Shown piece after piece: positions 1 to 40,043 of a stretch of DNA of 40,043 nt. The notes under the pieces were generated by a model. The model ran no database searches and was not told the origin of the DNA. It saw only the letters and a program-made list of their open reading frames with translations. This DNA comes from an uncultured Pelagibacteraceae bacterium (lineage in GTDB: Bacteria > Pseudomonadota > Alphaproteobacteria > Pelagibacterales > Pelagibacteraceae). A program made the translations under genes and the position numbers. Every line of letters begins with the position of its first letter. The stretch's first letter is position 1. The stretch is taken from contig CACODU010000005.1 of NCBI GenBank assembly GCA_902626045.1, forward strand, positions 1-40,043, written 5' to 3'.

Positions 1-666
1 ATAGGTTTCAGACTTGGCATTAATAGAGGTTGGGATTCAACTTGGTTTGCTAAAAAAAAGGACTTTGGTAAATATTTGATTGAAGATTTTAAGATAAGAA
101 ATTACATAAAGAAAAATATAATCAATTCAGGTGTTTCAGAAATTATTATTGAGCGTTCTTCAAAAAAATGCACAGTTTCAATACATACATCTAGACCAGG
201 ATTTGTAATTGGAAAAAAAGGTGCAGATATTGAAAAAATAAAAAAGAATATTATGAAGATCACAGATAGTGACGTGAATGTTAATATTAAAGAAATAAAA
301 AAACCAGAACTAAACTCTAATCTTGTTGCTGAAAATATAGCACAGCAATTGGTTAAACGAGTCGCGTATAGAAGAGCAATGAAAAGATCAATGCAATCTG
401 CAATGCGATTAAATGCGAAAGGTATAAAAGTAATGTTAAGCGGCAGATTAGCTGGAAACGAAATAGCAAGAACAGAATGGCTTCGTGAAGGAAGCATACC
501 TTCGCATACATTGAGAGCTGATATAGATTACGGTTTCGCAGAGGCTTTAACTACTTATGGTATTATTGGAGTAAAAGTATGGATATATAAAGGTGAACTA
601 ATGGCCAAAGACGTTGAAAATGAAAAAAAAGAAAGGGTGAAGAATGCTACAGCCAGTAAGAACTAA
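1..666 (+). CDS. rpsC: 30S ribosomal protein S3, 5'-truncated by window start
   Basis: Frame 1 is open from base 1 ([36 protein letters not shown]...); KH-domain motif [13 protein letters not shown] and the S3 C-terminal core [27 protein letters not shown]. Confidence 0.97.
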
Positions 667-1048
667 ATATAGAAAAGCATTCAAAGGCAGAATACATGGA
701 AATGCTGCTAGAGCTGTAAAATTGAATTATGGACAATTTGGTTTAAAAGCAGTTCAGCCTGAAAGAATTATTGGTAAACAAATCGAAGCAGCAAGAGTTG
801 CTTTGACAAGATATATGAAGAGAACTGGAAAAGTATGGACAAGAATTTTCCCAAATATTCCAGTATCTAAAAAGCCTACTGAGGTAAGAATGGGTAAAGG
901 CAAAGGATCTCCAGAGTATTATGCATGTAGAGTGAGACCTGGAAGAATTATTTTTGAGATCGACGGTGTTAGTGAGGAAATTGCAAGGGAAGCTTTGTAT
1001 AAAGCATCTGCTAAGTTACCTATTAAAACTAAATTTATAAAAAGATAA
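644..1048 (+). CDS. rplP: 50S ribosomal protein L16
   Basis: [21 protein letters not shown]...; L16 signature and operon position; overlaps rpsC by 23 nt. Confidence 0.97.
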
Positions 1049-1237
1049 TGGCTAAGAAAAAAGAAGATAAAAAAATTGACTAAAGACCAAGCAGTTAAAA
1101 AAATCTTAACTCTTAAAAAAGATTTATTTAATATAAGATTTAAAAAAGTTAATAATCAAATAAATAATCCTGCTCAATATAATGAGATTAAAAAAAGTAT
1201 TGCAAGATTATATACAACTATCAAAAACTCAAAATGA
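1048..1237 (+). CDS. rpmC: 50S ribosomal protein L29, reading frame apparently interrupted by an A7 run (or TTG-initiated at 1076)
   Basis: ATG at 1048 gives [11 protein letters not shown]. The L29-like sequence [53 protein letters not shown] is in the +1 frame to TGA 1235-1237. Position between rplP and rpsQ. Confidence 0.85.
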
Positions 1238-1461
1238 CAAAAAAAATTTTAAAAGGGACAGTTACTAGCGCAAAAAATAATAAAACTATTGTAGTTGAGG
1301 TAACTAGAAAATTTAAACACCCATTTTATGAAAAGGTAATTAAAAGATCAAAAAAGTATCACGCGCATGATGAAAAAAATAAATTTAAAGAAGGTATGAG
1401 AGTATCAATAAAAGAGTGCAAACCTATTTCAAAAAAGAAAACTTGGCAGGTAATGGAATAA
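1234..1461 (+). CDS. rpsQ: 30S ribosomal protein S17
   Basis: [48 protein letters not shown]17 core. Confidence 0.96.
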
Positions 1462-1829
1462 TGATTCAAATTCAAACAGAATTAACAGTCGCAGATAACA
1501 CTGGTGCAAAAAGAGTTGAGTGCATTAAAGTATTAGGTGGCTCAAAAAGAAGATACGCCTCAGTTGGAGATGTAATAGTGATAAGTGTTAAAGATGCTAT
1601 TCCTAAAGGAAAAGTTAAAAAAGGAGCAGTACATAAAGCTGTAGTTGTAAGAACAAGGAAAGAAATTTACAGAGATGATGGTTCTAAAGTACAATTTGAT
1701 AAAAATGCAGTTGTTTTAACCGATGATAAAGGTGAACCTATAGGAACAAGGATATTTGGTCCTGTAACAAGAGAATTAAGATTAAGAGGTCACACTAAAA
1801 TAATATCTTTAGCACCGGAGGTAATTTAA
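1461..1829 (+). CDS. rplN: 50S ribosomal protein L14
   Basis: [37 protein letters not shown]; start placed at ATG 1461 rather than the longer ORF start at 1416. Confidence 0.96.
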
Positions 1830-1830
1830 A

Positions 1831-2082
1831 ATGATTCTAAAAAAAGGTAACCAAGTAAAAATTATTTCTGGAAAAGATAAAGGGAAAACTGGAGAAATCT
1901 TAGAAATAAATAAAAAATTGGATAAAGTTAAAATTAAATCAATCGGTATGATTAAAAGACACACAAAGCCTACAAAAGAAAATAAAGGTGGAATCATTTC
2001 TAAAGAGAGTTTTATACATCAATCTAATGTAAAAAATATTGATAACAAAAAAGTTCAAAAAAAGGTTGTAAATAAAAAATAA
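1831..2082 (+). CDS. rplX: 50S ribosomal protein L24
   Basis: KKGNQVKIISGKDKGKTGEILEI KOW motif; operon position. Confidence 0.95.
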   Translation: MILKKGNQVKIISGKDKGKTGEILEINKKLDKVKIKSIGMIKRHTKPTKENKGGIISKESFIHQSNVKNIDNKKVQKKVVNKK

Positions 2083-2630
2083 TGTCTAGATTAAAAATAA
2101 CATACGAAAAGGAAATAGTGGCTAAACTAATGAGCAAACTTTCACTTACAAATAAACATGATGTTCCAAAAATTCAAAAAATTGTATTAAACATGGGATT
2201 AGGTGAAGATGCATCAGATGGTAAAAAACTTAAAGCATGTTTAGATGATATGGCTTTAATAGCAGGTCAAAAACCTATAATTACAAAATTCACTAAATCA
2301 ATCTCAAACTTCAAAACTAGAAAAGGGTCTAACGCTGGAGTTAAAGTAACTTTAAGATCAAATAAAATGTACGAATTCATTGATAGATTAGTTAATATAG
2401 CATTACCAAGAATAAAAGATTTTAGAGGCTTATCTTTAAAAGGTATTGATAATTCATACAATTATTCTTTTGGTATTAAAGAGCACATTGTATTCCCTGA
2501 GGTAAATTTTGATAAAGTTGATAAAATAAGAGGATTAGATATTGCAATTGTAATATCAAGTAGAAACAAAAAGGATACTTTACAATTGTTGAAAGAGTTT
2601 AATTTTCCATTAAATGAAAAGAAAAACTAA
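2082..2630 (+). CDS. rplE: 50S ribosomal protein L5
   Basis: VPKIQKIVLNMGLGEDASD...GQKPIITKFTKSISNFKTRKG; L5 motifs. Confidence 0.97.
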   Translation: MSRLKITYEKEIVAKLMSKLSLTNKHDVPKIQKIVLNMGLGEDASDGKKLKACLDDMALIAGQKPIITKFTKSISNFKTRKGSNAGVKVTLRSNKMYEFIDRLVNIALPRIKDFRGLSLKGIDNSYNYSFGIKEHIVFPEVNFDKVDKIRGLDIAIVISSRNKKDTLQLLKEFNFPLNEKKN

Positions 2631-2638
2631 GGATTATT

Positions 2639-2944
2639 ATGGCAAAAACTAGTGCAATTCAAAAAAACTTAAAAAGAATGAAGTTAGTAAAAAAATATGC
2701 AAAAAAAAGAGCTGCCTTAAAAAAAATTATAAAAAATAAAAAATTAGAGCTTTCTGAGAGATTTGAGGCACAATTAAAATTGAATAAACTTCCAAAAAAT
2801 TCTGCAAAAATAAGAGTAAGAAATAGATGTGAAGTATCAGGGAGACCTCACGGAGTATATAGAAAATTAAAAATATCAAGAATTGCGCTCAGAGACATGG
2901 CGTCAGCGGGTAAAATTCCTGGAATAACTAAATCAAGCTGGTAG
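2639..2944 (+). CDS. rpsN: 30S ribosomal protein S14
   Basis: RNRCEVSGRPHGVYRKLKISRIALRDMASAGKIPGITKSSW; S14 C-terminus, zinc-independent long form. Confidence 0.97.
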   Translation: MAKTSAIQKNLKRMKLVKKYAKKRAALKKIIKNKKLELSERFEAQLKLNKLPKNSAKIRVRNRCEVSGRPHGVYRKLKISRIALRDMASAGKIPGITKSSW

Positions 2945-2951
2945 GAGAAAT

Positions 2952-3350
2952 ATGACATTTACAGATCCAATAGGTGATATGTTTTCTAGAATAAGAAACG
3001 GACAGATGAGATCATTAAATTCTGTTGAAATACCATCTTCTAAATTTAGAAAAAATATTTTAGAAATACTTAAAAATGAGGGATATATTAAAGATTATTT
3101 TATAGAAAAAACTGAAAATAAAAAAACTAGCTTAAAAATATCACTTAAATATTATGAAGGTGACCCAGTTATTAAAGAAATTAAAAGAATTTCTAAACCT
3201 GGTAGAAGAGTTTACTCAAGAGCAACTAGTATCCCAAAAGTTATGAATGGTTTAGGTCTAGCTATTTTATCTACACCAAAAGGTGTGATGAGCGATACGG
3301 AAGCTAGAAAAAATAATGTTGGTGGTGAAATAATTTGTAGGGTTTTCTAA
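2952..3350 (+). CDS. rpsH: 30S ribosomal protein S8
   Basis: DPIGDMFSRIRNGQ...STPKGVMSDTEARKNNVGGEIICRVF. Confidence 0.97.
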   Translation: MTFTDPIGDMFSRIRNGQMRSLNSVEIPSSKFRKNILEILKNEGYIKDYFIEKTENKKTSLKISLKYYEGDPVIKEIKRISKPGRRVYSRATSIPKVMNGLGLAILSTPKGVMSDTEARKNNVGGEIICRVF

Positions 3351-3892
3351 TGTCAAAAATTGGTAAAAAAAATATATTAATACCTAAAGACTCCTCAATT
3401 AAAATTGAAGGAGCTGATTTAACAATCTCAGGTCCAAAAGGCACAAAAAAACTAACAATTAATGATAAAATTTTTTCCTCAAAGTTAATTGATAGTGAAT
3501 TTCAAATAATGCCTTTACAAAAAAAAATTGATAAAAAAACTTCAATAATGTGGGGTACTTTTAGAAGTTTGGTAAATAATGCTGTATTTGGAGTTTCTAA
3601 AGGACACGAAAAGATATTAGAACTTAACGGTGTCGGTTTTAGAGCGAGCTTAAAAGGTGAATTTCTTAATTTACAAATTGGTTTTAGTCATGACGTTAAT
3701 TTTAAAATACCTAAAGAAATTAAGATAACTGTTGAGAAACAAACAATAATAAAAATCAATGGCGTTGATAAAGAATTAGTTACCAAAATCGCAGCAGATA
3801 TTAAAAATTTAAAACCTGTTGAACCTTATAAAGCTAAAGGCATTAAAGAAAGAGGTCAATTTGTTTTAAGGAAAGAAGGTAAAAAGAAGTAA
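3350..3892 (+). CDS. rplF: 50S ribosomal protein L6
   Basis: MSKIGKKNILIP...NGVGFRASLKG...PVEPYKAKGIKERGQFVLRKEGKKK. Confidence 0.97.
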   Translation: MSKIGKKNILIPKDSSIKIEGADLTISGPKGTKKLTINDKIFSSKLIDSEFQIMPLQKKIDKKTSIMWGTFRSLVNNAVFGVSKGHEKILELNGVGFRASLKGEFLNLQIGFSHDVNFKIPKEIKITVEKQTIIKINGVDKELVTKIAADIKNLKPVEPYKAKGIKERGQFVLRKEGKKK

Positions 3893-4245
3893 TGAAAAAA
3901 CTTAATAATAAGATTAAAAGAAAGTTAAGAAATAGAAAAAGACTTAAGAGTGTTAATCAGAATAGATTGAGAGTGTCAGTATCTAAATCTCTTAATAATT
4001 TGTCAGCGCAAATAATAGACGATAAGCAAAAAAAAACATTAGTTTCTGCTTCATCTATTGAAAAGGAAATTAAATCAAAAAAAATAAAAAAAATGGAAAA
4101 ATCTAGTTTGATTGGTGAAATACTTGCTAAAAGAGCAAAAGATAAAAACATAAAAGAAGTTTATTTTGATAGAGGTGAGTATAAGTATCATGGAAGAATT
4201 AAAACATTTGCCGAAACACTAAGAAAAAATGGATTAAAATTTTAA
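3892..4245 (+). CDS. rplR: 50S ribosomal protein L18
   Basis: [20 protein letters not shown]...[28 protein letters not shown]. Confidence 0.96.
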
Positions 4246-4246
4246 T

Positions 4247-4765
4247 ATGGCTGAAAATATAAAATCTGAAAACGATATAAAAGAAAAATTAGTTGCTATT
4301 AACAGGATAACTAAAGTTGTAAAAGGCGGTAGAAGATTTGGCTTTGCAGCATTAGTTGTTGTAGGCAATCAAAAAGGGTCTATTGGGATAGGCCAAGGTA
4401 AATCAAAACAAGTGCCGGACGCAATTAAAAAAGCTACAGAAGTGGCCAAGAGAAGTTTAATCAAAATTCCATTAAAAGAAGGAAGAACTCTTCATCACGA
4501 TGTAGAGGGTAAAAATGGTTCTGGAAAAGTTTTTTTGAGAGCTGCTCCAGCAGGAACAGGAATAATTGCTGGAGGACCAATAAGATCAGTCTGCGAAGTT
4601 CTAGGTATCCAAGACGTTGTTGCTAAGTCTTTAGGATCTGCAAATCCTCATAATGTTTTAAAAGCTTGTGTGAATGGGTTAAAATCTCAAATTACTCCTA
4701 AATTATTATCAGCAATCCGTGGAAAAAAAATATCAGATATAGTTTTGAAAAGAGAGGCCAAATAA
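4247..4765 (+). CDS. rpsE: 30S ribosomal protein S5
   Basis: [45 protein letters not shown]. Confidence 0.97.
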
Positions 4766-5217
4766 TGGAACTGAATAGTTTGATTAAAAATAATAAAAAA
4801 AAAATCAGAGTCGGAAGAGGTATTGGTTCTGGAAAAGGAAAAACTTCTTCTAGAGGTCATAAAGGTCAGAAGTCAAGATCAGGTGTAGCGATAAAAAGCT
4901 TTGAAGGGGGTCAAATGCCTCTATATAGAAGACTACCCAAAAGAGGATTTAGATCCTTAAAAAAAGATTATACTGCAGTTTTAAACCTGTCTAAAATTCA
5001 AAATATATTAGATAAATCTAAAAATGATATAAAAAATTCCTTAGATTTGAAAATTTTAAAAGAAAAAAAACTAATAAATAATAAATTTCTTAAATTAAAG
5101 ATATTAGGAAACGGTGAAATTAAAAAAAATATTGTGATTTCTGCAAATTTTGCATCAAAGCAAGCTTTATCTAAAATTGAAAAAATTGGTGGAAAGATAA
5201 ACATAATTAAAAAATAG
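4765..5217 (+). CDS. rplO: 50S ribosomal protein L15
   Basis: RVGRGIGSGKGKTSSRGHKGQKSRSGVAIKSFEGGQMPLYRRLPKRGF. Confidence 0.96.
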   Translation: MELNSLIKNNKKKIRVGRGIGSGKGKTSSRGHKGQKSRSGVAIKSFEGGQMPLYRRLPKRGFRSLKKDYTAVLNLSKIQNILDKSKNDIKNSLDLKILKEKKLINNKFLKLKILGNGEIKKNIVISANFASKQALSKIEKIGGKINIIKK

Positions 5218-5223
5218 AATATT

Positions 5224-6528
5224 ATGTCTAGCGAAACGATCAATACAGCCGGTGCCTTTAGTCAAGCAAAAGATCTTAAAAGTAGAATATTATTTACGAT
5301 AATAATATTAATAATTTATCGTCTAGGTACTTATGTTCCTTTAGCTGGGATTGACCCATTAGCTTTAAAAGAAATAATGGCCTCGAGCCAAAAAGGCTTG
5401 TTAGGAATGTTTAATATGTTTTCTGGTGGTGCGGTAACTAGGATGGCAATTTTTGCTTTAGGTATTATGCCATATATCTCCTCTTCAATTATAGTGCAGT
5501 TGCTTACAGGAGTTTCAGATTATTTTAAAAGCTTGAAAGAACAAGGAGAAATTGGAAGAAAAAAAATTACACAAATAACTCGATACGGAACAGTCTTAAT
5601 CGCTTGCCTTCAAGGTTATGGTGTCTCAGTTGGATTAGAGAATGCAGGAAATTTAGTAATTGAACCTGGTATGTCATTTAGGATCATAACAACTATCTCA
5701 CTTGTTGCTGGAACAACTTTTCTAATGTGGTTAGGAGAACAAATAACACTTAGAGGTGTTGGTAATGGAATTTCATTAATTATTTTTTCTGGAATTGTAG
5801 CTGAAATTCCAAGAGCTTTAGCATCTACTTTTGAACTTGGTAGAACTGGAGCATTATCTGCACTTATGATTGTTGGTATTTTTGTTTTGGTAATTTTAAC
5901 AGTTCTTTTCATCGTATTTTTTGAGAGGGCAATGAGAAAAATTTTAATTAATTATCCTAAAAGACAAGTTGGAAACAAGATGTATGGAGGAGAGTCGTCT
6001 CACTTACCTTTAAAAATTAATACAGCTGGTGTTATACCAGCTATATTTGCGTCAGCTTTGTTACTTTTACCTATAACAATATCAAATTTTGGTTTTGCTG
6101 AGTCAGATACTTTTTTAAAAATTTCATCAATGTTTACTCAAGGTCAACCTTTGTACATGTTGCTTTATGCCTCTGGAATAATATTTTTCTCATTTTTTTA
6201 TACTTCAATTGTTTTTAATCCAAAGGAGACTGCTGAAAATTTAAGAAAATATGGAGGCTATATACCGGGAATACGCCCAGGTGATAGAACTGCAGAATAT
6301 ATAGATACAATATTAATGAGATTAACTACTGTCGGTGCTTTATATTTAACTTTTGTTTGTTTGATGCCAGAATTTTTAATTGCTAAGTATCCAATTCCAT
6401 TTTACTTAGGCGGTACATCAATTTTAATTGTTGTTGTTGTAGCTATGGATACTGTTACGCAGGTCCAAACAAGACTAATGAGCTCACAATATGAGTCTTT
6501 AATTAAAAAAACAAAATTTGGTAAATAA
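5224..6528 (+). CDS. secY: Sec translocon subunit SecY
   Basis: ILFTIIILIIYRLGTYVPLAGID...GEIGRKKITQITRYGT...GGYIPGIRPGDRTAEYID. Confidence 0.98.
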   Translation: MSSETINTAGAFSQAKDLKSRILFTIIILIIYRLGTYVPLAGIDPLALKEIMASSQKGLLGMFNMFSGGAVTRMAIFALGIMPYISSSIIVQLLTGVSDYFKSLKEQGEIGRKKITQITRYGTVLIACLQGYGVSVGLENAGNLVIEPGMSFRIITTISLVAGTTFLMWLGEQITLRGVGNGISLIIFSGIVAEIPRALASTFELGRTGALSALMIVGIFVLVILTVLFIVFFERAMRKILINYPKRQVGNKMYGGESSHLPLKINTAGVIPAIFASALLLLPITISNFGFAESDTFLKISSMFTQGQPLYMLLYASGIIFFSFFYTSIVFNPKETAENLRKYGGYIPGIRPGDRTAEYIDTILMRLTTVGALYLTFVCLMPEFLIAKYPIPFYLGGTSILIVVVVAMDTVTQVQTRLMSSQYESLIKKTKFGK

Positions 6529-6536
6529 CTGAGTAA

Positions 6537-7103
6537 ATGAATATAGTTATATTTGGTCCACCCGGTGCTGGTAAAGGCACTCAATCAAACTTGATTGTAA
6601 AAAAATTTGATTTACATCAACTTTCAACAGGTGCTTTACTTAGAAAAGAAATTAAAGACAATACTAATCTTGGAAAAAAAATTTCTTCTATTATTAATGA
6701 AGGAAACTTAGTTTCAGACGAAATAGTTGGTAATTTGATTGAAAAATATATTTCAAATAATATTTATAAAGGCAGATTAATTTTTGATGGTTATCCTAGA
6801 AATTTAATTCAGGCAAAAAATTTAAATCGACTATTGAAAAAATATAATCAGAAGATTGATATTGTGTTAAAATTATCTGTTACTTTAGAGACAATAAAAA
6901 AAAGAATTTCAGAAAGAAAAGATTTAGAAAAAAGAACAGATGATAGTGAGGAAATAGCTATTAAAAGATTTGTAACTTATGAGGATAATATAAAACCTGT
7001 AATAGATTTTTATAAACAATCTAATTTACTTAAGGTAGTCGATGGAGAGGGGTCTATAATTGAAATTAATGATGAAATTAGCGGCTTAATTGAAGGTATC
7101 TAG
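6537..7103 (+). CDS. adk: adenylate kinase (short LID form)
   Basis: [17 protein letters not shown]-loop; [22 protein letters not shown]; operon position. Confidence 0.96.
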
Positions 7104-7161
7104 GGTTGACTTTAAAGGATTAGACAATATAAATACGCAGGAAATAAAAACTCATAAATTT

Positions 7162-7545
7162 ATGGCTCGTATCGCAGGGATAAACATTCCACAGAATAAA
7201 GTTGTTAGCATTGCTTTAACTTATATCCATGGAATAGGGTTACATTCATCAAAAAAAATATGTAAAAAATTGGATATTTCTGAGACAAAAAGAGTAAATC
7301 AATTATCAGAGGAACAAGTTTTAAAAATAAGAGAATACATTGATGCCAATCATAAAGTTGAAGGTGATTTACGCAGAGAAGTTTCAGTAAATATTAAAAG
7401 ATTAGTAGATCTTGCTTGTTATAGAGGATCTAGACATAAAAAAAAATTACCAGTGAGGGGTCAAAGAACACAATGTAATGCTAGAACAAGAAAAGGTAAG
7501 GCAATTGCTATTGCTGGAAAAAAATTAACACCACTTAAAAAATAG
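7162..7545 (+). CDS. rpsM: 30S ribosomal protein S13
   Basis: [26 protein letters not shown]...[26 protein letters not shown]; start placed at ATG 7162 inside the longer ORF (TTG 7090). Confidence 0.96.
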
Positions 7546-7551
7546 AGATTA

Positions 7552-7995
7552 ATGAATAAAAAAGACGAAAAAAAAGATGTTAAAGAAGTAAAAAAAATTG
7601 AAACTAAAAAAATAAGTTCTTTTAAAAAAAAGAAAAAGGTTAAAAAAAATATTACTTCTGGCATAGCATATGTTTACTCAACCTTTAATAATACAATTAT
7701 TTCTATTGCTGATGAAAATGGTAATGTTGTATCTTGGTCATCAGCAGGATCAAAAGGTTTTAAAGGTTCAAGAAAATCAACTCCATATGCAGCGCAAGTA
7801 GCTGCAGATGACGCGGGGGCAAAAGCATTTGAGCAAGGTTTACGAACATTAACTGTTCAAGTTAAGGGACCTGGTTCAGGAAGAGAGACAGCTCTTAGAT
7901 CTTTGCAATCAAGAGGATTTAAAATTCTATCAATAAAAGACACTACACCAATGCCACATAATGGTGCAAGACCACCAAAAAGAAGGAGAGTATAA
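7552..7995 (+). CDS. rpsK: 30S ribosomal protein S11 with Lys-rich N-terminal extension
   Basis: [49 protein letters not shown]...[11 protein letters not shown]. Confidence 0.97.
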
Positions 7996-9029
7996 TGCAA
8001 GCAACAACTAATATAATTGACAAAAATTGGAAAGCACTTATTAAACCAAATAAGTTAGATATTTCTAGCAATGAAGACAAGACCATAGCTAAAGTGGTTG
8101 CTGAACCGTTAGAAAAAGGTTTTGGTCAAACTATAGGAAATTCTTTAAGAAGAATATTATTATCATCTATTCAAGGTGCAGCAGTTACAGCAATTCAAAT
8201 TGATGGAGTTTTGCATGAATTTTCTTCAATAAAAGGGGTAAGCGAAGATGTTACAGATATTGTTTTAAATGTCAAAAATTTAGCAATCAAATCATCTACC
8301 TCGAGTCCAAAAAAAATTATTTTAGATATTAAGGGACCAAAAGAAGTTAAAGCTAAAGATATTACATTGGTGCCAGAAATAGAGATACTAAACCCCGAAC
8401 AAACGATATGTAATCTTGATGAAAAAACTCATTTTCATATGGAGTTAATGGTTAGCACTGGAAAAGGTTACGTACCAGCACCAAAAAACAAGTCAGATGA
8501 AAGTCCCCTTGGTTTAATTTCAATAGACTCTTTATTTAGTCCAGTTAAAAAAGTTTCTTTTTCAGTTGAAAATACAAGAGCAGGTAGTGCCTTAGATTAT
8601 GACAAACTACTTATGACTGTTGAAACGAATGGAACTGTAGACGCTGAGGATGCGATTGCCTATTCAGCCAGAATTTTTCAAGATCAACTTTCAATGTTTG
8701 TAAATTTTGAGGATCCTCAAGAGGTTGTAAAAGAAGTAAAATCCTCAGAACCTGAATTTAATAGAAATTTACTTAAAAGAGTTGAGGAGCTTGAACTTTC
8801 TGTTAGATCAATGAACTGTTTAAAAAACGACAATATAATTTATATAGGTGACTTGGTACAAAAAACAGAGCCTGAAATGTTAAGAACTCCAAACTTTGGA
8901 AGAAAATCACTAAATGAAATTAAAGAAGTGCTAAATACCATGTCATTATATTTAGGAATGGAAATACCAAATTGGCCACCAGATAATATTGCTGAACTTT
9001 CAAAAAAATTAGAAGAAAACAATTACTAA
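7995..9029 (+). CDS. rpoA: DNA-directed RNA polymerase subunit alpha
   Basis: [41 protein letters not shown] and [19 protein letters not shown]. Confidence 0.98.
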
Positions 9030-9478
9030 TGAGACACGGTATAGGATATAGAAAGCTAAATAAAACCGGAGAACATCGTAAAGCTTTGTTTAAAAACATG
9101 CTTAATTCATTGATAAAGTATGAGCAGATAATTACAACACTACCTAAAGCCAAGGAGTTAAAACCACAGATCGATAAAGTAATTACAATCGGAAAAAAAA
9201 ATATACTTAGTAACAAAAAAAGATTATTTTCTAAATTGCAGGATAAAAAATCTGTAACTAAAGTATTTGATGAATTATCAAAAAGATACAGTTCGAGAAA
9301 AGGTGGTTATTCGAGGGTTTTAAGAGCTGGATTTAGAACAGGTGATGATGCTCCAATGGCCGTTATAGAACTAGTAGATAGAAATCCTGAAGCAAAAAAA
9401 GTAGATAAGCCGAAAAAAATTGAAACAAAAGATAAAAAAAAAACAGCTCAACCAGAGACTAAAGTAGCAAGTAAATAA
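9029..9478 (+). CDS. rplQ: 50S ribosomal protein L17
   Basis: [46 protein letters not shown]. Confidence 0.97.
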
Positions 9479-9489
9479 ATTAAGTTTTC

Positions 9490-10389
9490 ATGCCCAAATC
9501 ATATACTGTAGATGATGATTATAATGATTCACGTCTAGATAAATGGTTTAAAAATAATGTAATTAACTTACCGCACTCTTTATTAGAAAAAATACTTAGA
9601 CAAAATAAAATTAAAGTTAATAAAAAAAAAACTAAATCATCTTATAGACTTCAAACGGGTGATTTAATTGAGATATATGATATTTCTAAGCTTAAACCTG
9701 TAGATAAAAAAGAAAAGATTAAATATTCACCTAAAAAAAAAGAAATCGGCACATATGATGATTATGTAATTGAAGATAATGAAAACTTTATAGTAATTAA
9801 TAAACCAATTGGTATACCAGTTCAATCAGGCACTAAATCATTTAAAAACATTATAGATATAATAAAAAATACAAAATATTTTGAAAATTCAAAACCTTTC
9901 ATTGTACACAGATTAGATAAAGAGACGTCAGGGGTTTTGATAATAGCTAAAAATAGAAAATATGCCCAATTATTTACTTCACTTTTTAGAATCAGGAAAA
10001 TTCATAAAACTTATTTAGCTATAGTGTATGGAAAAGTTGAAAAATCTTTAAAAGTAATGAAAGATGATTTAATCTATTACGAAAATAATAAAAAAATTGT
10101 TCAAAAAGCTATATCAAATCTTAAAATTATTAAATCAAATGATGGTTATTCTTACTTGGAGTTAAATCCTATTACTGGAAGAAAGCATCAATTAAGAAAG
10201 CAATTACTTAAAATTGGATCTCCAATAATAGGAGATGATAAATATTTTTTAAATGACAGGAATAGAATAAAAATTAAAAATCTTATGTTACATGCATATA
10301 AAATTAAGTTTATGATTAACAATATTCAATATAATTTTAAAGCAAAGTATAACGATTTATTCGAAGACTTTCTTAAAAAAAATTTTTAA
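9490..10389 (+). CDS. rluC: RluC/RluD-family ribosomal large-subunit pseudouridine synthase
   Basis: N-terminal S4-like region RLDKWFKNN...; catalytic motif HRLDKETSGVLIIAKN; GRKHQLRKQL. Confidence 0.88.
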   Translation: MPKSYTVDDDYNDSRLDKWFKNNVINLPHSLLEKILRQNKIKVNKKKTKSSYRLQTGDLIEIYDISKLKPVDKKEKIKYSPKKKEIGTYDDYVIEDNENFIVINKPIGIPVQSGTKSFKNIIDIIKNTKYFENSKPFIVHRLDKETSGVLIIAKNRKYAQLFTSLFRIRKIHKTYLAIVYGKVEKSLKVMKDDLIYYENNKKIVQKAISNLKIIKSNDGYSYLELNPITGRKHQLRKQLLKIGSPIIGDDKYFLNDRNRIKIKNLMLHAYKIKFMINNIQYNFKAKYNDLFEDFLKKNF

Positions 10390-10997
10390 ATATTATTAAT
10401 ATTTTTTATAAAAATATTCGCTAAATTACTCTCAAATTTTTTAGGTTTAACTGAAATTAATTTTGTTATTGAAGTCACTTTTTTATTGTTTAAACCGCAT
10501 GGAATAATTTTTAAATATTGATTTAAATTATTTGAGATATTTATTGAACAACCATGATAAGCTATCCATCTCGAAACTCTAATACCTATTGCTGCAATTT
10601 TTTTATCTTTAACCCAAATACCTATATTTTTTCTATCATTTTTGGCTTGAATTTTATAATTTTCCAAAAATTGTATTATGCTTTTTTCTATTGAATTTAT
10701 AAATTTTCTTATATCTTTTTTTCTTTTGTTTAAATCGATGACAAAGTAAACAATTTTTTGCCCTGGGTTGTGCAGTGTTATTTTACCCCCTCTATTTGAT
10801 TTAACTATTTTAATTTTTTTATCTATAATTTCTTTTTTGTTGAAACTTACTCCAGCTGTATAAGTGGTTGGATGTTCTAGGATCCACAATAATTCTCTAT
10901 TTGTGCCATTTTTTACCTCCTCAACTCTTTTATTGAGGTAAAGCATTGCCATTCTATAGGGTATACGTTTTTTGCTTATTTTTATCTCTATACTCAT
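10386..10997 (-). CDS. lipB: lipoyl(octanoyl) transferase LipB
   Basis: EHPTTYTAG, NRGGKITLHNPGQKIVYFVIDL, KKIAAIGIRVSRWIAYHGCSINI, PCGL. Confidence 0.93.
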   Translation of the reverse strand: MSIEIKISKKRIPYRMAMLYLNKRVEEVKNGTNRELLWILEHPTTYTAGVSFNKKEIIDKKIKIVKSNRGGKITLHNPGQKIVYFVIDLNKRKKDIRKFINSIEKSIIQFLENYKIQAKNDRKNIGIWVKDKKIAAIGIRVSRWIAYHGCSINISNNLNQYLKIIPCGLNNKKVTSITKLISVKPKKFESNLANIFIKNINNI

Positions 10998-11021
10998 TTA
11001 ATTTGAATTTTATCATTATAT

Positions 11022-11034
11022 AGACTAATAGTCT
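11022..11034. repeat. perfect 13-bp inverted repeat AGACTA-A-TAGTCT in the lipB/mgtE divergent intergenic region
   Basis: Direct reading of the sequence; 23 bp upstream of the mgtE ATG. Confidence 0.75.
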
Positions 11035-11057
11035 CAAAAAAACTTTAAGAGGTATTC

Positions 11058-12437
11058 ATGGCTTTACCAAAATCAAGAGAGGCAAAAAAAGTCAATTTGG
11101 ATTTTAATAAGGAATTTATCAGTACTTTTACTCATAATATTGAGAGTGGAAATGTTGAATTTATCAATCAAACTTTAAAAGATTTGCACGAAGCAGATGT
11201 AGCTAATTTAATTGAAAATTTGAATCCTGATACAAGAAATAAATTAATTGAAATTGAGTCATTTAATATTGATCCAGAAATTTTTATTGAATTAAATGAG
11301 TCAATTCAAAGTGAAGTTTTACAACTACTTTCTATAGAATCTCTTATCAAAATAATAAAAAGATTAGAGTCTGATAATGCTATTAAAATTCTTGAAAACT
11401 TATCAAAAGAAGTAAAAGAAAAAGTATTAGAAAAGCTTCCTCCAAAAGACAAATTTTTACTACAAGAAGGTTTAAGTTACCCCGAGGACTCGGCAGCAAG
11501 AATAATGCAAAGAGAATTTACAGCAGTGCCAAGTGATTGGACTGTGGGACAAACTATAGATTATTTAAGAGAGGATAAAGATTTACCTGAAGAATTCTTG
11601 GAAATTTTTATAGTAGATAATGATTTTAAACCAATTGGAACTGTTCCTTCATCAAGAGTACTTAGAACTTCTAGAGATTTAAAAATGAACTCTATAATGA
11701 AAGAAATGCCAGTTTTAATTTCAGTTAATATGGATAAAGAAGAAGTAGGTCTCACTTTTGAAAATTATAACTTAGTTTCTGCAGGTGTAGTTAATAAAGA
11801 AAATAAGCTAGTTGGTATGATTACAGCCGACGATGTTGTTACAGTTGTTCAAGAGGAAGCTGAGGAAGATGCTTTACGTTTAGCAGGGGTTGGTGATGAA
11901 GAAATCACCGACAGTGTTATGCTTAAAACAAAAAGAAGGTTTAATTGGTTATTATTAAATCTATTTACTGCTTTACTTGCCACTTGGGTTATAAGTTTCT
12001 TTGGAGCTTCAATCGAACAAATGGTAGCTTTAGCTTTTCTCATGCCAATAGTTGCTTCAATGGGGGGAAATGCTGGAATGCAAACTTTAGCAGTTACAAT
12101 ACGAGCAATAGCCACCAAAGAATTATCAAAAAGTAATTTTAATAGAGTAGTTGGTAAAGAATTTTTGATAGGTATTTTAAATGGTATAATTTTTGCAATA
12201 ATAACCGCAATAATAGTTCAATTATGGTTTAAAGAATTAAATCTTTCACTTTTAATTGGTATTTCAATGATCTTAAATATGATTGTTGCGGGATTATTTG
12301 GAATTTTAGTTCCGGTATCATTAAAAAAATTAAATATTGATCCTGCTTTAGCTTCAAGTGTTTTTGTAACAACTATTACAGATGTTATTGGATTTCTCTC
12401 TTTTCTAGGTTTAGGATCTTTTTATTTTTTGAATTAG
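11058..12437 (+). CDS. mgtE: MgtE-type magnesium transporter
   Basis: MgtE N-domain, CBS-like region, and membrane part FLMPIVASMGGNAGMQTLAVTIRAIA. Confidence 0.95.
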   Translation: MALPKSREAKKVNLDFNKEFISTFTHNIESGNVEFINQTLKDLHEADVANLIENLNPDTRNKLIEIESFNIDPEIFIELNESIQSEVLQLLSIESLIKIIKRLESDNAIKILENLSKEVKEKVLEKLPPKDKFLLQEGLSYPEDSAARIMQREFTAVPSDWTVGQTIDYLREDKDLPEEFLEIFIVDNDFKPIGTVPSSRVLRTSRDLKMNSIMKEMPVLISVNMDKEEVGLTFENYNLVSAGVVNKENKLVGMITADDVVTVVQEEAEEDALRLAGVGDEEITDSVMLKTKRRFNWLLLNLFTALLATWVISFFGASIEQMVALAFLMPIVASMGGNAGMQTLAVTIRAIATKELSKSNFNRVVGKEFLIGILNGIIFAIITAIIVQLWFKELNLSLLIGISMILNMIVAGLFGILVPVSLKKLNIDPALASSVFVTTITDVIGFLSFLGLGSFYFLN

Positions 12438-13249
12438 ATATTGTCAATTAATCTTACTTTTTTAATGTAGTAAGCAAAAAACAAACTATATTTTTTATTT
12501 GGTTTTTTAATTTTTTTAAAATCTTTTGTATTAAAATTTTCTAAATAGTCTATTTTATCTGCACCTAGGTTTATTAAATCTTTTTTTATTCGATTTATCT
12601 TAAATAAACTATAATTTTTTTTTATTTTTTTTTTTAAATTCTTGAGATAATAAAAAATATTAGATGCAATTTTCATTTGACTTTTACTTAGATTTGAATT
12701 TCTCGAGGAGCAAGCTATGCCATTGTTTTCTCTTATAGTTTTGCATTCAATTATTTTAGATTTAATCTTTCTTTTTTCGATGTGTTTTTTAATAAGATAC
12801 AATTGTTGATAATCTTTTTTCCCTAAGAAGATATATTTTGGTTTAATTATTTCTATAAATCTGTTAACTACATTTAGAACACCTTCAAAATGACCTTTTC
12901 TAAATTTACCACATAATTTTTTTGAAGATTTATCTAAGAAAACTTTGTTCTTAGGTCTAAACCCATAAATGTCTTTGAATTTTGGAATATATAAATAATC
13001 AATCTTCAATTTCTTTAGTAGTTTAATGTCCTTTTTTGTATTTCTAGGATAAGATCTAAAATCGCTTTTATTATTGAATTGTTTGGGATTCACAAAAATA
13101 GAGACTAAAGTTTTAAACTTAGATTTTTTAGATTGTTTGATTAATGAGATATGTCCTTTATGTAATCCACCCATTGTAGGTACAAATGATGTCCCTTTAG
13201 TTTTTAAAATCTCTTTCTGAAGGATATGTTTATCTTTAAATATTTTCAT
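12434..13249 (-). CDS. panC: pantothenate synthetase (pantoate--beta-alanine ligase)
   Basis: FVPTMGGLHKGHISLIKQSK, VSIFVNPKQFN, FRKGHFEGVLNVVNRF, FLGKKDYQQL, CSSRNSNLS. Confidence 0.93.
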   Translation of the reverse strand: MKIFKDKHILQKEILKTKGTSFVPTMGGLHKGHISLIKQSKKSKFKTLVSIFVNPKQFNNKSDFRSYPRNTKKDIKLLKKLKIDYLYIPKFKDIYGFRPKNKVFLDKSSKKLCGKFRKGHFEGVLNVVNRFIEIIKPKYIFLGKKDYQQLYLIKKHIEKRKIKSKIIECKTIRENNGIACSSRNSNLSKSQMKIASNIFYYLKNLKKKIKKNYSLFKINRIKKDLINLGADKIDYLENFNTKDFKKIKKPNKKYSLFFAYYIKKVRLIDNI

Positions 13250-13287
13250 TTCTATAAAGCAATGATAATAACTATTATAAGAATCAT

Positions 13288-14103
13288 ATGATAAAACAAG
13301 CCATTATTCCATTAGCAGGATTAGGAACTAGAATGCTTCCTTTAACAAGTGTAATGCCAAAAGAGTTAATGCCAATCAATGGTAAACCAAATTTACTATA
13401 TATATTAGAAGAATGTATTGATGCAGGTGTAAAGGAATTTATATTTATAATTTCAAAAAAAAAACTATCAATAAAAAAATATTTTTTTAACGATAATTTC
13501 TATAAAAAAATAATAAAAAAGAAAAAAGATAAAAGACTAATTAAAGAGTACAAAAATATAAAAAGATATCAAAAAATGATTAAATTTGTTTATCAGAATA
13601 AACCGAAAGGTACAGGCGATGCAGTTTTAAGATGCCAAAAATATATAAAAAGCAAATACTTTTTAATGCTTTTACCTGATGACTTAATAATAAGAAATAA
13701 TTGTTCCAAAGAGATGATACGATTACATAAAAAAACTAATGGATCCATAATTGCCACAAAAAAAGTAGAAAGAAAAACAGTATCAAGATGGGGAATTTTA
13801 TCAATTAAAAATAAAAAAAAAAGATATTTTCAAATTAAAGATGTTGTAGAGAAACCTAACATCAAAAAAGCGCCATCAAATTTTGCAATTATTGGGAGAT
13901 ATATATTGCCAAAAAAAATTTTTGTTGAAATTAAAAAATTAAAACCTGGTCAAGGAGGAGAGATACATATTACTGACGCAATTAAAAGTTTAATTAAAAA
14001 GGAAAATAAATTTTACGGAAATATCTTTGCGGGCAAATATTTAGATTGTGGTACTTTAAGTGGATATATTAATTCAGGAATTCAAATATCTAAAGGAAAA
14101 TAA
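13288..14103 (+). CDS. galU: UTP--glucose-1-phosphate uridylyltransferase
   Basis: MIKQAIIPLAGLGTRMLPLTSVMPKELMPINGKP; VEKP; followed by ugd. Confidence 0.9.
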   Translation: MIKQAIIPLAGLGTRMLPLTSVMPKELMPINGKPNLLYILEECIDAGVKEFIFIISKKKLSIKKYFFNDNFYKKIIKKKKDKRLIKEYKNIKRYQKMIKFVYQNKPKGTGDAVLRCQKYIKSKYFLMLLPDDLIIRNNCSKEMIRLHKKTNGSIIATKKVERKTVSRWGILSIKNKKKRYFQIKDVVEKPNIKKAPSNFAIIGRYILPKKIFVEIKKLKPGQGGEIHITDAIKSLIKKENKFYGNIFAGKYLDCGTLSGYINSGIQISKGK

Positions 14104-15408
14104 ATGAAACTATGTATGATAGGAACTGGTTATGTTGGATTAGTAAGCGGGGTCTGTTTTGCTGACATAGGAAACCAGGTTATTTGTGTTGATAAAGATA
14201 AAAACAAAATAGATAAACTTAACTCTGGAATTTCTCCAATCTTTGAGCCAGGATTAGATGAATTAATAAAAAAAAATTTTATAGCTAAACGTCTTTCATT
14301 CACTACAGATATTAATAAAGCTATAAGCATATCAGATTTGATTTTTATATGTGTGGGAACGCCTACAAAAAAAGGGTCAATTCAAGTTGATTTATCTTTT
14401 GTTTATAAGTGCACGAAAGAAATATTGAAATATTCAAAAAGAAAAAAAATTATTGTAACAAAGTCTACTGTACCAGTGGGAACAGGTGATGAGATAGAAA
14501 AAATTGTAAAAAAAAAGAAAAAACTTTTTACAGTAATCTCTAATCCTGAATTTTTACGAGAAGGTGAGGCAATACGAGATTTTAGATACCCCGATAGAAT
14601 TGTAATAGGATCTAACGAAAAAAGAACATTTAAAATCATGAAAAGTCTTTATGCACCATTAATTAACAAGGGCTCAAAATTTTTTACTACTTCAAGAAGA
14701 GGAGCTGAATTAATAAAGTATGCATCAAATGCTTTTTTAGCTACTAAAATTACTTTCATTAATGAACTTGCTAACTTATGTGAAAAGTCTGGAGTAAATA
14801 TTGAGGATATTTCATTAGGTATGGGTTCTGATAGTAGAATAGGTGGTAGGTTTTTACGTGCTGGTCCAGCTTACGGCGGATCTTGTTTTCCAAAGGATAC
14901 TAAAGGTCTTGTTTCAGCTGCAGAGAAATATAAAATAAATTTATCAGTTGTTAAATCAGTAATTAAATCTAATCAAGAAAGAGTAAATTTACTCTCAAAT
15001 AGAATTCACAAAATTTTAGGATCAAATTTAAAAAATAAAAAGATTTCTTTTTTAGGCGTTACATTTAAACCAAACACTGATGATATGAGAGATTCGACGA
15101 GCCTTAAAATGATACCATATCTATGTAAAAAAGGAGCAAAAGTTAATTATTACGATCCCTCTGGAGAAAAAAAAGAATTTAAAAAAATTAAAAACTGCAA
15201 TTACAAAAACAATATAAAATCTAATTGTAATGGGTCGGATTTAGTGGTTCTATTAACCGAATGGGACGAATTCAAATCAATAGATTTTAAAAAGATTGTT
15301 AAAAATAGTAAATTTAAAGTTTACGACCTTAGGAATCTTTATTCTGCTGAAGAAATGAAAAAAAATAAGATCAAATACTACTCTGTTGGTAGACCTAATA
15401 CTAATTAA
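14104..15408 (+). CDS. ugd: UDP-glucose 6-dehydrogenase
   Basis: MKLCMIGTGYVGLVSGVCFADIG; TKSTVPVGTGD; GPAYGGSCFPKDTKGL (catalytic Cys). Confidence 0.96.
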   Translation: MKLCMIGTGYVGLVSGVCFADIGNQVICVDKDKNKIDKLNSGISPIFEPGLDELIKKNFIAKRLSFTTDINKAISISDLIFICVGTPTKKGSIQVDLSFVYKCTKEILKYSKRKKIIVTKSTVPVGTGDEIEKIVKKKKKLFTVISNPEFLREGEAIRDFRYPDRIVIGSNEKRTFKIMKSLYAPLINKGSKFFTTSRRGAELIKYASNAFLATKITFINELANLCEKSGVNIEDISLGMGSDSRIGGRFLRAGPAYGGSCFPKDTKGLVSAAEKYKINLSVVKSVIKSNQERVNLLSNRIHKILGSNLKNKKISFLGVTFKPNTDDMRDSTSLKMIPYLCKKGAKVNYYDPSGEKKEFKKIKNCNYKNNIKSNCNGSDLVVLLTEWDEFKSIDFKKIVKNSKFKVYDLRNLYSAEEMKKNKIKYYSVGRPNTN

Positions 15409-15865
15409 GCTCAAAGATTGCATCAACTTCTACTGCAACCCCTAAAGGTAAGCTATTTACACTTACCGCGGCACGTGTGTGTTCACCTTTTTTATCAAAA
15501 ATCTTTGCTATAATATCTGAAGCGCCGTTTATAATTTTTGGTTGATCTTTAAAATCTTCCGTTGAATTAACATAACCTGTTAATTTGACACAAGATTTAA
15601 CATTATCAAAATTTCCTCCACAAGCATTTTTAACATGCGCGATAATACTTAAACCACATCTTTGGGCAGCCTTATAACCTTTCTCTAAATCTAAATCTTT
15701 TCCAATTTTACCTGTTATGAGTTTTGCATTTTCATCAATAGATATTTGACCAGAAATATATAATAGTTTTCCAATAATCTTTGTAGCAACATAAGATCCT
15801 ACTGGAGCTTTTGGTTCAGGTAATTTTATATTTAAACTTTTTATTTTGTTTTCAATATCGCTCAT
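15401..15865 (-). CDS. RidA/YjgF/YER057c family protein
   Basis: LLYISGQISID...HTRAAVSVNSLPLGVAVEVDAIFEL; 154 aa. Confidence 0.88.
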   Translation of the reverse strand: MSDIENKIKSLNIKLPEPKAPVGSYVATKIIGKLLYISGQISIDENAKLITGKIGKDLDLEKGYKAAQRCGLSIIAHVKNACGGNFDNVKSCVKLTGYVNSTEDFKDQPKIINGASDIIAKIFDKKGEHTRAAVSVNSLPLGVAVEVDAIFELN

Positions 15866-18429
15866 TTTCTTTTACTTTTTTTTTTAGTTTTATCGTATTC
15901 TTTTCTTTTTTCAATTAATATAAGTGCTTCTTCCATAGTAAGTTCATTTGGATCTTTTTCTTCTGGTATAGTAGCATTTAGAGACTTGTACTTAATATAA
16001 GGACCATATTGCCCTTTCATAATTCTAACAGGCTTTTTATCTTCAGGATGAGCTCCAAGATCTTTAATAAGTGAAGAGGAAATCCTTCCAGGCTTAGCTT
16101 CAGCAATTAAGGTTATTGCTCGATTAATTCCAATAGAAAAAAGATCCTCGACATTTTCAAGTCTTGCAGATTTATTTTCACATTTTAGATATGGGCCAAA
16201 CCTTCCAGAATTTAAAGTTATGTCTTGTCCATTTTCAGGATGTTGTCCTAATACTTTAGGAAGAGAGCATAAATATTTTGCTTTATCTAAATCAATACTG
16301 TCAACATCAATACCTTTAGGAATTGAAACATTTTTTAGGTGTTCATTCTCATTTTTTTTCTTTCTACCTTTTTTCTTTTTTGTTTCTAGCTCGTCTTTTT
16401 CTTTTTCATATTGTAAGTAGGGTCCAAATCTACCATTTTTTAAATATATATCTTTACCTTTTTCATTTTGACCCAATAATTTAGGCTCTGCTAAATTGTA
16501 TTGAGCTGCAGCTTTAGCTTTAGATAAAGGTCTAGTAAATTTACATTCTGGATAATTTGAACATCCTATAAAAGCCCCACCTCTAAAACTATTCTTAAGA
16601 CTTAGCTCTCCATTTGAACATAACTTACATTTTCGATCTATAACGTCTTTATCATCTCTTTCAAAAATTAAAGCTCCTAAACTTTCATTTAATAAGTCTA
16701 ATACTTCTCTAGTTCTTTTTTCTTTAACTTTTCCAACATTTTCGTAAAAATCTTTCCAAAAATTATCTAAAACTTGAACCCATTCAATTTTACCACTTGT
16801 GATTTCATCTAGTTGATTTTCCAAGTCTGCAGTAAAATTATAATCCACGTATTTAGAGAATAATTTCTCTAAAAAAGCTGAAATAAGCTTACCTCTGTCA
16901 GTTGGATTAAACCTTTTATTAATTAATTCCACATAATTTCTCGTTGATAATACTGAGATAATGCTGGCATAAGTGGAGGGTCTTCCTATGCCTAATTCCT
17001 CCATCTTTTTCACCAAACTAGCTTCAGAGTACCGTGGTGGTGGATCTGTAAAGTGTTGTTCATCATTTAGCTTAAGTATACTAATTTCTTCTCCGACTTT
17101 GACTTCAGGCAAAATATTTTTTGCATCTTCGTCAGTTTCTTGAACTTGATAAACTTTAAGAAACCCATCAAATTTTACGACTGAACCGCTTGCTCTAAAG
17201 TTTATCTTATTATCGTTCGAGGAAATAATAATAGTATTTCTGTCAAACTCTGCTGGAGTCATTTGAGATGATAAGGCTCTACTCCAAATTAATTCATAAA
17301 GTTTAAATTGATCTACATTTACATATTTTTTGATATCCGAAGGTTTTCTGCTTATATTAGTTGGTCTAATTGCCTCATGAGCTTCCTGAGCATTTTTTGC
17401 TTTCTTCCCCGTATAACTATTCGGAGCCTCAGGTAAATATTTATCACCATAATCATCAGTAATGAATTTTCTAAAGTCATCAATTGCTTCTTTTGAAATA
17501 TTAGTTCCGTCAGTTCTCATATAAGTAATTAATCCGGTAGTTTCACCCTCGATATCTACTCCTTGATAAAGTCGTTGTGCAATTTGCATTGTTCTGGAAG
17601 CTCCAAAACCAAATCGTCCCGAAGCAGATTGTTGTAAAGTTGATGTTGTAAAAGGAGCTAGGGGGTTTCGTCTAAATACTTTTGTATTAACATCAGTAAT
17701 TTTAAATTTTGTTTTATTAATTACATCAATGACTTTTTGTATTTCATCCTTATTTTTAAAAGAAAATTTTTCAATTTTATCTCCATTAAAAAGAGATAAT
17801 TTTGAGAATATATTTTTGTTATCTTTGTTCGTAAAGTCTGATGTAAGAGTCCAGTATTCCTCTGGTTTAAATAATTCTATTTCCTTTTCTCTTTCAGTTA
17901 TAAGTTTTAAGGCTACAGATTGAACTCTTCCCGCCGATTTTGATCCAGGTAATTTAGTCCAAAGAATTGGGGAGATATTAAATCCTACAAGATAATCCAA
18001 AGCCCTTCGCGCTAAATAAGCTTCAACTAAAGGTAAATGAATTTCTCTTGGATTTTTAATAGCATCAAGTATTGCTTTCTTCGTAATCTCGTTAAAAACA
18101 ACTCGCTCAAGATGTTTATCTTTTAATAATTTTTTTTTATCTAAGACTTCTTTAACATGCCACGCAATAGCTTCACCTTCACGATCAGGGTCCGTAGCTA
18201 AAATAATTTTATCAGAGTCTTCAGCAGCATTTGTAATTTCTTTTAAATATTTTTTTGAAAAAGAATCTATTTCCCATTCCATTTGAAATTTATTTTCAGG
18301 ATCTACAGATCCATTTTTTGAAGGAAGATCTCTTATGTGTCCATAGCTAGCTAAAACTAAATAATCTTTACCTAAATATTTATTTATTGTTTTTGCTTTT
18401 GCTGGACTTTCAACAATTACTAAATTCAT
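15862..18429 (-). CDS. topA: DNA topoisomerase I
   Basis: MNLVIVESPAKAKTINKYLGKDYLVLASYGHIRDLP; LATDPDREGEAIAWH; TYMRTDGTNIS; C-terminal GRFGPYL zinc/repeat modules. Start set at M13 of the 867-aa ORF. Confidence 0.97.
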   Translation of the reverse strand: MNLVIVESPAKAKTINKYLGKDYLVLASYGHIRDLPSKNGSVDPENKFQMEWEIDSFSKKYLKEITNAAEDSDKIILATDPDREGEAIAWHVKEVLDKKKLLKDKHLERVVFNEITKKAILDAIKNPREIHLPLVEAYLARRALDYLVGFNISPILWTKLPGSKSAGRVQSVALKLITEREKEIELFKPEEYWTLTSDFTNKDNKNIFSKLSLFNGDKIEKFSFKNKDEIQKVIDVINKTKFKITDVNTKVFRRNPLAPFTTSTLQQSASGRFGFGASRTMQIAQRLYQGVDIEGETTGLITYMRTDGTNISKEAIDDFRKFITDDYGDKYLPEAPNSYTGKKAKNAQEAHEAIRPTNISRKPSDIKKYVNVDQFKLYELIWSRALSSQMTPAEFDRNTIIISSNDNKINFRASGSVVKFDGFLKVYQVQETDEDAKNILPEVKVGEEISILKLNDEQHFTDPPPRYSEASLVKKMEELGIGRPSTYASIISVLSTRNYVELINKRFNPTDRGKLISAFLEKLFSKYVDYNFTADLENQLDEITSGKIEWVQVLDNFWKDFYENVGKVKEKRTREVLDLLNESLGALIFERDDKDVIDRKCKLCSNGELSLKNSFRGGAFIGCSNYPECKFTRPLSKAKAAAQYNLAEPKLLGQNEKGKDIYLKNGRFGPYLQYEKEKDELETKKKKGRKKKNENEHLKNVSIPKGIDVDSIDLDKAKYLCSLPKVLGQHPENGQDITLNSGRFGPYLKCENKSARLENVEDLFSIGINRAITLIAEAKPGRISSSLIKDLGAHPEDKKPVRIMKGQYGPYIKYKSLNATIPEEKDPNELTMEEALILIEKRKEYDKTKKKSKRK

Positions 18430-18430
18430 T

Positions 18431-18458
18431 ATTCGTTTATTTTCAAAATTAAACGAAT
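18431..18458 (-). repeat. inverted repeat/hairpin immediately upstream of the topA start
   Basis: ATTCGTTTA-TTTTCAAAAT-TAAACGAAT; 9-bp perfect arms with additional TTTT/AAAA pairing possible inside. Confidence 0.75.
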
Positions 18459-18497
18459 TTGTCAAATTTATTATTTAAAAACTAGAAAAGACAGCAC

Positions 18498-19076
18498 TTA
18501 TAACTTAATTTTACTTTCTTCAGAATTTTTTAATCGAACTATATTTTCTCGATGTGTGTAAATGATGATCACAAAAAAAATAAAAAGTATTAAAGAAAAA
18601 TTATTAATAAAAAAATATGAATAAACAAAAACAATTAATGATGAAATAATTGAAGATAATGATGCGTATCTAAATAAAAAAGATAAAATAAGCCAGGTAA
18701 TTCCAAAAATTAGAAAAAATTTATATGAAAGCGCCAATATAACACCCAGATAAGTTGCAACTCCTTTACCTCCTTTAAATTTTAACCAAGCGGGAAAAAT
18801 ATGACCGATAAAACAAATCAGAGCAGAATAAGAAATTAGATTATCAAAATAAATAAATGTTATGACTATAGAAAAATATCCTTTTAATAAGTCAAGCACA
18901 AGGGTAGCAACTGCTAGAGATTTTTTTCCAGTCCTTAAAACGTTTGTAGTTCCAATATTTCCTGATCCTATTTCTCTAATATCTTTTTTTAAAAAAATTT
19001 TTGTTAAAACTAATCCAAAGGGAATTGATCCTAATAAATAAGAGTACACTGTAACTATAATTAAATTTATGTCCAT
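18498..19076 (-). CDS. plsY: acyl-phosphate glycerol-3-phosphate acyltransferase
   Basis: YLLGSIPFGLVLTK...IREIGSGNIGTTNVLRTGKK...GHIFPAWLKFKGGKGVATYLG. Confidence 0.96.
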   Translation of the reverse strand: MDINLIIVTVYSYLLGSIPFGLVLTKIFLKKDIREIGSGNIGTTNVLRTGKKSLAVATLVLDLLKGYFSIVITFIYFDNLISYSALICFIGHIFPAWLKFKGGKGVATYLGVILALSYKFFLIFGITWLILSFLFRYASLSSIISSLIVFVYSYFFINNFSLILFIFFVIIIYTHRENIVRLKNSEESKIKL

Positions 19077-20365
19077 TAGTTTGAGTAAACCAGTTCACCG
19101 TCAAGATAAGTCATTAAGATCTTTCCTTGAAGATTTCTATTTTCTATAGCAGTATTTTTTGATTTAGATTTTAGTTTATCCGCATCTACTTTCCATGGAG
19201 CATCTAAATCAAAGATACAAATATCTCCATCCGAACCTTTTGCTAAAGATCCTTTTTTTATGTTTAATATTTTAGCAGGGTTAATGGTTAAGGTTTCTAC
19301 TATTTTGTTCAAAGGAAGAGACTCATTATGATACATTTCTAAAGAAAGAGGTAGAAGGGTCTCTACACCAATTGCACCTGTAGCTGCTTGTGCGAATGGC
19401 AATCTTTTACTTTCCTCATCCTCTGGCAAATGATCCGAAACAATTACATCTATTAATCCATCTTTGATACCTTGAACAAGTGATAATCTATCGTCTTCAA
19501 GTCTAAGAGGAGGGGATAATTTTAAAAAAGTCTTGAATTCACCAATATCATTTTCATTTAAGGATAAATTATTTATTGAAACACCTACGCTAAATTTTTT
19601 TCCATTATTTTTATTTTTTCTAATAACGTCTAATGATTGTTTAGATGAAATCTGATTGATATGATATCTACAAGGATATTCACTAAGTAAACTTAAGTCT
19701 CTTTCGATTATTATTTTTTCAGCTAGAGCAGATATACCTTGCAGTCCAAGTCTTGTAGCTATCTCTCCATCGTTAATACAAGCGTTTTTTGAAAGCTCAT
19801 AGTCTTCCGCATGCTGCATTATCAAAACTCCAATATCAGAAGCATAATCCATTATTCTAGACATTAGCTCTGTATTCTGAATAGTTTTATTTACATCGCT
19901 AAAGCCAATTATTCCCCTCCCAGAGAGTAAGCCAAACTCAGTCATCAATTTACCCTCACATTGTTTGGTTATGGAAGCACAAGGAAAAAGGTTAACATTG
20001 GCTTTGTCTCTTCCTCTTCTAATAATGAAATCAACCATTGAAACGTTATCGATAATGGGTTTTGTATTAGGCATGGTTACTATAGATGTAACCCCACCAG
20101 CTAAAGCAGCCTGGCTAAGAGTTCTAAAGTTTTCTTTATATTCAAATCCTGGCTCACCTACAAAAGCCTTCATATCAACTAACCCTGGAATTAAAACGTT
20201 ACCTTTTAAATCAATTATTTCAGCATCTTTGTTAGCGTCAGTTTTTTTTACATTTTTTCCTATAGCTTTTACTTTACCTTTTTCGTTTAATATTAAAGAG
20301 CCTTTCTCATCCATATTTTGTGATGGATCTATAATTCTTGCATTAATAAAAATTTTTTCTTTCAT
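19076..20365 (-). CDS. dihydroorotase-like protein, probably non-catalytic (PyrX/PyrC'-like)
   Basis: Dihydroorotase fold motifs VLIPGLVDMKAFVGEPG, VTSIVTMPNTKP, MQHAED, SDHLPEDEESKRLPFAQAATGAIGVETLLPL; HxH metal motif absent; adjacent to pyrB. Confidence 0.88.
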   Translation of the reverse strand: MKEKIFINARIIDPSQNMDEKGSLILNEKGKVKAIGKNVKKTDANKDAEIIDLKGNVLIPGLVDMKAFVGEPGFEYKENFRTLSQAALAGGVTSIVTMPNTKPIIDNVSMVDFIIRRGRDKANVNLFPCASITKQCEGKLMTEFGLLSGRGIIGFSDVNKTIQNTELMSRIMDYASDIGVLIMQHAEDYELSKNACINDGEIATRLGLQGISALAEKIIIERDLSLLSEYPCRYHINQISSKQSLDVIRKNKNNGKKFSVGVSINNLSLNENDIGEFKTFLKLSPPLRLEDDRLSLVQGIKDGLIDVIVSDHLPEDEESKRLPFAQAATGAIGVETLLPLSLEMYHNESLPLNKIVETLTINPAKILNIKKGSLAKGSDGDICIFDLDAPWKVDADKLKSKSKNTAIENRNLQGKILMTYLDGELVYSN

Positions 20366-21310
20366 TTATTTACAATACTTTTTTAAACAAGCCATTCTTA
20401 CTGCTACACCTAATTCAACTTGCTCTTTAACCAAACTTACGTTTATATCATCTGCAAGTTTTGTATCTATCTCTACTCCTCTATTCATTGGACCGGGATG
20501 CATAATTAGTGTATCTTTTTTTGCAAATTTTAATTTTTCTTGGGTTAAACCGTAAAATTCATAATATTCTCTTTTTGAAGGTAAGAACGAGCCTTGCATT
20601 CTTTCATTTTGTAGTCTTAACATCATTACGATGTCACAACCATCAAGACCTTTCTTCATATCTGTAAAAGATTTTACTCCCATTCTATCAATTGATTTCG
20701 GCATCAAAGTTTTTGGTGCTATTACATTTACTTCAGCACCTAACATATTCATTAAATAAATATTTGATCTAGCTACTCTTGAGTGAAGTATATCGCCGCA
20801 AATTGCAATCTTCAGTCCTTCAATTTTTCCTTTTCTGTTAATTATTGTTAAAGCATCAAGTAAAGCTTGAGTCGGGTGTTCTCTTCTCCCATCCCCAGCA
20901 TTAATAACAGCACAATTAACTTTTTGAGATAATAAATTTGGCGCACCAGAGTCTTGGTGTCTGATTACAATTAAGTCAGGGTGCATTGCGTTTAGAGTCA
21001 TTGCTGTATCGATTAAGGTTTCACCTTTTTTAAGCGCAGAGTTGTCCATGTTCATTGACATTACATCTGCACCTAATCTTTTACCTGCTAGATCAAAAGA
21101 ACTTTGAGTTCTTGTGGATGGTTCAAAAAATAAGTTAATTTGAGTTTTTCCTCTTAGAACATCTAATTTTTTTGAGCTACTTCTGTTTAATTCAATAAAT
21201 TTTTTTGCTTCATCTAATATTGATTTAGCTTCTAATATTGAAAGATTTTGAATGCCAAGAAGATGTTTGGGAGAGTTTTTAATAGCTGTATTGTTTTTCT
21301 TAACTGCCAT
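20366..21310 (-). CDS. pyrB: aspartate carbamoyltransferase catalytic subunit
   Basis: [57 protein letters not shown] 21310 preferred over TTG 21319. Confidence 0.96.
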
Positions 21311-21345
21311 TAAAATCAACTCTATAGGCGTTTTATAGTATCAGA

Positions 21346-21810
21346 TCAAGTATTTTCTTTAGTTAAATAGTCTAAGGCCCCTTGAAGTATAAATTGTGCA
21401 GAATTCTCATCTAATTTACTTATCTTTTTTGACGTGTTTGATGCTAAATCATTGGATAAATTAAACGCCCCCTGACTTGATAATCTTTCATCCCATAAAG
21501 TGACATTTTCAGTAACATCTTTTGATAGATTAATAGCCAAATCTTTAGCTGATTGTGACGATTGACTAAATGATCCATCCATATTGATTGGATTTCCAAC
21601 CACTATGCCTTGAATCTGATTTTCATTAAAAATCTTTATTATTTCTTTAAGAAACTCAGAATATTTATTTTTGATTAAAGTCGTATATGGTGTAGCAATA
21701 ATTTTATTTTCATCAGAAATGGCTACACCAATACGTTTTCTACCTGGGTCAATTCCCATTAACCTAGACTTTTTATCGAGTTTTTTCTTAAATTCTTTAA
21801 TATCAAGCAT
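21346..21810 (-). CDS. ruvX: YqgF/RuvX family putative Holliday junction resolvase (pre-16S rRNA nuclease)
   Basis: RLMGIDPGRKRIGVAISDENKIIATPYTT; VVGNPINMDGS; LWDERLSS. Confidence 0.9.
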   Translation of the reverse strand: MLDIKEFKKKLDKKSRLMGIDPGRKRIGVAISDENKIIATPYTTLIKNKYSEFLKEIIKIFNENQIQGIVVGNPINMDGSFSQSSQSAKDLAINLSKDVTENVTLWDERLSSQGAFNLSNDLASNTSKKISKLDENSAQFILQGALDYLTKENT

Positions 21811-21861
21811 GAAATTTACCTAATTTGTGATAAAACACATTTAAATTAACTTATTTCACAA

Positions 21862-22149
21862 ATGTCCCTAGATAAAGAAAAAATTAAACATGTTGCAAAA
21901 TTAGCTCGAATTTCAGTTGATGAGGCTAAAGTTGAGAGTCTTACAAAAGATTTAAACTCCATTTTTAAGTTTATAGAGCAATTAAATGAACTAAATACAG
22001 ACAAAGTAAAACCTTTAACCTCTATACTTAATCAGTCATTAAGATCGAGAAAAGATAAAATTAGTGATGGTAAGATAAGAGAGAAAATTCTGAAAAATTC
22101 ACCCAAAGAAAATGAAGAATTTTTTGTAGTACCTAAGGTGGTGGAGTAA
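21862..22149 (+). CDS. gatC: Asp-tRNA(Asn)/Glu-tRNA(Gln) amidotransferase subunit C
   Basis: [39 protein letters not shown]...VVPKVVE; upstream of gatA. Confidence 0.95.
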
Positions 22150-23606
22150 TGGCTGATATTACAAATCAAAGTCTAAATGAAATTATAGAAAATATAAAAA
22201 CGAAAAAAGTTTCATCTACAGATTTAACTAAAGCATATATAAAAAATATTGAAAGTGCAAAAAAGTTAAATGCATTCGTTACTACTACATTTGATAAGGC
22301 TTTAGATAATGCTCAACAATTTGATAAAAAACCAAATTTTGATCAATTACTTCCAGGTATACCTTTAGCTGTAAAAGATTTATTTTGCACAGAAAATACA
22401 AAAACAACTGCAGGAAGTAATATTTTAAATAATTTTATTCCATCTTATGAGTCAACAGTTACTAAAAATTTATGGGACAATGGATCATTTCTTTTAGGAA
22501 AATTAAATTGTGATGAGTTTGCGATGGGTTCTTCTAACGAGACAAGTCACTATGGAAATGTGATTAATCCCGTAGGAGATCAATTAGTACCGGGTGGTTC
22601 ATCTGGAGGATCCTCATCTGCTTTAGCTGCAGACTTAACACCAGCTACAATTGGAACAGATACTGGTGGATCAATTAGGCAACCAGCTTCTTTTACTGGT
22701 ACCGTAGGTTTAAAACCAACTTATGGTTTGTGTTCAAGATGGGGTATTGTTGCTTTTGCATCTTCTTTAGATCAGGCAGGCCCAATGACAAAAACAATAA
22801 AAGATTGCGCAATCATGCTGGAGTCAATGTCTGGTTTTGATGAAAAAGACTCTACTTCAATAAACAAAAAGAAAGAACAATACTCAAAAAATTTAAAAGA
22901 TAATATTAAAGGTTTAAAAATTGGAATTCCAAAAGAATATCGTGTTGACAATATGCCAAAGGAAATTGATGAACTTTGGGAAAAAGGAAAAAAGATATTA
23001 ATAGATCTTGGGGCACAATTAATTGATATTTCATTGCCTCATACAAAATATGCTCTACCTACTTATTATATAGTTGCTCCGGCTGAAGCCTCATCCAATT
23101 TAGCCAGATATGATGGAGTAAGATATGGTTTTAGATCAAAACAAGGCAAAGATTTAATTGAGATGTATGAAAAAACTCGGTCCGAAGGTTTTGGAGATGA
23201 AGTCAAACGTAGAATACTAATTGGTACTTATGTTCTTTCATCAGGTTATTATGATGCTTATTACCTTAAAGCACAAAAAGTAAGACAACTAATTAAAAAA
23301 GATTTTGATGAAAGTTTTAAAAAAATAGATGCAATTCTAACGCCTTCAACACCAAGTTCTGCATTCAAAATAGGGGAGAAAACTAATGATCCTGTTTCCA
23401 TGTATTTAAACGATATTTTTACAGTGCCGGTAAATTTAGCTGGTCTTCCAGCTTTGTCATTGCCCGCAGGTGTTGATAAGAAAGGTTATCCTTTAGGTTT
23501 GCAACTTATTGGTAAAGCATTAGATGAGCAAAAAATTCTTAATATTGGTTATGCATTTGAAAAAAATTGCGGTTTTAAAAATGAAATTAAAAAGTGGTGG
23601 TCATGA
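22149..23606 (+). CDS. gatA: Asp/Glu-tRNA amidotransferase subunit A
   Basis: [46 protein letters not shown] amidase signature. Confidence 0.97.
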
Positions 23607-25072
23607 GCAAAGAAAAATTTGATTATTTTATAAAGGGAGAAAAAGGGAAATATGAAGTTGTGATAGGTCTTGAAGTTCATGCTCAAGTTTTATCTAAATC
23701 TAAACTCTTCTCTGGTTCATCAACTAAATTTGGTGCTGATCCTAACAACCAGGTGAGTTTGATTGATTCTGCTTTTCCAGGAATGTTACCGGTCATTAAT
23801 GAAGAATGTGTTAAGCAAGCGGTAAGAACAGGCCTTGGTTTAAATGCTAAAATAAATAATTTCTCAGTTTTTGATAGGAAAAATTATTTTTATGCAGATT
23901 TACCTCAAGGTTATCAGATATCTCAATATAAGAATCCCATTGTAGGAGAAGGCAAAGTTTTATTAGATATGCCTTATGGGTCAAAAGAAATTGGCATAGA
24001 GAGACTTCATCTCGAGCAAGATGCAGGTAAAAGTATTCATGATATGGATCCATCTAATACTTATGTAGATTTAAATCGCTCAGGAATTGCTTTAATGGAA
24101 ATAGTCAGTAAACCAGATCTGAGATCACCAGATGAAGTTAATGCATACATAAAAAAATTAAGATCAATCATGAGATATTTAGGAACCTGTGATGGAAATA
24201 TGCAAGAGGGATCACTTAGAGCTGATGTAAATGTATCTGTTAGAAAAGAAGGTGATAAAAATTTTGGAACACGTTGTGAAATCAAAAATGTAAATTCTAT
24301 TAAATTTATGCAGATGGCAATTGAATATGAAGCTGCTAGACAAGTTAAACTAATAGAAAACGGCAAAGAAATAGATCAAGAAACAAGACTTTTCGATACA
24401 AAAAAAAATGAGACAAGATCAATGAGATCAAAAGAAGATGCACATGATTATAGATATTTTCCTGATCCAGACCTTTTACCTTTAAAGTTAGAACAACGAT
24501 TAATTGATGATTTAAAAAAATCTCTTCCAGAGCTTCCAGATAAAAAAAAGGAAAGATTTATAAAAGAGTATGGATTAAATGCATATGAAGCAAATGTCTT
24601 AGTTTCTGAAAAAGACATATCAGATTATTATGAAGAAGTTGCAAAACTATCTGATAAAAAACTTGCAGCTACTTGGATGATGGGGGATTTATTTGCAATG
24701 CTAAATGATAAGGGACTAGACATATCAAAATCTCCTATATCGGCAAAACATTTTGCAGAATTAGTCCAATCAATTAAATCTGGAGAAATTTCTGGAAGAA
24801 TAGCAAAAGAAGTTTTCGAAATTATGGTTGAAAGCGGCGATAATCCAAAAAAAATTATAGAGTCAAAAGGGATGAAGCAACAAAGTAATCCTAAAGAATT
24901 AGAAAAAATGATTAATGAGATACTATCAAAAAATAAAGATAAAGTTGACCAATACAAAGCTGGAAAAGAAAAATTATTTGGTTTTTTTGTTGGACAGGTT
25001 ATGAAATTATCTGGTGGGAAAGCAAATCCTCAATTAACAAACGAGATTCTAAAAAAACTTTTAAAAGGCTAA
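23603..25072 (+). CDS. gatB: Asp/Glu-tRNA amidotransferase subunit B
   Basis: [42 protein letters not shown] 23603 overlaps the gatA stop (ATGA). Confidence 0.97.
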
Positions 25073-25074
25073 TT

Positions 25075-25728
25075 ATGCCTAAAAAATTAGATTTAACAGA
25101 TAATCTTGAAAAGTATATTATTGACCATTCTGATGATCTTACTGACGTTCAAAAAGAGATCTTAAATTTTAATCTTAGTCTTGGAGATCAAAAGAAATTG
25201 CAAATTTCTATTTCACAAGCGCAATTTCTTCAAACATTAATTAAAACATCTAATACAAAAAAAGTTTTAGAAATTGGAAGTTTTACAGGTTTTAGCGCTT
25301 TATCAATGGCATTATCATTACCTGATGATGGATCTTTAATTAGCTTAGATAAAAACGTAGAATTTAGTAAAAAAGCAAAATCTTTTTATGATAAGGCTAA
25401 TGAAAACAAGATAACACAAATTATAAAGCCAGCACTTGAGAGTTTGAAAGAACTAGAAAATGCTAAACAAAAATTTGATTTGGTTTTTATTGATGCAGAT
25501 AAAGAAAATTATATAAATTATTATGAAAAAAGCATTGTATTAATTGATAAAAATGGACTTATTATAATTGATAATGTCTTATGGCATGGTGAGGTAGCCG
25601 ATAATTCAAAAAATGATAAATTCACCAATATCATTAGAGAATTTAACAAATATATAAAAGACGATAATAGAGTGATAAAAAATATCATTCCCATTGGTGA
25701 TGGATTTACAATTTGTATTAAAAAATAA
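25075..25728 (+). CDS. class I SAM-dependent O-methyltransferase (caffeoyl-CoA/COMT-like family)
   Basis: KKVLEIGSFTGFSALSMALSLPDDG; FDLVFIDADKENYINYYE; IIDNVLWHGEV. Confidence 0.88.
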   Translation: MPKKLDLTDNLEKYIIDHSDDLTDVQKEILNFNLSLGDQKKLQISISQAQFLQTLIKTSNTKKVLEIGSFTGFSALSMALSLPDDGSLISLDKNVEFSKKAKSFYDKANENKITQIIKPALESLKELENAKQKFDLVFIDADKENYINYYEKSIVLIDKNGLIIIDNVLWHGEVADNSKNDKFTNIIREFNKYIKDDNRVIKNIIPIGDGFTICIKK

Positions 25729-26633
25729 TGTTCACTGTTTTTGGATTTTATAAGTTTAAGAAAATTAATTTTTTGTTGAAAAATAAAGAGTTTCTGCAAA
25801 GAGAAATTTTAAAAAATAACATAAGTGGTACAATCATACTTTCCCAAGAAGGAATTAATGGAACCATTGCTGGAAAGAGGAGAAATATAAGCCAGATAAT
25901 TAAATCTTTAAAAAAAGTATTTAATTTTAAAGATTTTGACAGTAAGAATATGTCTCTAAGTCATTTTCAACCATTCCACAAAGGTAGAATAAAGATAAAA
26001 AATGAAGTTGTTCCACTAGGTTTAAAAATAAATTCAAATAATAAAAAACTTAATAGATATATTTCTGGGAAATCATGGAACAAACTTATTTCAAATAAAG
26101 AAACTTTAGTTGTAGATGCTAGAAAGCCATTTGAATACGATGTAGGTACTTTTAAAAATTCTATAAATCCAAATATTCAAAATTTTAGAGATTTTCCAAA
26201 ATATCTTAAAAAAATCGATAAAGCAAAACCTGTAGCAATGTTTTGCACCGGAGGTATTAGGTGTGAAAAAGCTTCAATATATTTAAAAAGAAAAGGTTTT
26301 AAGAATGTTTTCCAGTTGAAAGGCGGGATACTTAATTATTTAAATAAAATCGAAAAGAAAGACAGTCTATGGAAAGGTGAGTGTTTTGTTTTTGATAATA
26401 GAGTATCTCTTAAACACAAATTAAAACAAGGAACCTACTCTGTATGTGGTGGTTGTAGAAAACCTTTTTCACCGAAAGACAAAAAATCTAACAAATATGA
26501 GGAGGGTGTTTCATGTCCTAGGTGTTATGACACACTCTCAAATTCACAAAAAACTAGATTTCGTATGAGGCAAAATCAAATTAACCTTGCTAAAAAAGCT
26601 GGAAGAAAGCATAAGTTCCAAAAGGAATTTTAA
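25728..26633 (+). CDS. trhO: rhodanese-domain tRNA uridine(34) hydroxylase (TrhO/YceA-type)
   Basis: SQEGINGTIAG; VVDARKPFEYDVGTFKNSINPN; FCTGGIRCEKAS; CxxC motifs CGGCRKPF, CPRCYD. Confidence 0.92.
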   Translation: MFTVFGFYKFKKINFLLKNKEFLQREILKNNISGTIILSQEGINGTIAGKRRNISQIIKSLKKVFNFKDFDSKNMSLSHFQPFHKGRIKIKNEVVPLGLKINSNNKKLNRYISGKSWNKLISNKETLVVDARKPFEYDVGTFKNSINPNIQNFRDFPKYLKKIDKAKPVAMFCTGGIRCEKASIYLKRKGFKNVFQLKGGILNYLNKIEKKDSLWKGECFVFDNRVSLKHKLKQGTYSVCGGCRKPFSPKDKKSNKYEEGVSCPRCYDTLSNSQKTRFRMRQNQINLAKKAGRKHKFQKEF

Positions 26634-26635
26634 TT

Positions 26636-27997
26636 ATGAATTTGACCAAAGGTCCAATTTGGCAGCTTCTTAGAAAAGTAACCATACCTGCAAGTACAGG
26701 GTCTCTCTTTCAAACTTTTTACAATCTAGTCGATACTTATTTTGCTGGAAGAATTTCACCGGAGGCGCTAGCAGCAATCGCAAAATCCTGGCCAATTTAT
26801 TTTATAGCAATAGCTGTTGCGGTTGGTATTGGAGCCGGAACTACAGCTTTAATTAGTAATTCAATTGGAGCCAAAGAGGACAGAAAAGCATCAATGTACA
26901 TTGCTCAGTCAATAATATTAGCAATTGTAGTTTCAATTTTCGTAACTTTATTTGGTTTAAATTTTTCTGATGAACTTTTAAGAATTATGGGTTCCACTGA
27001 AGAAAGTATAATTTTAACACGTGAATACTTAGATATTATTTTTTTTGGAGCTATCATTGTATTAGTCCAATTATCTTTGAATGGAACATTAAATGCTCAA
27101 GGTGATACAAAAAGTTATAGAAATGTTTTAATTTTTACTTTTTTCTTAAATATTTTTTTAAATCCATTATTCATATTTGGTTATGGATTTATACCAGCAT
27201 TTGGAATTGCAGGTTTAGCTATTGCTACAATAGTTTCTCAGTGTATCGGCTTAATATATTTAGCTAATAAAGTTTATTGCTGTAAATTGAAAAAATTCCT
27301 TTATCTAGAATGCTTTAAACCAAAAATTGATTACTTAAGCTCACTTTTTAAACAATCAGTACCAATAATGTTTACTATGTTGATGATAATGTTTGGAGTA
27401 TTTAATATTTTCTATTTTGTTGGACAGTTTGGAGAATTAGCTACAGCAGGGTATGGTACTGCTGTTAGAATTGAACAAGTTTTATTGTTACCAGTTATAG
27501 GTTTAAATACAGCTGTTTTATCAATTGCAGGTCAAAACTTTGGGGCAAAAATGTATTTCAGAGTAAAAGAAGTGTATGGAAAAGCTCTGATGTTTGGTTC
27601 AGGATTTATGGTATTAGCAGGTATATTTGTTTATCTAACTTCAGAAATCATAATCTCTTTTTTTACTAATGATTTAGAAGTAATCCGAAGAGGAGCGCTT
27701 TACTTACAAGTAGCAGCTTTAATTGGACCGGTTTATCCTGTTTTCTTTATTACCTCTGCTTTATTTCAGGCACTCAAAAGGCCCATTTATAGTTTATACA
27801 TGACAATACTTAGATTAACTTTAATACCATTTATGTCGTTATGGTATGTCATAAATATTAGAAACGGTGAATATCAAGATATTTTTTATACGATTTTAGT
27901 AACAAATTGGATGATGGGATTAGTTGTGTTAACTTTTGTACCATTCTTTTTAAAGAGAGTATTTAGGATTTCTTTTAAAAAATTATTTGTATTCTAG
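26636..27997 (+). CDS. MATE family efflux transporter
   Basis: 12-TM-like hydrophobic protein, PIWQLLRKVTIPASTGSLFQTFYNLVDTYFAGRISPEALAA; second-repeat IGLNTAVLSIAGQNFGAK. Confidence 0.92.
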   Translation: MNLTKGPIWQLLRKVTIPASTGSLFQTFYNLVDTYFAGRISPEALAAIAKSWPIYFIAIAVAVGIGAGTTALISNSIGAKEDRKASMYIAQSIILAIVVSIFVTLFGLNFSDELLRIMGSTEESIILTREYLDIIFFGAIIVLVQLSLNGTLNAQGDTKSYRNVLIFTFFLNIFLNPLFIFGYGFIPAFGIAGLAIATIVSQCIGLIYLANKVYCCKLKKFLYLECFKPKIDYLSSLFKQSVPIMFTMLMIMFGVFNIFYFVGQFGELATAGYGTAVRIEQVLLLPVIGLNTAVLSIAGQNFGAKMYFRVKEVYGKALMFGSGFMVLAGIFVYLTSEIIISFFTNDLEVIRRGALYLQVAALIGPVYPVFFITSALFQALKRPIYSLYMTILRLTLIPFMSLWYVINIRNGEYQDIFYTILVTNWMMGLVVLTFVPFFLKRVFRISFKKLFVF

Positions 27998-28717
27998 TTT
28001 ATTTTCTAATTTTCTCACAAAATAAGATACTACTAAAATTAGCACTAAGTATTCCAAAATTAAAAAAGTATATATTTCTAAAGGTCTATAGGTAGTAGTG
28101 ACTAGCTCATTAGCTTTTCTTGTTAAATCTCCTATACCTATAATTGATACTAGAGAGGACATTTTTAATACATAAACAAATTGATTTCCCATAGCTGGCA
28201 ATACAACTTTAATTGCTTGCGGAAGAATTACCAATCTCATTTTTCTCCAAAAATCCATTCCTAAAGACTCAGATACTTCGTGTTGGCCTTTTGATATTGA
28301 ATTAATGCCAGCCCTAAATATTTCTGCTTGAAAAGCACTTTCACTAATGGTTAAAGCAATTATTCCAGAAACAAATGGCGAGAAACTAACCCCAATCATT
28401 ATTGGAAGACCATAATAAATCCAAAGAATTAAAACTAATAAAGGGATTGCTCTAACAATTTCTACATATGTTATATTAAAATAACTTAAGAATTTATTAT
28501 TAGACAACGAAGGTAGAGCAACTATCAAACCAATAATCATTGCTAGAAATATTGAAACTACTGAAATATAAATGGTGGTCGTAATTCCGCTAATTAAAAA
28601 TTTAAGATTAGTAAGACCATCTATATTATCTGGACTTAGTATATACCATCCCCATTCATAGTTAGAGCTACATCCTTGTAGTAATAATAATAAAGATGCA
28701 ATTTTTAAAATCTTCAC
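27983..28717 (-). CDS. amino-acid-type ABC transporter permease with lipobox-like N-terminus
   Basis: HisM/GlnP-like: ISGITTTIYISVVSIFLAMIIGLIVALP, EIVRAIPLLVLILWIYYGLP, EIFRAGINSISKGQHEVSESLGMDFWRKMRLVILPQA (EAA loop). Confidence 0.92.
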   Translation of the reverse strand: MKILKIASLLLLLQGCSSNYEWGWYILSPDNIDGLTNLKFLISGITTTIYISVVSIFLAMIIGLIVALPSLSNNKFLSYFNITYVEIVRAIPLLVLILWIYYGLPIMIGVSFSPFVSGIIALTISESAFQAEIFRAGINSISKGQHEVSESLGMDFWRKMRLVILPQAIKVVLPAMGNQFVYVLKMSSLVSIIGIGDLTRKANELVTTTYRPLEIYTFLILEYLVLILVVSYFVRKLENKLEYK

Positions 28718-28758
28718 CGATTAACTATATTTGTAAATGAAAAGTATTTAAACTTAAA

Positions 28759-29529
28759 TTATAGACTTTTTAGATTATATTTTGCTTCTAATGTCATAAA
28801 AAACCCAGAGGATTGTTTTCTCTTAATCCAATTACTAACGTAGTCGTTCCAAACTTTATCTCCTTTTGGAACCATCATTGCTAGAAATGCAGGGTTTTTT
28901 CCACCATCTGGTACAATAGCTAGTTGAGGATATTTTACTACAAGCTTATTCGCTTCTAGTGAGCTAGTAATGTTGCCGTCAGCTCTTCCAGCCAAAACTT
29001 CTTGGAAGTCTCTTGCCGGTGCTTCAATTGATCTTAATTTTGATTTTGGGAAAAATTCTTTTGCTTTTTCCTCTTGAGATGTACCTAATGTAGTTGCTAT
29101 CGTAACTTTTTTATTATTTAACGAATCCCATGTAGGAAATTTTTTTAAGTTCTTTTTTAGAACTAAAGGAACTGTTCCGTATTTGTAATACGTAGCTGTA
29201 AAACCTGCTACTTCAGCTCTTTTAGGTGTTTTAGTTACACTAGTAGAAATGTCATATCTGTCTGCAGTTATTCCAGCAACAATAGTCTTCCACTCAGCAG
29301 GAACAAATTTTACTTTTACACCTAAATCTTTGGCTAACTCTTTCATTACATCTATATCAAAACCTTTGTACTTGTTTGTAGCAGGGTCTTTCATTGACAT
29401 TGGATCCCAGTCTCCTGTTGTTCCAACTCTTAACTCGCCACTTTTTTTGATTGAATCTAATTTAGATGCTGCTTGAACGCTTGTCGTTATAAGTAATATT
29501 AATAATGCTGAAAAAATTTTTTTAATCAC
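28759..29529 (-). CDS. family 3 periplasmic solute-binding protein (polar amino acid type)
   Basis: Signal peptide [72 protein letters not shown]. Confidence 0.92.
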
Positions 29530-29604
29530 ATTTACTTATTAGCCAATCCTCTCCTTTTTTTCGATTTGCAATTTGACCCACTTAATTAACTTAAATCAGA
29601 GGGG

Positions 29605-29634
29605 TTGACTGAAGGGCAGTTTATCAGCTATAAA
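29605..29634 (+). promoter_or_regulatory. predicted sigma70-type promoter of umuDC (TTGACT-N18-TATAAA)
   Basis: TTGACT at 29605-29610 and TATAAA at 29629-29634, 18-nt spacer, 19 nt upstream of the umuD ATG. Confidence 0.7.
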
Positions 29635-29649
29635 GAACAAAACAAGAAC
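29635..29649 (+). promoter_or_regulatory. candidate SOS/LexA-type operator GAAC-N7-GAAC
   Basis: GAACAAAACAAGAAC directly after the -10 box and ending 4 nt before the umuD ATG; matches the alphaproteobacterial GTTC-N7-GTTC LexA box on the opposite strand. Confidence 0.65.
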
Positions 29650-29653
29650 ATTT

Positions 29654-30046
29654 ATGAAGCTAACAATACCATTTTATTTGCATAAAGTAGGAGCCGGTTT
29701 TCCTTCGCCAGCCACTGATTATATTGAAGATGATATAGATTTAAATTCACATTTAATAACAAATGCACCAGCTACTTTTATTATAAGAGTTCAAGGCAAG
29801 TCCATGACTAACGTTGGTATATATGATGGAGATCTATTAATAGTAGATAAAAGTCTAAACCCAAAAAATTTTTCCACGGTAATAGCAAATGTTAATGAAG
29901 AACTTGTAGTAAAAACTTTAATCAAGAGCAAAGAGACTAACTATCTGACATCTGGGTCTAAAAATACATCAGATAGAATTAATTTAACAGACAATCCAGA
30001 AATTATAATTTGGGGAGTGGTCACATATGTCATTCATAAACAATAG
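29654..30046 (+). CDS. umuD: UmuD-like S24 peptidase, translesion-polymerase subunit
   Basis: AGFPSPA cleavage region, [23 protein letters not shown] (catalytic Ser), [14 protein letters not shown] (catalytic Lys); upstream of umuC. Confidence 0.93.
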
Positions 30047-31304
30047 TAAAAAAAAAATTGCTCTTGTTGATTGCAATTCTTTCTACGTTTCATGCGAAAG
30101 ATTATTTAATCCGAAAATAAGAAACGTACCGGTTGTTGTACTGTCAAATAATGATGGCTGCGTAATATCAAGATCAACAGAAGCTAAAGCATTAGGAATT
30201 AAGATGGGAGAACCATATTTTAAAGTTAAAGAATTAGTTAAAAAAAATAATGTTCAAATATTTTCTTCTAACTATTCATTATACGGTGATCTATCCAGGA
30301 GGGTAATGAGAGTATTAAAAGGATTTTCAGATAAAATAGAAATTTATTCAATAGATGAAGCGTTTATAGATTTATCACACATAAAAGATGAAATGACAGA
30401 AGAATATGGAAAAAAAATTAGAGAAAGAGTTCTTAAATGGACAGGAATTCCAACAAGTGTTGGTATTTCGTGTACAAAGACTTTAAGCAAAGTTGCAAAT
30501 CATGTAGCTAAAAAAAATAAAGCTGGCGTAATATTTTTAAAAAAAGATATCGATGAAATATTAAAAAAATTTGAAATTTCAGATGTATGGGGAGTTGGTC
30601 GACAACTATCAAAACTATATATAAAAAACGGAATAGATAATGCATATAAATTAAAAAATATATCTAACACCTGGGTAAAAAAAAGTACAAATGTATTAGG
30701 CGCTAAAACCGTAATGGAGTTGAGAGGAATACCTTGCATCGATTTGGAAACAGAGGAAACAAAAAGAAAAAGTTGTTGTGTATCAAGATCTTTTGGAAAA
30801 AAAGTTCAAAGTCTAGATAAATTAAAAGAGTCTATAACAACGCATTGCTTGAACGCAGCAGAAAAAATTAGAACGGACAAACAAACCACAAGAGCAGTGA
30901 CAGTATTTATTAGAACAAGTCCTTTTGACAAGAGTAGAAAATATTATTCAAATTCTATAACAATCGAGTTACCAGTAGATACCAATAATAGTTTAGAGCT
31001 AGTAAAAACTGCCATAAATGGATTAAACAAAATTTATAAATATGGATATTTTTATCAAAAGGCTGGAATTATTTTATCAAAATTAAAAAATTCTTCAGAA
31101 AAAGAATTAAACTTGTTAACGCCAATTTTAGAAAATAAATCAAAAACATTAATGAAAGCAATAGATTTTACTAATGCAAAATATGGACGTAATGCAATAA
31201 GTATAGCTCAAGCAGGAATAAATAATGATTGGAAAATGCGTAGAGAACATTCATCAAAAATAGATACAGCATCATTTGACTCACTACCCAAGATAAGTAT
31301 ATAA
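30027..31304 (+). CDS. umuC: Y-family DNA polymerase V catalytic subunit UmuC
   Basis: [64 protein letters not shown]; 20-nt overlap with umuD. Confidence 0.96.
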
Positions 31305-31305
31305 A
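31276..31305 (+). promoter_or_regulatory. predicted sigma70-type promoter inside the umuC 3' end, driving the TPP riboswitch/symporter
   Basis: TTGACT at 31276-31281, 18-nt spacer, TATAAA at 31300-31305; expected start about 31312, at the 5' edge of the riboswitch. Confidence 0.6.
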
Positions 31306-31307
31306 GT

Positions 31308-31374
31308 AAGAACGGGGTGTCTAAAAGACTGAGATTAAACCCGACGAACCTGACCGGTAATTCAGTGAGGGAAT
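31308..31374 (+). ncRNA. TPP riboswitch (THI element)
   Basis: AACGGGGTGTCTAAAAGACTGAGATTAAACCCGACGAACCTGACCGGTAATTCAGTGAGGGAATT; contains the conserved GGGGTG, CTGAGA, ACCC, GAACCTGA and AGGGAA blocks in order, directly before a transporter ATG. Confidence 0.92.
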
Positions 31375-31375
31375 T

Positions 31376-32824
31376 ATGGAAAAAATATATTTATCAATAC
31401 AATCATCATTAACAGTAACTATTATAGTAGGCCTTTTTTTTATCGGACTAGGGTATTTAAATTCAAAAAAAACTGTCGATAATAGAAATTATATAATTGG
31501 AAATAGAGACGAAAATACATTTTCATTAACAACAAGTTTGGCCGCATCCGCTTTGGGAGCATGGATACTATTTGGTCCAGCCTCAGCAGCTACATGGGGA
31601 GGTTTTGGAGCAGTAATAGGATACGCATTAGGTGCTGCAACACCTATGTTATTATTATACAATTTTGGACCTAAAATTAGAAAAGAGTTTCCTAGAGGCC
31701 TATCCTTAACAGAATTTATTAAAAAACGGTTTGGCATAGGAATACTTAAATTAAGCTTATTTTTAATATTATTTTATTTAATTATTTTTTTGATAGCTGA
31801 AGTTACCGCAATCGCTTTTCTATTAAACTTTATCTCTAAAACTCCATTATGGATTACGGCAGGAACAACCTTACTAATTTGTTTACTTTACATTTTAAGA
31901 GGAGGGTTCAAGCTTTCAATGATAACTGACAAGTACCAATTTATTATAATAGCAGTTTTAATATTTGCTTCTATGATTTTAATTCTCGGAAATTTAGAAA
32001 TAAATAGCTTTAAACTAATCAAAGAAAACTCACCAAATCTTATAAGTAGTAAATATTTACCAAATTATACAGCCGGACTTACTTTTTTTATAGCAGTAGC
32101 TGCAACTAATTTATTCCATCAAGGAAATTGGCAAAGGGTATTTGCTGCAAAAAATAATTTAATATTAAAGAAAAGCTTAATTTATTCTTCAATAATAACA
32201 TTATCAATAGTTTTATGGATGGGATATACAGGGCTTATTTCTTTTTCTTTAAATTCAAAAGTTATACCTGATTTAGCTTTTTTTGATTTAATACTATCAA
32301 AGAATTTTTTATTAATTATATCAATTTTAGTATTAGCATTGGCTTTAACATTAAGCACAATAGACACTTTAATTAATGCGATATCAAGCATTCTTATTGT
32401 AAATGGTAATCAAATTAGTAAATCAATTTTTGGTAATTCTTTAAAAAATAAAACTAATTATATAATTTTACTTATAAGTATTTTAGTTTTTGTTTTAGCA
32501 TCCAAGGGATTTAGTATTTTATATTTATTTTTACTAGCAGACTTATTTTGTTGTGCAGCGGTTGTTACAATTTTTTACGGTTTTTTTAATAAGAAAATTA
32601 ATTCTCAAATGTCATATTTATCTATTTTAAGCGCACTAACTTTAGGAATATTATTTTTTCCAAGTATGGATTTTCAATCAAGTATATTAGTAGGGTATTT
32701 ATTACCAATTGAATCTTTTAGTTCAATTATTACCACTAACTTACTTTTTATTTCATTTTCAATAGCGATAATTACTCAATTTTTCTTTATAATATTTTAT
32801 TCTTTACGAAGCTCATTTAAATAA
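31376..32824 (+). CDS. thiV: solute:sodium symporter family transporter, putative thiamin-precursor (HMP) transporter
   Basis: SSS-type multi-TM protein (GLGYLNSKKTVDNRNYIIGNRDENTFSLTTSLAASALGAWILFGPASAATWGGFG; LFHQGNWQRVFAAKN) directly downstream of a TPP riboswitch; the gene name follows the SAR11 thiV precedent. Confidence 0.8.
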   Translation: MEKIYLSIQSSLTVTIIVGLFFIGLGYLNSKKTVDNRNYIIGNRDENTFSLTTSLAASALGAWILFGPASAATWGGFGAVIGYALGAATPMLLLYNFGPKIRKEFPRGLSLTEFIKKRFGIGILKLSLFLILFYLIIFLIAEVTAIAFLLNFISKTPLWITAGTTLLICLLYILRGGFKLSMITDKYQFIIIAVLIFASMILILGNLEINSFKLIKENSPNLISSKYLPNYTAGLTFFIAVAATNLFHQGNWQRVFAAKNNLILKKSLIYSSIITLSIVLWMGYTGLISFSLNSKVIPDLAFFDLILSKNFLLIISILVLALALTLSTIDTLINAISSILIVNGNQISKSIFGNSLKNKTNYIILLISILVFVLASKGFSILYLFLLADLFCCAAVVTIFYGFFNKKINSQMSYLSILSALTLGILFFPSMDFQSSILVGYLLPIESFSSIITTNLLFISFSIAIITQFFFIIFYSLRSSFK

Positions 32825-33669
32825 ATTATTACAGCTAACCAAATAAAAATAAAAGCTACTAACTCATCTAAAATTAAAGGTTCATTAAAGTAATATAATC
32901 CTAATAAGAATTGCGCAGTAGGTGTCATAAAAAAAATCATACTTGCTGGACCAATTCCTATTAATTTGAAACCTTTTGTGTACCAAAAAAGAGGTATTAA
33001 AGTCATTAAGCCTGCCCAAAATAAATAAAATGATAGAAGTGGCTCATTTATAGAAAAAATATTTAGATTTTTATTCATCAAAAAGATAAATAAAACAACT
33101 GCAATAGGAGTAAGAAGCAAAGTTTCCACAAGTAAACCTATATCTGAAGATACCTTTACTTTTTTTCTTATTAAACCGTATAAACTAAATGTTAGAGCAA
33201 CAGTAATCCCTATCCAAGGTACTTTACCAAGTTTTACTAGAAAATAAATTAATGCTAATATAACCAAAATAATCGAAATAATTTTATTGCGATTGTACTT
33301 CTCTTTTAAAAAAATTATTCCAAGAAATACACTTAATATTGGAAAAATATAATATCCTAAGGCTGAGTCTAATAAGTTATTGGTGCTTACAGCATAAAGC
33401 CAGGTATACCAATTTAATGAAACTAATAAACCTGTAATTAATAAAATTATTAAATTAATTTTTTTTTTTAATATTTTATTAAACTCTTTCCATTTGGAAT
33501 GAAAAGAAGTAGTGATTATTAAAAGTAGAGCAGTCCAAATAGTTCTATGGATAGTTAACTCTAAAGGGGAAGCAAAGGATACAAATTTAAAATAAATGAC
33601 TCCAATTATACCCCACCATAACGAGGCAGCTAATGACAAGTATACTCCTTTTAGTGTATTGTGATGCAT
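32797..33669 (-). CDS. rarD: RarD/EamA-type DMT permease
   Basis: KGVYLSLAASLWWGIIGVIYFKFVSFASPLELTIHRTIWTALLLI; GYYIFPILSVFLGIIFLKEK; RarD-like. Confidence 0.88.
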   Translation of the reverse strand: MHHNTLKGVYLSLAASLWWGIIGVIYFKFVSFASPLELTIHRTIWTALLLIITTSFHSKWKEFNKILKKKINLIILLITGLLVSLNWYTWLYAVSTNNLLDSALGYYIFPILSVFLGIIFLKEKYNRNKIISIILVILALIYFLVKLGKVPWIGITVALTFSLYGLIRKKVKVSSDIGLLVETLLLTPIAVVLFIFLMNKNLNIFSINEPLLSFYLFWAGLMTLIPLFWYTKGFKLIGIGPASMIFFMTPTAQFLLGLYYFNEPLILDELVAFIFIWLAVIIYLNELRKE

Positions 33670-33673
33670 TTAG

Positions 33674-35296
33674 ATGAATTTAAATAATTTTAAATTAATA
33701 AGATTTTCTGAAACTTTGATTATCTTTTTCTTTTTTATTTTACTACTCATCATAGGCTTTTTAAGTATAGGAGATTATGGCGTAAGTATAGATGAAATCG
33801 CATATAAAAGAGATGCTTTAGTTCAGTATGAATTTATAAAAAATTTTCTTTTTAACAACTATAACAATTTAGGTGAAATCTACGAGGAACTTCATTCTAA
33901 AAGTACTAAACTACCAAGTTTTTTTTATATTTTAGTTTTTTTAGTTAATGATATTTTTAAACTCTTTGATATTTACATAGATTTATTTAAAATTGCTCAT
34001 ATAGTAAATTTTACCCTATTTATTTTAGCTTGTTTTTGTTTTTTTAATATCATTAGAAATAATTTTAACAATAAATTATATTCATATTTGGGTGTATTAA
34101 TATTATTTACAACACCTAGATTTTTTGCCGAGTCATTTTATAATAATAGAGATATATATTTTCTTTCAATTTTTTTGATAAACTTATATTTTGTCGAAAA
34201 ACTTTTTCACAATCTTAATTACAAAAATATATTAATTTATTCCTTTTTTGCTTCCTTATGTATTAATGCAAGAATATTTGGTTTGATAAATTTTTTTATT
34301 GTCTTTATTTTTCTTCTATTAGAATATGACAACAAATTTTCAATTAGAAAATTAATTTCATTTTTAAGCTTAAAAATTATTTTAACGATAATTTTTATGA
34401 TCCTTTTTAATCCTTTATTATGGTTTGAACCATTTAATAATTTTATTAATTATTTATTTACAGATTTAAATGAGACAGGAACAATTGAAGTTACAAACTT
34501 AATATTAGGTCAAACATATCCTTCTAATGATACTCCTTGGTTTTTTTATATAGTTTGGATATTTTTTACAATTCCATTTTTATATTTATTATCAATATTA
34601 ATTGGATATATTCCAAAATGTTTTTTTTTCGTAAAAAATTTGTTTAATCTTAAAGATGGAAATAATATTTGGTCTAATAAAAATGAATTATTTGATCTAT
34701 TTATCATAGTATCGATTTTTATTTTTATTTTTGGAATGTCTAGATTTGGTTCTGTAAAATATGATGGTTGGAGACATCTATATTTTTTATATCCTTTATT
34801 GATATTTAATATATTATTCTTTTTTGAATATATTAAGAAGTATCTTCTTCTGAGAAATTTTTTTATTTTCCTTATTATAATAAATATAATTTATAATTTT
34901 TATTGGATTAAAAAAAATCACCCTTACCAATATACATATTTTAATTATTTAAATAATATTATTGATGAGAAATTTGACTTAGATTACTGGGGATTATCAA
35001 ATTTTCAAATATTTAAATATTTATTAAAAAATACTAAAAACACTAAATTTACAGTTGGAACAATAAGTTTCAATGATTTAATACCAAATTATCTTCTTTT
35101 AGAAGAAAATGATAAAAAAAAAATTTCTTTTTTAACACCAGAAGAAAGACCTGATTATTTAATTGATAATTATAGGTTAAAATATAAAATGCGTAAAAAC
35201 GATACAAAATTTGAGTCAATCAAAGAATACAAATTGATTCATGAAATAAAAGTTGATGAGAATATAATAAGTTCAGTTTACGAAAGATTAAAATGA
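33674..35296 (+). CDS. polytopic GT39/ArnT-like membrane glycosyltransferase
   Basis: Multi-TM protein with acidic SIDE motif in the first loop, YNNRDIYFLSIFLINLYFVEKLF, DGWRHLYFLYPLLIF; C-terminal soluble domain. Confidence 0.7.
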   Translation: MNLNNFKLIRFSETLIIFFFFILLLIIGFLSIGDYGVSIDEIAYKRDALVQYEFIKNFLFNNYNNLGEIYEELHSKSTKLPSFFYILVFLVNDIFKLFDIYIDLFKIAHIVNFTLFILACFCFFNIIRNNFNNKLYSYLGVLILFTTPRFFAESFYNNRDIYFLSIFLINLYFVEKLFHNLNYKNILIYSFFASLCINARIFGLINFFIVFIFLLLEYDNKFSIRKLISFLSLKIILTIIFMILFNPLLWFEPFNNFINYLFTDLNETGTIEVTNLILGQTYPSNDTPWFFYIVWIFFTIPFLYLLSILIGYIPKCFFFVKNLFNLKDGNNIWSNKNELFDLFIIVSIFIFIFGMSRFGSVKYDGWRHLYFLYPLLIFNILFFFEYIKKYLLLRNFFIFLIIINIIYNFYWIKKNHPYQYTYFNYLNNIIDEKFDLDYWGLSNFQIFKYLLKNTKNTKFTVGTISFNDLIPNYLLLEENDKKKISFLTPEERPDYLIDNYRLKYKMRKNDTKFESIKEYKLIHEIKVDENIISSVYERLK

Positions 35297-35574
35297 GAAA
35301 CTATATTTATAAAGTTTTAATATTATGTTTTTTTCTCTTTATTGTTTACGAATTTACAATTGGTAAAGAAATAAGATTTATTAAAAAAGAATTAATTAAT
35401 AAGGTCTCATCCTATCAGTCTGATATTTATAAAGAAAAGATGCGAAATAATATTAAAGATTTACTAAAAAAGGATAGAATACTTTACGAGGAAGACGCAA
35501 AATTATTGTCTGATTTATTTAAAAAAATACTTTTTGAAATAAACTATACCAATGATTTTAAGAAGAAAAATTAG
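35293..35574 (+). CDS. small single-TM protein of unknown function, translationally coupled to the glycosyltransferase
   Basis: ATGA overlap with the upstream gene; N-terminal hydrophobic segment YKVLILCFFLFIVYEF then a charged helical tail; 93 aa. Confidence 0.6.
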   Translation: MRNYIYKVLILCFFLFIVYEFTIGKEIRFIKKELINKVSSYQSDIYKEKMRNNIKDLLKKDRILYEEDAKLLSDLFKKILFEINYTNDFKKKN

Positions 35575-36709
35575 TTATTTTGTTTAAATATTTACAAATT
35601 GTATCAATTTCGCGATTTTTTATATTTAACCCTGAAGGTAAATAAAAACCCTGTTTAAATAATTTTTCTGAAACAGGATATTTTTCCTTTTTTTTAAAAA
35701 TTTTTAATTTTTGAATAATATTTTGTTTGTGCATCGGATAAAAAAAATCTCTAGTTTCAATTCCTTTTTTCCTTAATTTTTTTACTATTATTTTTTTATT
35801 TATGCCTTTTTTATTATAGATTAAAATTCCCACTATCCAGTATATATTTTTTGAATATTTGTTGAATGGTTTTTGAATAAATAAATTTTTATTATTTTTA
35901 AGTTGTTTATAATATCTATTTCCAATTTCCATTTTTCTTTTAACGATCCATTTTATATTTTTTAATTGAGCACATCCAATAGCTGCTTGAATATTAGTAA
36001 ATCTATAATTATAACCAATATCATCATGATTAAATCTATTAATCTCACCAAAACAAAGGTTTCTTAACGATTTTGATTTTAGATATACATTTTTATTATT
36101 AGTCAAAATCATTCCACCTTCACCTGTTGTTATGTGTTTATTTGCATAAAAACTAAAAGTGCTTATATCACCATAACTTCCGCACATTTTATTTTTATAT
36201 TTTTGCCCAATCATTTCTGCAGCATCTTCAATAATTTTAATTCCCCTTTTTTTTGCTACATATAAAATTTTTTCCATATTTACTGGAAAACCATAAATAT
36301 GAGTTATAATTATTGCTTTTGTTTTTCTATTGATTTTTTTTAAAGTTTCTTCAATAGACATGTTCCAATTATCTATATTTGAGTCAACTAGTACAGGTTT
36401 TAAGCCTAATTTTATAATACAAATTATAGATGAAATTATTGTAAAAGTTGGAATAATTACTTCATCATTCTTTTTAAGATTTAAACTTTTTAAAGCAATT
36501 TCCAATGCCGCCGTTCCACTTGAAACTGATATCCCAAATTTTCTTTTATTGAAATTTGCAAATTTTTTTTCAAATTCTGTTACAAATTTTCCTTGAGATG
36601 AAATCCAGCCAGTATTTAAACATTTTAAAACATTTTTTTTTTCCAAATCAAATATTTTTGGTTCATTTACAGGAAATTTTATCTTAACTAATTTTAATTT
36701 GTTTTTCAT
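35558..36709 (-). CDS. DegT/DnrJ/EryC1 PLP-dependent sugar aminotransferase (perosamine-synthase-like)
   Basis: GWISSQGKFVTEFEKKFANF; VSSGTAALEIALKSL; IEDAAEMIG; STFSFYANKHITTGEGGMILTN (PLP Lys). Confidence 0.92.
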   Translation of the reverse strand: MKNKLKLVKIKFPVNEPKIFDLEKKNVLKCLNTGWISSQGKFVTEFEKKFANFNKRKFGISVSSGTAALEIALKSLNLKKNDEVIIPTFTIISSIICIIKLGLKPVLVDSNIDNWNMSIEETLKKINRKTKAIIITHIYGFPVNMEKILYVAKKRGIKIIEDAAEMIGQKYKNKMCGSYGDISTFSFYANKHITTGEGGMILTNNKNVYLKSKSLRNLCFGEINRFNHDDIGYNYRFTNIQAAIGCAQLKNIKWIVKRKMEIGNRYYKQLKNNKNLFIQKPFNKYSKNIYWIVGILIYNKKGINKKIIVKKLRKKGIETRDFFYPMHKQNIIQKLKIFKKKEKYPVSEKLFKQGFYLPSGLNIKNREIDTICKYLNKITNFSS

Positions 36710-37112
36710 TTACAGGATTGAATCTTTTTTTATCGATTTTTGAGTTAAACGGACCTTGTTTAATTTCAATTAAAACACATTTTTCTATTATTTTGAAACC
36801 ATGTGATCCCTCATTTAAAACAATTATATTTTCTTTATTTACAATTTTACTAAATAAATATTTGTTTTTTGAAAGATAGAAATCTACTCTTATCTTTCCT
36901 TTTTTAACGTATAAAACTTCAGAAGTTTTATATATTTTTCTTAAGAATTTTGTATGTGTATGAGGTTTAATATAAGTACCCTTATTATGTGATATAAAAC
37001 CTACTTGTTGAGTAAATGAGTTTGGAGTGTAAAAATTTACTTTATCTTTACTTTGTTTGTGACTTATAATTAAGCCTAAAATTTTTTTTTTATATTTTAT
37101 TAATTTAATCAT
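36684..37112 (-). CDS. cupin-fold protein of a sugar-nucleotide/surface-glycan cluster
   Basis: IKPHTHTKFLRKIYKTSEVLYVKKGKIRVDFY...VLNEGSHGFKI; cupin-like His pattern. Confidence 0.68.
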   Translation of the reverse strand: MIKLIKYKKKILGLIISHKQSKDKVNFYTPNSFTQQVGFISHNKGTYIKPHTHTKFLRKIYKTSEVLYVKKGKIRVDFYLSKNKYLFSKIVNKENIIVLNEGSHGFKIIEKCVLIEIKQGPFNSKIDKKRFNPVNEKQIKIS

Positions 37113-37113
37113 T

Positions 37114-37824
37114 TTAGTTTCTCCTTAACAAAGTAATAAATATCCTCAATATATATTTAACACCATAATACGTAAATTTTAAAATGTTTGGAGCCGATTT
37201 ACTTTTTATTGCTTCTAAATCCTTTTTTTGTACGTAAGGAAATTCTTTTACTTTAAATCCTTTTTTCTCAATGTTGTATAAAAATTCAATAAAAAAATCA
37301 CCATGTCCATAACCCAAAATTGAAACATCATCTAAGAGTTTTCTTTTCATTAAAAATATACCGCTAGTAAAATCGTTTATTTTTGATCTAAATATTTTTT
37401 TGCAAAAAAAATTTAAGTATCTACTCGTTAAGGCCCTTAAATTTGGCCTTTCATCACTACCATCTTTAACATATCTTGATAGTATAACGATATCATTACC
37501 TTCATCTAACAACTTACTCATTTCTGAAAATTTACTAACTAAGTATGTCATGTTTGTATCAATCCACCCAATATATTCACCTTCTGTTTCAATCAAACCT
37601 CTTTGAAAAGCAGATGCTAACCCGTTTATTTTTTTTCTAATTATAATTTTAATATTTTGGCTTTTATCAATTTCTGAAATTTCTCTTAGAGTCCCATCTG
37701 TAGAATTATCATCTACTAAAATAATTTCTGAATTTGGTATATTATTTTGAATATCACTTATAGCTATTTTTATATTACCAACTTCATTATATGTGCAAAT
37801 TATAATTGAATTTCTAATTTTCAT
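37114..37824 (-). CDS. GT2 family glycosyltransferase (polyprenol-phosphate mannosyltransferase-like)
   Basis: SIIICTYNEVGNIKIAI...EIILVDDNSTDGTLREI...RKKINGLASAFQRGLIETEGEYIGWIDTNM. Confidence 0.9.
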   Translation of the reverse strand: MKIRNSIIICTYNEVGNIKIAISDIQNNIPNSEIILVDDNSTDGTLREISEIDKSQNIKIIIRKKINGLASAFQRGLIETEGEYIGWIDTNMTYLVSKFSEMSKLLDEGNDIVILSRYVKDGSDERPNLRALTSRYLNFFCKKIFRSKINDFTSGIFLMKRKLLDDVSILGYGHGDFFIEFLYNIEKKGFKVKEFPYVQKKDLEAIKSKSAPNILKFTYYGVKYILRIFITLLRRN

Positions 37825-38797
37825 TACTTCTTTTTTGAAGCTTTAGATCATTATCCATCATTATTTTGATCAATTGATTAATATTTGTTTTGATATTAAA
37901 GTTTATTATCTTTTTAGCTTTTTTAATATTTGCTTTAAGGGTTGTAGTATTACTTGGTCTAAAAAGCTTCTTATCAATTACTACATACTTTTTATAATTT
38001 AAACCAACATATTCAAAACATTTCTTGACAAAATATTCTATCGAATAAGTCTTTCCAGAACCGATTACAAAAAAATCTGGTTTTTTTTGCAACATAATCG
38101 TATGTGCGGCTTGTACATATTCTTTTGCGTAACCCCAATCAATTTTAGTCTTAATATTTCCAAGCCTTAATTTTTTTTGTTTACCATAATATATTCTAGC
38201 TACTGATTTTGTAATTTTTCTAGTAACATATTCTTCAGGTCTTATCTCAGATTCGTGATTATAAAAAATTGCCCCGTAAATTTTAAGATTAAAAATTTTT
38301 TTATAAAGTTCGCATGCATGAAATGCTGTAACTTTACCTATCGCATAAATACTTTGGGGTGAAAATTTTTCTTTTTCGTTTTGACTTTTATTTTTACTTT
38401 CCCCAAAAATATTAGATGAAAAAGGTTGGAAAAATTTTGATTCTGGTGAATAATTTTTAATTATTTCAAGCAAATTTATCACTGTCGCTCCAGTCACCAA
38501 AAAAGAATAACTAGGGATTTCAAAACTCCATTTAACATGATCTTGATCTGCAAAATTATATATTTCATCAAATTTGGTGTTTTGAATAATTTTACCTAAT
38601 GATATTAGATCTAATAGATCTCCATGTTCAATTTTGAAGTTTTTATGATTTAAGATATCTTTTATATTTGATAAATTAGTGGTTGCAGACTTTCTTACTA
38701 ATCCGTGAACAATATAATTTCTTTTAAGCAGATGTTTAACTAAAAAAGATCCACCTTGACCAGTAGAACCTAAAACTAATGCTATTTTTTTTTTCAT
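37814..38797 (-). CDS. GDP-mannose 4,6-dehydratase-like extended SDR, divergent active site
   Basis: ALVLGSTGQGGSFLVKHLLKRNYIVHGLVRKS; FYNHESEIRPEEYVTRKITKSVARIYYGK; DWGYAKEYVQAAHTIMLQ; YAIGK (YxxxK). Confidence 0.85.
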   Translation of the reverse strand: MKKKIALVLGSTGQGGSFLVKHLLKRNYIVHGLVRKSATTNLSNIKDILNHKNFKIEHGDLLDLISLGKIIQNTKFDEIYNFADQDHVKWSFEIPSYSFLVTGATVINLLEIIKNYSPESKFFQPFSSNIFGESKNKSQNEKEKFSPQSIYAIGKVTAFHACELYKKIFNLKIYGAIFYNHESEIRPEEYVTRKITKSVARIYYGKQKKLRLGNIKTKIDWGYAKEYVQAAHTIMLQKKPDFFVIGSGKTYSIEYFVKKCFEYVGLNYKKYVVIDKKLFRPSNTTTLKANIKKAKKIINFNIKTNINQLIKIMMDNDLKLQKRSNEN

Positions 38798-40008
38798 ATT
38801 TTTTTAACTAATTTAAATTTAGGAAATGGCAGAATAAAAGTTCCTTTGTTTTTAATCCATTTTTTTTCTCTTTTAATAAATTCTTTTATAAAACCCCAAG
38901 GTGTTACAAAAAAATAATCTGGTTTAAGTTTTCTTGCCTTTTCTTCCGAAATAATTTTTATTTTAGTTCCAACTGTATATTTTCCCCATTTCTCTTTACT
39001 TCTCTCTGCTGCATAAGGTATTTCTTTATTCGTAATTCCATAATATTGTAGCACAGTATTTCCTTTTGTAGATGCTCCATAAAGAAATATTTTTTTCTTT
39101 TTTTTAACTTCCTGTCTTATGAACCTAGTAGTTTTTTCTTTATTTAGTTTTATTCTTTTAACAAAATTATTTATAGATTTTAAAACGTTTGGTTCTGATA
39201 ATTTAATACTTCCTTTATTGAATTTTCTACAAAAAATCCTAAAACTTCCGCCATTTATATCATTTTCCTCAATCTTAAATATTTCTAAGCCATTATTTTC
39301 AAAAAGATATTTTAATGATTTCAAAGAATAAAATTCAAGATGTTCATGACAAATATTTCCTACATCATTTTGCTTGATCATTGACTTCAAGCACATTAAT
39401 TGAGCTATAAATATACCGTCATTGTGAAGAATATTTGCTGCATCTTTTATAAATTTATTTGGATCTTCGAGATCATAAAACATACCAATTGCTGTAATAA
39501 TTTTAGGCTTTCGTAAATTTTTTTTTATTAAAATATTCTTAATTGGTTTAAGACCCCAAAAATCATTTATCACATAATCACAGTTTTTTTTAAGAGCTTT
39601 CACTAAATTATTTGCTGGTTCACAACCTATAGTAACAAACTTTTTATTAAAAAAACTTAACAAAGTCCCATCATTTGCTCCAATATCTAAAATAACATCA
39701 TTTTTACTTAAATTTGTATTAGCTAATGCTGCTTTATAAATATCCTTTAATCCATCTTGCATTGTTTTAGTTACACCAGATCTGTACCAATAAAATCTTT
39801 TGTACATTAATTCTTGAGGGGCTATATGAGAAAGTTGAAGTAGTTCGCAATTTTTACAAAACATTAAGGTTAGGGGACATTTAAGAGACTTAGTTTTTAA
39901 ATTGTCAAGAAAGTTACTTACATAAAAATTTCCCAATGAATATATTTTCTTAAGTTTATTTTTTTTACATAATAAACATTTGGTTATTTTTTTATTTTTT
40001 AATTTCAT
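38794..40008 (-). CDS. SAM-dependent sugar C-methyltransferase-like protein with zinc-binding N-terminus
   Basis: CLLCKKN...FCKNCELLQLSHI; DVILDIGANDGTLLSFFNKKFVTIGCEPA; C-terminal FLYGASTKGNTVLQYYGI domain typical of NDP-hexose C-methyltransferases. Confidence 0.87.
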   Translation of the reverse strand: MKLKNKKITKCLLCKKNKLKKIYSLGNFYVSNFLDNLKTKSLKCPLTLMFCKNCELLQLSHIAPQELMYKRFYWYRSGVTKTMQDGLKDIYKAALANTNLSKNDVILDIGANDGTLLSFFNKKFVTIGCEPANNLVKALKKNCDYVINDFWGLKPIKNILIKKNLRKPKIITAIGMFYDLEDPNKFIKDAANILHNDGIFIAQLMCLKSMIKQNDVGNICHEHLEFYSLKSLKYLFENNGLEIFKIEENDINGGSFRIFCRKFNKGSIKLSEPNVLKSINNFVKRIKLNKEKTTRFIRQEVKKKKKIFLYGASTKGNTVLQYYGITNKEIPYAAERSKEKWGKYTVGTKIKIISEEKARKLKPDYFFVTPWGFIKEFIKREKKWIKNKGTFILPFPKFKLVKKI

Positions 40009-40043
40009 ACGAGCCTAAATATTTTTTTTAGTATAAATTTTAA

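Follow-up and report, generated by a model that had tools for sequence, protein, structure and literature searches.

RecA-driven self-cleavage of LexA, which relieves repression, is established for LexA generally. In Escherichia coli, the LexA-regulated umuDC operon encodes DNA polymerase V (pol V) as a umuD-umuC pair with a self-cleaving S24-family UmuD and a repressor site of the CTGT-N8-ACAG type on its promoter. UmuDAb of Acinetobacter is a self-regulating UmuD that carries an N-terminal DNA-binding extension. In Alphaproteobacteria, the imuA-imuB-dnaE2 cassette is an SOS mutagenesis operon with other polymerase genes. The LexA box of this class, for example in Caulobacter, is the direct repeat GTTC-N7-GTTC (PMC12700426, PMC3323433). 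For SAR11, expression evidence comes from strain HTCC1062 under infection by phage HTVC027P, in which recA, lexA, umuD and umuC are upregulated together, the excinuclease genes are also upregulated, and nrdA (3.12-8.87 fold) and nrdB rise, for which the authors invoke phage need (PMC12753301); in the same strain, lexA, recA and mucA also cluster under late iron stress (PMC2864753). A literature search, which drew mostly on papers outside subscription, found no earlier description of LexA boxes in SAR11 and no DNA-binding, footprint or start-site measurements on a SAR11 LexA.

The umuDC locus analysed here lies in a 40,043-nt stretch of DNA (the window) from a SAR11 (Pelagibacteraceae) draft genome of 0.71 Mb that is 67% complete. 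The site at its umuD promoter is identical to the alphaproteobacterial LexA box in half-sites, spacing and direct-repeat layout, but differs from that box generally in having a near-fixed spacer, AAAACAA, and the SAR11 operator is a predicted one. Like the imuA-imuB-dnaE2 cassette, SAR11 umuDC is an SOS mutagenesis operon behind the same operator word, whereas its polymerase genes are umuDC. With the E. coli operon it shares the gene pair, the self-cleaving S24 UmuD and a repressor site on the promoter, whereas its box is of the alphaproteobacterial type and lies 3′ of the -10 hexamer, and its predicted leader is very short.

The umuDC promoter carries a LexA-type direct repeat

The original prediction described a TTGACT-N18-TATAAA promoter followed by a GAAC repeat ending 4 nt before the umuD ATG, and the sequence confirmed this exactly: positions 29605-29653 of the forward strand read TTGACT, 18 nt, TATAAA, GAACAAAACAAGAAC and ATTT, after which the umuD ATG begins at 29654 (Table 1). 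The site thus combines two GAAC/GTTC half-sites, direct-repeat orientation and the 7-nt spacing that characterize alphaproteobacterial LexA operators, and it is located in the promoter of an SOS gene, just 3′ of the -10 hexamer. By itself, the promoter is unremarkable; it was absent from the list of a consensus sigma-70 scanner because the scanner applies a strict -10 rule and TATAAA lacks the final T. The predicted 5′ UTR of ~13 nt is consistent with this layout, and because such a leader is too short for a standard ribosome-binding site, umuDC translation may be near-leaderless.

Table 1. Positions of the umuDC promoter elements, genes and neighbouring element in the window
Feature	Position	Strand	Evidence
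-35 hexamer TTGACT, umuDC promoter	29605..29610	+	sequence; per-column conservation 0.97-0.98 (63 distinct genus sequences); also in second family
-10 hexamer TATAAA, abutting the operator directly	29629..29634	+	sequence; spacer 17-18 nt in 60/63
Predicted LexA operator GAACAAAACAAGAAC; complementary strand reads GTTC-N7-GTTC; overlaps the likely +1	29635..29649	+	sequence, conservation
umuD, 130 aa, S24 peptidase	29654..30046	+	PF00717 E=9.9e-23; NF007621 137.6 bits, cut-off 110
umuC, 425 aa, Y-family polymerase	30027..31304	+	PF00817, PF11799, PF13438
TPP riboswitch-like element, directly 3′ of umuC and before a sodium:solute symporter gene	31303..31390	+	42.9 bits, E=1.2e-7; below the Rfam gathering score of 54.3

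The umuD product has the S24 domain, the Ser-Lys dyad and the cleavage site and is free of a helix-turn-helix (HTH), as a member of the UmuD family should be; in an alignment with residue checks, the cleavage site Ala14-Gly15, Ser50 and Lys87 lined up with their counterparts in structures of E. coli UmuD. Compared with E. coli UmuD, its arm is ~10 aa shorter and the cleavage site is Ala-Gly instead of Cys-Gly. The umuC gene overlaps umuD by 20 nt, and its best NCBIfam match was UmuC, at 400 bits slightly below the cut-off of 431.

The repeat is conserved at umuD within and beyond the genus

Conservation within the genus was assessed on 63 distinct umuD upstream sequences. Both GAAC half-sites were present in all 63 and the identical 15-mer in 56, while TTGACT and TATAAA stood 17-18 nt apart in 60 of the 63; the distance from the operator end to the ATG was 4 nt in 60 sequences and 3 nt in three. 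The region 5′ of the -35 hexamer was much more weakly conserved. The original prediction had named lack of conservation upstream of umuD in relatives as a refutation, and the repeat withstood this check. In more distant relatives it was kept at umuD as well, with one spacer change in genus g5 and an identical sequence in genus g6, abutting the ATG in both, and with an identical box in the same TTGACT-box layout, at a longer gap from the ATG, in family f2. Because the site is kept where its flanks diverge and persists across three Pelagibacteraceae genera as well as a second family, we judge it to be real.

A scan of 385 Alphaproteobacteria genomes located the exact 16-mer GAACAAAACAAGAACA in 56 of them, with 72 sites in total, compared with 3 sites for the reversed control (~24-fold enrichment). 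Judged by eye from their sequences, the genes downstream of or divergent from the loci read presumably include those for ImuA-like proteins and PA0069-type radical SAM proteins, as well as umuD and, once, lexA (L292); some of the loci read had no obvious SOS gene adjoining. The LexA encoded at L292, whose own gene has the 16-mer, and the SAR11 LexA have in common the HTH stretch SKSG[IV]HRLIS.LEERG.

LexA and RecA are encoded by the lineage

LexA scored over the TIGR00498 cut-off in 43 of 61 relatives, including 15 of the 16 with a completeness of 90% or more, demonstrating that the lineage encodes a cognate LexA and leading us to reject the loss of lexA that had been considered possible. RecA was found in 48 of the 61 relatives, source genome included. 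A search of the source genome itself had been proposed, and of the two genes it returned recA; lexA was not found by TIGR00498 in the 67% complete draft. In the genus, lexA is flanked by a trpC-like gene on one side and gltX on the other, and on Sargasso Sea contigs lexA lies immediately 3′ of trpC (PMC2395257). Since gltX is missing from the source draft too, we attribute the missing lexA to an assembly gap, in which the segment with this neighbouring gene was left unassembled. The HTH, the Ala-Gly cleavage site, the Ser and the Lys are all present in SAR11 LexA. In near-complete relatives, LexA and UmuD were the sole LexA/S24-family matches, and LexA was the only HTH-bearing S24 protein found.

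Boxes of the same kind occur at lexA, recA and nrdA

Both lexA and recA carry boxes of the same kind as umuDC. In most of genus g1 the lexA promoter holds GAACTTTTATAGAAC together with a second, reversed box that has a GTAC half-site at the start codon, and in family f2 it holds GAACATTGATAGAAC-type boxes. The reversed box of g1 ends at the MLTKK start codon (L037, L137-L166), a position that disfavours the longer MYEVCS start of LexA. At recA, the box AGAACAAAATGTGTACA with one degenerate half-site, GTAC, was present in both families; the conserved recA box GAACAAAATGTGTAC lies ~40 nt 5′ of the ATG, the box of genus g5 is AGAACAAAATATGTACA, and in f2 recA is mostly preceded by a second box that is near-canonical (loci L167-L196). 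A site 220 nt 5′ of recA in one genome lies in coding sequence and was rejected.

The search for further repeat sites near promoters, also suggested in the original prediction, yielded the boxes at lexA, recA and nrdA, and plain GAAC-N7-GAAC showed no genome-wide enrichment over a reversed-pattern control in near-complete relatives. Many recurrent matches to the plain motif were dropped because they lie inside coding sequence, presumably that of ppx, purF and ATP synthase genes among others. More useful was the flanked pattern AGAAC-N7-GWACA, which had 46 sites in eight near-complete Pelagibacteraceae genomes (reversed control 26), 35 of them at lexA, recA, umuDC or nrdA and 2 at mraZ in genus g5. 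Upstream of nrdA (NF006577), GTTC-N7-GTTC occurred at -103 to -106 from the ATG in all three Pelagibacteraceae genera tested (L228, L339-L345); in family f2 no over-cut-off copy of NF006577 nrdA was found, the match there being a partial one to a larger reductase. A palindrome, ACAACATATAGTTGT, which we take to resemble an NrdR box, lies between the LexA-type box and nrdA in L339-L342 and L345. An AGAAC-N7-GAACA site at L354 (G267:C1:795412-795428) is located ~750 nt 3′ of nrdA and may fall within nrdB or ahead of it.

In genus g5 (L310, L318), a LexA-like box, AGAACAATATAAGAACA, stands 87 nt 5′ of mraZ (NF001477 match), which suggests that the division/cell-wall cluster of this genus may be connected to LexA. 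The confinement of recurrent boxes to lexA, recA, umuDC and nrdA suggests, at the level of sequence, a pared-down SOS regulon. The regulon may be larger because a strict pattern would miss degenerate sites; the excinuclease genes, for example, are among those upregulated in phage-infected HTCC1062 (PMC12753301).

Alternative explanations of the umuDC site

The proposal of a LexA-type operator on the umuDC start is supported by the invariant half-sites, the prevalent 15-mer and the boxes at lexA and recA, and the 15-mer is almost certainly a canonical LexA operator that blocks the start site of umuDC. A chance match without regulatory role has to be weighed against this, since GAAC-N7-GAAC, which occurs once in the window with both strands scanned, is expected 0.35 times per shuffled window and appeared at least once in 28 of 100 shuffles (about a quarter); because matches arise so often, the bare motif in 40 kb is not significant, and it is also unenriched genome-wide. 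The position of the motif, unlike the bare motif, is unusual, with ~0.02 promoter-proximal matches expected over the ~35 genes of the window by a simple base-composition estimate. Moreover, position and spacer are kept in three genera and a second family, and the exact 16-mer is far above its control in Alphaproteobacteria, beside SOS genes. Conservation therefore already refutes a chance origin, to which we assign practically no probability. Conservation of the box as part of the core promoter or translation start, and not as an operator, is very improbable: the box abuts the -10 hexamer near the ATG, where constraints on the initial transcribed region or on ribosome binding could help to preserve it, but the same repeat stands elsewhere relative to the start at nrdA and recA, the f2 umuD box is further from the ATG, and the repeat is also found in unrelated promoters across the class.

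The identity of the repressor can be approached in the same way. A non-LexA or divergent repressor reading the umuDC site in a lineage that has lost lexA would fit the failure to find lexA in the source draft, but nearly all near-complete relatives have the gene, the draft also lacks the neighbouring gltX, the boxes of the lexA promoter match, and LexA and UmuD account for every LexA/S24 match in near-complete relatives. A divergent LexA-like regulator, which the original prediction had entertained, is likewise unsupported, and unnecessary because the only HTH-bearing S24 protein is LexA and the lexA promoter has a similar box; we consider such a repressor highly unlikely. The other candidate raised there was the S24 protein itself, which is encoded directly 3′ of the site and might repress its own operon in the manner of UmuDAb. 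UmuD is a protein of 130 aa in which Peptidase_S24, at residues 6-123, is the sole domain and the N-terminal DNA-binding extension characteristic of UmuDAb is absent; because it lacks a DNA-binding domain, the probability of autoregulation is negligible.

Discussion

With LexA as the preferred repressor, we infer for the source strain that LexA binds the umuDC site, that transcription starts within it, and that the operon is repressed and inducible. The joint rise of umuDC with lexA and recA in the HTCC1062 transcriptomes gives indirect support. As long as the DNA is undamaged, dimeric LexA would occupy GAAC-N7-GAAC across the start, directly 3′ of the -10 hexamer, and RNA polymerase would be blocked. 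DNA damage or phage-induced single-stranded DNA would give rise to RecA filaments that trigger LexA self-cleavage, upon which umuDC would be expressed as a transcript whose leader is very short. RecA would also drive self-cleavage of UmuD at Ala14-Gly15 and so render pol V active.

As for ribonucleotide reductase, a LexA box before nrdA, predicted in the promoters of relatives while the expression data come from HTCC1062, would be a simpler link to the nrdAB rise than phage need. The SOS regulon of Pelagibacteraceae, comprising the lexA double box, recA, umuDC and nrdAB, could be among the smallest, and LexA control, not phage need alone, could explain the nrdAB rise, a reading to which we give slightly less than an even chance. 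The umuDC site is a textbook alphaproteobacterial LexA operator, and the testable lead is a very small SAR11 SOS regulon, which provides a short list of SOS targets (lexA, recA, umuDC and nrdA) that can be tested in bacteria not easily manipulated. Even at the extreme of streamlining among marine bacteria, the LexA/RecA switch is retained intact, together with an error-prone polymerase that is probably inducible, and therefore regulated mutagenesis is possible in SAR11.
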